A DNA stretch of 64,000 nt from Ignavibacteriales bacterium (lineage in GTDB: Bacteria > Bacteroidota > Ignavibacteria > Ignavibacteriales > Melioribacteraceae). The translations under genes and the position numbers were made by a program. The stretch is from assembly GCA_020061355.1 (NCBI GenBank), contig JAGUYK010000044.1, forward strand, positions 1-64,000, in the 5' to 3' direction. This document shows positions 1-64,000 of this stretch, piece by piece (within the stretch, counting starts at the first letter, position 1; every line of letters begins with the position of its first letter). The notes beneath the pieces are model-generated. The model saw only the letters and a program-made list of their open reading frames with translations, was not told the DNA's origin and searched no databases.

Positions 1-1
1 A

Positions 2-319
2 ATTGTTTTAACAATGGGTATGGCAGTAGATGCAAACGTTCTTATTTATGAACGAATTAGAGAAGAATTAGCAACAGGAAAAACTGTAAAAGCATCTGTT
101 GAAAGCGGGTTTAAACAATCATTTTCGGCTATCTTCGATTCTAACATTACAACATTCTTTACCGGTATTATTCTATATCAATTCGGAAGCGGTCCGGTTC
201 AAGGATTTGCATTAACTCTTATGATCGGTATTGCTGCGAGTTTATTTAGTGCATTAGTTCTTGTAAGAGTAATGTTCGATTTTATGATAGTAAAAGGTTT
301 AAAAATTCAAGTCGGTTAA
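2..319 (+). CDS. secD: SecD, protein translocase subunit (C-terminal end only)
   Basis: This is the last 105 codons of SecD. The frame is open to the window edge, so the start lies outside. SecD and SecF form the proton-driven RND-type accessory complex that pulls exported proteins out of the SecYEG channel. The fragment starts with the conserved membrane motif GMAVDANVLIYERIREE, which is typical of the fourth transmembrane segment of SecD. Two further hydrophobic helices follow (around FTGIILYQFGSG and FALTLMIGIAASLFSALVLV). The ATG at 14 is internal and not the real start. secF follows after 20 bases, so the two are co-transcribed as separate genes rather than fused. Identification is secure; only the length is unknown. 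Confidence 0.95.
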   Translation: MVLTMGMAVDANVLIYERIREELATGKTVKASVESGFKQSFSAIFDSNITTFFTGIILYQFGSGPVQGFALTLMIGIAASLFSALVLVRVMFDFMIVKGLKIQVG

Positions 320-339
320 TTTTAGGAGATATTGAATAA

Positions 340-1479
340 ATGCGATTATTCGAGAATTTAAATATTGACTTCATGAGTAAAAGAGGTCTATTCTACGCAG
401 TCTCTGCCGTTATTATCATTCTTGGTGCATTGAGCATAGTATTTAGAGGACTACAATTTGGAATAGATTTTAAGGGAGGATCAGAAATTGCACTACAATT
501 TTCCAACCCGATTGATATCGGCGAAATAAGAAATCAAGTAGATAAAATTGGTCTGGGCAATGTTGAGGTAAAAACATTTGGTGGTTCAACCGGAATTCTG
601 TTGCGAACCGAGTTACAGGAAATTCCACAGAATGTTTTGCCGGAAGTTAAAACAAAAATTAATTCAATAATTTCAAATACTTATCCCGGTATTCAGAAAG
701 AAATTATAGATTCAACATTTAACTCTGTTACATATTCATTCCCCGACCCTACATCGGCAGAAGTTCTCTCTAACAGAATAAATCAAGCGGGATTTCAAAC
801 AAGTAATGTTTCTGAAGAACCAACTAATACAGCAATTATCGTTCGTCTTGGCATTTCCGATTGGATTAAAGAAAATTTAACTGAAAAATTTTCGGACAAT
901 CCTTTCACGGTGCTAAAAGAAGAAAAAGTCGGACCTAAAATCGGGCAGGAATTGAAACGGGATGCCGTTGTTGCTGTATTCCTTTCCCTCCTTGTTATTC
1001 TTATATACCTTGGATTCCGGTTCAAATTCATTTTTGCACTCGGGGCAGTTGCAGCACTATTCCATGACGTGCTTATAACATTGGGACTTTTTTCCATTAT
1101 GTATGGTGTGTTACCGGGACTTAATCTGGAAATCACTACGAGCATTGTTGCAGCATTCCTTACTCTTGTTGGTTACTCCATTAACGATACAGTAGTTGTT
1201 TTTGATAGAGTGAGAGAAAACTTAAAGATTCATAAAACTCTCCCACTTGAAGAGACAATGAACCGATCGATAAATAAAACAATGAGCCGAACCATTATTA
1301 CCGGGGTGACTACATTACTTACAACGCTTGTATTAATGATCTTTGGCGGTGAGGTTCTAAGAGGATTCGCGTTTACACTGTTTATCGGTATTATAGTTGG
1401 AACATATTCATCTATATTTGTAGCAAGTGCTTTTGTGCTTGAAGTAGCATCACGGGCAAATAAAAAAGTACAATTTTAA
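340..1479 (+). CDS. secF: SecF, protein translocase subunit
   Basis: This is the partner of SecD in the inner-membrane complex that completes Sec-dependent export. The 379-residue protein has a first membrane helix at about 17-36, then the SecF hallmark DFKGG at 43-47 opening the periplasmic domain. Five membrane helices fill the C-terminal half and include the signature NDTVVVFDRVREN. It is longer than the E. coli protein (about 323 residues), mainly in the periplasmic part. The ATG at 340 is preceded by TTAGGAGAT at a good distance. It is the last gene of the operon; a hairpin terminator follows before a convergent gene. Confidence 0.97.
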   Translation: MRLFENLNIDFMSKRGLFYAVSAVIIILGALSIVFRGLQFGIDFKGGSEIALQFSNPIDIGEIRNQVDKIGLGNVEVKTFGGSTGILLRTELQEIPQNVLPEVKTKINSIISNTYPGIQKEIIDSTFNSVTYSFPDPTSAEVLSNRINQAGFQTSNVSEEPTNTAIIVRLGISDWIKENLTEKFSDNPFTVLKEEKVGPKIGQELKRDAVVAVFLSLLVILIYLGFRFKFIFALGAVAALFHDVLITLGLFSIMYGVLPGLNLEITTSIVAAFLTLVGYSINDTVVVFDRVRENLKIHKTLPLEETMNRSINKTMSRTIITGVTTLLTTLVLMIFGGEVLRGFAFTLFIGIIVGTYSSIFVASAFVLEVASRANKKVQF

Positions 1480-1492
1480 GATTTAGAATAGC

Positions 1493-1522
1493 AAAAAAAA
1501 CCGGCTAAATGCCGGTTTTTTT
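1493..1522. terminator. Bidirectional Rho-independent terminator
   Basis: A run of eight A, the stem CCGGC, the loop TAAAT, the stem GCCGG and a run of seven T form a symmetrical hairpin. It can end transcripts from both sides. It lies between secF (plus strand) and the convergent SpoIIE-type phosphatase gene (minus strand), exactly where a shared terminator is expected. Confidence 0.85.
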
Positions 1523-1561
1523 ATTTTGAAGCAAAATATAGCATCAAAGAATTTAAACTGA

Positions 1562-4126
1562 TTAAAATATTTTAAGAATTACAAAAGTTATATCGTCATA
1601 TTGATGAGTTTTAGTTCGGAACGATTCCAAATTAGAAATCAATTTTTTACCTATCTCCGTACATTCGAGTTTTTTGTTTTCAGTAAGAAAATGCTTCAAA
1701 TTATCTATTCCATATAACTCGTTTTCACTATTCATCAGTTCTGTTATTCCATCAGAAAAGAGGAACAATAAATCACCCGGATTGATTTCTATTTTTATCT
1801 CCTCCAAAGTTGAAGAAAAGAGTTCTCCGCCATTTAGTCCAATCCCGACACCACCAGGTTGATATAACTCGAATATATCATCATTTATTTTGAGTAAAGG
1901 AGTGTGACCGGCTCTTGAAATTATAATCGTTTTTTTATCAAGGTCGATTAACGCCAATGAGATTGTGATAAACCAATTCTTTTCGATATCAGGATAAATC
2001 ATTTTATTTATTTCAACAAGAATCTCTTTGGGTGTTCTTTCCTCTGTACAGTATAACCTTATCATTGTTTGGAGTTTCGACATATAAATAGAAGCGCTCA
2101 ATCCCTTCCCGGAGACATCACCAATCACCACAAACAATTTACTGTCGCTTATCTTGATAATATCATAATAATCCCCGCCCACTTGCATTGCCGAAATCAT
2201 TGACCCGTAAAGATCCAAACCGGGCATTTGAGGAAAAGATTTTGGAAGTAAGCTTTCCTGTATCTTTCTTGCATTTTCAAGATCCCTTTCAATCTTGTGC
2301 TTTTCAAGTTCCGACTCGTATAACCTGGCGCTTTCAATCGAAATGGCAGTTTGACTAGCGGCAGCAATTAATAATTCCATATCCTTAGCAGTAAATTGAG
2401 AGCCGGAATATTTTAGGCCGAACAACAATAATCCAATAACTTTCGATTTAATTATTAATGGAATAACTGTGTAAATTTCTTCATCCAGCAGAACAGAAAA
2501 CCTTCCTTCTGCTAAATGTTTAAAATCCTGGCGTTCGATTACCGCCTTTTTACCTAATGATATTGCATACAAAAAATATTTTTCGATAGCAGAGTTTTCA
2601 TCATAAATTTTAAGCTGTGAATTACCCAAACCCTGGTGACGTACAAGTGAATAGATTTTTTCTGTCCCATTATTGTTAAGCATTATTCCGAAAAAATGAA
2701 GATGTAAAGATTTAACAAACAATTGTTCCGTTGTATTAAGAATATTATCAATACCAACAATAACTGAAATGTCATTACTGAACTTTAACAGGTTTTTTTG
2801 AAAAGCGAACTGCTCCGGATAGAATTTCTCCGTCAATAATTCCTGAAACCTGTCTTTAGTAGACTGAAAAACGACAGCAAATAATACAAAAATAACACCG
2901 GCAATAATCCCCTGATATTCATCGCTAAATGCTGCACCAACCTTCTGCCCGACAAAATAAATTATCAGGAAATAAATACCCGCTAATGAGGCTGTTGCAG
3001 TACCGTAGATAATCGTATTCCTAACAATTTCACTTACATCCATTAGTGAGTATCGGAATATTGAATATCCAAACGCTATCGGAAGAAGTGCGATTAATAT
3101 AATTGGCGTAAAATAGGCAGGATTATTAAAAATCAATCCGCCAATAGAAGGTGCCAGAAAATTAGTATATAATAGGGCTAATACTCCAACCAAGTAGGCA
3201 ATTAGAATTAAGAAAATCGGGATGCGCTCTTGTTTTGTCTTTAGTTTCAAGTATCCGATTAATAAAAGAACAAATCCCAAAAGAAAACCGAAACCATTAA
3301 AAATTCCGGTATATAAATTAAGGGATAAATAAACAGAATCGATTCTTTTTATATACACTAAGAATATTTTTATCGCTAGAACAATAATAGAAATCAGCAA
3401 GGGGAATAAATAAATTTTGCGCTGAAACCATGGTTTGGATACATATGAAAAATCTTTTGGAAAAATCGAAAAAAACTTAAAAAGCATAAATGGAAGAAAT
3501 ATACTTGCAAATTGTGAGACATTATCAATTAAAATCGGGAAGAATGCACTTCTAAATAGTGGGTTGTCGACCACAAAACCTCTATACAACATACTGGATG
3601 AAGAAATAAAAACCAGCATCAAACCGATTCTATAGAATAGAGTCTGTGATCTTCCGTTTGGCTTAACAATTATTACTATAAATCCTACAATAAGCCAAAG
3701 AGAGGAAAGAAGAAAAAAAGCCAAACCCGGGATGTTGATTAGCTTCTTTACTAGTACAGGGGTATCAAATACCAGGTCGCCACGTTGAATAGTATAAGTT
3801 GCATAATCTCCTTTTTGAACTTTATCTAAGATTTGTGTCGCAATAAAATTATTTATAGCTCGTTTTCCATCTATAGCCAAAAGTAGATCCCCATCGCGGA
3901 TCCCGGCCTGCCATGTAACCCCACCTTCTTTTACTTGCTCGATTATAATACGGATAGAATCTTTGCGTTCAAATTTTTGAGTCCACAAACACTCATCATT
4001 AGATTGGGCAGTTACACTATATATAAAAATAAAATTAATGACACTTATACTAACAAATAGAATTGTCGTCGCAATTATTAATTTTAATTTGTGTTTGATT
4101 AAAGATTTTTTGATTGCTGTTAACAT
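1562..4126 (-). CDS. PDZ/multi-TM/GAF/SpoIIE-type PP2C phosphatase
   Basis: Predicted membrane-bound serine phosphatase of the RsbU/SpoIIE class, which dephosphorylates STAS anti-anti-sigma proteins. With the start used here it has 854 residues. In order: an N-terminal membrane helix (about 15-38), a PDZ-like domain (about 50-115, around EGGVTWQAGIRDGDLLLAIDG), roughly nine hydrophobic helices, a GAF domain, a short coiled linker (KIERDLENARKIQESLLP) and a C-terminal PP2C domain. The PP2C domain keeps GGDYYD (650-655), DVSGKG (about 670-675), FSDG and the final YDD metal-binding aspartates. The start is taken at the ATG at 4126, which overlaps the upstream stop as TGATG behind AAAGGTGAAG. A longer TTG start at 4150 is less likely. 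The combination suggests sensing at the membrane or periplasm coupled to partner-switching output. The signal is unknown. Confidence 0.85.
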   Translation of the reverse strand: MLTAIKKSLIKHKLKLIIATTILFVSISVINFIFIYSVTAQSNDECLWTQKFERKDSIRIIIEQVKEGGVTWQAGIRDGDLLLAIDGKRAINNFIATQILDKVQKGDYATYTIQRGDLVFDTPVLVKKLINIPGLAFFLLSSLWLIVGFIVIIVKPNGRSQTLFYRIGLMLVFISSSSMLYRGFVVDNPLFRSAFFPILIDNVSQFASIFLPFMLFKFFSIFPKDFSYVSKPWFQRKIYLFPLLISIIVLAIKIFLVYIKRIDSVYLSLNLYTGIFNGFGFLLGFVLLLIGYLKLKTKQERIPIFLILIAYLVGVLALLYTNFLAPSIGGLIFNNPAYFTPIILIALLPIAFGYSIFRYSLMDVSEIVRNTIIYGTATASLAGIYFLIIYFVGQKVGAAFSDEYQGIIAGVIFVLFAVVFQSTKDRFQELLTEKFYPEQFAFQKNLLKFSNDISVIVGIDNILNTTEQLFVKSLHLHFFGIMLNNNGTEKIYSLVRHQGLGNSQLKIYDENSAIEKYFLYAISLGKKAVIERQDFKHLAEGRFSVLLDEEIYTVIPLIIKSKVIGLLLFGLKYSGSQFTAKDMELLIAAASQTAISIESARLYESELEKHKIERDLENARKIQESLLPKSFPQMPGLDLYGSMISAMQVGGDYYDIIKISDSKLFVVIGDVSGKGLSASIYMSKLQTMIRLYCTEERTPKEILVEINKMIYPDIEKNWFITISLALIDLDKKTIIISRAGHTPLLKINDDIFELYQPGGVGIGLNGGELFSSTLEEIKIEINPGDLLFLFSDGITELMNSENELYGIDNLKHFLTENKKLECTEIGKKLISNLESFRTKTHQYDDITFVILKIF

Positions 4127-5805
4127 CACTTCACCTTTAAAACCAGACAAGTTATATCGTCACTTTGCTCAGCTCCTAAAGTAAATTCTTCTACCCTAGC
4201 TTTGATTTTGTTTAATATTTGTTCCGACGTTTCATTATAGATTTGCAATACAATCCTTTCAAGTTTATCATCCGTAAATTCTTCACCGTTTTTATTCATT
4301 GCCTCTGTAATACCATCAGTAAACAGTACTACTGCATCACCCGATTCTAATTGAACCGTTTCGGACACATAAGGAATAGTTGTTGGTAAAACGCCCAAAA
4401 TCATTCCGCCCTTTTTAAATTTATTAATCTTACCCTTTGAGACGTGCAATGGCGGATTATGTCCCGCATTTACATAGGTAAATTTCTTCTCTGAGTTGTG
4501 TAAAATACCCCAGAAAAACGTAATAAAACTTCCCATAGTTGTGTTTTCGGCAACAAGATCATTCATTAAATTGGTTGCTTCAGATAATGTAAGTTTCTGT
4601 TTGCAAATAGATTTTAGAAATGCCTGAAGATTAGCCATTAATAGAGCCGCTGGAACACCCTTACCGGAAACATCAGCAACTGCAATAAGAAGATTATCAT
4701 CATCCAGTTTAACTACATCATAATAATCCCCGCCTACCATTTTTGCAGATGCATTGTAAGCTGCAATCTCAAGATTGGAAAGCTCCGGTATTTTGTTAGG
4801 CAATAAATTCTTCTGAATATTACGAGCTGTTTCTAAATCCTTTTCTAATCTCTGTTTTTCCAGAGTTTCATTAAACAGACGCGCGTTCTCAATTGAAATT
4901 ATTGCAAGACTGCCCACCGAGGATACAAATTCGATATCGGATTTTGAATAAGTTAAATCATTTTTTCTTCTACCAAGGATAATTAATCCCTTAGTTAGAT
5001 TTTTAATCTGCATCGGTACAATTAGATCAACACCCAAATCAGCAAAAGGTTTTAAATCACCCAACATATCATTACGCTGGATAGGTTTTATGAACTTACC
5101 GGCATGACAGTCTTTTAGTGCATTGCCCAAATGTAGCTCATCAAACCTGTTTTCAAGAAAAGAAAAGGAATTTTCTGTGCAAATCACTATGGTGTATTTA
5201 GAAACTAGCATCTGCCCTATCAAAGAGTAGACTAATAATTTCGAAATATTATCACTATTCAGTATTCCGCTAAATTCTTTACTTAAATCGAATAATGAGC
5301 TTAATTGATTTACTTTGCCGTCTAGATCCCGGTTGACCTTTTTGAGTTTCTCAACAATAAGTGAGTTCTCAATCGCTGTTGCCCCAACATTTAAAATTGT
5401 TTTAAGGAATTCAATATCTTCGTTATCATATTGTTTATTTGTTAAACGCGAACCAAGCAGCAAAATACCATTTATTCCCTCAGAAGAGGATATAAGTTGA
5501 AATACAGGAAATTTATTTTTATCAATATATTTTTTTAAGTCCTCATTCGTATCGAATTCATTAAGTTTTACCATCGGAAATTCATCGACAACAGATTTCA
5601 GAATCCCTTTGGAAGATATTAATTCTAATATACCTTCTTCATTAAAAAGTGCAATCAATCCTTTAGATGTATGAAACTTACCGAAACAGGTTAATAAAAT
5701 ATTGTTCAGAGCAAAGTTCAGATCGAGACTGGAATTTACTAAGTTGCTGAAATCAACAAGTGCCGAGAAATTTCTTAAGGCAGCATTATGGTCGGTTGTT
5801 TGCAT
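4126..5805 (-). CDS. GAF-GAF-SpoIIE-type PP2C phosphatase (RsbU-like)
   Basis: Soluble serine phosphatase of 559 residues with no membrane helix. Two GAF-like sensor domains (about 15-160 and 170-320) are followed by a coiled linker (KQRLEKDLETARNIQKNLLP) and a PP2C domain. That domain has GGDYYD (358-363), DVSGKG (378-383), FTDG (about 495-498) and SDD (548-550), so all the usual metal ligands are kept. Predicted role: it removes phosphate from a STAS-domain anti-sigma antagonist, most simply the one encoded at 6242-6601. The gene sits 2 bases after the RsbW-like kinase gene and overlaps the next phosphatase gene at TGATG, so the module is translationally coupled. Confidence 0.88.
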   Translation of the reverse strand: MQTTDHNAALRNFSALVDFSNLVNSSLDLNFALNNILLTCFGKFHTSKGLIALFNEEGILELISSKGILKSVVDEFPMVKLNEFDTNEDLKKYIDKNKFPVFQLISSSEGINGILLLGSRLTNKQYDNEDIEFLKTILNVGATAIENSLIVEKLKKVNRDLDGKVNQLSSLFDLSKEFSGILNSDNISKLLVYSLIGQMLVSKYTIVICTENSFSFLENRFDELHLGNALKDCHAGKFIKPIQRNDMLGDLKPFADLGVDLIVPMQIKNLTKGLIILGRRKNDLTYSKSDIEFVSSVGSLAIISIENARLFNETLEKQRLEKDLETARNIQKNLLPNKIPELSNLEIAAYNASAKMVGGDYYDVVKLDDDNLLIAVADVSGKGVPAALLMANLQAFLKSICKQKLTLSEATNLMNDLVAENTTMGSFITFFWGILHNSEKKFTYVNAGHNPPLHVSKGKINKFKKGGMILGVLPTTIPYVSETVQLESGDAVVLFTDGITEAMNKNGEEFTDDKLERIVLQIYNETSEQILNKIKARVEEFTLGAEQSDDITCLVLKVK

Positions 5806-5807
5806 CC

Positions 5808-6245
5808 CTATTGGGTAAGATATTTTACTAAAATGACCTGGTTTTTATTTCCAGTAATCGTAGAATACTTAACATCATCCATTAACTTTTTCATTAGAAA
5901 TATTCCCAATCCACCGATTTTCTTTTTTTTATAATATTCAACAATGTTTGGTTCGGGAACAGTATTAGGATTAAAATGAATACCTTCGTCAATAATGGAA
6001 ATAGAGAATATTGTGCTATCAAACTTTATTGATATAACGATTTTACCTTCAGGGGAATATTTATAAGCGTGTTTAATTATATTAGTGCAAGCCTCATCTA
6101 CTGCTAAAATAATCTTGCCGACAGTTTCTTCTGGAAATCCGCTTTCTTCAGCCGCTTTCCTTGTAAACTCCCTTACCTGAGCAAGATTATCGGTTGAACT
6201 TTTTACGATAAGCTCTTTTTCTATTTTTTTATTGGGATAAATCAA
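5808..6245 (-). CDS. RsbW-like anti-sigma factor / serine kinase
   Basis: A 145-residue HATPase of the RsbW/SpoIIAB class. Such proteins bind and inhibit a sigma factor or other target and phosphorylate STAS antagonists. Visible ATP-site motifs are the N-box DEACTNIIKHAY (E51, N55), the DxG box DEG (86-88) and the glycine-rich lid GGLGIFLM (about 111-118). The start is a TTG at 6245 that overlaps the TGA stop of the upstream STAS gene (TTGA). The STAS, kinase and phosphatase order is the classical partner-switching arrangement. No SigB/SigF-type sigma gene is beside it, so the target is unknown; the ECF sigma factor at 10.0-10.6 kb is a less orthodox candidate. Confidence 0.88.
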   Translation of the reverse strand: MIYPNKKIEKELIVKSSTDNLAQVREFTRKAAEESGFPEETVGKIILAVDEACTNIIKHAYKYSPEGKIVISIKFDSTIFSISIIDEGIHFNPNTVPEPNIVEYYKKKKIGGLGIFLMKKLMDDVKYSTITGNKNQVILVKYLTQ

Positions 6246-6601
6246 GACAGACCTAGTTCGTTAAATTTTTGAACAGCCTCATTTTCATCTTTATAAAACT
6301 CGTACAGAATAGGAAAACCGAGAAGATCAAAAATGTTGTAAACGCTTTCTTTCATATTGGAGAATTTTATATCCCCTTTGTTTTCCCGCATCGTTTCCAC
6401 ATATGCCATGAAAACCCCTAAACCCGCGCTGCTGATGTACTTCAGATCGTTAAAGTTAACTACAACCCTGTAGTTCTTTCCATCAAGCAGTTTGTTAAAT
6501 ACATTTTCGAGTTCAGGTGCGGTATGAGCATCCAGATACCCATTTACATCAATTACACTTACGGAACCGACACCCCGTAAGTTGACATTGAAATCCGCCA
6601 T
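6242..6601 (-). CDS. STAS-domain anti-sigma factor antagonist
   Basis: A 119-residue single-domain STAS protein of the SpoIIAA/RsbV family. The phosphorylation loop reads LKYISSAGLGVFM, with the candidate target serine at 57 or 58. In this family the unphosphorylated form captures the RsbW-like kinase and frees its target. It is the first gene of the coupled STAS-kinase-phosphatase-phosphatase set. A good ribosome site (GGGAG) lies before the ATG at 6601. It lies 18 bases downstream of the membrane phosphatase gene, so it probably belongs to the same transcript. Confidence 0.9.
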   Translation of the reverse strand: MADFNVNLRGVGSVSVIDVNGYLDAHTAPELENVFNKLLDGKNYRVVVNFNDLKYISSAGLGVFMAYVETMRENKGDIKFSNMKESVYNIFDLLGFPILYEFYKDENEAVQKFNELGLS

Positions 6602-6619
6602 TAAACACTCCCATTGTTT

Positions 6620-8677
6620 TTAATTCTTTTTGGTCCACTTAATTAAGACTAAGGTAATATCGTCATGCTGAGAATGATCTTTAGAGAACAAAGTAAGATC
6701 GTGCATTAAAACACTTGTAATTTCGTCCAGACTTTTGTCCTTGTTCTGAAGAATTATATTTTCAAATCTTTCATATCCAAAATCTTCATTTTGTGCGTTC
6801 TTTGCTTCCGGAATTCCATCAGAATAAAACGCAACAATATCATCATTCTTTAATACAATTTGCATTTCTTTTAACGTATTTGCAAATCCAATTGAGTAGT
6901 CTAAACCAATTCCAATTCCCGGTGGTTGAATTCTCTCTAACTCATTACCACTACATAATAATACTGGTGTATGACCGGCTCTCGCAAAGTTTAATATTCC
7001 GGTTTCCTTATTAAGAATTCCATAAATCACTGTTACAAAACTTTTTTTATCAAGGCTATTTTTAAGAATATCATTCACTTTAATTAATAATTCACGGGGG
7101 TTTGAAATAAGTTTGGATAGTGATTCAAAAATTCCCTTTACCTCTGCCATAATAAACGACGCAGAAATTCCTTTGCCTGAAACATCTGCAACTATAAATC
7201 CTATCTTGTTATCATCCAGCTGGAAGAAATCATAATAATCACCACCAACTTCAAAAGCTGGGACAAAAAGTGCTGCAACTTGAAATTCTTTAGCATATGG
7301 TACGTGATCAGGCAAAATTTTCTTTTGAATATCACGAGCTACATCAAGTTCTTTCTCAAGCCGTTCTTTTTCAATTGATTCAGCAATGAGTTTGGCGTTC
7401 TCCAATGCTACTGCGGCATAATCAGCAAATGCCTGAAGCGATTTTTTTTCATCCTCGTCGAAATTAACATCTTTATATCGGGCAGTAATTAAGAATCCGT
7501 TTATGTTTCCATGCACTTTTAAGGGTGCTATTGCAATGGATTTAAACTCTTTCATCTCGTTTTTTAATTCAACACTAACCGAATCAAAATAAATTGTCTG
7601 AACCCGCTGAAGTTCAACTTCTTCGGTATCAAGAAGGATTTTAGTCAAATTATCTGCTTCAACATAGGAAATGTTATTAACCGAATTTAATTGATATTCG
7701 TTCTCTTTTTTGGTTACCAGCCACGAGCTGTGTGAATTACACACTTTGTTAGTTGTTGAAGTAATTGAGTCTGCCAATTCCTTAAAATCAAAAACCTGAG
7801 TGATAAGTTTTGTAAGATCCATTAATGAAGAGGCTTCTTCGGCTTTTCTATCAAATGCTTCTGCCGTAGGTAAATGAAAAAGAGTTGTAAAAAATATGAC
7901 TCCAAAGTAGATCACTCCGTAAATCATTGTTAAACTAAAAATAGTATAGAGACCGGGAGAAAATGAAACAATAATCTGTCTGATTGTATTTGTCTCACTA
8001 AGCAGAAGCCCAAAATTAAATGCGAAAAGGAGAGATAAAATAGTAGAAATTATAAGTAAATAGAGTTTCTGCTTCTTCACAAGAAATGCAATCCATGAAA
8101 CGCGGAGAGAGTTTAAACTTATAAGCACAATCGAAACGACATAGAATGCTTCATAAGGGTAATCAAAATTCTTATCGATTTTAAAAAGGAGATTTGAAAA
8201 AAAAGTAAATGCAAAAAAGACCTGCATTGTATTAAAATATATTCGGGGATCTTTCTTCTGACGTAGAAAAAATAACTCTCTAAATGATGCAAATATGTAA
8301 ATGAGAGTAGCTATAAAAACAAAAATCAAGATTATTGAAAATAAAGAATTGAATATATTTAGTCTTGCACCCTCTTCCGTAAACGAACCGAATAATGAAT
8401 TGGAAATAGATATAATTGCGAAGATAAGAGCGGCAAGTATCCCAGCATTAAGAACAAGTGTTAACGGCGAATCTATCTTAGTACTTAAGAATGGTTGAAC
8501 GTATGAGAATACAAAAAAAAGCACAAGAAAAACTAAAACTTCATTAATTAGTGAAAGCAAAAGTGAATCATGTTCAGGAAAAACCAGATTAAATAAGAAC
8601 AAAAGGATTGAAACAATTATTGCATTTTCCAATCCTTTAGCACGCGTCGTATTTCTAATATTATTTTTATAGCTCAT
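6620..8677 (-). CDS. Multi-TM/GAF/SpoIIE-type PP2C phosphatase
   Basis: A 685-residue membrane phosphatase and the third SpoIIE-type enzyme in this island. About eight hydrophobic helices occupy residues 20-270. A GAF domain follows (about 285-430), then a coiled linker with the family pattern EKERLEKELDVARDIQKKILP, then PP2C with GGDYYD (478-483), DVSGKG (498-503), YSDG (about 618-621) and HDD (671-673). All catalytic aspartates are present. It lacks the PDZ domain of the paralogue at 1562-4126. It lies immediately upstream of the STAS gene and is probably the sensor phosphatase acting on it. The input signal cannot be deduced. Confidence 0.86.
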   Translation of the reverse strand: MSYKNNIRNTTRAKGLENAIIVSILLFLFNLVFPEHDSLLLSLINEVLVFLVLFFVFSYVQPFLSTKIDSPLTLVLNAGILAALIFAIISISNSLFGSFTEEGARLNIFNSLFSIILIFVFIATLIYIFASFRELFFLRQKKDPRIYFNTMQVFFAFTFFSNLLFKIDKNFDYPYEAFYVVSIVLISLNSLRVSWIAFLVKKQKLYLLIISTILSLLFAFNFGLLLSETNTIRQIIVSFSPGLYTIFSLTMIYGVIYFGVIFFTTLFHLPTAEAFDRKAEEASSLMDLTKLITQVFDFKELADSITSTTNKVCNSHSSWLVTKKENEYQLNSVNNISYVEADNLTKILLDTEEVELQRVQTIYFDSVSVELKNEMKEFKSIAIAPLKVHGNINGFLITARYKDVNFDEDEKKSLQAFADYAAVALENAKLIAESIEKERLEKELDVARDIQKKILPDHVPYAKEFQVAALFVPAFEVGGDYYDFFQLDDNKIGFIVADVSGKGISASFIMAEVKGIFESLSKLISNPRELLIKVNDILKNSLDKKSFVTVIYGILNKETGILNFARAGHTPVLLCSGNELERIQPPGIGIGLDYSIGFANTLKEMQIVLKNDDIVAFYSDGIPEAKNAQNEDFGYERFENIILQNKDKSLDEITSVLMHDLTLFSKDHSQHDDITLVLIKWTKKN

Positions 8678-8714
8678 GTAAAATGAATTTATTAAACATC
8701 TGCTCGTTAAGTAT

Positions 8715-10019
8715 CTACTTCTTTATTGTTGAATCCTTTTGCCAGACATTCGTTCTTGAACTCTTGGATTTTGTACCATCATAATTGTATTTACCAGCTC
8801 TTTTCAAGGAATCATTTAAACTTTTTTCGAATGCCTTAGCAATAGAATCCATTCTGATTCCTAGTTTTTCCAAATCTTTATAGTTTCCTTTAAGTGCCAT
8901 TTCAACTGCTTGTCTAGTAAAAGCTCCCGGATCAATATTAAACTGAAACTGTAAAGCTTCTCCCTTGGAAGGCGGTTTAGGGGGAGAAACATGAACCTTA
9001 GAATGTAACTTCTTATTTTGATCTTCCCACTTAACAGTAAACATCTTCAATTTATCAGAAGCTTTCTTTAATTTTATTCTAACACTATCGTTTATTGAAA
9101 TTGAGCCAGCTTCCCGTATTTTAGGAATTGGGATTACAACTTGAACTAAGTTAGAATCCATTTGATGCCAAAATTTGGACTCATCTTCTTTTAATGACTT
9201 CTCTGCCTTTTTTTCAAGATTACTTAAGTGAACATCTACTTTCAGATTTTTATAACCCTGCAAGGCAATCTGTTTGTTTAGGTCGATGTCCATAAGTTTA
9301 TCAAACTCTTTCGAATCAATTGTGCACTCGGTTTGAAATACTGTATCCGGTGTAATAAAAATATAATCACCCCGCGGTAAATCTTTTGTCTTTGATGCAA
9401 AAGATTTTATATCGGTACGGCTAAAAAGTTTATATTGATTCGGAAATAGTTCATATGTTTTTTCTGAGCTAACTTTCTCCGAGAAAGCAAGAAGGTCGGC
9501 TAAAACAGCTTGTTGCAAATCAGATAATTTTGGATTTATTGCAATAGTATTTTTGTCATTCATCAGGATGGATAAATAAATTTCCTTTTTATAAGCACCC
9601 AAAATTGAATCAGCTATTAACTTTTGCTCGGGATTTAAATTTAAGAAACCAACAAACCGTTCATAATTATAAGTATCCGGATTATAGGAGGCCGGTTTAA
9701 TTTCAAAAACCTGACTCCCTTCTTCTTCACTTGATACCAGTAATACTTTTTTGTTGATTTTGTCGATTGGTAAACTCTGATAGAGTGCAAAATTGAATAC
9801 ATCTTCGTTCGATATTTCGGTTGTTGCGAAAAGCGGCTTCAAATTCTGTGCGTAGAATGAAACCAGGTTATTCTTCCCTTCCTCAATAAGTCGGCTTAAA
9901 CCTCTTTTATGGTAACGGAAAAAAATCATTAAAAAAATTGTAAGTAAAATAAGAGCAGCAACAGGTAAATATCCTTTAATGAGTTCTTTTATTCTATCAC
10001 TTTTATTTTGCTCTTGCAT
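8715..10019 (-). CDS. Unknown single-pass membrane protein, sigma-factor neighbour
   Basis: I do not recognise a family. The 434-residue protein has a short basic N-terminus, one membrane helix (about 16-36, VAALILLTIFLMIFF) and a long mostly hydrophilic C-terminal part, presumably periplasmic. The C-terminal end is rich in Lys, Ser and Asp. There is no zinc-finger anti-sigma motif and no enzyme motif that I can see. The gene starts 1 base after the ECF sigma factor gene ends, which is where anti-sigma factors are normally encoded. The topology (cytosolic end, one helix, outer sensor domain) also fits, but the cytosolic part of about 15 residues is too short for a classical anti-sigma domain. 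A role as sensor or effector linked to the sigma factor is inference only. Confidence 0.6.
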   Translation of the reverse strand: MQEQNKSDRIKELIKGYLPVAALILLTIFLMIFFRYHKRGLSRLIEEGKNNLVSFYAQNLKPLFATTEISNEDVFNFALYQSLPIDKINKKVLLVSSEEEGSQVFEIKPASYNPDTYNYERFVGFLNLNPEQKLIADSILGAYKKEIYLSILMNDKNTIAINPKLSDLQQAVLADLLAFSEKVSSEKTYELFPNQYKLFSRTDIKSFASKTKDLPRGDYIFITPDTVFQTECTIDSKEFDKLMDIDLNKQIALQGYKNLKVDVHLSNLEKKAEKSLKEDESKFWHQMDSNLVQVVIPIPKIREAGSISINDSVRIKLKKASDKLKMFTVKWEDQNKKLHSKVHVSPPKPPSKGEALQFQFNIDPGAFTRQAVEMALKGNYKDLEKLGIRMDSIAKAFEKSLNDSLKRAGKYNYDGTKSKSSRTNVWQKDSTIKK

Positions 10020-10020
10020 T

Positions 10021-10620
10021 TTAGGCTCTTAATTCCTTTTGATATGGTTCTAATAAAAATTTAAGGTTTTCACGTGCACGGAATATTCTTGATTTTATCG
10101 TTCCGACTTCAGTTCCCAATTGGTCGGCTATCTCTTTATAGCTCAAACCATCAATGTCTCTAAGCACTAATGGTACTTTTAATTTCTCCGGCAACTTGGA
10201 TATAGCGTTCTGAACAAGATTTGGAATATCAATATTCTCCGAAAAAGGACCCGTTGGATATTCCCTATCAGAGTCTCCTATCGGTACGAAAATACTTCTA
10301 ACCTTTTTCTTCCTTAAATAATCTCTGCACTTATTAACGGTAATTCGGTACAGCCACGTTGTAAACTTTGATTCAAATCTGAAATCTCGAATTTTATGAT
10401 AAACACTAATAAAAACATCCTGAGATATATCATCAACATACTCAGTATCACCAAGAGTTATAAAGACAAGGTTTCGAACTTTCTCCTTATGCTTAATAAC
10501 AAGTGTTCTAAAAGTTGTTTCATCCCCTTTGATGAAATTCCTGATTAAAACAAAATCTTCATCTTGTTCTGGGTTTCCACTGTTTAGATCAACTATGTCC
10601 TTATCTTTTTGTAAATCCAT
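10021..10620 (-). CDS. ECF-type RNA polymerase sigma factor (RpoE-like)
   Basis: A 199-residue sigma-70 family protein with only regions 2 and 4. Region 2 covers about 35-100 and includes YVDDISQDVFISVYHKI and the -10 recognition part FTTWLYRITVNKCRDYLR. Region 4 covers about 135-190, with the helix-turn-helix LSYKEIADQLGTEVGTIKSRIFRAREN. It would direct RNA polymerase to a small regulon, typically for envelope stress. A membrane protein gene follows almost without gap and may control it. An AT-rich 218-base spacer separates it from the divergent STAS gene. Which promoter it recognises cannot be told from this window. Confidence 0.93.
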   Translation of the reverse strand: MDLQKDKDIVDLNSGNPEQDEDFVLIRNFIKGDETTFRTLVIKHKEKVRNLVFITLGDTEYVDDISQDVFISVYHKIRDFRFESKFTTWLYRITVNKCRDYLRKKKVRSIFVPIGDSDREYPTGPFSENIDIPNLVQNAISKLPEKLKVPLVLRDIDGLSYKEIADQLGTEVGTIKSRIFRARENLKFLLEPYQKELRA

Positions 10621-10838
10621 TCTTTTAGACGATGTTTTATTCTTATTGTTCCAATAGTAAATTGATATAAAATTAATAAAAGGGACTGAATAAAAACTTT
10701 ATTTTTACAATAGTATTCAATAATTTATCTGCCAATATATATATTTGTAAAGTATTATATCCAATAGTCTTATTTAATGAAAAAATAGTATTTTGACTAT
10801 ACCCTATAATAATTTTTATAAAACTCTCAGGAGAAAAC

Positions 10839-11177
10839 ATGAAAATCAAAACCACAGAAAAATACGGAGCATTAGTAATTGAACTAAAAGGAAATGTTAT
10901 GGGCGGACCTGAAGCTCAGGAATTCAGCACCCTGCTTCATAAATTATTGGATGAGGGGAAAAAGAATGTAGTTATTGATTTAGCTGATTGTAAATTTATG
11001 AATAGTTCGGGTTTGGGTATGCTTATTAGTGGATTCACTACGATGAAAAATGGCGGCGGTTCATTAAAATTAGCTAATGCTACTGAAAAAATAGAGAGTT
11101 TACTTGTTATTACTAAACTAATTACAATTTTCGAACACTTTAATTCAGTGGACGAAGCTGTAAAAAGCTTTAAATAA
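10839..11177 (+). CDS. STAS-domain anti-sigma factor antagonist (orphan)
   Basis: A 112-residue STAS protein with the phosphorylation loop CKFMNSSGLGMLISGF; the candidate serine is 56 or 57. It is transcribed away from the sigma-factor gene, with no kinase gene beside it on its own strand. The ATG is preceded by AGGAG (10829-10833). A TATAAT hexamer lies at 10805-10810, but no well-spaced -35 box is evident. It may be a second client of the RsbW-like kinase at 5.8 kb. The 172 bases after it hold only AT-rich sequence before purA. Confidence 0.88.
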   Translation: MKIKTTEKYGALVIELKGNVMGGPEAQEFSTLLHKLLDEGKKNVVIDLADCKFMNSSGLGMLISGFTTMKNGGGSLKLANATEKIESLLVITKLITIFEHFNSVDEAVKSFK

Positions 11178-11250
11178 AATACATATTTAAAAGAGGAAGT
11201 TCGATAAGTATTTAATGTTCAGAAATTCACCGTAAAGAAAGACAAATTAA

Positions 11251-12618
<1,368 letters not shown>

Positions 12619-12700
12619 TTTTTCATAATTATTCATACATTTCAACTGCATAATTCGTTTAGTAAAATAAAACGGCTTGCTTTAATCTTTTGAGGTAACT

Positions 12701-13924
12701 ATGAAAATAATTAGTGGTCCCGCTGCAATGAATTTAAAGTTAATACTAATTGTTATTGGCGCCACTATAGCATTAGCCACACTCTATTACACACAAAACC
12801 TTGTTACTAAACTTCAGGAAAGAGAAAGACAAATTGTACAGCTTTATGCCAACAGCCTGGAATATGCAACAAATTCAAACGATATCAGTAGTGACTTTAC
12901 ATTCATTTTTGAAAACATAATACGTCGTATAGATTTCCCAATGATAGTGACAGACGGAAAGAATAAAATTATTTCCATTGAAGAAGGGAAAGGATTTAAA
13001 AACATAAAAATCGACATTGATAAAAATGAGCTGGAGAAAGAGAATTACCTGAGGGAAAGATTAAATGAACTGACTTCAACTCATCAACCTATTAATGTAA
13101 AGACTCCTGACGGAATAATAATTCAAAAAATATTTTATGGCGATTCTGATATTATAAAACAGCTTAAGTATTATCCATACCTTCAAATTTTATTTGCACT
13201 TCTTTTTATAGTAATTGCATACTCAAGTTTTAGCTATATAAAGAAAAGTGAGCAGAGCAATATCTGGGTTGGAATGTCTAAAGAAACCGCCCACCAGCTT
13301 GGTACACCAATATCAAGTTTACTCGGTTGGACCGAAATTTTAAGGATGCATTATAATAATCCCGATAAAGTTTTAGATAGTGTTGAAGAAATTGAAAATG
13401 ACCTTTCACGATTAAAAAAAATCACAAAGAGATTTTCCAAAATTGGATCGAAGCCCGAATTGGTTGAAGATTCGCCATATGAAATAATTGAACGCGTCGT
13501 AAGATATTTTGAGAGACGCCTTCCCCATCTTGGCAAGAATGTTACTATTTTGATTGAAGGTGAAAAAAATGTTAAAACAAAACTAAATTCTGAATTGTTT
13601 GAATGGGTAATTGAAAATCTAATAAAAAATGCCCTGGATGCAATAGAATCCAAACAGGGAAAAATTCAATTTTTAATATCATCTGATTTAAATCAAATTG
13701 AGATTGATGTTACAGATAATGGTAAAGGTATTGAACATCATAAACGTAAAGACATCTTTCGCCCAGGATATTCTACTAAGCGGCGTGGCTGGGGCTTAGG
13801 TTTAAGTCTTTCTAAAAGAATTATTGAGAATTATCATAATGGGAAAATCTTTGTAAAACAATCCATAGTCAACGAAGGAACAACTTTTAAAATCATATTG
13901 GATAAATCGGAAAAAATTACTTGA
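12701..13924 (+). CDS. Membrane-bound sensor histidine kinase (orphan)
   Basis: A 407-residue kinase with two membrane helices (about 12-31 and 158-176) enclosing a 125-residue external sensor region of unknown fold. The cytosolic part begins with the phospho-acceptor box SKETAHQLGTPISSLLGW (His198). The ATP-binding domain follows, with the N-box ENLIKNALDAIE, the G1 box DNGKGI, an F-box-like IFRPGYST and the G2 box GWGLGLSLSKRI. No response-regulator gene is adjacent, so it is an orphan kinase here. The ATG at 12701 follows TTGAGGTAACT. Confidence 0.9.
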   Translation: MKIISGPAAMNLKLILIVIGATIALATLYYTQNLVTKLQERERQIVQLYANSLEYATNSNDISSDFTFIFENIIRRIDFPMIVTDGKNKIISIEEGKGFKNIKIDIDKNELEKENYLRERLNELTSTHQPINVKTPDGIIIQKIFYGDSDIIKQLKYYPYLQILFALLFIVIAYSSFSYIKKSEQSNIWVGMSKETAHQLGTPISSLLGWTEILRMHYNNPDKVLDSVEEIENDLSRLKKITKRFSKIGSKPELVEDSPYEIIERVVRYFERRLPHLGKNVTILIEGEKNVKTKLNSELFEWVIENLIKNALDAIESKQGKIQFLISSDLNQIEIDVTDNGKGIEHHKRKDIFRPGYSTKRRGWGLGLSLSKRIIENYHNGKIFVKQSIVNEGTTFKIILDKSEKIT

Positions 13925-14080
13925 AAATATTTCCGGTTATTTGAGTTTTATTCCCAATCATTGCAAACATTTTTTTTTCAGTCTTTTCAACACTTAGTTT
14001 TTTATTGAAATTCCAAACATTTTCATTTTATATCGGGATAGGTAAAATTAAAACCACTTGGTATAATCCTTGTTATAATT

Positions 14081-14173
14081 TAAGAAGTCATGCCACATGA
14101 CAACACATAAGTACCCTCTGTATAGCAATTCTAACTGCTGTGGAAGTGCCCTCGACCGCAGCAGTTCTTTTTT
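14081..14173 (+). ncRNA. Candidate small RNA in the 346-base gap 13925-14270
   Basis: The longest gene-free stretch of the window contains a compact structured element. A TATAAT hexamer lies at 14074-14079, about 8 bases before the structure. Then come a perfect hairpin with arms GTCATG (14087-14092) and CATGAC (14096-14101), a single-stranded stretch with AAGTACCCTC (14109-14118), and a strong 11-bp hairpin (14133-14143 with 14156-14166) whose 12-base loop carries AAGTGCCCTC (14144-14153), ending in six T. The two ten-base motifs differ at one position. CCCTC could pair with GAGGG-type ribosome sites. No convincing -35 box was found and no open frame is present. The rest of the gap shows nothing recognisable. 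It could instead be only a leader or a 3' end with its terminator. Confidence 0.45.
14133..14173 (+). terminator. Rho-independent terminator
   Basis: AACTGCTGTGG pairs with CCGCAGCAGTT (one G-U pair) around a 12-base loop, followed by C and six T (14168-14173). It ends the candidate small RNA or, failing that, the histidine kinase transcript. Confidence 0.75.
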
Positions 14174-14270
14174 AAACTATCTTACTTAATCTTTTCATGG
14201 TTTGTCAATTCAGTTAGCACACTGTTTATATATTTTCTTAAATTTGGCATCATTTATTGAAGGATTCTGA

Positions 14271-14765
14271 ATGCAAAAGCAAAAAAACCGTCCATCCTGG
14301 GATGAATACTTTTTAAAGGTTGCAATGTTAGTATCCGAACGAGCTACCTGCCCTAGAATGCACTGTGGCTGTGTTTTAGTTAAGGATAAGCAGATTTTGT
14401 CTACTGGTTATAATGGATCTATCCCGGGAGATGAACACTGTGAAGATATCGGGTGTATGATTGTTGATAATCACTGTATCCGTACAATTCATGCAGAGAT
14501 GAACGCAATTTTACAATGCTCTTCTCACGGTATCAGTACAGATGGTGCCACCGCATATATTACCAATATGCCATGTACAAATTGTTCAAAGGCATTAATA
14601 ACCGCCGGGATTAAAGAAGTCGTGATATTTTCCGAATATCACGATACGCTCGCAGAAGATTTTTTTACGAAAGCAAAAGTGGAAATCAAAAGATTACCCA
14701 TGCCTGGTAACACGATTGATTATGATCTCGAAAACTTCGCCTCAGCCAAGAAAATAAAAAAATAG
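14271..14765 (+). CDS. Deoxycytidylate (dCMP) deaminase family protein
   Basis: A zinc-dependent cytidine/deoxycytidylate deaminase of 164 residues. It probably converts dCMP to dUMP to feed thymidylate synthesis. The zinc site is visible as HAEMNAILQC (His ligand and catalytic Glu) and PCTNCSKALITAG (two Cys ligands). The N-terminal region has CPRMHCGCVLVKDKQILSTGYNGS, the usual pattern of this family. The length fits ComE/dCMP-deaminase proteins. ppk1 follows 65 bases later on the same strand. Confidence 0.88.
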   Translation: MQKQKNRPSWDEYFLKVAMLVSERATCPRMHCGCVLVKDKQILSTGYNGSIPGDEHCEDIGCMIVDNHCIRTIHAEMNAILQCSSHGISTDGATAYITNMPCTNCSKALITAGIKEVVIFSEYHDTLAEDFFTKAKVEIKRLPMPGNTIDYDLENFASAKKIKK

Positions 14766-14830
14766 TAAGTATTAATTGGGGTAACTCATACGAAAAAGGA
14801 TTATATTCAGCACAGTTTCGGTTATTTATT

Positions 14831-16966
14831 ATGCAACTTACAAAAGAGTACTTGAAAAAATATTTACTGTCCGACAATTTTTTTAGCCGTGATCTAAGCT
14901 GGTTGGAATTCAACCATCGCGTTTTGGAAGAGGCTTTGAATCTGGAACTTCCATTGTTAGATAGAATCAAATTCATTTCGATTTTCTTTTCCAATCTTGA
15001 TGAATTTTACATGATTCGTGTTTCTGGATTAAAAGAACAAATACGTGCTAATGTATTTGAGACATCAATTGACGGTTTAACGCCGCACGAACAACTTCGT
15101 TTAATAGAAAAGAATCTGCAGCCAATGCTGACGCAAATTTACAATTATTGGCATGATAAAATAATTCCGCAACTGAGTGAAAATCAAATTTATATCTGTG
15201 AACTCAATCAACTTACTAAAGAAGAGAGGGATGGATTAAATAAATATTTTTTGAAAGAGATTTACCCCATTTTAACACCCCTTGCATTTGATCCGGGAAG
15301 ACCATTTCCATATATATCAAACCTAAGTTTAAGCCTTGCAATCCTTGTTAAAAGGCCAAACGGGGAAAAAGATTTCGCCAGAGTAAAAGTCCCAAGTATT
15401 ATTCCACGCCTTCTTAGAATAGATAATCTAATTAAAACGAAAAGTTCAAACGGAAACAATAATGGAGGTTACAAGTATATCTGGATTGGTGATTTAATCA
15501 AATCCAATTTAAATATACTCTTTCCTGGCATGGAAATTCTTGAAGCTTACCGCTTTAGAATAACCAGGGATACTGATCTTGAAATTCAAGAAGACGAAGC
15601 AGACGACCTGTTGCAGCTAATCGAAGAGAATATTAAACAGAGAAAATTCGGTTCGGTAGTTCGTCTTGAAGTTGAAAAACAGATGCCCGAATATATGATA
15701 GAAACATTAATCGATAACCTTGAAATAAACCGAAATGACTTACACGTTATAGATGGTAATTTAGGACTAAGTGATGTGATAGTATTATATGAACTTCCAC
15801 TTCCTCATTTAAAGGAAAAACCGTTTCACCCTGTTATTCCTAAAATTTTTCTCGATGAAGAAAATATTTTTTCATTGATAAAACGAAAAGATATTTTGCT
15901 TCATCACCCATACGATTCATTTGCACCTGTTGAAGATTTCATTAAAGAGGCTTCACGTGATCCGGATGTTTTAGCAATTAAACAAACGCTATATAGAGTC
16001 GGACTAAATTCTCCTATTGTAAAATACCTTATCGAAGCTGCCGAAAGAAAAAAACAGGTCGCGGTTCTTGTTGAATTAAAAGCAAGATTTGACGAAGAAA
16101 ATAATATTTTTTGGGCACGAGAACTTGAAAAAGCTGGTGTTCATGTTGTTTATGGTCTCTTAGGATTGAAAACTCATGCAAAAATGACCCTCGTTGTTCG
16201 GAAAGAGTCCGATGGTGTTCAGCGGTATGTTCATTTGGGAACCGGCAATTATAATTTAGCAACCTCAAAACTTTATACAGATTTAGGATTATTTACGACA
16301 GATGAAGATATCTGTGCCGATGTGTCTGAGATTTTCAATTATTTAACAGGTTATTCTGACCAGAAAAGTTACCGGAAACTCTTTGTCGCGCCTGTAAACA
16401 AAAGACAGCGTTTTCTTGAACTGATTGAAAGAGAAATCAAAAACGTTAAATCCGGCGGCAAAGGTTATATAATATTTAAATTGAATTCCATTGTGGATCC
16501 CGTACTAATCGCAGCTTTATATGACGCATCAAATCGTGGTGTCAAAATTGATTTAATTGTACGAGGAATCTGTTGTTTGGTTCCACAGGTTCCCGGATTA
16601 AGTGAAAATATTCACGTTATAAGCATTGTAGGACGATTCTTAGAGCATAGCAGGATTTACTACTTTTTCAATAACGGTAAAGAAGAGTTTTACCTTAGCA
16701 GTGCCGATATCATGCAGAGAAACCTTGATAGAAGAGTTGAAACAACATTTCCTATTTTTGATAAAGATCATAAAAAATATTTGAAAGAAGAAATACTTAC
16801 TACTTGTATTCAAGACAATGTTAAAGCAAGAATTTTATTGCCAACAGGTAAATATGTTTTTAATAGGGCTGTTTTTACAGAAGGTAATCATAACCATCAA
16901 GAGTATATGATGCAATATGTTATTAAAAATGCTGAAAAGATCAAACAAGTCAAAGTGAAAGAATAA
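14831..16966 (+). CDS. ppk: Polyphosphate kinase 1
   Basis: Reversibly transfers the terminal phosphate of ATP to inorganic polyphosphate. The 711-residue protein is a little longer than E. coli Ppk (about 688). The N-terminal domain starts with NFFSRDLSWLEFNHRVLEEA. The central domain contains HHPYDSFAPVEDFIKEASRDP, and the catalytic histidine motif is HAKMTLVVRKE (His449). The C-terminal part keeps GTGNYN, SADIMQRNLDRRVE and the phospholipase-D-like fold pattern. It ends only 4 bases before the stop of the convergent gene at 16971, with no terminator between them. Confidence 0.96.
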   Translation: MQLTKEYLKKYLLSDNFFSRDLSWLEFNHRVLEEALNLELPLLDRIKFISIFFSNLDEFYMIRVSGLKEQIRANVFETSIDGLTPHEQLRLIEKNLQPMLTQIYNYWHDKIIPQLSENQIYICELNQLTKEERDGLNKYFLKEIYPILTPLAFDPGRPFPYISNLSLSLAILVKRPNGEKDFARVKVPSIIPRLLRIDNLIKTKSSNGNNNGGYKYIWIGDLIKSNLNILFPGMEILEAYRFRITRDTDLEIQEDEADDLLQLIEENIKQRKFGSVVRLEVEKQMPEYMIETLIDNLEINRNDLHVIDGNLGLSDVIVLYELPLPHLKEKPFHPVIPKIFLDEENIFSLIKRKDILLHHPYDSFAPVEDFIKEASRDPDVLAIKQTLYRVGLNSPIVKYLIEAAERKKQVAVLVELKARFDEENNIFWARELEKAGVHVVYGLLGLKTHAKMTLVVRKESDGVQRYVHLGTGNYNLATSKLYTDLGLFTTDEDICADVSEIFNYLTGYSDQKSYRKLFVAPVNKRQRFLELIEREIKNVKSGGKGYIIFKLNSIVDPVLIAALYDASNRGVKIDLIVRGICCLVPQVPGLSENIHVISIVGRFLEHSRIYYFFNNGKEEFYLSSADIMQRNLDRRVETTFPIFDKDHKKYLKEEILTTCIQDNVKARILLPTGKYVFNRAVFTEGNHNHQEYMMQYVIKNAEKIKQVKVKE

Positions 16967-16970
16967 TAAG

Positions 16971-17762
16971 CTATCGGGGCAGCCTAATCGCGAAACCAAT
17001 ACTTCCAAACCAATCAACTTTATTTCCAAATAATATTGTTCCACCAGAAAAATCAATTTGTAAATTGCTCATATGCAAATAAGTAAATCCTAAATCAAAA
17101 AAATGATTTGGTGCCATTCCTTTATTTAGATCTCCATACAATTCTAAAAAGGCATTAAATTTTTCAGTGACATTAATACCAATTGCGGCAGAGTAAAAAT
17201 ATTCATATCTATCCATGAAACTATTATTTTGAAATCCGAGATTTATCCCTAATGATAAACGACGGTCTAAATATTGTGAAGCAGATAAAATTATGCCCGG
17301 TTCAAATCTGGCTGGTCTTAATTTTTCGTTTCCATAAGGTAGATTAAAATTGATAATTATTGCAGCATCCGTTAATAATTCTTTATCTCTTCTGAGCTGA
17401 ATTTTCGAACCGATAAAAATTCCCTGTATACCGCTAAATAATGATTCACTACCTCCTTTATTCGATTTGCCGGAAAAGTATTCTGCACCGAACCTCAACT
17501 CAAATAACTCACTTACTCCATACCTGACAAGCGTGCTTCCGATTAAGAGATTTTCACTTTCAATATCAACGTTATTTTCAGAATATTTTTGCTTCTGAAA
17601 TAAAAATCCAGATTCAATTTGGAATGCATTAAAAGGAACAACTACTGCAGATTCCGTTTTATCCGGGCGATCAGTTATAAGCTCGGTATATAATCTTTGT
17701 GCAGGCATGGTAGAAGATAATAAAGCCAGGGTTAAAACAAGAATAATATAATTCATTCGCAT
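16971..17762 (-). CDS. Predicted outer-membrane beta-barrel protein (Phenol_MetA_deg-like)
   Basis: A 263-residue exported protein with a signal peptide (about 1-21, IILVLTLALLSSTMPA) and alternating hydrophobic strands ending in an aromatic/hydrophobic segment, which suggests an outer-membrane barrel. The N-terminal mature part LITDRPDKTESAVVVPFNAFQIESGF matches what I know of the transporter family named after phenol meta-degradation genes; the name says little about substrate. It lies 2 bases after the FeoB membrane-domain gene, so it may form the outer-membrane step of metal uptake, but that is inference from position. The start could also be the third codon. Confidence 0.7.
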   Translation of the reverse strand: MRMNYIILVLTLALLSSTMPAQRLYTELITDRPDKTESAVVVPFNAFQIESGFLFQKQKYSENNVDIESENLLIGSTLVRYGVSELFELRFGAEYFSGKSNKGGSESLFSGIQGIFIGSKIQLRRDKELLTDAAIIINFNLPYGNEKLRPARFEPGIILSASQYLDRRLSLGINLGFQNNSFMDRYEYFYSAAIGINVTEKFNAFLELYGDLNKGMAPNHFFDLGFTYLHMSNLQIDFSGGTILFGNKVDWFGSIGFAIRLPR

Positions 17763-17764
17763 GA

Positions 17765-19204
17765 TTAAATCCCTGAGCTAATTCTCCAAATTTGGGTCAG
17801 AAAGAAACACACAGTTAATCCCATCAAAATTGGTAGAATAGTTGAAATCAATGTCCACTTAATACTTCCTGTTTCTTTATAAATTGTAAAAATGGTTGTT
17901 GAACAGGGATTATGTAGTAAACTGAATAACATAAGATTTATACCTGTTAAAGTTGTCCATCCTCCGGCGTGAAGAATTGACGCAACATCTGCTGCATTAT
18001 CTAATTCAAATAAAATTCCTGAACCGGCTCCTACATCGCTAATTCCGAGTGTTAATATGGTTAGCATAAGAATTGTCGGGATAACAATTTCATTTGCAGG
18101 TATTGCAATCACATATGCTAAAACAATAACTCCGTTTAATCCAATAATCAATGCATATAGGTCAAACCATTTTATAAAATGTTCAGCTAGACTTATCTCA
18201 TTAACATTAATATTTGAAACAAGCCAAATAACCATTCCCGCCGGTATAGCAAACACAACTGCCCGCCCCAAAACAAATATTGTTCTGTCAATCAATGAAG
18301 TGTATAAGGTTTGTAAAATCCTTGGAGGTCGATATGGTGGTAATTCAAGACTAAAAGCAGATGCTTCTCCCTTTAACACTGTTTTTGATAAACCCCATGA
18401 AACGACAAGGCTTAAAAATATTCCAAGCAATGCAATTGCCACAACAGCTGCTGCAGATATTAATCCGCCAAAAACAGGTGGCACTAAACTTCCGATAAAA
18501 ATTGTAGCGATTAAAATTTGAGTAGGCCAACGACCATTACACAATGAAAAATTGTTTGTGATTATCGCTATTAACCTTTCACGTGGGCTATCAATAATTC
18601 TAGTTGCAATTACACCTGCTGCATTGCATCCAAATCCCATACTCATTGTTAAAGCCTGTTTTCCATGGGCACCAACACGTCTATAAAGATTATCCATATT
18701 AAATGCAACGCGAGGTAAATAACCAAAATCTTCTAACAGAGTAAACATCGGAAAAAATATTGCCATCGGAGGGAGCATTACACTAACAACCCATGCCATT
18801 GAAATATATGCACCGTCAATTAATACACCACCAATAAATAATGGTAAACCAATAATATTTGCATAATCTTTAAGTATAGGATGAATGGTATCGACAAAAA
18901 AACTTGCGAGCAATCTCGACGGGTAATTAGAGCCGACAATTGTTAACCAAAAAACAAAGGCAAGGATTAGAAACATTATTGGAAAACCGGTCCATTTACT
19001 GGTTACTATTTTATCAACTATCCGGTCAAAATCAAATTTCGGTTTCTCTCCAATAAATGAAACAACTTTTCCTGAAATTTTTTCTGCATCCATGTATATT
19101 GATTCTATGATAGAATCATGAAGATTTTCTCCTATTTCCCATCTAAGTTTACTCGCTTCAGAAATAATTAATTCGTTCTTACTTCTATTAATTACATTCA
19201 TCAT
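17765..19204 (-). CDS. feoB: FeoB membrane domain encoded as a separate gene
   Basis: A 479-residue polytopic protein matching the permease half of the ferrous iron transporter FeoB. A roughly 65-residue cytosolic lead is followed by about ten helices. The Gate-type core is recognisable around MSMGFGCNAAGVIATRIIDSPRERL. The segment following it reads NNFSLCNGRWPT, where classical FeoB has a Cys-containing stretch of the form NPFMSCSARLP, so the pore is divergent. The GTPase half is a separate gene 8 bases upstream. The ATG is preceded by AAGGAATAAT overlapping the upstream stop, so the split looks genuine rather than a frameshift. Iron is the likely substrate; manganese cannot be excluded. 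Confidence 0.82.
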   Translation of the reverse strand: MMNVINRSKNELIISEASKLRWEIGENLHDSIIESIYMDAEKISGKVVSFIGEKPKFDFDRIVDKIVTSKWTGFPIMFLILAFVFWLTIVGSNYPSRLLASFFVDTIHPILKDYANIIGLPLFIGGVLIDGAYISMAWVVSVMLPPMAIFFPMFTLLEDFGYLPRVAFNMDNLYRRVGAHGKQALTMSMGFGCNAAGVIATRIIDSPRERLIAIITNNFSLCNGRWPTQILIATIFIGSLVPPVFGGLISAAAVVAIALLGIFLSLVVSWGLSKTVLKGEASAFSLELPPYRPPRILQTLYTSLIDRTIFVLGRAVVFAIPAGMVIWLVSNINVNEISLAEHFIKWFDLYALIIGLNGVIVLAYVIAIPANEIVIPTILMLTILTLGISDVGAGSGILFELDNAADVASILHAGGWTTLTGINLMLFSLLHNPCSTTIFTIYKETGSIKWTLISTILPILMGLTVCFFLTQIWRISSGI

Positions 19205-19212
19205 ATTATTCC

Positions 19213-20010
19213 TTACTTTACAACCATTTCATCAGATCTGGATAAAGAACCTATTTCACCCGATCTAACCGCATCAATTATTTTTTGATCACCTTCTAAT
19301 AATCTTAATGCGATCCATCTGGTATTTGGTAATTGTGGAAATTTTTCACTTATTATTCTATTTAATTTCTCAACAGCATTCGATACATTTTTAATTTCAT
19401 TACTAATACGATGAGGTTTGCATTTATACTCACCGATTGAAACTTGATAAATACTATTAAGTAACTCCTTAATTCCATCTCCCTGCCGTGCCGAAGTTGG
19501 AACTACAGGGACACCGAGACTTTTAGAAAGTGTTCTATAATCAATTTGAATTTTATGTCGTTTAGCTTCATCCATTAGATTTAGGCACACAACAGCCCTC
19601 TCTGTAATCTCCAAAACCTGAAGAACAAGATTCAGATTTCTTTCCAACCTTGTTGCATCAACAACTATAACAGTAACGTCCGGTTGACCGAATAAAATAA
19701 AATCCCGTGCAATTTCTTCATCGGTACTCGTTGATAAAAGTGAATAAGTGCCGGGTAAATCAACAATTTTAAATCGCTTATCAGCATAAATAAATCCTCC
19801 CTCAGCTCTTCCGACAGTTTTTCCGGGCCAATTACCCGTATGTTGTCTTAATCCCGTCATATTATTAAAAACAGTACTTTTTCCGGTATTAGGATTTCCT
19901 GCAAGCGCAACAACATAATCGAAATTTGTCATATCAACGCCAAGCTTGGTAAGATTTGCTAAATTATGAGCCGGGCAAGTTGCACAATTATTATTTTCCA
20001 TTTTACTCAT
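19213..20010 (-). CDS. feoB: FeoB GTPase domain encoded as a separate gene
   Basis: A 265-residue G protein corresponding to the N-terminal half of FeoB. GTP-binding motifs are G1 GNPNTGKS (38-45), G3 DLPG (84-87), G4 NLMD (144-147) and G5 TSARQGDG. A helical GDP-dissociation-inhibitor-like domain occupies about 195-255. A CATC cysteine pair (residues 9 and 12) precedes the G domain. There is no membrane helix. The start overlaps the stop of the DtxR-FeoA fusion gene by 4 bases (ATGA). It presumably gates the membrane protein encoded 8 bases downstream. ATG at codon 4 is an alternative start. Confidence 0.88.
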
Positions 20011-21029
20011 ACTTTTTCTTTTCTTTTTATATAGATTTTATCACTCTGATTTTTTCTCAATGCTATTGTAGTACCCCTCACTTCGTATGCTGTAGGATCA
20101 CCACTTAAACTTTTCAATTGTGCTTTAATTAACGTACCAGGCACAATACCAAAATCGAGCATTCTTCTTCTTTGTTGTCCCCTTAGTGCTTTCGATAGTG
20201 CGACAACAACAACTTCTTCCCCCACTGAAATACTCGATAAATTTTCGAAATCTTTAGTAATCTCTTCGTTATCTTCCAGTGGAATAACATGAACATTGGA
20301 AGCAAGAACAGGGGCTAATACACATTCTTCTCCCTCATATTCAAATTTAATTCGTGTATTACTTTTTTCAAGAACTCTTACTTGCATCCCAGGATAAAGA
20401 CCCTGTGCATTAATTTGGGCAAAAACTTCTCCGGGTTCATCTTCGATATGATAAATTCTACCAAACTTTCCAACGCTAAGTTGACTAAGATCAAAATATT
20501 TTACTTTAGGTATTTCACCGGATTCCGAAGGAATCGGATCACCATGAGGATCTTGAAGCGGATTGCCCAATCTTGCCGCAAGTTTATTGACTTCATCATT
20601 TGATAATTCATGTTCCTTCAGTTCTGCTAAATTATGCCAATCAGTTTCGTTTACGCTGGTATTATCCGCAAGATACTTTTCCCAAAGCCTATGTGTTCTA
20701 ATAATCCTAAGAGCGTATAATCTGCCTTCATTTGTAAGAATTATTTTACCATTCTTCCTGACAATCAGTCCTAATTCTTCCAGCTTTGAGATTAATTTAG
20801 AAGCTTGATCTCCTGAAATAGAAAGATTGCCGCTTATACTATTGAGCGTACAATCAATATTGTTATATTCACAATCGTATAAATGTTTAAGAGCATCTTC
20901 AACTAAAACTTTTTCTCGTTGAGTTTTTTGTTTTGCCCACCTGCTCCATAATCCTTTTTCAGGTGCAGCAATTAGAATTATAACAACTAAAACCCCAATA
21001 CCAACAATAAGAGTTATTAATGGTTCCAT
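20007..21029 (-). CDS. Membrane-anchored DtxR-type regulator fused to two FeoA domains
   Basis: An unusual 340-residue fusion. One N-terminal membrane helix (about 4-23) is followed by a winged-helix DtxR-like domain (about 38-100) and the DtxR metal-binding/dimerisation domain (about 105-165, with [10 protein letters not shown] and [13 protein letters not shown]). Two SH3-like FeoA domains come next (about 177-250, with [12 protein letters not shown], and 262-338, with [18 protein letters not shown]). FeoA domains normally assist FeoB. It sits in the feo operon, 12 bases after the soluble DtxR gene and overlapping the FeoB GTPase gene. It may couple metal sensing to the transporter at the membrane, with or without DNA binding. 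That function is inferred. Confidence 0.8.
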
Positions 21030-21041
21030 GTTTAACCCGCT

Positions 21042-21707
21042 CTAATTCTTAACTAATCTTATAAAAATACTTTCGGTAATTTTTTTACTCAAAGACAAAA
21101 TTTTGTTATTAAACTTGATTGAGAGGGATTTATCAAATGCTAATTTGTCGACAACCTCAAATTTCGAATTTAAAATAAATCCAACTTTTGCCAAATAATC
21201 AATCAACTCACTATCCTTATCATTAACCCTTACAAATTCACAGAACATTCCTTTTTCACCTTGCGATAGCGGCATAACATTCGGAGTTTTGGGTATTGTT
21301 CCATTTTTACGTGGAATGGGATGGCCATGCGGATCAAAATCGGGGTAATTCAAATACATATCTATTTTATCTATCAAAAATTCAGAAGTGTGATGTTCCA
21401 ATTTTTCTGCTTCATCATGCACTTCACTCCAGCTCATTTCAAGTACTTCCTTCAAAAATAATTCCCACAATCTATGACGACGAATAATTTTTAATGCCGC
21501 TTTTTCGCCACTGCTAGTAAGTTCCATTCCCCTGTATTTTTCATATGTTACTAATCCTTCTTCAGAAAGTTTTTTTGCCATGTCTGTTATAGCTGCTGTT
21601 GATACCGAAAGATCATTGGCCAACTTTGTTGCAGTTGCATTACTACCTGAATCAATACTGTTATTAAATATGGTCTTTAAATAATTCTCTTTTGATATAG
21701 TTGACAT
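21042..21707 (-). CDS. DtxR/MntR-family metal-dependent transcriptional repressor
   Basis: A 221-residue regulator that should bind DNA when loaded with Fe(II) or Mn(II). It has an N-terminal winged helix (about 5-65, ENYLKTIF...ATKLANDLSVSTAAITDMAKKL), the dimerisation/metal domain (about 70-135, with RRHRLWELFL, EKLEHHTSEF and DPHGHPIPR) and a C-terminal SH3/FeoA-like domain. The start is the ATG at 21707. A longer TTG start at 21758 would place an inverted repeat that looks like an operator inside the gene. It heads the feo operon and probably represses it. Confidence 0.88.
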   Translation of the reverse strand: MSTISKENYLKTIFNNSIDSGSNATATKLANDLSVSTAAITDMAKKLSEEGLVTYEKYRGMELTSSGEKAALKIIRRHRLWELFLKEVLEMSWSEVHDEAEKLEHHTSEFLIDKIDMYLNYPDFDPHGHPIPRKNGTIPKTPNVMPLSQGEKGMFCEFVRVNDKDSELIDYLAKVGFILNSKFEVVDKLAFDKSLSIKFNNKILSLSKKITESIFIRLVKN

Positions 21708-21732
21708 AATTTTAAAATAATTTTGAATAAAG

Positions 21733-21759
21733 TTAAGCTTGCTTAAATAAAAAAGCAAG
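21733..21759 (-). promoter_or_regulatory. Possible DtxR-type operator upstream of the feo operon
   Basis: A near-ideal inverted repeat TTAAGC-TT-GCTTAA (21733-21746) is followed by a second, overlapping pair CTTGCTT (21738-21744) and AAGCAAG (21753-21759). It sits 26 bases before the regulator start, where an autoregulatory operator would lie. DtxR/MntR operators are palindromes of similar length, but this sequence is not a known consensus, so the assignment is inference. Confidence 0.4.
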
Positions 21760-21881
21760 TATATTTAAATATTATTTTTTCACATTGATTTACTTAATGA
21801 ACCAACCAAGAAATTTTCAGGTTATTATATGGAAGGATTTACAATTTTAGTATTTTTAAAAACAAATTTTTAGGAGAATTG

Positions 21882-22982
21882 ATGTCAAATATTTCGCATG
21901 AAGCAGTAATATCAGCTCTAAAAAATGTTAACGACCCTGATTTGAATAGGGACCTAGTTTCTTTAGATATGATAAAAGATATAAGAATTAATGACAAAGA
22001 TATTTTTGTAATCGTTGAATTGACCACACCGGCTTGTCCGCTCAAGGATAAAATCCAGCAGGACTGTATAGATGCAATTAAAAAGCATATCCCGTCAACA
22101 AATAAAATTTCTATTGAAATGACCGCACGTGTTAGATCCAATTTAGATGAAAGAAAGAATTCAATTCTACCGGGGGTTAAAAATACGATAGCTGTTGCAA
22201 GTGGTAAAGGTGGTGTAGGAAAAAGTACAGTAGCAGTAAATATTTCTTTAGCACTTGCTAAACTGGGTGCCAAAGTCGGTTTAATTGATGCTGATATTTA
22301 TGGCCCAAGCATTCCTTTGATGCTGGGTCTAAATGAAAAACCGCAGATTTTTCAGGATGCTCGGACTGCTAAAATGTTACCGTTGGAAAATTACGGTATC
22401 AAGGTTATATCAATTGGGTTTTTAATAGAGGATGATGCACCCGTAATCTGGCGTGGACCGATGGCAAGTGGTGCTATTAAACAATTTATGTCAGATGTTC
22501 ATTGGGATGAGCTTGATTATCTTGTTTTCGATTTACCTCCAGGCACAGGTGATATTCAATTAACTCTCGTTCAAACTATACCATTAAGCGGTGCGATAGT
22601 TGTAACTACTCCTCAGGATGTTTCATTAATTGATGTTCGTAAAGCAATCAGAATGTTCCAGAGAGTAAATGTGCCAATACTTGGCATTGTGGAAAATATG
22701 AGCTATTTTATCGCACCCGATACTGGGAAAAAATACGACATTTTCGGTTCCGGTGGTGGAGAAAAGTTAGCAAATGAATTATCAATCCCCCTCTTAGGTG
22801 CAATACCAATTAATTCAAAAATAAGAGTTGGCGGTGATAATGGTAAACCAATAGTATTTGATTCACCTGAATCGGAAGAATCAAAAAAGATTATCGATAT
22901 AAGTAAAAATTTAGCTGCACAGATTAGTATAAACAATTTAGAAGCTAAAACTTCTAAAATTGAGATTTCTTTAGGAGATTAA
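21882..22982 (+). CDS. mrp: Mrp/NBP35-type P-loop ATPase, Fe-S cluster carrier (ApbC-like)
   Basis: A 366-residue protein of the Mrp/ApbC family, which loads Fe-S clusters onto target proteins. A MIP18/DUF59 domain fills about residues 3-75. The deviant Walker A motif SGKGGVGKST follows at about 107-116, then DADIYGPSIPLMLG and the LPPGTGD motif. The C-terminal CxxC pair that binds the cluster in many family members is not present (the region reads SYFIAPDTGKKYD), as in some other bacterial Mrp proteins. The ATG at 21882 is chosen because AGGAG lies 5 bases before it; a TTG at 21879 would be too close. The Nfu-like gene follows after 14 bases. Confidence 0.92.
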   Translation: MSNISHEAVISALKNVNDPDLNRDLVSLDMIKDIRINDKDIFVIVELTTPACPLKDKIQQDCIDAIKKHIPSTNKISIEMTARVRSNLDERKNSILPGVKNTIAVASGKGGVGKSTVAVNISLALAKLGAKVGLIDADIYGPSIPLMLGLNEKPQIFQDARTAKMLPLENYGIKVISIGFLIEDDAPVIWRGPMASGAIKQFMSDVHWDELDYLVFDLPPGTGDIQLTLVQTIPLSGAIVVTTPQDVSLIDVRKAIRMFQRVNVPILGIVENMSYFIAPDTGKKYDIFGSGGGEKLANELSIPLLGAIPINSKIRVGGDNGKPIVFDSPESEESKKIIDISKNLAAQISINNLEAKTSKIEISLGD

Positions 22983-22996
22983 GAAGGGAGAGTTTA

Positions 22997-23233
22997 ATGA
23001 GTGATGTTTTGAAAGAAAAAGTTTTAAAAGTTCTGGACACAATTAGACCGTACTTAAAAGCTGACGGTGGTGATGTTGAATTAGTTAAGATATCACAGGA
23101 AGGTATTGTTGAAGTGAAACTTACAGGCGCCTGTGTTAATTGTCCCATGTCTCAAATGACTCTAAGGGCTGGAGTTGAGCGAGCATTAATTCGTGAAGTA
23201 CCAGGAATTAGAAGAGTCGAAGCTATCAATTGA
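22997..23233 (+). CDS. NifU C-terminal-like Fe-S scaffold protein
   Basis: A 78-residue stand-alone Nfu domain with the cluster-binding motif CVNCPMS (CxxC). The length is that of minimal Nfu proteins. It probably carries Fe-S clusters and works with Mrp, encoded directly upstream with the same orientation. The start follows GAAGGGAGAG. The last codons and stop lie inside a terminator hairpin. Confidence 0.92.
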   Translation: MSDVLKEKVLKVLDTIRPYLKADGGDVELVKISQEGIVEVKLTGACVNCPMSQMTLRAGVERALIREVPGIRRVEAIN

Positions 23234-23250
23234 TAGCTTCTTTTCATTTT
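23219..23250 (+). terminator. Rho-independent terminator overlapping the nfu stop codon
   Basis: Two perfect 11-base arms, GAAGCTATCAA (23219-23229) and TTGATAGCTTC (23230-23240), are followed by TTTTCATTTT. The stop codon TGA (23231-23233) lies inside the right arm, so ribosomes finishing nfu would reach into the hairpin. tpiA starts only 27 bases after the stem. Confidence 0.7.
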
Positions 23251-23266
23251 AAAATTTAGGTTAATT

Positions 23267-24025
23267 ATGAGAACAAAAATTGTTGCCGGCAACTGGAAAA
23301 TGAATAATGATCTCTATTCTTCGATCAATTTAATTTCACATATTAAAAATGAATTGAACAAAAACAAATTTGAAACCAAAATCATAATCTGTCCACCTTT
23401 TACATCATTAGAAACAGCGAGCACATTATTAAAAGGTTCATCTATTTTTCTTGGCGCCCAGAATATGTATTGTGAGGAAAGTGGAGCATTCACGGGTGAA
23501 ATTTCCCCACTCATGCTTAAGAGTGTTGGTTGTGAATATGTTGTACTGGGACATTCTGAACGCCGCACTATTTTTCAGGAATCAAATCAATTAGTCAACC
23601 AAAAAATAAGAGCTGCTGTTAAGTACAGTTTAAAACCAATTTTTTGTATTGGTGAAACATTAAAGGAACGCGAGCAAAATAAAACTTTTGATGTAATAGA
23701 AAAACAAATTAGGGAAGGTCTCGAAGGCTTTAATGAAAATGAATTAGGTAACCTTATAATTGCATATGAACCTGTTTGGGCAATAGGAACAGGTAGAAAT
23801 GCCTCCCCGGAACAGGCACAGGAAGTCCACAAATTTATCAGGAAGTTAATCGAAAAAATATTCTCTTCTACATTTGCCGAAAATCTAATTATCCAATATG
23901 GGGGAAGTGTAAAACCCGAAAATTCTAAAGATTTAATGTCTCAGCCGGATATTGATGGAGCTCTTGTAGGAGGAGCCTGCTTAAAATCCGATTCTTTTTT
24001 AAAGATTATTGAATCTGCAGAATAA
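23267..24025 (+). CDS. tpiA: Triosephosphate isomerase
   Basis: Interconverts dihydroxyacetone phosphate and glyceraldehyde 3-phosphate in glycolysis and gluconeogenesis. The 252-residue protein has normal length and intact catalysis: GNWKMN (Asn9, Lys11), the electrophile His96 in LGHSERR, the base Glu168 in AYEPVWAIGTG, and the C-terminal phosphate loop YGGSV...GALVGGA. It follows the nfu terminator and lies 102 bases upstream of the GH2-like membrane protein gene. Confidence 0.97.
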   Translation: MRTKIVAGNWKMNNDLYSSINLISHIKNELNKNKFETKIIICPPFTSLETASTLLKGSSIFLGAQNMYCEESGAFTGEISPLMLKSVGCEYVVLGHSERRTIFQESNQLVNQKIRAAVKYSLKPIFCIGETLKEREQNKTFDVIEKQIREGLEGFNENELGNLIIAYEPVWAIGTGRNASPEQAQEVHKFIRKLIEKIFSSTFAENLIIQYGGSVKPENSKDLMSQPDIDGALVGGACLKSDSFLKIIESAE

Positions 24026-24127
24026 ATTTAAAAACAGTGAAATCAGGCGAATTTCCAATAAATCTTAATTGAAATGCCCTCTTTTATTTAGTATATTTAA
24101 GGGTTTATTTGGATAGTTTACCTAAAA

Positions 24128-26710
24128 ATGACAAAAATTTTAAAGATTTCCCTTTTCAGCGCTTTTCTTCTTTTCTCCTATGCACTCCAAGCACAAATAA
24201 AAGTGAAATCGCTTCCCCCACCTAAAATTTCATATCTTGATTATTTATTTAATGACAACATATCTCAAAGAAAAATTATCCCACTAAATGACGGCTGGAA
24301 AGTTAAACCCGAAAATGGAACTTCCGGTAAGTTTCAAGCAACAATACCCTTCATTTTTGAAGGATCGAATACCTTAGTTTTCGAAAGAGATCTTACAATA
24401 TCTAAAGATGAAATAAATCATTCTATAATAAAACTTGGTTTCTTAGGAATAAATCATTCGATTGAATTATCAGTAAACGGTGCAAATATTTTCAAAAGGA
24501 CTGGTGGTGAGATTCCGTTTGAATTAGAATTGCCAGCTGATATAATTAAATCTGATGTACCAAATAAACTTACCATCAAAGTAAACACGAAATTAAATTC
24601 TGAAACGACAATACCGGTTGGTCAGAGGTTTTTATTTCCTAAAAATTCTTCAGGAATATTACGCGACATTTACTTAAAAATAATTCCAAAGACAAACATC
24701 TCATCTTTTAAGTTTTCCTGGACGCTCGATTCAAAGCTTTCATCGGCAGCTTCGAACTTATCTATTACGATTGATAATCTGAATTTTATTAACAGAGAAT
24801 CACTTGGAAAAGAAGGTATTCTTTTAAAATTTCAGTTATCACCTAAAAACTTCTCTGGTTCAACTTATACATATGATTTTCCAATTACTGTTTCAAATTC
24901 CGGACAATTCAACAATACTTTTACCTTTAATATACCGAACCCTGTACTTTGGTTTAATGAGACACCAAATGTTTATAAGGCAGAGTTATCCCTTACAGTT
25001 AACAAGGAATTAATTGATAAGGAAACTAAAGAAATTTCATTTTTTAAAATTGATTCCGGTGAAAAAGGATTAACACTTAACAATATTCCCTTTTCCTTAA
25101 AGGGGGTTACCTATATTGTAAATGAATCAGTTTTAGTAGAAGCCGGTTCACTGGAGAAATTGAAAAGTGATTTAACATTCATAAAAAAAACGGGATTTAA
25201 TTCCGTTCGGTTTTCAAAATTTTATCCCCATCCTGCAGCAGCTAAACTTTGTCAAGAAATGGGATTGTTCTCATTAGTCGAACTCCCGATTAATTCCGTT
25301 CCCGAAGAAATTCTATTGAGAAATGATTTTAGATTAAGAGCTGTTAGTAGGTTTAAAGAGATGTTAGACTCGTATTCGACCTACTCTAACTCTAACCTTT
25401 GGGGATTAGGTAGTTCTTACTTATCAAATTCAGTTATCACTTCTGGTTTTTTAGAATACCTACTTAAGAACAATAGTGAAAATTCTTTTTATACTTATTC
25501 TTCTTTCCTCGGAATTCAAAAAGAAAGAATTGAAGGATTGGATTTATATGGAATGGAACTCTATTCAAATCATCCTGATAAAGTAAACCAATTACTTGAA
25601 GAATTGACCGAACAAAATAATTCGGTTAATTATTTCTTTTCTGAAGTTAATTATCCTAATTATTTAGGGAGTTCTGACGGTTACTTAAATAAAAATTCTA
25701 CCGAGTCTCAAGCCAAATATTTTAGTAGTATAATTGAACTTACTATAAAAAATAATTTCGGCGGTTTTTTTATAAACACACTTTTGGAATACTCCGGCGA
25801 TTTTTCTTCACTTTATGGCGGCTACTCAAATCAAAACATTTATAAGCTTGGTTTATTTCACAACAAAACAAATAATAACAACCTTGTCTATAAAGTCATT
25901 GAAGCCCGGCTGAATAACAGTGGTAAAGTAACAATCCCCATTGGAAGCAGTAAAGACGAAAATAAATTATTATTCATTCTTATTGCACTGGGATTGTCTG
26001 TTTTGATGGCTGTTCTCATAAATACAAGGAAAAAATTCAGAGAGGATTGTTCAAGAGCATTATTCCGCCCATATAATTTTTTTGCTGATATCCGGGATCA
26101 AAGAATAATATCGGGACTTCATACATTTATTTTATTATTGGTGGAATCTGGTGCTATTTCCCTATTCTTTACAATTTTGTTTTCTTATTTAAGAACAAAT
26201 CTATTAGTTGAAAAATTATTATTGTCATTCGGTGAACCAAGTTTATTAACTGTCTTTAGTTACCTCGCATGGAATCCCGAAAAGAGCTTTGTGATATTAT
26301 TTGTTCTCCTAATATTTAAAGTTGCTGCGATAAGTGTATTAGTTAAATCTGCATCTCTTCTAATCAAAACCAAAGTTCAGTTCGCCAGTATATTCTTTAT
26401 GATCGTGTGGTCTTTACTTCCATTTACAATTTTATTACCGGTTGAATTAATTCTTTATAAAATACTTACTTTAGTTAGTTTTAACACTTTGGTAATAATT
26501 TTCCTAATACTATTCTGGTTGTGGATACTTCAAAGAATAATGAAAGGTGTTCATGTTTTATTTGATGTGAGAAGATTTGCAGTATATTTCTACGGATTAC
26601 TCATCATACTTTTTTTAATTGGCAGTATGATGTTATACTTCCAGATTTCAAACTCGACACTTTATTATATAACAAATTCCATTAAGCAATACAATTTGAT
26701 CTCTTATTGA
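24128..26710 (+). CDS. GH2-like protein fused to a polytopic membrane domain
   Basis: An 860-residue protein with a signal peptide (about 1-23). A beta-galactosidase-type sugar-binding domain (about 45-190) and an immunoglobulin-like domain (about 195-310) follow. A barrel region (about 315-600) contains FNSVRFSKFYPHPAAAKLCQEMGL, which resembles the GH2 motif around NxVRTSHYP. Where GH2 enzymes have the acid/base motif WxxGNE, this protein reads LWGLGSSY (424-431), so the Asn-Glu pair is missing. A possible nucleophile Glu is in FFSEVNYP (about 503-510). Beyond about 612, seven or eight membrane helices follow, perhaps Yip1-like. It is probably a non-catalytic or altered carbohydrate-binding membrane protein. 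The function is unknown. smc starts 13 bases later. Confidence 0.65.
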   Translation: MTKILKISLFSAFLLFSYALQAQIKVKSLPPPKISYLDYLFNDNISQRKIIPLNDGWKVKPENGTSGKFQATIPFIFEGSNTLVFERDLTISKDEINHSIIKLGFLGINHSIELSVNGANIFKRTGGEIPFELELPADIIKSDVPNKLTIKVNTKLNSETTIPVGQRFLFPKNSSGILRDIYLKIIPKTNISSFKFSWTLDSKLSSAASNLSITIDNLNFINRESLGKEGILLKFQLSPKNFSGSTYTYDFPITVSNSGQFNNTFTFNIPNPVLWFNETPNVYKAELSLTVNKELIDKETKEISFFKIDSGEKGLTLNNIPFSLKGVTYIVNESVLVEAGSLEKLKSDLTFIKKTGFNSVRFSKFYPHPAAAKLCQEMGLFSLVELPINSVPEEILLRNDFRLRAVSRFKEMLDSYSTYSNSNLWGLGSSYLSNSVITSGFLEYLLKNNSENSFYTYSSFLGIQKERIEGLDLYGMELYSNHPDKVNQLLEELTEQNNSVNYFFSEVNYPNYLGSSDGYLNKNSTESQAKYFSSIIELTIKNNFGGFFINTLLEYSGDFSSLYGGYSNQNIYKLGLFHNKTNNNNLVYKVIEARLNNSGKVTIPIGSSKDENKLLFILIALGLSVLMAVLINTRKKFREDCSRALFRPYNFFADIRDQRIISGLHTFILLLVESGAISLFFTILFSYLRTNLLVEKLLLSFGEPSLLTVFSYLAWNPEKSFVILFVLLIFKVAAISVLVKSASLLIKTKVQFASIFFMIVWSLLPFTILLPVELILYKILTLVSFNTLVIIFLILFWLWILQRIMKGVHVLFDVRRFAVYFYGLLIILFLIGSMMLYFQISNSTLYYITNSIKQYNLISY

Positions 26711-26723
26711 GAGGATATAAAAA

Positions 26724-29700
26724 TTGTTTTTATCAAAATTAGAAATCTTCGGATTCAAGTCGTTTGCAAATAGAACAAATATTGCATTCAACCGTGGTAT
26801 AACCGGAATTGTTGGTCCAAACGGTTGCGGTAAAACTAATATTGTGGATGCTATCCGTTGGGTTTTAGGCGAACAAAAAACTACAACCCTACGTAGCGAT
26901 AAAATGGAAAACGTTATTTTCAACGGAACGCGTGAACGCAAACCAATGGGTATGTCCGAAGCATCTCTAACACTTGTTAACGATCGGGGAGTTCTACCTA
27001 CTGAATATTCGGAAGTAACAATAACCCGGCGAATTTTTAGATCCGGCGAAAGCGAATATCTTCTTAATAAAAACATCTGCCGACTTAAGGATATAACCAA
27101 CCTTTTTATGGATACAGGTATGGGAACAAATGCCTATTCTGTAATTGAATTAAAAATGGTTGAAACAATACTGAGCAGTAAAGCAGAAGAAAGGAGAAGA
27201 CTATTCGAGGAAGCAGCCGGTGTTAATAAGTACAAATTAAGAAGACGTCTTTCACTTAAAAAACTTGATGATGTTAAAACAGATTTAACCCGCGTTAATG
27301 ATATTGTTTCTGAAGTTGAAAAGACTGTTCGCTCACTTGAAAGACAGGCAAAGCGTGCAGACCAGTTTAATCAAATTCAATCTGTGCTTAGAGATAAGGA
27401 AATTGACCTTGCCGAAAGAGAGTTCACTCTATTTCACCTGAAGATGGAAAGCCTGAAAAATGAAATTTCCGTTTTAATTTCTACAAAAGAGTCGACCGAT
27501 ACAGATATACGAAAAATTGAAAATGAACTGATAATATTTAGGAACCAGATAAATACCATAGAAACCGAGTTACAGCAAAAGAGGAATGAAATTTCATCTA
27601 ATACAGATCAGCTCCACCAAACGCAAAATAGCATTTCCGTATCTGAGGAGCGATTAAATTCTTTACAAAAAAACCATACCCGGTTAACCAAAGAAATCGA
27701 AGAATTAAAGCAGAGGTTGGTTGAGACAGTAAACGAAATCAAGCATTTAGAGGAAGAATCGTCCAATCTAAACATCAACGAAAATTCAAAAACTGAAGAA
27801 ATAAAAAGTAATGAGTTTCTAATAATTGAAAAACGCAGCACTCTTGATCAAAAAAGAATAGAACTAAAAAACCTGATAGAAGAACGATATAATCTGCTAA
27901 AGGATATTTCTGAAAAAGAAAATTTAATGGGTGCTATTCAAAAAGAACTATCTTCTCACACATCCAATATTGAGAAATTAAACTTAAAGATACAGACTAT
28001 TACAATCCGAATAGCTAAAACTGTCGGCTTCATTGAAGAACTTTTTAATGAGAAAACGGATGCAGAAAAAAAATTAACCGAAACCGGTCTTCAGATTACA
28101 CTGAGAGAAAAAGAGAAGTCCGAATTAGAATCCGTTCTTAATTCTCTAAAAGAAAAAGAGATTGAAGAAAAAGCATTGTTAACAAACTTAAAAGAGAAAA
28201 TAGAATTTCTTCAGACATTAATTTCCAACCTTGAAGGTATTTCAAAAGGATCAAAAGTACTTTTAGAGAATAAAGACTGGAGTCAAACAGAGAAAAATAT
28301 TTTTGCCTACGTTGGTAATACACAGGACAAATATAAATTTGCACTGGAGGCAGGTTTAAAATCCGTCTTAAACAATCTGTTAATAGAAACAGTTGATGAA
28401 CTACAAAACGCTATTAATTACCTGAAGAATAACGATTTAGGAAAAGCATCATTTTACTTACTAAAAAATCATGTTGACCGTAAAAAAACATTATTAGAAA
28501 AATTCACTGAATATAGTACAAATAGGAAATTAAAGAAGATTGAAAAAGAATCTTCGTTTATCGGATGGACAAAAGATTTTGTTGAATCAGAGCCTAAATG
28601 GAAACGTTATTTTGATCAGGTGTTGATTAAAATAGCAATTACATCCGGGCTGAAAGAGGCTATTGAACTTCATAACAAATACCCTGAGTTCGGCTTTGTT
28701 ACTCTTGACGGGGATATAATACAAAGCAGCGGCATTATTGAAGCCGGATCTATGCCAAAACAGGATGAAACTATTTTCGGACGGAAACAGTTACTGGAAA
28801 ATCTTAAGAAAGATTTTCCAAAGCATGAATCCGGACTTGAAAAAATAAAATCACAGATTACCGAAACTGAATTAAAACTATCCCGGATCGATCTCAAAAA
28901 CTTGAGCGACAGCGAGAGATTAATTTCTAACGACATTTCCAATATCGAAAAGCAAATATCTCAACTTGAATTCGAACATAAAAAAGCCAACGAAGAAGTT
29001 GAAACTTCACAAAAAGAAATTCAGGAGTTTGTTGATAAATCCAATCTTCTGCATGATCAATTAAATGAGTTGTCGGGATTATTAGATCAATTGCAATCAA
29101 ACAAGACAAGCCTTGATCAAAAAATAAATGATTACGAGAACTCATTAAACGATTTCGAAAATGATTATAATCTTTTAATTGAAAATCAAAACAGTAGAAA
29201 ATTGGAGCTCGAAAGAACCAAAGGACAAATTAAAAATACAAACGATTCGATCCAGAGATCAAAAAACGACAGTATAACTACACAGAATGGTATTGAAAAA
29301 CGTGAAACCGACCTTAAATCAAACAAGGCCGAAACTGACTCACTAATAAACTCTATCAAAGGAACCAGGAGCGATCTTGAAAAGATTAATTCCATCAGGG
29401 TTCTCCTTGTTAAAGAAGAAAACGAAATTGACGAGAAACTAAAATCACTTAAGGACGAAGCTAGCAAATTTGAGAAACAATTAAATGATCTTAGAAACGT
29501 CAGACAGGAGGTTTCTGATAATATTCACACCTTGGAGATAAAAGAAAATGAAATAAATTTTAGAATTGAAAATATACAGCAGCATATCAAAGAAAATTAC
29601 TCGCTGGATATTGAACTAAAACAATTCGAGGATCTGGATACATTCAATTTTGATGAAATTACAAAAGAAGTTCAATCATACAAAGAGAAGTTGAAAAATC

Positions 29701-30317
29701 TTGGTCCGGTTAACCTGCTTGCATATTCTGAATACGAAGAAGAAAAAACACGATTAGATTTTTTACACAAACAGCGCGACGACCTTATTGATTCCGAACG
29801 CGATCTGATTAAAACTATAAATGAAATAAATGATACTGCTCAAAAACTGTTCCTGGATACATTCGAACAGATTCGGCAAAATTTCAGCAATATTTTTCAA
29901 ACCCTATTTAATCCGGGAGATGAAGCAGATTTAATATTGGAGGAAAACGTCGATCCTCTTGAAGCAAAAATTGAAATTGTTGCAAAACCAAAAGGTAAGC
30001 GCCCAACTTCAATAGAGCTGTTGTCGGGAGGAGAAAAAACACTAACTGCAACGGCGCTCCTCTTTGCTATTTATCTGGTAAAGCCCAGCCCATTCTGTAT
30101 TTTAGATGAAGTTGATGCCCCGCTTGACGATGCTAATATCGACCGCTTCACAAAATTACTTAAAGAGTTCAGTATTAAAACACAGTTTATCATTGTAACT
30201 CATAACAAAAGAACAATGGAATCAGCCGAAGCCATGTATGGTGTTACAATGCAAGAAGAAGGGATATCCAAACTTGTTGGTGTAAGGTTTGAAGAGATTC
30301 CCGAATCCCAAGAATAA
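26724..30317 (+). CDS. smc: Chromosome segregation ATPase SMC
   Basis: An 1197-residue structural-maintenance-of-chromosomes protein that loops and compacts the chromosome. Walker A GPNGCGKT is at 31-38. Two long coiled coils flank a hinge (about 520-680, around FALEAGLKSVLNNLLIE). The C-terminal head has the signature LSGGEKTLTA (about 1099) and Walker B CILDEVDAPLDD (about 1121). Its N-terminus FLSKLEIFGFKSFANRT matches the family, so the TTG at 26724 is the start, helped by GAGAGG 9 bases upstream. No scpA or scpB is in this window. Confidence 0.97.
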   Translation: MFLSKLEIFGFKSFANRTNIAFNRGITGIVGPNGCGKTNIVDAIRWVLGEQKTTTLRSDKMENVIFNGTRERKPMGMSEASLTLVNDRGVLPTEYSEVTITRRIFRSGESEYLLNKNICRLKDITNLFMDTGMGTNAYSVIELKMVETILSSKAEERRRLFEEAAGVNKYKLRRRLSLKKLDDVKTDLTRVNDIVSEVEKTVRSLERQAKRADQFNQIQSVLRDKEIDLAEREFTLFHLKMESLKNEISVLISTKESTDTDIRKIENELIIFRNQINTIETELQQKRNEISSNTDQLHQTQNSISVSEERLNSLQKNHTRLTKEIEELKQRLVETVNEIKHLEEESSNLNINENSKTEEIKSNEFLIIEKRSTLDQKRIELKNLIEERYNLLKDISEKENLMGAIQKELSSHTSNIEKLNLKIQTITIRIAKTVGFIEELFNEKTDAEKKLTETGLQITLREKEKSELESVLNSLKEKEIEEKALLTNLKEKIEFLQTLISNLEGISKGSKVLLENKDWSQTEKNIFAYVGNTQDKYKFALEAGLKSVLNNLLIETVDELQNAINYLKNNDLGKASFYLLKNHVDRKKTLLEKFTEYSTNRKLKKIEKESSFIGWTKDFVESEPKWKRYFDQVLIKIAITSGLKEAIELHNKYPEFGFVTLDGDIIQSSGIIEAGSMPKQDETIFGRKQLLENLKKDFPKHESGLEKIKSQITETELKLSRIDLKNLSDSERLISNDISNIEKQISQLEFEHKKANEEVETSQKEIQEFVDKSNLLHDQLNELSGLLDQLQSNKTSLDQKINDYENSLNDFENDYNLLIENQNSRKLELERTKGQIKNTNDSIQRSKNDSITTQNGIEKRETDLKSNKAETDSLINSIKGTRSDLEKINSIRVLLVKEENEIDEKLKSLKDEASKFEKQLNDLRNVRQEVSDNIHTLEIKENEINFRIENIQQHIKENYSLDIELKQFEDLDTFNFDEITKEVQSYKEKLKNLGPVNLLAYSEYEEEKTRLDFLHKQRDDLIDSERDLIKTINEINDTAQKLFLDTFEQIRQNFSNIFQTLFNPGDEADLILEENVDPLEAKIEIVAKPKGKRPTSIELLSGGEKTLTATALLFAIYLVKPSPFCILDEVDAPLDDANIDRFTKLLKEFSIKTQFIIVTHNKRTMESAEAMYGVTMQEEGISKLVGVRFEEIPESQE

Positions 30318-30343
30318 AACGAACAATAATTAAAAAAGAGAGA

Positions 30344-31069
30344 ATGCTGACGGAGCGAAACTTTAAAATATTTGTTGACTTCGATGGAACTATAACAACC
30401 CAGGATATTGGCGAAGCTATGTTTCTTAAGTTCGGCGATCCCATTCGCGCCAATGAAATAATTGAAGATTGGATTGAGCAGAAAATTAATGCACGAGAAA
30501 GCTGGCAACTGTTGTGCAATACTGTAAAAAATTTTGAAATAAAACAGTTCGAAAAATTTTTGGATGACATGAAAATAGATTCGACTTTTAAAATTTTCAA
30601 TGAATATTGCTTATCAAACAAATTTGAAATGAGAATTCTAAGCGACGGACTAGATTTATACATTGAAAGGATAATGAATCGGGAAGATCTTGACGATATA
30701 GAAGTTTTTTCGAACAAACTTTTATTTGGGAGTAATAACGAACTAATACCTGTTTTCCCCCATACAGATTCAGAGTGCAATAGATGTGCAAACTGCAAGC
30801 GCAATCATATCTTAAATTTTAGCTCCGAGGATGAATACAGTGTATATATCGGCGACGGGTGGTCTGATGTTTGTCCCGCACAATATTGTGATTTCATCTT
30901 CGCAAAAAATTCTTTACTAAAGTATTGCGAGTCGAACAGAATTACATATTTCCCATATAACAATTTTAATGATGTTATCATAAAGTTAGATCAATTAAAA
31001 CAGAAGAAGCGCTTGAAAAAACGGTATCTAGCTGAATTAAAAAGAAAAGAAGTTTATAAACAGGGTTGA
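30344..31069 (+). CDS. HAD-IB family phosphatase (MtnX/SerB-like)
   Basis: A 241-residue haloacid-dehalogenase phosphatase. The nucleophile motif is FVDFDGTITTQDIGEAM; motif II lies near RILSDGLD and motifs III/IV at YIGDGWSDVCPAQ. The pattern resembles MtnX-type and phosphoserine-phosphatase-like enzymes. The insert has two cysteine pairs (CNRCANCK), possibly a metal site. No methionine-salvage genes are nearby, so the substrate is open. Its stop overlaps the TTG just ahead of the next gene, and that gene's ATG lies 2 bases after the stop. Confidence 0.8.
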   Translation: MLTERNFKIFVDFDGTITTQDIGEAMFLKFGDPIRANEIIEDWIEQKINARESWQLLCNTVKNFEIKQFEKFLDDMKIDSTFKIFNEYCLSNKFEMRILSDGLDLYIERIMNREDLDDIEVFSNKLLFGSNNELIPVFPHTDSECNRCANCKRNHILNFSSEDEYSVYIGDGWSDVCPAQYCDFIFAKNSLLKYCESNRITYFPYNNFNDVIIKLDQLKQKKRLKKRYLAELKRKEVYKQG

Positions 31070-31071
31070 TA

Positions 31072-31659
31072 ATGAAAAAGTTATCCAAGAAAATATTTCA
31101 ATACCGCAGTTATACACCTCTTCCTTTTTTAATTCTGATGTTCATTTTTCAGGAAGCAACTTTGACAAGTTTAATAACTGGCTTCTGCATCGTGTTAATA
31201 GGCGAGTTTATACGGCTCTGGGGAGTATCTTATGCCGGTAGTGAAACCCGAACTACAGGTGGCGGCGTTGGCGGTACATACTTGGTCGTATCAGGACCAT
31301 TTGCACACGTCCGAAACCCACTTTACTTCGGCAACATAATAATTTACATCGGAATTGGAGTCATGTCTATGGCTCTTTATCCTTACCTGCTGATAATTGC
31401 CGCAATGTTTTTTTATTTCCAATACTTCACAATCATTAGAGAGGAAGAATCATTTTTAAGAAATAAGTTTAGTGAACAATTTACTGATTATTTCAATAAG
31501 GTCCCGAGGTGGATGCCCACGTTTTCAAAATATGAGAATCCCGGAGTGGAACAGCCGCCATTTAAATTAAATATGGGTTTACGTTCAGAGAAGAGGACCT
31601 TGCAGGCAATTCTGCTTACAACCATTACATTAATTATACTTTATTGGACTACAACTTGA
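31072..31659 (+). CDS. Isoprenylcysteine carboxyl methyltransferase-like membrane protein
   Basis: A 195-residue integral membrane protein of the ICMT/phospholipid methyltransferase type. About four or five helices are present. The SAM-binding C-terminal part is recognisable: GPFAHVRNPLYFGNIIIYIG and the helix REEESFLRNKFSEQFTDYFNKVPRWMP. Bacterial members often have unknown substrates, possibly lipids. The ATG at 31072 is preferred over a TTG at 31066 that would overlap the upstream stop. It lies directly before lpxB, with its stop overlapping the probable lpxB start, which suggests a link to envelope lipid metabolism. Confidence 0.82.
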   Translation: MKKLSKKIFQYRSYTPLPFLILMFIFQEATLTSLITGFCIVLIGEFIRLWGVSYAGSETRTTGGGVGGTYLVVSGPFAHVRNPLYFGNIIIYIGIGVMSMALYPYLLIIAAMFFYFQYFTIIREEESFLRNKFSEQFTDYFNKVPRWMPTFSKYENPGVEQPPFKLNMGLRSEKRTLQAILLTTITLIILYWTTT

Positions 31660-32792
31660 ACAAGAAACTTATGATTATCGCTGGTGAAGCTTCGGGTGAT
31701 TTGCATGGCGCATTGTTGATTAGTGAATTAAAAAAAAATGATCAGTCAATTAAAATTTTTGGTATCGGCGGAGACAGAATGATAGCCGCTGGAATGAATC
31801 CTCAATATCATATTAAGAGAATGGCGTTCCTGGGTTTTGTTGAGGTATTAAGACACTTACCTTTCATTAAAAAAGTACAAAAAGACATTATTGCAAAAGT
31901 AAAATCGGAAAATATCGGGACAATAGTTCTAATTGACTACCCCGGCTTCAATCTTGATATAGCTAAGAAATTGAAAAAGATGAATAAGAAAATAATTTAC
32001 TATATCTCTCCTCAAGTATGGGCTTGGGGTAAAGGAAGAATTAAAAAAATTAAAGAACTTGTAGATAAGATGATTGTTGTTTTTCCGTTCGAGGAAAAAT
32101 TATATAAAGAAAATGATATCGATGCAGAATATGTCGGTCATCCTTTATTAGAACATATAGCCGCCTATAATTTTTTAAGTCGCGATGAATTATTCGAAAA
32201 ATTAAATCTCGATAAAGCAAAGAATATTTTACTTGTAATGCCCGGCAGCCGTAAACATGAAATACGAAAACTATTTCCTGCTTCAATTGATGCAGCAGTT
32301 AAATTAGCCCGCGAGTTTAATCTTCATGTTGTCGTTGCATGTGCAGAAAATATTGACGAGAAAATCTTTTCGGGTATGACTGAAGAAACAAATTTTAAAC
32401 TGATTAAAGGACTTACATATGACCTGTTGAAATATTCTTGCTTCGGAATAATAAAATCCGGAACTTCTACATTGGAAGCCGGGATTTTTCAACTCCCTTT
32501 TATTGTCATTTATTCCACAAATGCCCTTACTTACTACCTGGGCAGAATGCTTATAAGAATAAAAAACATTGCAATGGCCAACATTATACTTGGCGAGAAT
32601 ATAGTTAACGAGTTAATACAGAAGGAAGTTAATTCGGCAAATATTTATACGATTTGTAAAAGTCTGTTGTCGGATAAAGCGAAGTACGAAAAAATTAGAT
32701 TGAAACTTGGAGAGGTTAAGAATAAACTCGGCAGCACAGGAGCATCAAAGCGAGCTGCAGAAATTATTTTTACACAACTAAATGAAGCTTAA
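31656..32792 (+). CDS. lpxB: Lipid-A-disaccharide synthase
   Basis: Condenses UDP-2,3-diacylglucosamine with lipid X to form the lipid A disaccharide at the inner face of the inner membrane. Family motifs: IIAGEASGDLHGALL at the N-terminus, IDYPGFNLDIAKKLK, YYISPQVWAWGKGRIKKIK, FPFEE, YVGHPLLE, the glycosyltransferase motif LVMPGSRKHEI, and SGTSTLEAG. The length (about 378 residues) is normal. The start is uncertain: a TTG at 31656 overlapping the upstream TGA (TTGA) gives the expected short lead; ATG at 31671 is an alternative. It is translationally coupled to the DUF374 gene at its end. Confidence 0.95.
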   Translation: MNKKLMIIAGEASGDLHGALLISELKKNDQSIKIFGIGGDRMIAAGMNPQYHIKRMAFLGFVEVLRHLPFIKKVQKDIIAKVKSENIGTIVLIDYPGFNLDIAKKLKKMNKKIIYYISPQVWAWGKGRIKKIKELVDKMIVVFPFEEKLYKENDIDAEYVGHPLLEHIAAYNFLSRDELFEKLNLDKAKNILLVMPGSRKHEIRKLFPASIDAAVKLAREFNLHVVVACAENIDEKIFSGMTEETNFKLIKGLTYDLLKYSCFGIIKSGTSTLEAGIFQLPFIVIYSTNALTYYLGRMLIRIKNIAMANIILGENIVNELIQKEVNSANIYTICKSLLSDKAKYEKIRLKLGEVKNKLGSTGASKRAAEIIFTQLNEA

Positions 32793-33441
32793 TAATTCTA
32801 CTAGAAATTTATTAAGATTTGCGGGTATCAAGACAGCAAGCTTTTTGGTGAATGCAATCTTACGCACAGTTAAGATAAATACCATAAATCAGGAAGCTCT
32901 GCTAAAACTTAGTCGGGAAGGTAAGAATTTTGTTCTGAGTTTCTGGCACGGTACGATGGTTATCGGCTGGTATATACACAAGAACCTAAATTGTTCTGCT
33001 CTTGTAAGTAAAAGTAAAGATGGGGATGTTCTAACACATGTTCTTGAAAAATGGGGCTACAAAGTTGTACGCGGCTCCAGTCATGTTGGCGGGAATGAAG
33101 CCCTAATTATGCTATTGGATTTAATCGAACAAAATTATTCTGTAGCAGTAACTCCTGATGGACCAACGGGTCCCATTCATAAAATGAAAGCCGGGGCTAT
33201 TATTGTTGCTAAAAGAGAGAATGTTCCTTTGATACTTGTCGGTATTGGATGTAATAGAAAAATTGTTTTTAAGAGCTGGGATAAATTTGAGATGCCTTTA
33301 CCATTTAGCAAAGGCTCAGTGGTATATTCGGATCCTATTTATATCGAACAGAACTTAAATTATGATGAGACAAATAAAAAAATTTTAGAATGCGAAGAAT
33401 TACTTAACAGAATTCAAAAGGATGCAGTAGAAAATTGTTAG
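32782..33441 (+). CDS. DUF374 lysophospholipid acyltransferase family protein
   Basis: A 219-residue member of the DUF374 branch of the acyltransferase superfamily related to lipid A late acyltransferases. The acyltransferase HxxxxD-like pattern is not classical, but the family blocks are clear: NFVLSFWHGTMVIGWY, ALVSKSKDGDVLTHVLEKWGYKVVRGSS and VAVTPDGPTGP. Its position between lpxB and lpxK, overlapping both, strongly suggests that it acylates lipid A or Kdo-lipid A. The precise acceptor is unknown. Confidence 0.87.
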   Translation: MKLNNSTRNLLRFAGIKTASFLVNAILRTVKINTINQEALLKLSREGKNFVLSFWHGTMVIGWYIHKNLNCSALVSKSKDGDVLTHVLEKWGYKVVRGSSHVGGNEALIMLLDLIEQNYSVAVTPDGPTGPIHKMKAGAIIVAKRENVPLILVGIGCNRKIVFKSWDKFEMPLPFSKGSVVYSDPIYIEQNLNYDETNKKILECEELLNRIQKDAVENC

Positions 33442-34502
33442 ATCTATTAAGACTAATACTATCACCGTTAACCGTGGTTTATGCGTTTATAATACGTGCA
33501 CGCAATTATTTATTCGATTCCGGTATTTTTAGAATATCTAAAGTGAATGCATTTGTAATCTCAGTTGGAAATTTAACTGTCGGAGGATCCGGAAAAACAC
33601 CAGCCGTAATAATGATTGCAGAACTATTGAAGAGAAATAATAAGAAAAGCGGGATTTTAAGTCGTGGATATGGTCGAAACTCTTTTGGGTATCTGTTCGT
33701 TTCGGACGGTAACAGAATAATAACAACTGTTGACGAATGTGGCGATGAAATGTATTTGGTTTCCAGTGAAGCAAGAGTTCCAACAGCAGTTTCAGAAAGA
33801 AGGGTCGTTGGTGCAAAAAGATTAATTAACGATTCCGGCGTTGACGCAATTATACTCGATGATGCATTTCAGCACAGATGGATTTTTAGAAACCTTGATA
33901 TTGTAATGATTGATCAAAGATTTTTACTGAAATCAGGAAGAATTGAACAGCGAATGCTTCCATTAGGTTTGATGAGAGAACCATTTGAATCTCTTAAGCG
34001 AGCCGATATTGTTATTATCAATAGGAAGTTTTCTGAAAAGGAAGAGATTCCAGTAAAACTGATCGATTATTTTCAAAGCAAAATTATCTTTTACGGGTAT
34101 TATGAAGTAATGGGAATTTTTGACGTTAAGACCCACCACGAATTTTCATTAGATGAGTTTCGGGGACAGAAAAGTTTAGTTGTTTGCGGAATAGCAAGAC
34201 CGCATTCATTCTTAAGCGTCCTGGAGAATAACAAGATTGATATTAAGAATAAAATGCTTTTCCCTGACCATAAAAATTATACATTGAAAGAGATTCAGGA
34301 AATAAGAAAAAAATTCTATGACACAAATGCAAATTCAGTTTTAACTACACAGAAAGATGCAGTCAAACTTTTTAAATTCTCCAAAGATTTGGACGATATT
34401 GACATCTACTACTTGAAAATCAGACTGGTGCTCGAAAACCAGGAAAAATTTGAAGAACAATTAATTAATAAATTAAATACTAATAACAAGAAGAACACAT
34501 AA
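33435..34502 (+). CDS. lpxK: Tetraacyldisaccharide 4'-kinase
   Basis: Phosphorylates the 4' position of the lipid A disaccharide using ATP. The 355-residue protein has an N-terminal hydrophobic anchor (about 3-21), the P-loop GNLTVGGSGKT (45-55), ILSRGYGR, the DDAFQHRWIFRNLDIVMID block and a C-terminal FPDHKNYT motif. The TTG at 33435 is the only sensible start and overlaps the upstream stop by 7 bases. It completes the lpxB-DUF374-lpxK lipid A operon. Confidence 0.95.
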   Translation: MLDLLRLILSPLTVVYAFIIRARNYLFDSGIFRISKVNAFVISVGNLTVGGSGKTPAVIMIAELLKRNNKKSGILSRGYGRNSFGYLFVSDGNRIITTVDECGDEMYLVSSEARVPTAVSERRVVGAKRLINDSGVDAIILDDAFQHRWIFRNLDIVMIDQRFLLKSGRIEQRMLPLGLMREPFESLKRADIVIINRKFSEKEEIPVKLIDYFQSKIIFYGYYEVMGIFDVKTHHEFSLDEFRGQKSLVVCGIARPHSFLSVLENNKIDIKNKMLFPDHKNYTLKEIQEIRKKFYDTNANSVLTTQKDAVKLFKFSKDLDDIDIYYLKIRLVLENQEKFEEQLINKLNTNNKKNT

Positions 34503-34520
34503 TTAATCGGAGGTAATGCA

Positions 34521-37331
34521 ATGGCAAAAGGTAAAATAGCCAAGTATGTTTATTTCTTCGGTGGTAAGAAAGCCGAAGGCAAATCTGATATGAAGGAACT
34601 TCTCGGAGGTAAGGGTGCAAACCTTGCCGAAATGGTTAATATCGGTCTCCCCGTTCCGGCTGGATTTACAATTACAACTGAAGTTTGTACTGCTTATTAC
34701 AAAAACAACAAAAAGTATCCTAAAGAACTCGAGAAGCAAGTTAAAGATGCACTTGCAAAGGTTGAAAAAGAGATGGGAGCTAAATTTGGAGATAAAGTTA
34801 ATCCTCTTCTTCTTTCAATACGTTCAGGTGCCCGTGCATCAATGCCCGGTATGATGGAAACAATTCTCAATGCAGGATTAAATAACGAAACTCGTGAAGC
34901 TTTAATTGCAAAAACTGGTAATCCGCGTTTTGTATATGATTCTCATCGCCGTTTAATTCAAATGTATTCGGATGTAGTTATGGAAAAAGCAGCTGGTATT
35001 GAACCGGCTGAAGGTAAAGGTGTTCGCGTTCAACTTGAAAAAGAACTCCATAAAATGAAAGAATCTCGTGGTGTTCATAATGATACCGACTTGACCTCTG
35101 ATGACTTAAAAGAATTAATCGAAATCTATAAAGCAAAAGTTAAAGAAGTATTGGGTAAGCCATTTCCTGAAGATCCGATGGAACAATTGTGGGGTGCAAT
35201 TTCAGCAGTCTTCCAGAGCTGGATGGGTAAACGCGCTATTTCTTACAGAAGAATTGAAAGTATTCCTGATGAATGGGGAACTGCAGTAAATGTACAATCT
35301 ATGGTATTCGGTAATATGGGCGAATCTTCTGCTACGGGTGTTGCATTCACACGCAATCCTGCTACCGGTGAAAATTATTTCTATGGTGAATGGTTAACCA
35401 ACGCTCAAGGTGAAGATGTTGTTGCAGGAATCAGAACTCCTAACCCGATAAATGAAGTTGGTAAAACCGAACATACAGCTCACCTACAATCTCTTGAAAC
35501 AGGTATGCCGGTTACATATAAAGATTTACATAAGATTCAGCGATTACTGGAAAAACATTACCGCGATATGCTTGACATTGAATTTACCATTCAGGAAGGA
35601 AAACTTTATATGCTCCAATGCCGTGTCGGAAAAAGAAATGGTCCGGCTGCCGTTAAGATGGCTCTTGAAATGTACAAAGAGAAGCTTATCACAAAAGAAG
35701 AAGCTGTTATGCGGGTTAATCCTTCACAGCTTGATGAGCTTTTACATCCTATTATTGATCCTTCTGTAGAATTAACAACTAAATTATTTACAAAAGGTTT
35801 GCCGGCAGGTCCCGGCGGTGCATCCGGTCAGGTAGTCTTCTCTGCAGTTGATGCAGTGGAGTGGGCAAAACAAGGAAAGAGAGTAATTCTTGTTCGTGAA
35901 GAAACCAACCCTGAGGATATTGAAGGTATGCGAGCTGCACAGGCAATTTTAACCGCACGCGGCGGAATGACCTCGCATGCAGCACTTGTAGCACGCGGAT
36001 GGGGTAAATGTTGTATAGTTGGAGCCGGCGCAATAAAAATAAATTATGAAGAAAAATATTTTACTGCCGGTGGAGATGCTGTACATGAAGGTGAATGGCT
36101 CACTCTTAATGGTTCAAAAGGTGTTGTTTACCTGGGAGAACTTCCAATGATAAAAGCTGCTGAAGAAAATCCTGATTTTCAAATTTTTATGAAATTATGT
36201 GACCTGATTAGAAAATTAAAAGTCAGAACTAATGCAGATACACCTGAAGATGCTGCCAAAGCACGTGCATTTGGTGCAGAAGGAATCGGATTATTTAGAA
36301 CTGAACACATGTTCTATGGAAAAAATTCTGAAGAGCCGCTTTTTAAATTACGCAAAATGATTCATTCAAAATCTGAAGCTGAGAGAAGAAGTGCATTGGA
36401 CGAACTTTTCCCATATGTAATGAGAGATGTGAAGGGTACTCTTGAAGCTATGGACGGATATCCGGTGACTTTTAGAACCCTCGATCCGCCTCTTCATGAA
36501 TTTGTTCCTACAAGAATTGATGAAAGAGAAAAACTTGCAGCAAGTTTAGGAATTTCTCTTGATGAGTTGAATGAACGTGCCGAATCTTTGCATGAGAATA
36601 ATCCAATGATGGGACATCGTGGTGTCCGCCTTGGAATTACTTATCCTGAAATTACCGAAATGCAGGTCCGTGCGATTTTTCAAGCTACTGCAGAATTGTT
36701 AAAAGAAGGAAAGAAACCGTTCCCGGAAATAATGATTCCGGTTACTTGTCATGTAAACGAAATAAAGCACCAGTTTATTATAGTTAATAAAATTCATGAT
36801 GAAGTCTGTGCAAAGTTCGGTTTAAAGAAAATTCCACACTTAACCGGAACAATGATTGAAATTCCAAGAGCATGTTTAACTGCAGATAAAATTGCAGAAG
36901 TTGCTCAATTTTTCTCGTTTGGTACAAATGATCTTACACAGATGGGTTTTGGATTCTCGCGTGATGATATCGGCGGATTCTTGCCGGAGTATCTCGATAA
37001 AAAGATTCTTCCCGGTGATCCATTTGAATCAATTGATTTGGATGCAATAGGAAAGCTTATGCAGATTGCCGTTGAAGGCGGAAGAGCAACAAGGCCTGAT
37101 CTTAAAATTGGTATCTGCGGTGAACATGGGGGCGAACCAAAATCGGTTGAATTTTGCCATAAGATTGGATTAAATTATGTTAGTTGTTCACCATTCAGAG
37201 TACCGATTGCGCGTTTAGCTGCTGCTCAAGCTGTCGTTAGAGAAATGAAATCAGCTAAACAACCGGATAAGAAAACAGTAACAAAAAAAGTAACAACTAA
37301 GAAAAAAAGTAAAAAAGTAACCAAGAAATAA
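34521..37331 (+). CDS. ppdK: Pyruvate, phosphate dikinase
   Basis: Interconverts pyruvate, ATP and phosphate with phosphoenolpyruvate, AMP and diphosphate. The 936-residue protein has an ATP-grasp N-domain (GGKGANLAEM near the start, LSIRSGARASMPGMM), a central phosphohistidine domain with GGMTSHAALVARGWGKCC (catalytic His486) and a PEP/pyruvate barrel ending in CGEHGGEPKSVEFCHKIGLNYVSCSPFRVPIARLAAAQA. The last 25 or so residues, after the normal end of the family, are a Lys/Thr-rich tail (repeats of the type KKVTKK). The ATG is preceded by TCGGAGGTAATGCA. Confidence 0.97.
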   Translation: MAKGKIAKYVYFFGGKKAEGKSDMKELLGGKGANLAEMVNIGLPVPAGFTITTEVCTAYYKNNKKYPKELEKQVKDALAKVEKEMGAKFGDKVNPLLLSIRSGARASMPGMMETILNAGLNNETREALIAKTGNPRFVYDSHRRLIQMYSDVVMEKAAGIEPAEGKGVRVQLEKELHKMKESRGVHNDTDLTSDDLKELIEIYKAKVKEVLGKPFPEDPMEQLWGAISAVFQSWMGKRAISYRRIESIPDEWGTAVNVQSMVFGNMGESSATGVAFTRNPATGENYFYGEWLTNAQGEDVVAGIRTPNPINEVGKTEHTAHLQSLETGMPVTYKDLHKIQRLLEKHYRDMLDIEFTIQEGKLYMLQCRVGKRNGPAAVKMALEMYKEKLITKEEAVMRVNPSQLDELLHPIIDPSVELTTKLFTKGLPAGPGGASGQVVFSAVDAVEWAKQGKRVILVREETNPEDIEGMRAAQAILTARGGMTSHAALVARGWGKCCIVGAGAIKINYEEKYFTAGGDAVHEGEWLTLNGSKGVVYLGELPMIKAAEENPDFQIFMKLCDLIRKLKVRTNADTPEDAAKARAFGAEGIGLFRTEHMFYGKNSEEPLFKLRKMIHSKSEAERRSALDELFPYVMRDVKGTLEAMDGYPVTFRTLDPPLHEFVPTRIDEREKLAASLGISLDELNERAESLHENNPMMGHRGVRLGITYPEITEMQVRAIFQATAELLKEGKKPFPEIMIPVTCHVNEIKHQFIIVNKIHDEVCAKFGLKKIPHLTGTMIEIPRACLTADKIAEVAQFFSFGTNDLTQMGFGFSRDDIGGFLPEYLDKKILPGDPFESIDLDAIGKLMQIAVEGGRATRPDLKIGICGEHGGEPKSVEFCHKIGLNYVSCSPFRVPIARLAAAQAVVREMKSAKQPDKKTVTKKVTTKKKSKKVTKK

Positions 37332-37346
37332 CTAAGCGTTATCTGA

Positions 37347-37437
37347 GTCCTCCCGAATTAATTCGGGGGGGCGAAGAATCTCTAACTAACTGATTTCGGG
37401 ATTCTTCGTCAACTGGTTCCTCAGAATTCAAGAAGGA
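37347..37437. repeat. Two-hairpin intergenic palindromic element (possible dispersed repeat)
   Basis: The first hairpin is built on CCCGAATTAATTCGGG (37352-37367) with extra G-C/G-U pairs outside it. The second pairs CGAAGAATC (37372-37380) with GATTCTTCG (37400-37408). Neither is followed by a T run, so they are not ordinary terminators. The wording GATTCTTCG...TCAGAATT resembles dispersed intergenic repeats I know from other bacterial genomes. Copy number cannot be judged from this window. The element also separates ppdK from queA and may act as a processing or pause site. Confidence 0.45.
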
Positions 37438-37443
37438 GTATTA

Positions 37444-38481
37444 ATGAAGTTATCAGATTTTAAATATAATCTGCCAAAAACAGCAATTGCAAAAAACCCC
37501 GCCTCTACGCGCGATAAATCTAAAATGATGGTCCTTAACAGAGCTACAGGCGAGATAGATTACAAAACTTTTTCCAACGTGATTGATTATATAGACAAAG
37601 GAGATGTTGTTGTTGTTAATAAGACAAAAGTAATGCAAGCACGTTTGTTCGGGAAAAAAGAGAGAACAAATGCTAAAATAGAAGTTTTTGTACTTCGTGA
37701 ATTGAATAAAGAAGAAAACATTTGGGATGTTATTGTAGACCCGGCAAGAAAAGTAAGAATTGGTAACAGAATTTATTTCAACGACAATTTATGGTGTGAA
37801 GTAATTGATAATACCACTTCACGCGGAAGAACTGTCCGATTCAATGAAGATGCTGGTGATATTTTCACTGCAATAGAAAAAATAGGGCACACTCCCCTTC
37901 CACCATACATTAAGAGGGATACAACACCAAAGGATAAAGATGATTATCAAACAGTCTTTGCCGAAATTGACGGATCGGTTGCAGCACCAACAGCTGGTTT
38001 ACATTTTACTAATTCACTTGTAAAAAAGATTGAGAAGAAAGGAGCTAAGTTCGTACCAGTAATTTTACATATCGGTCTTGGAACTTTTCGCCCGGTGGAA
38101 GTTGAGGATTTAACAAAGCATAAAATGGACTCTGAGTTTTTTGAAATTCCAGAAGAAACTTCAAAAGTGATCAATAAAGCACTCAGCGAAAAGAAAAATA
38201 TCTTCGTTGTTGGTACAAGTACTTGCCGTGCTCTGGAAAGTAGTGTAACTGCAGAAGGCTTTTCCAAACCTAATTATGGTTGGACAGATAAATTCATTTT
38301 CCCTCAATACGATTTTAAGATCACTAAAAAATTAATAACGAATTTCCATCAACCGGAATCAACACTACTTATGTTAGCGGCAGCATTTGCAGATTATGAT
38401 TTTATTATGAAAGCATACAAGAAAGCACTTAAGGATGGATATCGCTTTTTAAGTTATGGCGATGCAATGTTAATTATTTAA
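37444..38481 (+). CDS. queA: tRNA preQ1(34) S-adenosylmethionine ribosyltransferase-isomerase
   Basis: Transfers and isomerises the ribosyl group of SAM onto preQ1 in tRNA to give epoxyqueuosine. The 345-residue protein has the family blocks: LSDFKYNLPKTAIAKNPA at the N-terminus, GHTPLPPYIKR, DYQTVFAEIDGSVAAPTAGLHFT, HIGLGTFRPVE and TNFHQPESTLLMLAAAFA. The start follows AAGAAGGAG. Its TAA stop shares a base with the ispD start. Confidence 0.96.
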   Translation: MKLSDFKYNLPKTAIAKNPASTRDKSKMMVLNRATGEIDYKTFSNVIDYIDKGDVVVVNKTKVMQARLFGKKERTNAKIEVFVLRELNKEENIWDVIVDPARKVRIGNRIYFNDNLWCEVIDNTTSRGRTVRFNEDAGDIFTAIEKIGHTPLPPYIKRDTTPKDKDDYQTVFAEIDGSVAAPTAGLHFTNSLVKKIEKKGAKFVPVILHIGLGTFRPVEVEDLTKHKMDSEFFEIPEETSKVINKALSEKKNIFVVGTSTCRALESSVTAEGFSKPNYGWTDKFIFPQYDFKITKKLITNFHQPESTLLMLAAAFADYDFIMKAYKKALKDGYRFLSYGDAMLII

Positions 38482-39164
38482 TGAAAGTTTATGCCGTCAT
38501 ACCGTCCGGAGGAGTGGGATCGCGGACTTCCAATCCGCTTCCCAAGCAATATGTAAAATTCGGTGGTAAAGAAATTATTGCATACACTCTTGAAGTTTTT
38601 CAAAATTCTAAATCAATTGATGAAATAATTGTTGCAGCTCAACAGGAATTCTTCGGCTTGTTAGATTCAATAAAAGAAAAATATAATATTACAAAACTCA
38701 AAGATCCGGTTGAAGGTGGACAGGAACGGCAGTATTCCGTTATTAATGCTGTAAGAAGTTTAAACGCTGACGCGGAAGACATCATTGTCGTTCACGATGC
38801 TGTAAGACCCTTGCTTTCATCTAAGATTCTTGATGATGCCATAAGAGCGGCCAAAGAATTCGGCGGTTCAATTGTTGCTTTGAAAGCAAAAGATACTTTG
38901 ATAAAAGGTGATTCTGAAATTTCCTCTTACTTAGACCGGAATGAGGTTTATTATGTTCAAACGCCCCAGGTATTCAAGTATGAAATTTTTATCGAAGCAG
39001 TTAAGAATGCCGAGGAAAATAAGTTTTTAGGTACGGATGAATCTATGCTTGTATATAATTCGAATTATCCAATTAAGATTGTCACAGGATCAAGTTTTAA
39101 TTTCAAAATAACTAGTGACGACGACATGAAAATGTTTGATTCTATTATAAAAGGGATGAACTAG
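38481..39164 (+). CDS. ispD: 2-C-methyl-D-erythritol 4-phosphate cytidylyltransferase
   Basis: Activates MEP with CTP in the non-mevalonate isoprenoid pathway. The 227-residue protein has the nucleotidyltransferase start AVIPSGGVGSRTSNPLPKQYVKFGG, EGGQERQYSVINAV, VHDAVRPLLS, and the C-terminal VQTPQVFKYE and GTDESML. In IspD the N-terminal loop usually reads AAGxGxRm; here PSGGVGSR is a modest variant. Coupled to queA by a one-base stop-start overlap. Confidence 0.95.
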   Translation: MKVYAVIPSGGVGSRTSNPLPKQYVKFGGKEIIAYTLEVFQNSKSIDEIIVAAQQEFFGLLDSIKEKYNITKLKDPVEGGQERQYSVINAVRSLNADAEDIIVVHDAVRPLLSSKILDDAIRAAKEFGGSIVALKAKDTLIKGDSEISSYLDRNEVYYVQTPQVFKYEIFIEAVKNAEENKFLGTDESMLVYNSNYPIKIVTGSSFNFKITSDDDMKMFDSIIKGMN

Positions 39165-39228
39165 TTATTGTTTTCAATTGTTTATATATTACTATTTGTA
39201 TAATTTACACAACATTTAGGCGGACGAA

Positions 39229-39891
39229 ATGCTCAATTTGATATTTGTAGTAGTACTTTCTTATCTGGTTGGTTCAATACCAACTAGCATTATACTAAGC
39301 AAACTACTAAAAGGAATAGATATTAGACAACATGGCAGCAGAAATGCCGGTGGTACTAACGTTTTTCGTGTTCTAGGTTGGAAATGGGGCGTTCTAACTA
39401 TTATTTTAGATGCATTCAAAGGTGCCATAGTAGTTGTTGTTGTTGCCCGTTTGTATCTAGACAATTTCCCTTTCAACAATATTACTCCATTCGATGATTT
39501 TACAGTTGTTCAAATTATTTGCGGTATAGCTGCTGTAATTGGACATGTCTGGACAGTTTTTGCAGGATTTCGTGGTGGTAAAGGTATTGCAACAGCACTT
39601 GGATTTTTAATTACTCTTATTACTATAGATATGCTTCTTGTTTTAGCAGTCTTTACTCTAACTGTTACATTATCGCGTTATATTTCCCTGGGTTCAATGA
39701 TTGCTGCAGTATCATTACCAATTATTTTAGTCGTTAGAGAGAATCTTTTTGGTGTAGAAATCCCGGGTTATAATACCATTCTGCCATTTGTAATAGGATT
39801 GGTTTTACTTGTATTATATACACATCGCAAAAACATCGACCGCTTAATTAAAGGCAGCGAAAGCAAGATATCATTATTTAAAAAGAAGTAA
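39229..39891 (+). CDS. plsY: Glycerol-3-phosphate acyltransferase PlsY
   Basis: Transfers an acyl group from acyl-phosphate to glycerol 3-phosphate, the first step of phospholipid synthesis. A 220-residue polytopic protein with the family motifs YLVGSIPTSIILSKLLKGIDIR, HGSRNAGGTNVFRVLG and FRGGKGIATALG. A weak TATAAT (39199-39204) with TTGTTT at 39178-39183 lies upstream, spaced 15 bases, so this may start a new transcript. gpsA, which supplies the substrate, follows after 6 bases. Confidence 0.96.
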   Translation: MLNLIFVVVLSYLVGSIPTSIILSKLLKGIDIRQHGSRNAGGTNVFRVLGWKWGVLTIILDAFKGAIVVVVVARLYLDNFPFNNITPFDDFTVVQIICGIAAVIGHVWTVFAGFRGGKGIATALGFLITLITIDMLLVLAVFTLTVTLSRYISLGSMIAAVSLPIILVVRENLFGVEIPGYNTILPFVIGLVLLVLYTHRKNIDRLIKGSESKISLFKKK

Positions 39892-39897
39892 TTCGAT

Positions 39898-40899
39898 ATG
39901 AGAATATCAGTTCTCGGAGCCGGCGGCTGGGGAACAACCCTAGCTATTCTATTACATCATAACGGTCATGATGTTACCCTTTGGGAATATAAAAAAAATT
40001 ACGCAAAAGCATTAAACCGTTCTCGCGAAAATAAGATTTACCTACCCGGCATTAAAATCCCAAAAGAAATTAATATTGAATTTTCACTTGAAGAGAGTTC
40101 TAGAAATAAACACATGATAGTACTTGCTGTACCGTCACAATTTGTAAGAAGTGTTCTTCACCAGATGAAACGATTTAATTTCCCTGATACTACATTTGTC
40201 AATGTTGCTAAAGGGATTGAAAAAGATACAATTCTTACCGTTTCTCAAATTATTAAAAGTGAATTAAAAGATTTGGACGATAACCAGATTGGCGTTATTT
40301 CCGGTCCGAGCCATGCCGAAGAAGTTGCCAGAAAAATTCCGACTGCAGTAGTTGCCGCCTCATTAGGTGAAAACACCGCTAAACAGATTCAATCAGCATT
40401 CATCACTTCATATTTTAGGGTTTACAGTTCAACAGATCTTCTTGGTGTAGAATACGGTGGTGCACTAAAAAACGTGATAGCTGTTGGCGCCGGGATTATT
40501 GATGGCGCAAAATTCGGCGATAATACCAAAGCAGCAATTATGACAAGAGGCATTGCTGAAATTTCACGCTTAGGTATTGCGCTTGGTGCTAAACCCGAAA
40601 CTTTCTCCGGGCTCTCCGGTATGGGCGACTTGATTGTAACATGTATGAGCAAGCATAGCCGCAACAGGTATGTCGGTGAGCAAATTGGAAGAGGTAAAAA
40701 ACTAAAAGACGTTTTGAAATCGATGCAGATGGTTGCCGAAGGTGTTGAAACGAGCCGTTCGGTTCACCAGCTTTCTAAGAAGCATAAGATCTCAACACCT
40801 ATTTGTTCAGCCGTCTATAAAATTCTTTTTGAGGAAGGTGATCCAATGAAAGTTACCTACGAGCTAATGACACGCGATATGAAGGCAGAAAAAGAATAA
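39898..40899 (+). CDS. gpsA: Glycerol-3-phosphate dehydrogenase [NAD(P)+]
   Basis: Reduces dihydroxyacetone phosphate to glycerol 3-phosphate for phospholipids. The 333-residue protein has the Rossmann motif VLGAGGWGTTLA, the substrate region SGPSHAEEVA, the active-site region GGALKNVIAVGAGIIDG with catalytic Lys, and GLSGMGDLIVTC. The operon with plsY makes biochemical sense, since GpsA provides the acceptor for PlsY. Confidence 0.97.
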   Translation: MRISVLGAGGWGTTLAILLHHNGHDVTLWEYKKNYAKALNRSRENKIYLPGIKIPKEINIEFSLEESSRNKHMIVLAVPSQFVRSVLHQMKRFNFPDTTFVNVAKGIEKDTILTVSQIIKSELKDLDDNQIGVISGPSHAEEVARKIPTAVVAASLGENTAKQIQSAFITSYFRVYSSTDLLGVEYGGALKNVIAVGAGIIDGAKFGDNTKAAIMTRGIAEISRLGIALGAKPETFSGLSGMGDLIVTCMSKHSRNRYVGEQIGRGKKLKDVLKSMQMVAEGVETSRSVHQLSKKHKISTPICSAVYKILFEEGDPMKVTYELMTRDMKAEKE

Positions 40900-40988
40900 A
40901 CTTCATTCTTCTTTAAGTATTTAAATATCTATTCTACACTTCCTTTTAATTTATTATATTTCTCACAACATAAAATAAAATTTCTTTT

Positions 40989-43166
40989 ATGCCCGATTAC
41001 CTTTCGCAATCCGTTCAATACCTAAAATCAGTTGGGCCAAAGCGTGCGGATTCCTTTGCCAAAATCGGAATTAAAACCATAAAGGATCTATTACTTTACT
41101 TCCCGACCAGATACCTCGATAGATCAACAATCTTATCCAGCATAAAAATTCTACAATATATTAGAGACGGTTACGATGGAGAGGTAACAATTATCGGTGA
41201 AGTTGTTGCAAAAGATTTGATACGGTACGGTAAAAAACAGATATATAAAGTAAGGATGAAGGACGGCGGAGGATATTTTGAATGTGTCTGGTTCCAGGGT
41301 GCAAAATATTTCAAGGAAATATTTAATCAGGGCGAATTCTATGCTGTCTCAGCAAAACCGGTTCTAACCAAATATGGACATTTGCAATTCGTCCATCCCG
41401 ATTTTGATCGTTTAGCCGAAAAAGAATCGAAGGAGTTTATGCATACCGGTAAAATAATTCCATTCTATCGTGTGCCAAAAGATTTACGTGCTGCTAATCT
41501 TGGTGACTTTAGTTTAAGAAGAATTATTAATAATGCTGTTGATAATTATTCTGAAAAAATTCAGGAAACATTACCCGAACATATTGTTTCTCAAAAAAAA
41601 TTATTGGATTTAAACTCTACCATTAAGAATCTTCACTTCCCTGATAGCGAAGATACACTTAATACCGCCAGATACAGAATTAAGTTCGAAGAGCTCTTTT
41701 ATTTTGAATGTATGGTTGCACTTAGAAAAGCCATAATAAAAAAGAAGCGTAAAGGGACTGCGTATAAAATCCATAGTGAACCGTTAAAAATATTTTTAGA
41801 TTCACTCCCCTACCAGCTTACCACAGCACAATTAAAAGTCTTATCGGAGATAAGAAAAGACCTTGAAAGTGAAGAGCCGATGAACCGGCTGCTTCAGGGA
41901 GATGTTGGAAGCGGTAAAACTATTGTTGCTTTAATTAGTATGCTGATTGTAATTACTAATGGATTTCAAGCAGTTCTAATGGCCCCGACAGAAATATTAG
42001 CGGACCAGCATTTTAAAAGACTCTCAAAAATGTTAGAGCCGCTGGGAATTAATGTATCTGTTTTAATCGGGGGACAAAAAAAATCGGAACGAACAAGAAT
42101 TCTAAATGACATTTCTACCGGCAGCACAAAATTGATTATTGGAACTCATGCCTTAATTGAAGAGAATGTAGAATATGACCGACTCGGATTAATCATAATC
42201 GATGAGCAGCATCGTTTCGGGGTAGTTCAGAGATCAAAATTAATCCGCAAAGGGATTCAACCAGATGTTCTTGTAATGACTGCCACACCGATACCAAGGA
42301 CTCTCTCCATGACAATTTATGGAGACCTTGATACATCCATAATTGATGAAATGCCGCTTAACCGCAAACCTGTTAAAACTTACTTAAGGGGAGAGAATAA
42401 ATTAAACGATGTTTATAAATTTATTGTTGATAAATCAAAAGTTGGATATCAGGCTTTTTTAGTTTATCCACTTGTCGAAGAATCCGAGAAGTTAGAGCTG
42501 AAAGCGGCCGAAACCTATTTTAATGACCTTACAGAGAATCACCTGAAAGAATTAAATGTTGGATTGATTCATGGAAGAATGAGCTGGCAGCAGAAGGAAA
42601 ATGTGATGCTTGATTTTGCTGAAAAAAAATATGATGTGCTTGTTTCAACCACTGTTATTGAGGTCGGCATTGACATCCCCGACGCCAATATAATTATTAT
42701 AAATGACGCTTTCCGATTCGGTTTGTCTCAGCTGCACCAATTGCGAGGAAGGGTTGGACGCAGTGATAAACAGGCATATTGCATACTAATAACAAAAAAT
42801 GAATTCGCTGTTAAAACAAATCAATTCAACTTCAGATTCGATTATTTATCCGAGGAACAGATCGAAAAGAACAAATCCATTATCCGGCTCAATGCAATGC
42901 TTAAATACTCCAGCGGTTTTGATCTTGCCGAGGTTGATTTAAAACTTCGCGGACCCGGAGATATTTTCGGAACCAAACAGAGCGGTCTGCCCGAACTGAA
43001 ATATGCAGACGTTGTAACAGACTATAATCTTCTCATTGAAGCAAGAGATACTGCATTCGAAATTATCCTGGACGATCCGTCATTAAGCAAAGAAAAAAAT
43101 TCTGTAATCAAAAAAAATCTAAAAGAGAATTTTTCAAACAACATTTTACTTTCACAGATCGCATAA
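40989..43166 (+). CDS. recG: ATP-dependent DNA helicase RecG
   Basis: Branch-migrating helicase that reverses stalled replication forks. The 725-residue protein has an N-terminal wedge/OB domain (about 50-150), Walker A GDVGSGKT (about 303), the DExH box DEQHRFG (about 406), TATPIPRTLS, the GLIHGRM region and the C-terminal QLRGRVGR motif. Start at the ATG at 40989. No terminator is apparent before the next cluster. Confidence 0.96.
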   Translation: MPDYLSQSVQYLKSVGPKRADSFAKIGIKTIKDLLLYFPTRYLDRSTILSSIKILQYIRDGYDGEVTIIGEVVAKDLIRYGKKQIYKVRMKDGGGYFECVWFQGAKYFKEIFNQGEFYAVSAKPVLTKYGHLQFVHPDFDRLAEKESKEFMHTGKIIPFYRVPKDLRAANLGDFSLRRIINNAVDNYSEKIQETLPEHIVSQKKLLDLNSTIKNLHFPDSEDTLNTARYRIKFEELFYFECMVALRKAIIKKKRKGTAYKIHSEPLKIFLDSLPYQLTTAQLKVLSEIRKDLESEEPMNRLLQGDVGSGKTIVALISMLIVITNGFQAVLMAPTEILADQHFKRLSKMLEPLGINVSVLIGGQKKSERTRILNDISTGSTKLIIGTHALIEENVEYDRLGLIIIDEQHRFGVVQRSKLIRKGIQPDVLVMTATPIPRTLSMTIYGDLDTSIIDEMPLNRKPVKTYLRGENKLNDVYKFIVDKSKVGYQAFLVYPLVEESEKLELKAAETYFNDLTENHLKELNVGLIHGRMSWQQKENVMLDFAEKKYDVLVSTTVIEVGIDIPDANIIIINDAFRFGLSQLHQLRGRVGRSDKQAYCILITKNEFAVKTNQFNFRFDYLSEEQIEKNKSIIRLNAMLKYSSGFDLAEVDLKLRGPGDIFGTKQSGLPELKYADVVTDYNLLIEARDTAFEIILDDPSLSKEKNSVIKKNLKENFSNNILLSQIA

Positions 43167-43299
43167 ACTTGCTTTTGAAAAAAATTTTACTCCGACATCT
43201 CTATCTCACACTCAAAAAAAAATTGCCGATTAACTTGCAAAAAATTTATTAATAGTTATATTAGTACCAAAAGATTGGAAGGAATTCTGTATCAGTTCC

Positions 43300-44364
43300 T
43301 TGGTACGAAATAAAAAATTAAAAGTTGCCCTTACATATAATGTCAAACCGGAAGAATCCTCTTTCGAATCCGCACAGCTCCCTCTTAAATTAAAAAACTC
43401 TTCTTCGTACAACGATACTTATGCTGAATGGGATACGATTGAAACCGTAAATGCAATTAAAGATGCTCTTGAACACTATCATGATGTCATTATGATCGAA
43501 GCTAATGAAAATGCATTCGAAAAATTTAAAGCCGTAAGACCTGAAATTGTCTTTAATGTTGCTGAATGTGAAAATGGAATAAGCAGGGAAGCACAAATAC
43601 CGGCAATGCTGGACATGCTTAAGATCCCATATACAGGTTCCGACCCTCTAACTTTAACAACTTGCTTAGATAAATCGAGGACAAAGGAAGTTCTGACATA
43701 CCATAGTGTCGCCACTTCAAAATTCATTTATGCTGAAAGCCTTGATGATCTTAGAGATTTTCGTCTGAGCTTTCCCGTAATTATCAAACCGATCTCCGAG
43801 GGATCCGGGAAAGGTATCTTTAATTCATCATTGGTAAGCAACTTAAAAGACTTGTCAGAACGGCTGACTGAAAATCTTTCTAATTACAATCAACCATTTA
43901 TTATTGAAGAATATTTACCGGGCAGAGAATTTACCGTTGCTGTTATGGGCAACAATTCTGACACAGAAGTACTGCCAATAGTAGAAATTAATTTCAATGA
44001 ACTTCCGGGTGATCTTCTTCCCATTTATTCGTTCGAGGCTAAATGGGTTGTAGATACTCGGGATAATCCCTTAAATATTTTTACATGTCCGGCTAAGGTT
44101 GACAAGGTTCTTGAAGAAAAGATAAAAGATGTTGTATTAAGAACATATAAAGTTTTGAGATGTAAAGATTGGAGTAGAATTGACATTAGATTAGATGCAC
44201 AAGGAGAACCTAATATAATTGAGGTCAATCCTCTACCGGGGATACTTCCGAAGCCGGAAGATAATTCTTGTTTTCCTAAAGCCGCCCGCGCTAAAGGTTT
44301 GAATTATGAAGAAATGATTAACAAAGTACTTTTAATAGCAGCTAAGAGATATAATTTATTATGA
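43300..44364 (+). CDS. ATP-grasp ligase related to D-Ala-D-Ala ligase (first of a tandem pair)
   Basis: A 354-residue ATP-grasp enzyme. The N-terminal part holds VRPEIVFNVAECENG and LKIPYTGSDPLTLTTCLDKSRTKE, as in D-Ala-D-Ala ligases. The C-terminal ATP/Mg site reads RIDIRLDAQGEPNIIEVNPLPG (Asp, Glu, Asn ligands). The family's GEDG substrate loop is replaced by ECENGISREAQ, so it may join something other than D-alanine. The only usable standard start is TTG at 43300, 16 bases after the GGAAGGA site (43277-43283). An ATC at 43291 would fit that site better. The stop overlaps the next gene as ATGA. It heads a four-gene operon with a second ligase, a GNAT and a KamA-type enzyme. Confidence 0.8.
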   Translation: MVRNKKLKVALTYNVKPEESSFESAQLPLKLKNSSSYNDTYAEWDTIETVNAIKDALEHYHDVIMIEANENAFEKFKAVRPEIVFNVAECENGISREAQIPAMLDMLKIPYTGSDPLTLTTCLDKSRTKEVLTYHSVATSKFIYAESLDDLRDFRLSFPVIIKPISEGSGKGIFNSSLVSNLKDLSERLTENLSNYNQPFIIEEYLPGREFTVAVMGNNSDTEVLPIVEINFNELPGDLLPIYSFEAKWVVDTRDNPLNIFTCPAKVDKVLEEKIKDVVLRTYKVLRCKDWSRIDIRLDAQGEPNIIEVNPLPGILPKPEDNSCFPKAARAKGLNYEEMINKVLLIAAKRYNLL

Positions 44365-45419
44365 ACCTTGACAGAAAAGTTATGATCTGTTTTAACGAAC
44401 CGACGAGATACTATAATAATTATCTTGGTAAAGAAATATCCGAAGGAACCGAGAACATCGACTTATCGGAAAGTGAATTTTTAAAACAAATCGACAACAT
44501 TAAAAAAGTTTTGTCGAAACAGTTCATAAGTGTTGAAACTTTGGCTGTTAACAATGATATCCGTTATGCCATAAAAAAAATTACCAACTATTCTCCTGAT
44601 GTAATTCTTAACTTTGTTGAATCGATTGAAGGTGTTTCCAACCTCGAAAGTTTTATCGCAGGGGTTTTTGACTTAATGGCTGTTCCCTATACCGGAAACA
44701 ACCCAATCTGTTTAGGAAATTGCCTTATCAAATCGAGGACAAAACAAATACTTAATTCACATGGAATTAAAACACCGAGATATTTCATAGCAAAGCTAAA
44801 TCATTATCCAACTCCTAAAGAATTATTATTACGATATCCGGCAATTCTAAAACTTGTTAGAGAGGATGCAAGTATCGGCATTTCTGAGTTTTCAGTAGTT
44901 AATAACCATAACAATCTTAAAGAACGGCTTAATTACCTTTTCTCCTCTTACAATCAGGATGTAATAATTGAAGAATACATTGAGGGTAGAGAGCTAAATG
45001 TTGCAATTCTTGGAGATCGAATTCTTCCAATTTCAGAAATTCGATTCGACGGATTACCGGAAGAGTTGCCTAAAATCATTACCTATGAAGCCAAGTGGTC
45101 GCCGACCAGTGTTTATTATAAACATACAACTCCAAAGTGCCCGGCTGTACTCGATAAGAAACTCAAAAATAAAATTGAACAGATGGCTTTAGATGCATAC
45201 AAAGCATTGGAATGCCGGGATTACGCTCGTATAGATATCCGGCTCAGCCAGAAAAATATTCCTTATGTTATTGAAGTAAATCCGAATCCCGATATTTCAC
45301 CAGATTCCGGTTTCGTTCGATCTGCTGCAACTGCTGGAATCGATTATGAAGAATTATTATTCATTTTAACAAATAGAGCTTTACAAAGAATGCCATATGA
45401 TACGCAAGCTGCTATATAA
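44361..45419 (+). CDS. ATP-grasp ligase related to D-Ala-D-Ala ligase (second of a tandem pair)
   Basis: A 352-residue paralogue of the preceding protein. It has VILNFVESIEGVSNLES in place of the ligase substrate loop, VPYTGNNPICLGNCLIKSRTK, and the metal site ARIDIRLSQKNIPYVIEVNPNPD. The two proteins are clearly related but far from identical, suggesting that they act on different amino donors or acceptors, or form a heteromeric enzyme. The start overlaps the previous stop by 4 bases, and the end overlaps the GNAT gene by 23 bases. A role in ordinary peptidoglycan D-Ala-D-Ala synthesis is unlikely given the pairing and neighbours. Confidence 0.8.
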   Translation: MNLDRKVMICFNEPTRYYNNYLGKEISEGTENIDLSESEFLKQIDNIKKVLSKQFISVETLAVNNDIRYAIKKITNYSPDVILNFVESIEGVSNLESFIAGVFDLMAVPYTGNNPICLGNCLIKSRTKQILNSHGIKTPRYFIAKLNHYPTPKELLLRYPAILKLVREDASIGISEFSVVNNHNNLKERLNYLFSSYNQDVIIEEYIEGRELNVAILGDRILPISEIRFDGLPEELPKIITYEAKWSPTSVYYKHTTPKCPAVLDKKLKNKIEQMALDAYKALECRDYARIDIRLSQKNIPYVIEVNPNPDISPDSGFVRSAATAGIDYEELLFILTNRALQRMPYDTQAAI

Positions 45420-45867
45420 CGATCGGTCGCAATTAGTAAAGATTGTAGAAGAGACTGAAAATTTCAGTCCGGAAGAGAAGCAAGTTGCAATTGAACTAAT
45501 TGATGAAGCTATAAATAATCCGAATCATGAATACTATAACACATTCGTTTATGAGGAGGAAGGGAAAATTTATGGTTATCACTGCACCGGGAAGAGAGCG
45601 TTAACCGATGGCGTATATGATCTATACTGGATAGTAGTCGATAAAAAAACACAGAATAAGGGACTCGGCAAAAAACTATTAGATCACGCAGAAAGTTTTG
45701 TAAAAGAAAATAACGGAAGATGGATTCTTGCTGAAACTTCTTCCAAAGACAATTATAATGCAACCAGGAATTTTTATCTCAGAAACAAATATTCTATAGT
45801 TGCTGAGATTCGGGATTTTTATAAAGTGAGCGATAATTTAATAGTTTTCGGAAAATACATAAAATAA
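45397..45867 (+). CDS. GNAT-family N-acetyltransferase
   Basis: A 156-residue acetyltransferase. The acetyl-CoA pyrophosphate loop is TQNKGLGKKLL (85-95), preceded by the strand YDLYWIVVD and followed by RWILAETSSKDNYNATRNFYLRNKY, the usual C-terminal GNAT half. The start lies inside the end of the second ATP-grasp gene. Next to a lysine 2,3-aminomutase-like gene the obvious parallel is AblB, which acetylates beta-lysine to N-epsilon-acetyl-beta-lysine. AblB proteins as I recall them are considerably longer, so this would be a different or minimal enzyme. Confidence 0.85.
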   Translation: MIRKLLYNDRSQLVKIVEETENFSPEEKQVAIELIDEAINNPNHEYYNTFVYEEEGKIYGYHCTGKRALTDGVYDLYWIVVDKKTQNKGLGKKLLDHAESFVKENNGRWILAETSSKDNYNATRNFYLRNKYSIVAEIRDFYKVSDNLIVFGKYIK

Positions 45868-45889
45868 CAAAACACAAAGGGCACAAGTC

Positions 45890-47086
45890 ATGGAACTCTG
45901 GCAGCAAATGGTTCGAGACAGTATTCATACAGTTGATCAACTAGTGGAAAAATTCAACCTTGATCGAAAAGTGGCAGAAGGACTTGATGAGTTCTTCCAG
46001 GCAAGAATAAATCCTTACTACCTTAGCTTAATCCGGTATCCCGGTGATCCGATCTGGCTTCAATGCGTTCCAGATGTAAAAGAGCTTGAAGATATTGAAG
46101 GTTACGAAGATCCTCTTCAAGAAGACGCAATGAGTCCTGTTCCTAATATCACTCATCGTTATCCGGATAGGGCACTTTTCTTAACTACAAGTCAGTGCGG
46201 AATGTATTGCCGCTTTTGTACACGTAAAAGAAAGGTCGGCAATTCGGATAAAATTTCAATGCGCCAGTTAGAATCTGCATTTAAATATTTGGAAGAGCAT
46301 AAGGAAATAAGGGACGTGATTATGTCCGGAGGCGATCCATTGATGCTTACTGATACAATGCTGGAAAAGATTCTGCAAAGACTAAGATCTATTTCGCACA
46401 TTGAAATTATCCGGCTCGGAACAAAGATGCCCTGTGTTCTTCCGCATCGTATAACTCCGAAGCTTTGCGAGATGTTAAAGAAATATCATCCGATTTATAT
46501 CAACACTCATTTTAATCATCCATGGGAAATAACACCTGAAAGTACAAAAGCATGCGAAATGCTTGCAAATGCCGGTTGCCCGGTTCAGAATCAATCTGTA
46601 CTTATGAAAGGTGTAAATGATGATGCAGAAGTAATGAGAGAATTATTAACAAAACTTCTTAAGATAAGAGTAAAGCCATACTACTTATACATGGCCGATG
46701 AAACACGCGGTGCTAATCATTTCCGGACATCAATTGATAAAGGATTAGACATTATGTTTAAGCTGCGCGGGAATACCAGCGGTCTTGCAATTCCGCACTT
46801 TGTAATTGATGCTCCGGGCGGAGGAGGAAAAATTCCGATACTCCCGCAATACGTACTTCATAAAGACGATCAAAGTATTGTTTTAAGAAACTACAAGAAT
46901 CAGATTTATGCTTATCACGAAGCTAAAAATGGGAATGGCAATGGGAATGGGCAAATGAAAACAACTGATTATGAAAATATTGAAGTGGAAATATCGAATA
47001 AGAAGAATGGTTCTTCAAAGAAACCCAAAAATTATAAAGATATATCTACCGTTACTGTTCCAGAGATGGAATCAAGCAAGAATTGA
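45890..47086 (+). CDS. KamA-family radical SAM enzyme, lysine 2,3-aminomutase type
   Basis: A 398-residue radical SAM, PLP-dependent aminomutase. The cluster motif CGMYCRFC has Cys103, Cys107 and Cys110. The PLP lysine is Lys314 in DAPGGGGKIP. In the Clostridium lysine 2,3-aminomutase the PLP lysine is 337 and the lysine side chain is held by Asp293 and Asp330. Here Asp270 (YLYMAD) and Asp307 have the same spacings (37 and 7), so lysine is the likely substrate, giving beta-lysine. The last 55 or so residues are a hydrophilic tail beginning with an Asn-Gly repeat. It is the last gene of the operon; a terminator follows. Confidence 0.86.
   Translation: MELWQQMVRDSIHTVDQLVEKFNLDRKVAEGLDEFFQARINPYYLSLIRYPGDPIWLQCVPDVKELEDIEGYEDPLQEDAMSPVPNITHRYPDRALFLTTSQCGMYCRFCTRKRKVGNSDKISMRQLESAFKYLEEHKEIRDVIMSGGDPLMLTDTMLEKILQRLRSISHIEIIRLGTKMPCVLPHRITPKLCEMLKKYHPIYINTHFNHPWEITPESTKACEMLANAGCPVQNQSVLMKGVNDDAEVMRELLTKLLKIRVKPYYLYMADETRGANHFRTSIDKGLDIMFKLRGNTSGLAIPHFVIDAPGGGGKIPILPQYVLHKDDQSIVLRNYKNQIYAYHEAKNGNGNGNGQMKTTDYENIEVEISNKKNGSSKKPKNYKDISTVTVPEMESSKN
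46928..46951 (+). repeat. Hexanucleotide tandem repeat inside the KamA gene
   Basis: Four copies of AATGGG/AATGGC encode Asn-Gly repeated four times at the junction between the catalytic part and the C-terminal tail. In-frame hexamers can change copy number without frameshift, so this may be a variable-length linker. Confidence 0.7.
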
Positions 47087-47114
47087 TTTTAAGGAATGAA
47101 TAATCAATTAAAGG

Positions 47115-47139
47115 ATGCCGGATTTAATCCGGCATTTTT
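47115..47139 (+). terminator. Rho-independent terminator after the KamA operon
   Basis: Arms ATGCCGGAT (47115-47123) and ATCCGGCAT (47127-47135) around loop TTA, ending in five T. It lies 28 bases after the KamA stop and abuts the end of the convergent thioredoxin-like gene. Confidence 0.85.
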
Positions 47140-47644
47140 ATTTCCGGTAAATGATTCCTTTTAAATCCCTCTCTAATGATTCACCTGGAGATTCAATTAT
47201 TCTTCCTATCTCTTGATTGTTTTTATAAATAATAAAGGTGGGAACGTATTTAATATCAAGCTCATCCACATTCCCTTCGGGGCTTTCTTTTTTTCTATCG
47301 ACACAAATCAGAGAAATTTTTTCTTCGCTCACCGATGTTTCATCCATCAGTCGCAAAAAACGGGGTACTTCTCTTCTACTGTCGCTGCACCATGTTCCCA
47401 GAACCATTTTAATGGTGATATTCTCTAACTTACATTTAATCGAATCCAAAGTGGCTATGCTGAATTCATAGTTTTCATACTCAGAATCAAACCACCATGA
47501 GAAATTTGTATCGGCAAATGCGGTTCTATCACAAATCCCCAGAAGCATTGGTTTGCCGGATCTTTCATCAATCATCAATTTATTCTTTTCCTGGGCATTA
47601 CTAATAACGGCAATAAGTATAACCAACATTATCAACTTTTTCAT
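47138..47644 (-). CDS. Exported thioredoxin-like protein with a CxxS site
   Basis: A 168-residue protein with a signal peptide (about 1-17) and a thioredoxin fold (about 65-165). The active site reads GTWCSDSRREVPRF: Cys86 is present but the second position is Ser89 (CxxS), so it cannot form the usual disulfide. The cis-proline region is YVPTFIIYKNNQEIGRI. It may be a monothiol oxidoreductase, isomerase or chaperone in the periplasm. nadK is encoded 8 bases upstream. Confidence 0.8.
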   Translation of the reverse strand: MKKLIMLVILIAVISNAQEKNKLMIDERSGKPMLLGICDRTAFADTNFSWWFDSEYENYEFSIATLDSIKCKLENITIKMVLGTWCSDSRREVPRFLRLMDETSVSEEKISLICVDRKKESPEGNVDELDIKYVPTFIIYKNNQEIGRIIESPGESLERDLKGIIYRK

Positions 47645-47652
47645 GATCGCCT

Positions 47653-48540
47653 CTAAATCGAATTATTTGATTTTCTGACGTCGAGTCCCCAATATAATTT
47701 ATTACGAAGGATTTCAAAGTAATTAGTCTTACTGGAATGTATAAGTCTGATTGCTTTATCGCTTTTAAAGATATGAATTGTTGAAGGAGAATTATAAGTG
47801 TGAACACGTTGCCCATCGCAGCTCAGTTGAATCTTCTGATGCGGCGATTTAACTATAATAGTTACTTTTTGATCGCTTGATATAACAAGAGGACGCATTG
47901 TTAAAGTGTGAGGTGCAATTGGACTTAATGTAATTACATTGGCTTGAGGATTAACAATTGGACCGCCGGTGGAAAGTGAATATCCTGTGGAACCGGTTGG
48001 CGTTGCAATTATCACACCGTCTGCCGAAAATGTGGAAACATAATCATCATCCACTTTTATTGTCAGTTCAATCATTTTCTGCCAGGGACCTTTATCAATC
48101 ACAATATCATTTATAGCATATATTTCGAATGTGGAAGCTTCCTCAATGGCTCCAATTAATGCCATCCTTTTTTCAATAACATAATCTTTTGTTTTTATCT
48201 CTGAAAGGAATTCTGAGAAACTATCAATGTCGAACTCAGCAAGAAAACCGAGTTTGCCGATATTTACGCCGAGAATCGGAGTGGTGGTGTTACGAACTGC
48301 ATAAGCAGTTGATAGCATCGTTCCATCTCCTCCAATTGAAATCACCATATCGCATTTTTTAATAAGCTCTTCGTTGGATAATAGCTTCGAACTTTGCAGA
48401 ACCGGATTAAACCTATCCTGCAATTTTAGAATTGTATTACTGATAGCATAATTGATACTATTATTTTGAAGATCCTCAATGATCTTTGTTACAATTCCTA
48501 AAATATCAGGCTTATCAATATTTGGAATAATTCCGATCAT
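47653..48540 (-). CDS. nadK: NAD kinase
   Basis: Phosphorylates NAD to NADP. The 295-residue protein has the signature GGDGTMLSTAY (from residue 70), NIGKLGFLAEFD, the substrate loop ATPTGSTGYSLSTGGPIV and the C-terminal PLVISSDQKVTI region. The ATG at 48540 overlaps the upstream TGA as TGATG; a GTG one codon earlier is less likely. It is embedded in an LPS-related operon, which is probably just co-transcription. Confidence 0.95.
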   Translation of the reverse strand: MIGIIPNIDKPDILGIVTKIIEDLQNNSINYAISNTILKLQDRFNPVLQSSKLLSNEELIKKCDMVISIGGDGTMLSTAYAVRNTTTPILGVNIGKLGFLAEFDIDSFSEFLSEIKTKDYVIEKRMALIGAIEEASTFEIYAINDIVIDKGPWQKMIELTIKVDDDYVSTFSADGVIIATPTGSTGYSLSTGGPIVNPQANVITLSPIAPHTLTMRPLVISSDQKVTIIVKSPHQKIQLSCDGQRVHTYNSPSTIHIFKSDKAIRLIHSSKTNYFEILRNKLYWGLDVRKSNNSI

Positions 48541-49319
48541 CACTTAGTTTTATTTAACTCCCAAAGTTTTGCATATTTAGTAAAGACGTATGCAGATGAA
48601 AAAAAGGCTAATATTAATCCATGTATTCCATCTAAAAATCCTAACCTAAAAATATACATTTTAACGAAAAGAAAAATTGGGCGGAATAAAAAATCTACTA
48701 ACGAGGCTTTTTTACCCTGATTGAATAAATCCAAAGCTGCAAGTGAAGTATAAGAGTTAAACTTTTTAAAGTAATGATCGATTGTTGGATCGGTATAGTG
48801 ATTCAAATCGTTTTTAAGTGAACCAATCTCTCCGTTTATTTTGAGTCCTTCATGCACAGACTTACTGTTAAATTGTGCAAAGTTTTTATTGAAAAGTCGT
48901 GTAACCATTGACGGATACCACCCGCTGTGCTTAATCCACTTGCCAAGAAAAAAAGCACGTCTAGCAACTTTATAACCTTTATATTTTGGGAGTGATTCTT
49001 TAAATGATTCCAATTCAATTTTTAATTCATTAGTAATCTCTTCGTCGGCATCAATCCAGAAGACCCATTGGTTTTTTGTTTTGCTAAGAGCATAAGTTTT
49101 CATATCAGCAAAACCTTTCCAGTCAACAATTTCACAATAAATACCGGGATAAGATGAGGCAATCTTAAAAGTATCGTCAGTAGTGCTCGAATCGATTAAT
49201 AATACTAAATCATCAATTACACCAATCTGACTGTCTAAACATCGTCGGATATTCGATTGCTCATTCTTTGCAATAATGATAGAAGAGATTTTAATATTTT
49301 TTTTATTGGATTGTATCAT
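48540..49319 (-). CDS. Glycosyltransferase family 2 (WaaE-like, LPS core type)
   Basis: A 259-residue glycosyltransferase with an N-terminal GT-A domain: ISSIIIAKNEQSNIRRCLDS, IDSSTTDDT and the metal-binding FWIDADEEI. The C-terminal part has HSGWYPSMVTRLFNK and a hydrophobic end that may lie on the membrane. The pattern resembles WaaE/KdtX-type LPS core glucosyltransferases. Its start overlaps the O-antigen-ligase gene by 17 bases, and an MsbA-type exporter gene is next upstream, supporting a role in lipopolysaccharide assembly. Confidence 0.87.
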   Translation of the reverse strand: MIQSNKKNIKISSIIIAKNEQSNIRRCLDSQIGVIDDLVLLIDSSTTDDTFKIASSYPGIYCEIVDWKGFADMKTYALSKTKNQWVFWIDADEEITNELKIELESFKESLPKYKGYKVARRAFFLGKWIKHSGWYPSMVTRLFNKNFAQFNSKSVHEGLKINGEIGSLKNDLNHYTDPTIDHYFKKFNSYTSLAALDLFNQGKKASLVDFLFRPIFLFVKMYIFRLGFLDGIHGLILAFFSSAYVFTKYAKLWELNKTK

Positions 49320-50469
49320 ACTGTGTTGTTTTATATGATTGAAGCAAAGAGAACATAAATGTGAATACTATTGAAAGAATAACAGACGAAATAAAATTTG
49401 TTGCTAAGGATGTTAGAAGTAAAGAAGTAATCCCAAGGATTAAAGAATTAATAATGATTTTATCCTCAATTTCTTCTTTCACTTTTCTCATTATAAACCA
49501 ATTACTATAAATGTGATAAATTAGAAAAAGAAAGATTAGCATTCCTATAATGCCTGTATCCATATATACTTGAATAAACTGATTATGCCAATTACCAACA
49601 CCTTTATCTTTTAATTGATCCCAGTAAGGATAAATTTCCTTAAATGTTCCTACTCCATGTCCCAATACAGGTTTTTCTAAGGCAATATAAAATGCACCCT
49701 TCCAGATCAAGTCGCGATTTGAAAACAAATAGCTTTCATCTTTCAAATTATTCGTATAGTATTTGGTATTATTATTCATAGAGAATAATACAACAAATGC
49801 TGTCAATACTAAAGAAGCAAGTACCACATTTAGTTTTACTCTTTTAAGAAAGAAACAGACAAAAAGTACAAGCAGCGCAATAAAAATATTCGCTTTTGCA
49901 AATGTTAGAGAGATAGCAGACAGTAGAATTGCTAATACAACGGTTTCCAATAATATATTTTTCTTTATTAAAATCTTATCTTTAAGAATAATCACCATGC
50001 CAAAGATTACAGTAATAAAGACAGAAAATGTTGCGCTGCCAGATGTTATTGATTCTGCACGTAATGATCCAAGATTATATTTTATAATTCCGATTAACGC
50101 AATTAGTAAACCGCCATAAAGAAATATTTTTAATAGTGATAATTTTTTATCCTTATTGATAAAATACAAATAATGGGTAAAGGAAAAATAAGATAAAAAA
50201 AAGAACGACTCTTTTATTAAAGCATTAAATGATATCTTTGAGTAATCTGAAAAAAGTGATGAGAGAATTTGAGTTATTAATAATGTCAGAATAATAATAC
50301 TACTCAACCCGCCGAAATTTACTTTTCGAATTATTATTAAATCTGTAAGCCACATTATTGAAAGCACTAATAGCAAAATTTGTAAGATAAAAAAAGATAA
50401 GAGAATTGAAATGAGTGTTGCAGAAAGAATATAAAAGATAATTTTAGGATTGAATAAAGAACGTACCAT
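49303..50469 (-). CDS. O-antigen ligase / polymerase (Wzy_C) family membrane protein
   Basis: A 388-residue protein with about eleven hydrophobic helices. The large external loop contains WKGAFYIALEKPVLGHGVGTF and GVGNWHNQFIQVYMDTGIIG, the family pattern with a conserved His. Members either ligate O-antigen to lipid A-core (WaaL) or polymerise O-units (Wzy); sequence alone does not decide. It sits between the MsbA-like exporter and the glycosyltransferase genes. Confidence 0.85.
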   Translation of the reverse strand: MVRSLFNPKIIFYILSATLISILLSFFILQILLLVLSIMWLTDLIIIRKVNFGGLSSIIILTLLITQILSSLFSDYSKISFNALIKESFFFLSYFSFTHYLYFINKDKKLSLLKIFLYGGLLIALIGIIKYNLGSLRAESITSGSATFSVFITVIFGMVIILKDKILIKKNILLETVVLAILLSAISLTFAKANIFIALLVLFVCFFLKRVKLNVVLASLVLTAFVVLFSMNNNTKYYTNNLKDESYLFSNRDLIWKGAFYIALEKPVLGHGVGTFKEIYPYWDQLKDKGVGNWHNQFIQVYMDTGIIGMLIFLFLIYHIYSNWFIMRKVKEEIEDKIIINSLILGITSLLLTSLATNFISSVILSIVFTFMFSLLQSYKTTQYDTIQ

Positions 50470-50481
50470 AAAACAGGTTAC

Positions 50482-52338
50482 CTATTTATCCTGAAATTGC
50501 AAATAATACAATTTCTTATAAATACCATTTTCATCCTGCAGTAATTCTGTATGTTTTCCATGCTGTACTATTTTCCCTCTATCAAGAACAATTATTCTAT
50601 CTGCATTCCTTATTGTGCTTAATCGGTGTGCAATTACAAAAGTTGTCCTATCATACATAAGCCGCTCAATCGCTTCCTGGACAAGGACTTCTGATTCATT
50701 ATCGAGTGATGAAGTGGCTTCATCAAGAATCATAATAGGAGGATTTTTCAACAATGCACGTGCAATTGAAATCCTCTGACGCTGACCACCGGAAAGCTTT
50801 GTTCCTTTCTCTCCAATTATTGTGTCGTAACCTTTGGGCATTTCCATAATAAAATTATGTGCATTAGCAGCTTTAGCCGCTTCAATTACCATAGTATCCG
50901 GATAATTTTCTAATCCATAGGCAATATTACTTCGAACGGATTCATTAAAAAGGACAGTTTCCTGAGTAACAATACCCATCATTTTCCGTAAGTCTTCAAG
51001 ACGGATCTGTTTAATATCCTGTCCGTCAAGCAATATTCTGCCCGATGTTGGATCATAAAATCTTGGTAATAAATCTACCATCGTAGTCTTACCAGCACCG
51101 CTGCTTCCAACCAGCGCTAAAATTGAACCGCGCTTTACTTCCAGATTAATACCATCAAGTACAGGTTCTTCTGAATCATCATAAAGAAAAGAGACATTTT
51201 CAAAAACTATTTTCTCATTGAAGCTTGTTATTTTAATAGGTGAGTCAGCATTTTTGATACGCGGTTCGGTATCAAGAATTTCAAAAATCCTATCGGCCGC
51301 GGCACTCGATTCCTGAATCCTGTTATTAACACTGCTTAATTCTTTCACAGGAGGCATAAGCTGAAAGATTGCAAATAAGAATGTGATAAACTCGCTCGGT
51401 TTGATAGAGCGGTCAACTAATACGAGTTGTGCACCAAAATAGATTATGACAACACCTACAATAACACTTAGAAATTCTGTAACCGGACTCGAAATATTTC
51501 TAATTCGCGTAATTCTTAATACCAGCTTGAAAAATTTTTCTGTTTCACTAAAAAATTTTTTGTTCTCATATTCTTCCATTCCGAATGCTTTAACAATTTT
51601 GACACCGGTAATTGTCTCGTGCAGGTTATTAGTTATATCAGCCATTTTTTGTTGAAGCAGACCGCTTTGCTTACGCAAAATCAAACCGATATAACTGATA
51701 ACAATAAGTGAAAACGGTAGGACAACGAGTGAAAATAATGTTAACTGCCAACTAATCGAAATTGCAATTGCTAAAAAAACCATTATTGTCAACGGCTCCC
51801 GAATCATATTAAGGAAAACTGCCGAAACGCTCGTATTTACCATGTTAACATCGTTGGTAATTCTTGATATCAGATTACCGGTTTTTTCATTTTTAAAGTA
51901 ACTCATCGGAAGCTTATGTAGATGGCGGAATGAATCATTTCTTAAATCACGTATCATTCCCTGTTCAACAAACGCCATGTAATAAGATTGAAGATAACCG
52001 AACATGTTTTTACCAAGGAAAGCAATAATTATTAATATGCATATTTTGAATAATACTTCGGATGTATCACCGCTGAAAATGATGCTCTTAAAATAATTGA
52101 ATATATCATTTAACATTCCGCTAAGCCATCCGGTTGCTTTTGATTCAATATTCTTCTGAAAATTCTGTGTCCCTTCAGGCGCAACACCGGCTTGCTGAAA
52201 TAAAGTATCAAGGAGTGGTATGGCAAGGTAGATTGAAGCTCCGTTCAAGAGAGCCTGTAAAACCGAAAAGATTATCGAAGCCGATAGATGTTTCCAGTAT
52301 GGTCTGATATAATTTAGAATTCTGAAATATGTTTTCAT
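50482..52338 (-). CDS. ABC transporter, permease-ATPase fusion (MsbA-like lipid flippase)
   Basis: A 618-residue half-transporter with six membrane helices (about 15-330) and a nucleotide-binding domain: Walker A GSSGAGKTT (about 405), Q-loop TQETVLFNE, signature LSGGQRQRISIARALL (about 513), Walker B IMILDEATSSLD and H-loop IAHRLST. An unusually long first external loop (about 40-85) carries the segment QAGVAPEGTQNFQ. With LPS genes directly downstream it is the best candidate for lipid A-core export. Confidence 0.9.
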   Translation of the reverse strand: MKTYFRILNYIRPYWKHLSASIIFSVLQALLNGASIYLAIPLLDTLFQQAGVAPEGTQNFQKNIESKATGWLSGMLNDIFNYFKSIIFSGDTSEVLFKICILIIIAFLGKNMFGYLQSYYMAFVEQGMIRDLRNDSFRHLHKLPMSYFKNEKTGNLISRITNDVNMVNTSVSAVFLNMIREPLTIMVFLAIAISISWQLTLFSLVVLPFSLIVISYIGLILRKQSGLLQQKMADITNNLHETITGVKIVKAFGMEEYENKKFFSETEKFFKLVLRITRIRNISSPVTEFLSVIVGVVIIYFGAQLVLVDRSIKPSEFITFLFAIFQLMPPVKELSSVNNRIQESSAAADRIFEILDTEPRIKNADSPIKITSFNEKIVFENVSFLYDDSEEPVLDGINLEVKRGSILALVGSSGAGKTTMVDLLPRFYDPTSGRILLDGQDIKQIRLEDLRKMMGIVTQETVLFNESVRSNIAYGLENYPDTMVIEAAKAANAHNFIMEMPKGYDTIIGEKGTKLSGGQRQRISIARALLKNPPIMILDEATSSLDNESEVLVQEAIERLMYDRTTFVIAHRLSTIRNADRIIVLDRGKIVQHGKHTELLQDENGIYKKLYYLQFQDK

Positions 52339-52346
52339 ATAAATAT

Positions 52347-53570
52347 TTATAGATTATTTATTCCGCAGCCGCCTATTATTCTAATTTCATCGTAAATATC
52401 GTCGTTTATAAAATCATATATCGTAATTATAGATTCACCTGAAGATCTACTGTCAAAAAATAAGAAGTTTCCATGAACTAATAAATTCTGATAAAACGAC
52501 CCATGAAAAGTTCGTGTCAACTTTTTCTGATCGGTGTCAATTATCATTAAATCGTGCTGATTTTCAATTATGCTTTTATTTATAACCTGATCTCTTGTAA
52601 TTAGGAAGAGATACTTATCATCTGTTGACCATCTTACATCATATAAAAATCCGTTAAATTTTCCGATCAAAATTTCGGAACCATCCTTTGAATCTCTTAA
52701 ATAGAAATAAGTTTGACCTTCATGTTGGAAAAGTCTTATTACTTTTTGTAATGAATTAGAAATCAATTTAGGTTGAATTTTGGGTGGCTTTGGAAATCCA
52801 TCTTTACTTATGCTAAATGTTCTATTTTTTACCGGAGCAAGTTTCCCCTCGGTTCCATAAGATAATATTTCCTGATTAAGCAGGCCGGAATTAACTGAAT
52901 CCGGTTTAGTAAAATTAATCTTGAAAGTGTCCTTAATATCCCAGTAAGTGTAAAGCTGAAGTCCTGTTCCTAATTCTTCAAGCTCATCAACCTGTTCAGT
53001 TGTATGAAGAAATCTATAAATTCTAGCATCTCGTACGTATGGAAAACTACCTTGCTTACCGTAACCAAGCGCTGTTACAAAAAAAATAATACTTTTATCA
53101 TCCGAATGATTAAGTGTAATAACCTTTCTTCCCCACCTGCTCCAAAACAATTTTGACTCTTTACTTATCATATTATATTGATAAATAGAAGGTCTGCCCT
53201 GATATCGGGTAACAAATAATAAATTGTTAAAATTATCATATACATATTTACCTTTTATGAATACCTTGTGATTAACAATCAAGGATTTTCTATACAATTC
53301 GAATGCTGCCAGACCGGCGGCAAACGAAGAATTATAGTTTCCATATAGAACATAGAACTTCCGATCATCTTCATTTTGAATGTTAATTTTATCCCATAGT
53401 TGAAAATCGAGTTTCGATTTGAATAAATCAGCCGCGTCAGATGAAACAAACTCACCGAGACAAATTGAGTATCCTTCAATCTCCTTTTCAATTTCAACCG
53501 GTTTACAGCTTGATAATATAAAGAGCAATGCGGAAAAGACAAATAAATATTTAATATCATAAATAATCAC
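52347..53570 (-). CDS. Lipoprotein with SPOR domain and TolB/propeller-like repeats
   Basis: With the GTG start at 53570 the protein has 407 residues and begins with a lipoprotein signal ending in FILSSC. A longer start at 53624 would overlap xerD and bury the signal. An N-terminal SPOR domain (about 30-95, GEFVSSDAADLFKSKLD...FYVLYGNYNSSFAAGLAAFELYRKSL) should bind septal glycan strands lacking stem peptides. The rest shows repeated beta-rich blocks such as GRPSIYQYNMISKESKLFWS and LYDVRWSTDDKYLFLIT, typical of TolB-like propellers. I know no characterised protein with this pairing. Probably an outer-membrane lipoprotein at the division site. Confidence 0.72.
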   Translation of the reverse strand: MIIYDIKYLFVFSALLFILSSCKPVEIEKEIEGYSICLGEFVSSDAADLFKSKLDFQLWDKINIQNEDDRKFYVLYGNYNSSFAAGLAAFELYRKSLIVNHKVFIKGKYVYDNFNNLLFVTRYQGRPSIYQYNMISKESKLFWSRWGRKVITLNHSDDKSIIFFVTALGYGKQGSFPYVRDARIYRFLHTTEQVDELEELGTGLQLYTYWDIKDTFKINFTKPDSVNSGLLNQEILSYGTEGKLAPVKNRTFSISKDGFPKPPKIQPKLISNSLQKVIRLFQHEGQTYFYLRDSKDGSEILIGKFNGFLYDVRWSTDDKYLFLITRDQVINKSIIENQHDLMIIDTDQKKLTRTFHGSFYQNLLVHGNFLFFDSRSSGESIITIYDFINDDIYDEIRIIGGCGINNL

Positions 53571-53577
53571 AAGAAAC

Positions 53578-54468
53578 CTAACCCCTGGGATGATGATCTC
53601 TATGAACCTGTTTAATATATTCACGGTCTATATGAGTATAAATTTGTGTTGTAGAAATATCGGCATGCCCAAGCATTTCCTGAACTGCCCGAAGATCAGC
53701 TCCGCCTTCAAGAAGATGAGTTGCAAATGAGTGCCTGAAAGTGTGGGGATGAATTTCCTTTGTAATACCCGCTTCCTTTGAACATTGAGTTACAATTTTC
53801 CAAATCCACATTCTGGAAAGTTTTGTACCGCGTTTGTTTAAAAAAACATAATTCTGACTTCGTGATTTCTTTTCGAGCGACGGTCTGGATCTTTTCAAAT
53901 ACTCATTTAACCAATGAATAGCACTGCTGCCCAACGGAACAATTCTCTCTTTTGAACCTTTTCCAAATACACGTACAACTTCATCAATAAAGAGAAGGTC
54001 GTTTATTTTTAGGTTAATCAATTCCGAGACACGTAACCCGGAAGAGTAAAACAATTCCAATATTGCTTTGTCGCGCAGTCCAGTTAGGTCGTCCGTATTC
54101 GGAACGTTCAATATCCTTTCTATTTCTTCGAATGAAAGAACTGATGGGAGCTTTCTTGATTTTTTTACCGACATTAATTTATCGGTCGGATTATTTTCAA
54201 TGTAACTATTGTCTTCGAGGAAACCAAAGAATCCTTTAAGGGAAGACATGTATCGTGCAGATGTTGCACTGTCTTTCCCTTTATTTCGCTCAATTTCAAA
54301 ATATTCGGAAATGTTATTAGCTTTAATGTTATTGAGATCTGTTATTTGCTGCGATGAACAAAAAGTTAATAAATGTCTAATATCATTTTCATAAGATTTG
54401 ATTGTATTATCGGATAGATTTTTTTCAAAACGCAGGATTGTGAGATATTCTTTTAAGAACTCTTCCAT
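53578..54468 (-). CDS. xerD: Tyrosine recombinase XerD
   Basis: Site-specific recombinase that resolves chromosome dimers at dif. The 296-residue protein has the SAM-like core-binding domain (about 1-90) and all catalytic residues: Arg146 (SGLRVSEL), Lys170, His242 and Arg245 (HTFRHSFATHLLEGGAD), His268 (LGHADI) and Tyr277. Length and the absence of phage genes mark it as the housekeeping Xer. No partner XerC is in the window. Confidence 0.93.
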   Translation of the reverse strand: MEEFLKEYLTILRFEKNLSDNTIKSYENDIRHLLTFCSSQQITDLNNIKANNISEYFEIERNKGKDSATSARYMSSLKGFFGFLEDNSYIENNPTDKLMSVKKSRKLPSVLSFEEIERILNVPNTDDLTGLRDKAILELFYSSGLRVSELINLKINDLLFIDEVVRVFGKGSKERIVPLGSSAIHWLNEYLKRSRPSLEKKSRSQNYVFLNKRGTKLSRMWIWKIVTQCSKEAGITKEIHPHTFRHSFATHLLEGGADLRAVQEMLGHADISTTQIYTHIDREYIKQVHRDHHPRG

Positions 54469-54473
54469 AAGAG

Positions 54474-56660
54474 TTATTTATCGTCCCTGGTAGTTTCAAG
54501 GTCTTCCTGATTTGGATATCTGATTCGTTTATGATGCTGACCAATAAGTATTTTAAGAAATGATTCCCGAATTTTACTTATATCTTTAAAAGTAAGCGGC
54601 GCGTTATCAAGCTGTCCATCTTCAATACGTGCACTTATCAAATTATTAATAATGTTTTCAACTTTTTGCCGATCGCTTTCGACCAATGATCTAATTGTCG
54701 ATTCACAAGCATCTGCGAGCATTACAAGGGCTGTTTCTTTAGTATCTGGTTTAGGTCCCGGATACCGGTATTGATTAACATCAATATTATCTTCGCCATA
54801 AAGCAGTTTTGCTTTTTCACAAAAATATGAGATAACCATAGTTCCGTGATGCATTGGTATAAAATCAATTATTTCCTGAGGTAAACCGCTTTTCTTTGCT
54901 AAGTCAATCCCTTTTATTACATGGTTTTTAATTAATTCGACACTTTGTTCCGGCTTCAATCCTTCGTGAATATTTTCTGATTTAAGCTGGTTCTCAACGA
55001 AACTATCGGGATCAATTGATTTTCCGATATCGTGATAATACGCTCCAACACGGGCCAGAATAGGACTAGCACCTATCGCTTCTGCAGTAGTCTCAACAAG
55101 AGTTCCAATAATCATAGAATGATTAAATGTTCCCGGAGCTTTATGGGCTAAATCCTTTAGCAGTGGATGATTAAAATCAGTTAGTTCTAACAGTGTAAGA
55201 TCTGTAGTAATTTTAAAGATTTTTTCGATAAATATAATTAAACCGTATGTAAACACGGGACTAATAAGCGCATTAGATGAAGCAAATGCAAAACTGATAA
55301 GCATCTGATCAAATGAAGCAAACCTTTCCAAACTAAAGGCAATTATACTTACAAAATAACCGACAAGAATATAAAAGAAGGATCGGAATATTTGGGTTCG
55401 ATTTTTAATATCCCTTACAGTATATGCGGCTAAACCTCCGGCAACTATATTCATTAGTGCAAAGACATAATCGTTACCCCGCAAACCACCTACTATCATA
55501 GCAATGGTTACTGTTCCGTAGAAACCAACACGGGAGTCGAATATGATTGTTAGCAACATTGATGCGACAGGTAATATTACCAATAATTCAACAGGTGCAG
55601 AGGCATTAAGATTATAGACCAGATATGTAATAAAACTTATGAACAAAATAATAATTGATATGAGAAGAATTTTAAGGTTATCGTTATAAATTCTCTTCCT
55701 GAATAAATTGATGTAGATAATTAATAAAAGAAGAATTATCAGTATATGGAAAAATTTACCGAGGTTTTGAGCGAATCTTGCCCAGAATCCAATCTCTTCA
55801 CCTTTTGCAATTTTGTATGAATCAATTTTAAGTTTTATATCATTTGTTATCCGATCATGCTTTGCTACAATTCTCTCGTTTTCATTTACAATCCCGATAT
55901 TACGGGGCACTTTCTCTTTAGCATTACGAATAGCAGAATCGGTTAATTCGTAACTATAAATAATGTTCGGTTTCAAAAAGAAAAGTACGTATTCAGTAAC
56001 AGCTTCATTTAATTCTCTATTACTGCCTATATTTATAAATAAGAAATTACTTATATAATTATTAGCGCTTTCCCTATCCAGATATAAGGTTTTTGCAAAG
56101 ACCCGTTCAAACCTTCCGTCACGAACAGCTATACTATCCCGGTTTATTTCATTATAGGAAAGATTCAATAAACCACGCTGATAAATTCTGTCTAATAAAT
56201 CGCGCGCTAAACGTAACACCTCGGATAATGAAAAAGTTTTAACATCTTTAAATGAAGTTGCCTGCTTCTTAAACCGTAGGAACACATTAAAAGAATTATC
56301 ACTTAAAAATGTTTTATTAATTTCTTCCTCAGAAGTAAGCCGAAAAGATAAAATTCGTGGAATAATTACATTATATTTTTTCAGTGAATCAATAGTAACG
56401 GATGTAATACTATTATCTCTTAAAAATATCGGTTGAACTCTTTGAGCAGCCTGCATTTTTTCTTTTTCATAGAAGTCGCTACTTTTTAATACTTCAAAAG
56501 TAGTAGATGCAATTAGATCATTCTGAATCCAAACCGATCCAACGGTAACTTCAGATTCAATTGATTCTCCCTTTGGAAACATCATAACAATTAGAATTAT
56601 CGTTACAAGGACAATCAAAATTTTTAACCGCAAACTCTGACGGAGTTTAATACTGTTCAT
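54474..56660 (-). CDS. 7TM-HD-type phosphohydrolase (PgpH-like, c-di-AMP phosphodiesterase family)
   Basis: A 728-residue membrane protein with an N-terminal helix, a long extracellular domain (about 40-300, the 7TMR-HDED type), about seven helices (300-480) and a cytosolic HD domain. HD motifs: HSMIIGTLVETTAEAIGAS, AYYHDIGKSIDPDSF (the HD pair near 543), HHGTM and ALVMLADACESTIRS. The architecture is that of PgpH, which cleaves cyclic di-AMP in Listeria. No diadenylate cyclase gene is in this window, so the substrate is inferred from the family. Confidence 0.87.
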   Translation of the reverse strand: MNSIKLRQSLRLKILIVLVTIILIVMMFPKGESIESEVTVGSVWIQNDLIASTTFEVLKSSDFYEKEKMQAAQRVQPIFLRDNSITSVTIDSLKKYNVIIPRILSFRLTSEEEINKTFLSDNSFNVFLRFKKQATSFKDVKTFSLSEVLRLARDLLDRIYQRGLLNLSYNEINRDSIAVRDGRFERVFAKTLYLDRESANNYISNFLFINIGSNRELNEAVTEYVLFFLKPNIIYSYELTDSAIRNAKEKVPRNIGIVNENERIVAKHDRITNDIKLKIDSYKIAKGEEIGFWARFAQNLGKFFHILIILLLLIIYINLFRKRIYNDNLKILLISIIILFISFITYLVYNLNASAPVELLVILPVASMLLTIIFDSRVGFYGTVTIAMIVGGLRGNDYVFALMNIVAGGLAAYTVRDIKNRTQIFRSFFYILVGYFVSIIAFSLERFASFDQMLISFAFASSNALISPVFTYGLIIFIEKIFKITTDLTLLELTDFNHPLLKDLAHKAPGTFNHSMIIGTLVETTAEAIGASPILARVGAYYHDIGKSIDPDSFVENQLKSENIHEGLKPEQSVELIKNHVIKGIDLAKKSGLPQEIIDFIPMHHGTMVISYFCEKAKLLYGEDNIDVNQYRYPGPKPDTKETALVMLADACESTIRSLVESDRQKVENIINNLISARIEDGQLDNAPLTFKDISKIRESFLKILIGQHHKRIRYPNQEDLETTRDDK

Positions 56661-56674
56661 TCAATATATCGCAA

Positions 56675-57520
56675 TTATGATTTCGCTTTAAGCATCAATT
56701 TAAAAAATTCGTTAACTCCACCTTCATTGTTGGTGCGTTTTGTAACCATATCAGCCATTTTTTTTATTTCCGGAATTGCATTGGCAACAGCGACTTTAAG
56801 TGCATCCGTTTCGAATAATGACATATCATTATACCAATCACCAATGACTGCAGTATTTTTCATTTTTATTTCCAGATGTTTGCAAAGGCGCTTTAATCCA
56901 TCTCCCTTATTCGAACCCATTTTCCTAACTTCAAGATAGTAAATTCCGCCATGTTTTTGTGATTTATAAAACGAAGTACGTACTCCAAATGTGTAGGGAA
57001 AAGAAAGCTTATTCGATGCTTGCCGAACCATATCACTATAGTCTCCGGTCATTACAATTTCTAATGTGTCCTTTATATAGCCATTATATGAATTTATTAA
57101 AACATATTTAGCACCAAATTTATCAAGTAAATTAGGAATTAATGAGTTCTCATCCGTATAATAGATAGCATCGCCATGACATAAAGCAATTTTTAGAAAG
57201 TATTTATCGGCAAGAGCCAGGGCTTTGGTTACAACATTGACAGGTAAATTTGATTGAAATATTATCTCATCACTCTTAGGATCTTTGATTAAAGTACCGT
57301 CTAATGTAATTAAAGGAATATCTAATGATAGTGTCTTTGCGAAAAAGAGAACTGCACTATGCAACCTTCCGGTTGCAATGGAAAATTTAACTCCGGTTTT
57401 ACTTAATTTATTTAGGAGAAGGATAGTATCTCCATCCAGATTACCGTTATCATCCAATATCGATCCATCTAAATCAAATACTACCAGGTCAATTCTTTTT
57501 AAGACTTCCTTTGAAATCAT
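56675..57520 (-). CDS. Cof-type HAD-IIB family hydrolase
   Basis: A 281-residue phosphatase with motif I VFDLDGSILDDNGNL, motif II FSIATGR, a large cap domain (about 85-195) and motifs III/IV GDGLKRL...AVIGDWYNDMSLFETD. The usual motif IV GDxxND is present as GDWYND. The substrate is probably a sugar phosphate or similar metabolite. The ATG at 57520 is used because AAGG precedes it at the right distance; a TTG two codons earlier is possible. Confidence 0.85.
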   Translation of the reverse strand: MISKEVLKRIDLVVFDLDGSILDDNGNLDGDTILLLNKLSKTGVKFSIATGRLHSAVLFFAKTLSLDIPLITLDGTLIKDPKSDEIIFQSNLPVNVVTKALALADKYFLKIALCHGDAIYYTDENSLIPNLLDKFGAKYVLINSYNGYIKDTLEIVMTGDYSDMVRQASNKLSFPYTFGVRTSFYKSQKHGGIYYLEVRKMGSNKGDGLKRLCKHLEIKMKNTAVIGDWYNDMSLFETDALKVAVANAIPEIKKMADMVTKRTNNEGGVNEFFKLMLKAKS

Positions 57521-57658
57521 AAACAACCTTAATAAATATGTCCGGTGCTTAATACAATACTTAAAAAAAAGTTTATATTGTTTTGTTTGAAGGTGACTCT
57601 ATAGAAATGAATATTATTTTCACGGAAAGAATTTCTTTTTCAACACAAAAAATGACTA

Positions 57659-58018
57659 CTATAAACTTTCTAAGTCTTTAACAGCTTCATTAACAGTGTT
57701 GCAAATTGTTAAAACCCTGTCTAATTGTGAAATTTCAATTAGAGTCTTAACATTTTTAGTAGGTGATGCCAACCTAATATGACCATCATTGGATTGCAAT
57801 ATTCGAAAAGCTAAAAGTATGGCGCTTAAACCGGAGCTATCGCAATACTCCACCTCGGAGAGATCTATAACAAGCTTTTTAACATCTTCTGTATGCATGA
57901 GAATAGTAAATTCTCCTTTAACAAACCCTGCAATTGAAGCATCAAACCGTTTTTCATTTAGCCTGAATACGGTTATATCCCCCGTTCGTTTTAATTCAAA
58001 ATTGATATTATCACTCAT
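57659..58018 (-). CDS. STAS-domain anti-sigma factor antagonist (orphan)
   Basis: A 119-residue STAS protein with the loop VEYCDSSGLSAILLAF, the candidate phosphoserine being 61 or 62. It is the third such protein in the window and lies far from the kinase at 5.8 kb. No kinase, phosphatase or sigma gene is adjacent, so it must work with partners encoded elsewhere. Confidence 0.9.
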   Translation of the reverse strand: MSDNINFELKRTGDITVFRLNEKRFDASIAGFVKGEFTILMHTEDVKKLVIDLSEVEYCDSSGLSAILLAFRILQSNDGHIRLASPTKNVKTLIEISQLDRVLTICNTVNEAVKDLESL

Positions 58019-58087
58019 CTAAACGCCAAAATTGATTATTTACGCTCGTAATCTACAAATTCATTTCATTATTCAAAAGATAGATTT

Positions 58088-58618
58088 CTAAAACATTAGT
58101 AAAAAACTTAAAAAACTCTTATAAATTAGCTCACTATCCCCATTAGAACCGGTTATTTGTAGATTATAATAGTTTTCAGACCTCTCTTTATTAAATCCGA
58201 TCTTTAATTTGGACTGAACAATATTAGCTACGGCACTGAAGAATACATCCTCGTTTTTATTCAAGTCAATTACAATTTCAAATTCCTTACGGTTTAGTCT
58301 CTGAACCAGGGATTTATTCGGTAAATTGAACCTGTTTACCATTTCATTATGATAACTGATATAACGGTACTTTTCTTTTTCAGGAACTAAATTGTATTTA
58401 TGTTCAGATAAAAATAATGTGATTATTTTATGGTGTAACTGAAAATACCTAATGACTTCCAGACTATGATAAAAATCGTTATCATCTTTAGGCATAACAA
58501 TAAAAAAATTTATACTGTTTGAAACTATCTTGTTGTATGAAATCGGTTCGTCCATTCGTTTTACATATTTCTTATTAATAACAAAATGGGCAATTTTTAG
58601 TTTAATTTTATCGAACAT
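58088..58618 (-). CDS. Small protein resembling a heptosyltransferase (GT9-like) fragment
   Basis: A 176-residue protein I cannot assign firmly. The pattern FFIVMPKDDNDFYHSLEVIRYFQ followed by FEIVIDLNKNEDVFFSAVANIVQSKLKIGF is reminiscent of the N-terminal half of GT9 heptosyltransferases (DUF6913-like proteins of Bacteroidota also look like this). The C-terminal nucleotide-sugar-binding half is missing, so it is probably not an active transferase. No signal peptide. ligA ends up 6 bases upstream. Confidence 0.6.
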   Translation of the reverse strand: MFDKIKLKIAHFVINKKYVKRMDEPISYNKIVSNSINFFIVMPKDDNDFYHSLEVIRYFQLHHKIITLFLSEHKYNLVPEKEKYRYISYHNEMVNRFNLPNKSLVQRLNRKEFEIVIDLNKNEDVFFSAVANIVQSKLKIGFNKERSENYYNLQITGSNGDSELIYKSFLSFLLMF

Positions 58619-58624
58619 TTCCTT

Positions 58625-61529
<2,905 letters not shown>

Positions 61530-61547
61530 AATGAATTTATTAGAAAG

Positions 61548-62918
61548 TTAATCTTTAACTAATTTGGCAGCAAAAGAACCATCAAAATCATGAATATGAG
61601 GATAGGTTTGAACAAACCCTTCCTGATTAACAAATTCCTTTGCTATACTCGAAGAAGCATCAACCAGTCTAAAATTTTTATTCTCACTTAAAAACTTATT
61701 AATTATTTCAGCGTTTTCTTCGGGTTCAATAGTACATGTACTATAAACCAATAAGCCACCAGATTTAACTAGTGATGCACCTTTCTTTAATAATTCTTGT
61801 TGAATATTAACAATTTTTCTAATATCCCCCAAGTCCTTCTTCCATTTTAAATCCGGCTTTTTAGTTAAGGTGCCAAGTCCGGAACAAGGCGCATCAATTA
61901 AAACACGGTCGAAACCAATCTCATCAAAAAATTCAAGCGCATCAATTGCAATTGTTTGGACAATATTTACCTTTAACCTTTCAAGGTTTTTGTTAAGAAT
62001 CTTCAATCTACTTTCGAACCGATCAAGCGCTATAATTTCTCCGGTATTCTGCATTAAATCAGCTATGAATCCGGTTTTCCCTCCCGGTGCGGCACAAAGA
62101 TCTAAAACACGCATTCCCGGTTTTACATCCAGTAAAACAACAGGAAAGCCGGTGCTTTCATCCTGGATTGAGAAATATCCTTTTGCAAAATATTCCCAGT
62201 TAGTAATATTTGAAAGAGAGTTCATCCTGATAAATTGCGGTAATGCTTTACCGTCGGAATATTTCAGATCAACCGAATCTAATAATTTTTTTAATTCTTC
62301 TTTGTTCGTAACGAGGTTATTAACTCGAAGGGTTAAAGTAGGTTTATCATTATTTGCGATTAACAGTTTTTCGGTTTCTTCTCTGCCAAACCTTGCAACC
62401 CACCTTTTAACCATCCATGAAGGATGAGAAAAATAGGCGCTTAAGTAAGCGATAAGATCTTCATCGGCATTTGGATATCGAATACCGTCTTTGCTGCGAA
62501 TTATGCTACGAAGTACTCCATTAGCAATATCTGCATACTTCTGACCCTGAAGCTTCTTAACAAATTCAACCGCTTCATTTACTGCAGCGTAATCAGGGAT
62601 TTTATCAAGAAAGAGGATTTGATAAAGAGCAACACGTAAGGCATTTTTAATATTTGGAACAACTTTGGAGAATTGACCTTTATAAAATCCGTTTAAGATC
62701 CAATCGATTCTTCCCATCCATCGCATAACACCATGCACGATCTCAAATAGTAATGCTTTATCAGGTCCAATCAGGTTCGAGTTTTTTATCTCAATTTCTA
62801 AAAGTTTATCCAGGTATGCATCTGTTCTATCAATCCTGTTAAGAATTTTTACAGCAAATCCTCGAACACCTTGATAAAGATTTAGTCCATTAGGATCAGT
62901 TTGTTGTTCATTATTCAT
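61548..62918 (-). CDS. rsmB: 16S rRNA (cytosine-C5) methyltransferase, RsmB type
   Basis: Methylates C5 of a cytosine in 16S rRNA (C967 in E. coli). The 456-residue protein has an N-terminal NusB-like domain (about 15-150) and a SAM domain with LCAAPGGKTGFIADLMQ, DAPCSGLGTLTKKPDLKW and the catalytic-Cys motif VYSTCTIEPEENAEII. The ATG at 62918 is preferred to a TTG one codon upstream. Confidence 0.92.
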   Translation of the reverse strand: MNNEQQTDPNGLNLYQGVRGFAVKILNRIDRTDAYLDKLLEIEIKNSNLIGPDKALLFEIVHGVMRWMGRIDWILNGFYKGQFSKVVPNIKNALRVALYQILFLDKIPDYAAVNEAVEFVKKLQGQKYADIANGVLRSIIRSKDGIRYPNADEDLIAYLSAYFSHPSWMVKRWVARFGREETEKLLIANNDKPTLTLRVNNLVTNKEELKKLLDSVDLKYSDGKALPQFIRMNSLSNITNWEYFAKGYFSIQDESTGFPVVLLDVKPGMRVLDLCAAPGGKTGFIADLMQNTGEIIALDRFESRLKILNKNLERLKVNIVQTIAIDALEFFDEIGFDRVLIDAPCSGLGTLTKKPDLKWKKDLGDIRKIVNIQQELLKKGASLVKSGGLLVYSTCTIEPEENAEIINKFLSENKNFRLVDASSSIAKEFVNQEGFVQTYPHIHDFDGSFAAKLVKD

Positions 62919-62980
62919 CAAATAAATTCACAAATTTTTGATTATTCGTTTGAATGTATTTTTTCTACATCCATTTAAAA

Positions 62981-63011
62981 CACGAAAGGGCTGTAAAATA
63001 GAACAGCCCTT
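62981..63011 (-). terminator. Terminator-like hairpin after rpmE
   Basis: Arms AAGGGCTGT (62986-62994) and ACAGCCCTT (63003-63011) with an 8-base loop. On the minus strand the hairpin is followed by CGTG and four T, so the T run is weak and slightly displaced. It lies 22 bases after the rpmE stop. Confidence 0.55.
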
Positions 63012-63032
63012 ACATATAGAAAAAAAAATAGG

Positions 63033-63239
63033 TTAAGCTTCTTTTAATCCGTATTTCCTTTTATATCTTTCAACTCGACCCGTTGAATCAACCATTTTCT
63101 GTTTTCCGGTAAAGAAAGGATGACATTCTGAACAAATTTCAAGCTTAATACTGCTAACCGTGGACCGTGTTACAAATGTATTTCCACAGACACATGAAAC
63201 TTCACATTTTCTGTACGTAGGATGAATACCTGTTTTCAT
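63033..63239 (-). CDS. rpmE: 50S ribosomal protein L31 (zinc-binding form)
   Basis: A 68-residue ribosomal protein. It begins MKTGIHPTYRKCEVSC and has the four-ligand zinc pattern C-x3-CxC...CSECHPF, then FTGKQKMVDSTGRVERYKRKYG. It is the zinc-containing (C+) type. It lies alone between the anti-sigma-like gene and rsmB, with a hairpin after it. Confidence 0.96.
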   Translation of the reverse strand: MKTGIHPTYRKCEVSCVCGNTFVTRSTVSSIKLEICSECHPFFTGKQKMVDSTGRVERYKRKYGLKEA

Positions 63240-63323
63240 TTATAAATACTTCCTTGCTGATTTTTGAGGTCGAAATTTACGTATGAAGTCCTAAAAAAAC
63301 AAATTTTACATCGATTTTTGCAA

Positions 63324-64000
63324 TTATTCTACTTTTTTCGCTCTTTTTAGAGAATCTGCTTTCGCCTGTGCTCTTTTAACAGAATCCATCATTGAACGGT
63401 ATTTCTCAATGGTTTTTTGATCAGGCTCTTCCCTATAAAAGAAACCATCAAATTCGGGAGCTGCATCGCCACTTTTAACGACATTTCCGCGTTGTAAACT
63501 ATTTCTCTTCTGGTTTTCACCGGAAATATAATCATCTAATGCTATGGAGCGATTCCTGAATATCGGATATTTTTCGTTCGGTCTTACTACAGCATCATTC
63601 GGATTAACTGTTACATTATATGCTTTTGATGATAGCGGTCCTTTGGGTTCTGTTACATTATTATCTTCTGATACTTTTTGACTATTAACATCCTCAGCTA
63701 AATTGCTTTTATGATCGATTTGTGACGTTATTTGTGACGGATCTGACATCAATGGATTTTCATACTGTGTATCATTACCCGGTAGAAAAATAAAAAACAA
63801 AATTATGACCGAAACAACAACAGCAGAGGGGGCGAAAAATTTAATAAAGTTAAAAGGTTCTTTTAATTCTTTAGCGTTTTCAAAGTTTTTATTTTGAATT
63901 CTGGTCATCAACTGAAATTCAAAATTATCAGGTGCATTAATTTTCGGAAGTTCTTTAAGATCTTCTATTAACTTTGAATATTTTTTTTCTTCATCATTGT
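63324..64000 (-). CDS. Anti-sigma-like single-pass membrane protein (N-terminus beyond window)
   Basis: The reading frame stays open past the first internal ATG (63908) to the window edge, so the start is missing. The visible upstream part reads KYSKLIEDLKELPKINAPDNFEFQLM, similar in style to the cytosolic region of anti-sigma-type proteins of this group. A membrane helix follows (around VVVSVIILFFIFLP), then a disordered Asn/Ser/Pro-rich outer part ending in a short Lys/Ala helix (KRAQAKADSLKRAKKVE). The 195 residues from the TTG at 63911 should not be taken as the full protein. Function is inferred only; a sigma factor gene just beyond the edge would support it. Confidence 0.6.
   Translation of the reverse strand, partial: NDEEKKYSKLIEDLKELPKINAPDNFEFQLMTRIQNKNFENAKELKEPFNFIKFFAPSAVVVSVIILFFIFLPGNDTQYENPLMSDPSQITSQIDHKSNLAEDVNSQKVSEDNNVTEPKGPLSSKAYNVTVNPNDAVVRPNEKYPIFRNRSIALDDYISGENQKRNSLQRGNVVKSGDAAPEFDGFFYREEPDQKTIEKYRSMMDSVKRAQAKADSLKRAKKVE

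Follow-up and report, generated by a model that had tools for sequence, protein, structure and literature searches.

What might a bacterium make with two divergent ATP-grasp ligases, an acetyltransferase, and an aminomutase of the KamA family when all four are encoded together? This question is raised by a single co-directional run of open reading frames on the + strand at positions 43300-47086 of the window, which is the whole 64,000-nucleotide stretch of Ignavibacteriales DNA that was analyzed. The run comprises the following features.

43300..44364, + strand: ATP-grasp ligase A (D-Ala-D-Ala-ligase fold), 354 aa; from Pfam/NCBIfam, AlphaFold, Foldseek, and tree
44361..45419, + strand: ATP-grasp ligase B (D-Ala-D-Ala-ligase fold), 352 aa; from Pfam/NCBIfam, AlphaFold, Foldseek, and tree
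45397..45867, + strand: GNAT acyltransferase, 156 aa; from Pfam and PDB sequence match
45890..47086, + strand: KamA-family radical SAM aminomutase, 398 aa; from Pfam, NCBIfam, and phmmer
47115..47135, + strand: Rho-independent terminator hairpin, read from the sequence, with a T-rich tail at 47136-47143

Ligase A starts with TTG, the sole in-frame start codon between the stop at 43231 and position 43357. The A and B genes overlap by 4 bases and the B and GNAT genes by 23 bases, and a gap of 22 bases separates the GNAT and KamA genes. The hairpin at the end of the operon has a perfect 9-bp stem and the loop TTA, followed by TTTTATTT. Both the frames and the hairpin agree with the sequence-only reading of this DNA, which had described four genes that overlap or are separated by no more than 22 bases, followed by a terminator. 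The terminator scan reported this hairpin solely on the - strand. It sits between convergent genes, and its symmetry may give it a second use for the convergent gene at 47138-47644.

The KamA protein carries LAM_C and Radical_SAM domains (Pfam), and its cluster cysteines are C103, C107, and C110. Residues D270, D307, and K314 align with D293, D330, and K337 of the lysine 2,3-aminomutase 2a5h (phmmer E 5.1e-118), which we take to be the two lysine-binding aspartates (293 and 330) and the PLP lysine (337). The same three residues had been matched earlier to the lysine and PLP sites, and the alignment bears this out. Among the 190 KamA frames collected (141 distinct sequences), the cysteines, D307, and K314 are present in all and D270 in 185. 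In its active-site residues, the protein matches lysine 2,3-aminomutase, and conversion of L-lysine to beta-lysine is its putative activity. Its scores lie well under the cut-offs for glutamate 2,3-aminomutase (436 vs 650 bits) and arginine 2,3-aminomutase (357 vs 600).

Both ligases match Dala_Dala_lig_C (Pfam; 125 bits for A and 118 bits for B), but each falls below the cut-off of every NCBIfam model among the matches listed (25 of 47 for A and 25 of 37 for B). For TIGR01205 (Ddl), A scores 148 and B 142 bits against a cut-off of 245.65, which places both outside that family, and TIGR03103 (N-acetylglutaminylglutamine synthetase) is absent for both among the same listed matches. The AlphaFold models have mean pLDDT values of 84.5 (A) and 88.7 (B), and their best Foldseek matches are the Ddl structures 8evy_A and 3r5x_D, respectively. 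All 50 matches listed per ligase are Ddl, VanA-type, or D-Ala-D-Lac ligases, and the structure search gave nothing beyond a Ddl fold for either protein. The two share 38% identity over 278 residues and form separate clades in a FastTree tree of 143 rows, consisting of the window A and B and the 141 sequences that remained when a set of 354 was thinned at 70% identity. This tree also took in the Ddl-like protein of the window genome, whose separate gene (L015) encodes GEDG and the usual acceptor motif. The B clade, like the set of 73 B representatives, also includes an unlinked third ATP-grasp ligase. As a B-type gene that is unlinked and paired with a C39-like gene, it was considered as a pathway member and left out.

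The catalytic Arg, Asp, Asn, and Lys of ATP-grasp enzymes are invariant in A and B, and the Glu is present in 58/58 A and 71/73 B sequences. As had been claimed, both ligases lack the normal GEDG loop of Ddl, an absence seen in both the alignments and the residue counts. Ligase A carries the motifs NPLPG...NSC, with Gly and Ser each conserved in 58/58 sequences, and so keeps the acceptor-carboxylate serine of Ddl. Ligase B carries NPNPD...GF, in which a nearby Asp is invariant (73/73) and the Ser is not conserved (21/73). Gly276, Ser281, and Arg255 of Ddl served as reference residues. The acceptor site of B thus appears to be changed, as judged from a motif comparison with Ddl rather than from a docked or solved complex. 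Overall, A and B resemble Ddl in fold and in the active-site Arg, Asp, Asn, and Lys, and they differ from it in the missing GEDG, the altered acceptor site (B most), and scores below the Ddl cut-offs among the matches listed. The GNAT protein is a relative of the solved 2r7h, named a 'putative D-alanine N-acetyltransferase' (PDB sequence match, E 3.8e-25). TIGR03103 matches 2 of 17 GNAT members, with a best E of 0.031 that leaves them outside that family.

The order A-B-GNAT-KamA is found in 27/27 fetched relatives from the window's class, which are every class genome in the sample with a KamA match except the window's own. It recurs in all but one of 62 additional loci from this group (L086-L147) and in 5 of the 13 loci titled as other phyla (delta, Desulfuromonadales, Geoalkalibacter, Nitrospinae, Thermodesulfobacteriota, Proteobacteria, or Acidobacteria). 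Because the order is conserved throughout the class relatives and across phyla, the arrangement is more than chance, and the earlier view of these genes as one unit withstood the neighborhood search. Co-occurrence, which rests on samples of 198, 297, and 60 genomes, follows the same pattern. In the sample of the window's phylum, KamA is present in 33 of the 34 genomes that have A at E≤1e-130. In the exception (G047), the contig seems to end within B and so to truncate the locus. In one other phylum, KamA (E≤1e-150, a threshold picked after seeing the result) occurs in 18/18 genomes with A vs 6/42 without (Fisher 1.5e-10), where the latter are 42 of the 279 genomes with no A at E≤1e-100. With KamA at 1e-80, the count without A rises to 23/42 (Fisher 2.4e-4).

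What, then, might beta-lysine be joined to? Outside the window's phylum, 14 of 27 loci have a gene for pyruvoyl arginine decarboxylase (PvlArgDC) that precedes the ligase genes in the same orientation; these are 5/13 of the loci titled as other phyla and 9/14 in L249-L262. This gene usually adjoins A, but L249 has one more ligase gene between them and L252 a spacer of about 490 bases. All but one of these 14 loci also carry an agmatinase and/or a relative of deoxyhypusine synthase (DHS). The members scanned from linked loci exceed the respective cut-offs (agmatinase, 234 vs 174; PvlArgDC, 145 vs 107; DHS, 309 and 322 vs 304), and the DHS relative in L249 scores 89, far under 304. Because KamA lies elsewhere in the genome for 13/14, beta-lysine and polyamine genes share one unit only in L161 (Nitrospinae), which reads PvlArgDC-B-GNAT-KamA-A. 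The five unlinked KamA proteins compared from PvlArgDC-linked lineages (L177, L179, L180, L311, and L316) have 57-59% identity to 2a5h. The window KamA, which matches 2a5h in its cluster cysteines, PLP lysine, and both lysine-binding aspartates, is more distant from it and differs also in belonging to a ligase operon. Since the ligase pair resides within arginine-decarboxylase/agmatinase/DHS operons in these lineages, agmatine or a polyamine is a candidate for the amine partner.

A lysine-type aminomutase and two non-Ddl ligases in a conserved operon naturally suggest a beta-lysine amide. We tentatively propose that the product is an acetylated amide formed between a moiety that contains beta-lysine and an amine from the arginine-derived polyamine pool, a reading that we consider plausible rather than probable. 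KamA would convert L-lysine to L-beta-lysine, and ligase A would couple beta-lysine and a second amino acid via an acyl phosphate as in Ddl. Ligase B would then activate the free carboxylate of this product and transfer it to an amine that has no carboxylate, for which agmatine, putrescine, or a triamine derived from them are candidates. The GNAT protein would acetylate one remaining amino group. Support at the level of sequence is provided by the enzyme families, the catalytic residues, the gene order, and the linkage of A and B to polyamine genes in other phyla, and from these we infer all substrates, the order of both ligations, and the acetylated position. Perhaps the compound serves as a polyamine-like molecule or a stress solute.

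In the window genome, polyamine genes are unlinked to the operon and include two PvlArgDC genes, an agmatinase (237 vs 174), and a 1,9-bis(guanidino)-5-aza-nonane synthase (586 vs 500). Spermidine synthase (PF01564) has no match in this genome. Elsewhere in the class, PF01564 matches exist, many of them weak or within 700-1000-aa frames and a few stronger; the best (2.1e-41) is in G066, which lacks A. A and PvlArgDC go together within the class, which favors the proposal: genome counts, uncorrected for kinship, are 27 with both, 2 with A only (G070 and G164, whose lack of a PvlArgDC match speaks against it), 4 with PvlArgDC only, and 16 with neither. In the 198 genomes of the phylum sample, DHS relatives occur in 159 and arginase-family genes in 135. 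These genes are so common that their mere presence is no evidence, and the argument rests on linkage. A broader idea, which we regard as unlikely, is that peptidyl polyamines are widespread, with KamA-derived beta-lysine joined by paired ligases to agmatine or a guanidino/aminobutyl polyamine and then acetylated, yielding a modular polycation that would replace spermidine in bacteria such as this one, whose genome has no spermidine-synthase match.

The alternative that survives best, although somewhat unlikely in our view, is an acetylated beta-lysine di- or tripeptide with no amine cap, to which A and then B add amino acids to give a compatible solute or signaling peptide. Polyamine neighbors would then reflect shared precursor supply or chance clustering. 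All four enzyme families fit such a peptide, and A retains the serine that serves the amino-acid acceptor in Ddl. Moreover, no polyamine gene is linked in the 27 class operon loci, and a PvlArgDC-operon link within the class was rejected because 0/20 PvlArgDC loci hold A, B, GNAT, KamA, agmatinase, or DHS. However, B lacks that serine and has gained its invariant Asp, and the upstream position of PvlArgDC in the 14 loci outside the phylum also speaks for an amine partner. By eye, 14 of the 20 class PvlArgDC loci read SmpB-TyrS-PvlArgDC.

It is quite improbable that the operon represents the AblA/AblB pathway for the osmolyte N-epsilon-acetyl-beta-lysine with two accessory ligases. We know of no role for two ligases in that pathway. 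The operon resembles it in having a lysine-type KamA-family aminomutase adjoining a GNAT gene; indeed, AblA is the best NCBIfam model for the window KamA and matches 24/24 KamA members scanned. Yet the window protein scores 450.7 bits, under the AblA cut-off of 525.4, and the two conserved ligases set the operon apart. The GNAT is of another family: TIGR03827 (AblB) matches 3/17 members, with a best E of 0.0054, and the 12 families listed at E≤0.1 for the window GNAT do not include it. The earlier assignment of this protein as AblB is therefore unsupported, which weakens the osmolyte reading. Of the proposed acetylated beta-lysine peptide operon, the conserved four-gene set, the lysine-type KamA, and the non-Ddl ligases stand, and the osmolyte model is unsupported. 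PMC3543383 interprets a KamA/acetyltransferase pair as AblA/AblB.

Just as improbable, it seems, is a protein modification akin to hypusination or to the beta-lysylation of EF-P in which an ATP-grasp ligase would take over from EpmA. KamA and DHS-type enzymes belong to the families behind two known modifications of an EF-P-type factor, and the operon context has relatives of both. Agmatinase-like and DHS genes also cluster with aIF5A in Euryarchaeota, according to PMC5178350. However, the window KamA scores 248 bits with the EpmB model, below its cut-off of 369, which gives no support to the earlier suggestion of an EF-P-like modification, and two ligases plus a GNAT are more than such a modification requires. 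Least credible is a cell-wall variant in which the Ddl-fold ligases make a beta-lysine peptide for peptidoglycan stems or bridges, given that the genome has its own Ddl-like gene and that no recurrent wall gene was noticed among the operon neighbors identified, which are a part of the total.

Returning to the proposed polyamine amide, the agmatine polyamine pathway offers a parallel in that PvlArgDC, agmatinase, and DHS relatives are joined to the ligases in the 14 loci, though unlinked in the window genome. To our knowledge, that pathway contains no ligase or aminomutase. A parallel in logic comes from fungal E-64, for which PMC12568646 describes two stand-alone ligases, first an ATP-grasp enzyme and afterwards an amide-bond synthetase, that assemble the product from an acid, an amino acid, and one of putrescine, cadaverine, or agmatine. 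As described there, the second ligase is adenylating rather than ATP-grasp, and epoxysuccinate takes the place of beta-lysine.

The conserved order and the polyamine neighbors point to a small-molecule pathway for which we found no description in the literature searched. The search for KamA with ATP-grasp ligases covered mostly titles and the starts of abstracts, and a prior prediction is possible in a survey of amidoligase gene neighborhoods that reportedly appeared in Mol. Biosyst. in 2009. The word 'aminomutase' is absent from PMC2922099, and PMC8939145 contains none of the terms sought. If true, our proposal would add an amide-bonded branch to polyamine chemistry and assign a function to a set of ligases and aminomutases that, in several phyla, now carry the names of better-known relatives. 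The family to which the solved acetyltransferase 2r7h belongs would gain a context, and A and B would offer a pair of small, stand-alone enzymes for amide formation whose specificity is likely to be for amino acids and amines.

Some relatives carry a different gene set, which counts against the proposed amide. Apparent ligase-GNAT fusions in three high-GC relatives (L080, L082, and L084) were rejected because the long frames result from starts called too far upstream of ~330-aa ligases, and tblastn found no GNAT at these three loci. Together with L081, they encode KamA and just one ligase, which is A-like and divergent, with neither B nor GNAT, and Gln replaces D270 in their KamA proteins.

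The sequence-only reading had described four neighboring genes, and all four are present, tightly coupled, and followed by a terminator. The operon lies on contig 6 of a 3.69 Mb genome, with convergent genes downstream, and is arranged as follows.

40989-43166, RecG-like gene (named by eye), upstream of the operon
43300-47086, + strand, operon in the order A-B-GNAT-KamA
43300-44364, + strand, ATP-grasp ligase A
44361-45419, + strand, ATP-grasp ligase B

The closest kin of ligase A from named genomes are Melioribacter assemblies (84% identity), as judged from the best 80 of at least 572 matches, from which the window's own record is possibly excluded.

By sequence, KamA matches only one solved structure, lysine 2,3-aminomutase 2a5h, and the three residues previously matched to lysine- and PLP-binding positions do align, to places 293, 330, and 337 of that structure. 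The protein scores above the cut-off of the KamA subfamily TIGR00238 and below those of the lysine, glutamate, and arginine 2,3-aminomutase and EpmB models. The suggestion that the GNAT is AblB did not hold, as it falls outside the AblB family; its best solved relative is 2r7h (E 3.8e-25), deposited as a 'putative D-alanine N-acetyltransferase'.

Conservation of the gene order across phyla had been proposed as a check, and the order is indeed widely kept. KamA occurs in 63 of 198 sampled genomes of the phylum (E<=1e-60), and all 27 class loci with KamA, the window's genome not counted, have A-B-GNAT-KamA. Among 12 more distant KamA loci of the phylum the operon neighborhood is mostly absent: eight have KamA alone (one of them cut by the contig) and four have KamA with one A-like ligase. 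A scan of a GTDB-species collection with ligase A gave at least 572 confirmed stretches, and the best 80 were used. Among these, the full order is found in 61 of 62 loci whose titles name Melioribacter, Ignavibacteria, Kryptonia, Bacteroidota, or just "bacterium", one with a split KamA, and the last stops at the stretch end. Of the remaining 18, five have titles of these same kinds and show the full order throughout. The other 13 carry the titles Deltaproteobacteria, Desulfuromonadales/-aceae, Geoalkalibacter, Nitrospinae/-ota, Thermodesulfobacteriota, Proteobacteria, or Acidobacteria; five of them have the full order, two KamA-A, one A-B-GNAT, and five PvlArgDC. The split KamA, in two reading frames, belongs to Candidatus Chrysopegis kryptomonas (L119:9621-10747), where the other three genes are open. 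Separately, five of 190 KamA frames (L080-L084, from high-GC families of the phylum) carry Gln in place of the first lysine-binding Asp and may use a different substrate; four adjoin one A-like ligase and lack both B and GNAT, and the fifth is cut by the contig.

Both ligases match the Ddl C-terminal domain (Pfam) and fall below every Ddl model cut-off shown. Their AlphaFold models (mean pLDDT 84.5 for A and 88.7 for B) have a Ddl-like fold, given that every one of the 50 matches that Foldseek listed per model is a D-Ala-D-Ala, VanA-type, or D-Ala-D-lactate ligase. A FastTree phylogeny of 143 sequences, with the Ddl-like protein of the genome itself as root, places 59 high-scoring A sequences, including the window's, in a single clade without intruder (support 90) and 74 high-scoring B sequences in another (support 99) with one lower-scoring B; eight divergent A-like rows fall outside both. 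Among catalytic residues, Arg, Asp, Asn, and Lys are invariant in A (n=58) and B (n=73), and Glu is kept in 58/58 A and 71/73 B sequences. For the acceptor end, we take Ddl Gly276 and Ser281 as the reference places. A has Gly and Ser there in 58/58, and B has an N[P/A/S]NPD motif with Asp at the Gly276 place (73/73), Ala/Ser/Thr/Gly at the Ser281 place (44/21/6/2), and an invariant adjoining Gly (73/73). In Ddl, this serine binds the carboxylate of the second D-alanine. From these motifs and the serine's role, we hypothesize that A would accept an amino acid and B a positively charged acceptor without a carboxylate.

Other phyla link the ligases to polyamine genes, with neighbor identities in representative loci checked with Pfam and NCBIfam. 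Three loci (L148, L152, L157) read DHS-agmatinase-PvlArgDC-A-B, L163 reads agmatinase-PvlArgDC-A-B, and L161 reads PvlArgDC-B-GNAT-KamA-A. In the phylum of L163, A is found in 18 of 297 genomes (E<=1e-100). Among 14 additional A loci there, PvlArgDC lies upstream of A in nine, all with an agmatinase and/or DHS relative and six with GNAT following B. The remaining five read A-B-GNAT-KamA (two), GNAT-A-B-KamA, A-B, and A-B-GNAT. All 18 A-bearing genomes have KamA at E<=1e-150, versus 6 of 42 tested genomes without A (23 of 42 at E<=1e-80). In some of the genomes without A, KamA adjoins an A-like ligase of greater divergence or a B ligase (L295, L303, L305, L318-L322), so the ligase/KamA module extends beyond the A cut-off used. 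One locus has a RimK-like ATP-grasp gene between PvlArgDC and A (L249:6634-7557; PF08443, 22.7 bits), a hint that this lineage may carry out a third ligation. Five loci (L249, L252, L257, L258, and L259) share a methyltransferase gene, grouped into one cluster by BLAST, next after GNAT; the L249 protein is closest to PmtA/UbiE models but under their cut-offs. This methyltransferase may modify the product or be part of the next operon.

The window's genome itself encodes two PvlArgDC proteins (TIGR00286 128 and 121, cut-off 107), one agmatinase (237, cut-off 174), one arginase (323, cut-off 228), and one protein above the cut-off for 1,9-bis(guanidino)-5-aza-nonane synthase (586, cut-off 500), which by its name couples two agmatines. 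It has no match to the spermidine-synthase family, and none of its PvlArgDC, agmatinase, arginase, or synthase-like genes is linked to the operon. Across 49 class genomes, A and PvlArgDC tend to co-occur: 27 have both, two A only, four PvlArgDC only, and 16 neither (Fisher 1.7e-7, from close kin that are not independent and with whole families lacking both). A GNAT gene adjoins the synthase-like gene (contig 12, 54187-55828; L343:4188-5829); this GNAT scores highest against the model of spermidine/spermine acetyltransferase PaiA, at 61 bits under a cut-off of 250.

Tentatively, we propose that KamA, judging by its residues, would convert lysine to beta-lysine, that A would join this to another amino acid, that B would couple the dipeptide to agmatine, putrescine, or a derived triamine, and that GNAT would acetylate. 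The fungal E-64 pathway shows that chemistry of this kind exists, in that two stand-alone ligases join an acid, an amino acid, and agmatine or putrescine, although the second of them belongs to a different kind of enzyme (PMC12568646). A peptide without an amine partner is the next most probable product, at lower odds. The earlier suggestions of an osmolyte, a protein modification, or a wall component each retain only a small share of the probability. All parts of the operon are known families; word searches of open-access literature, limited in depth, did not find this combination or its polyamine-gene link.

The window's genome also has a third ATP-grasp gene, which is B-type (contig 36, ~28485-30490; L085:4486-6487) and forms a divergent pair with a C39-peptidase-like gene (PF03412, 26.6 bits). 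Of 22 loci of this kind that were examined (L085, L268, L323-L342), 17 have a C39-like neighbor, and the pair is possibly a second ligase-hydrolase system.
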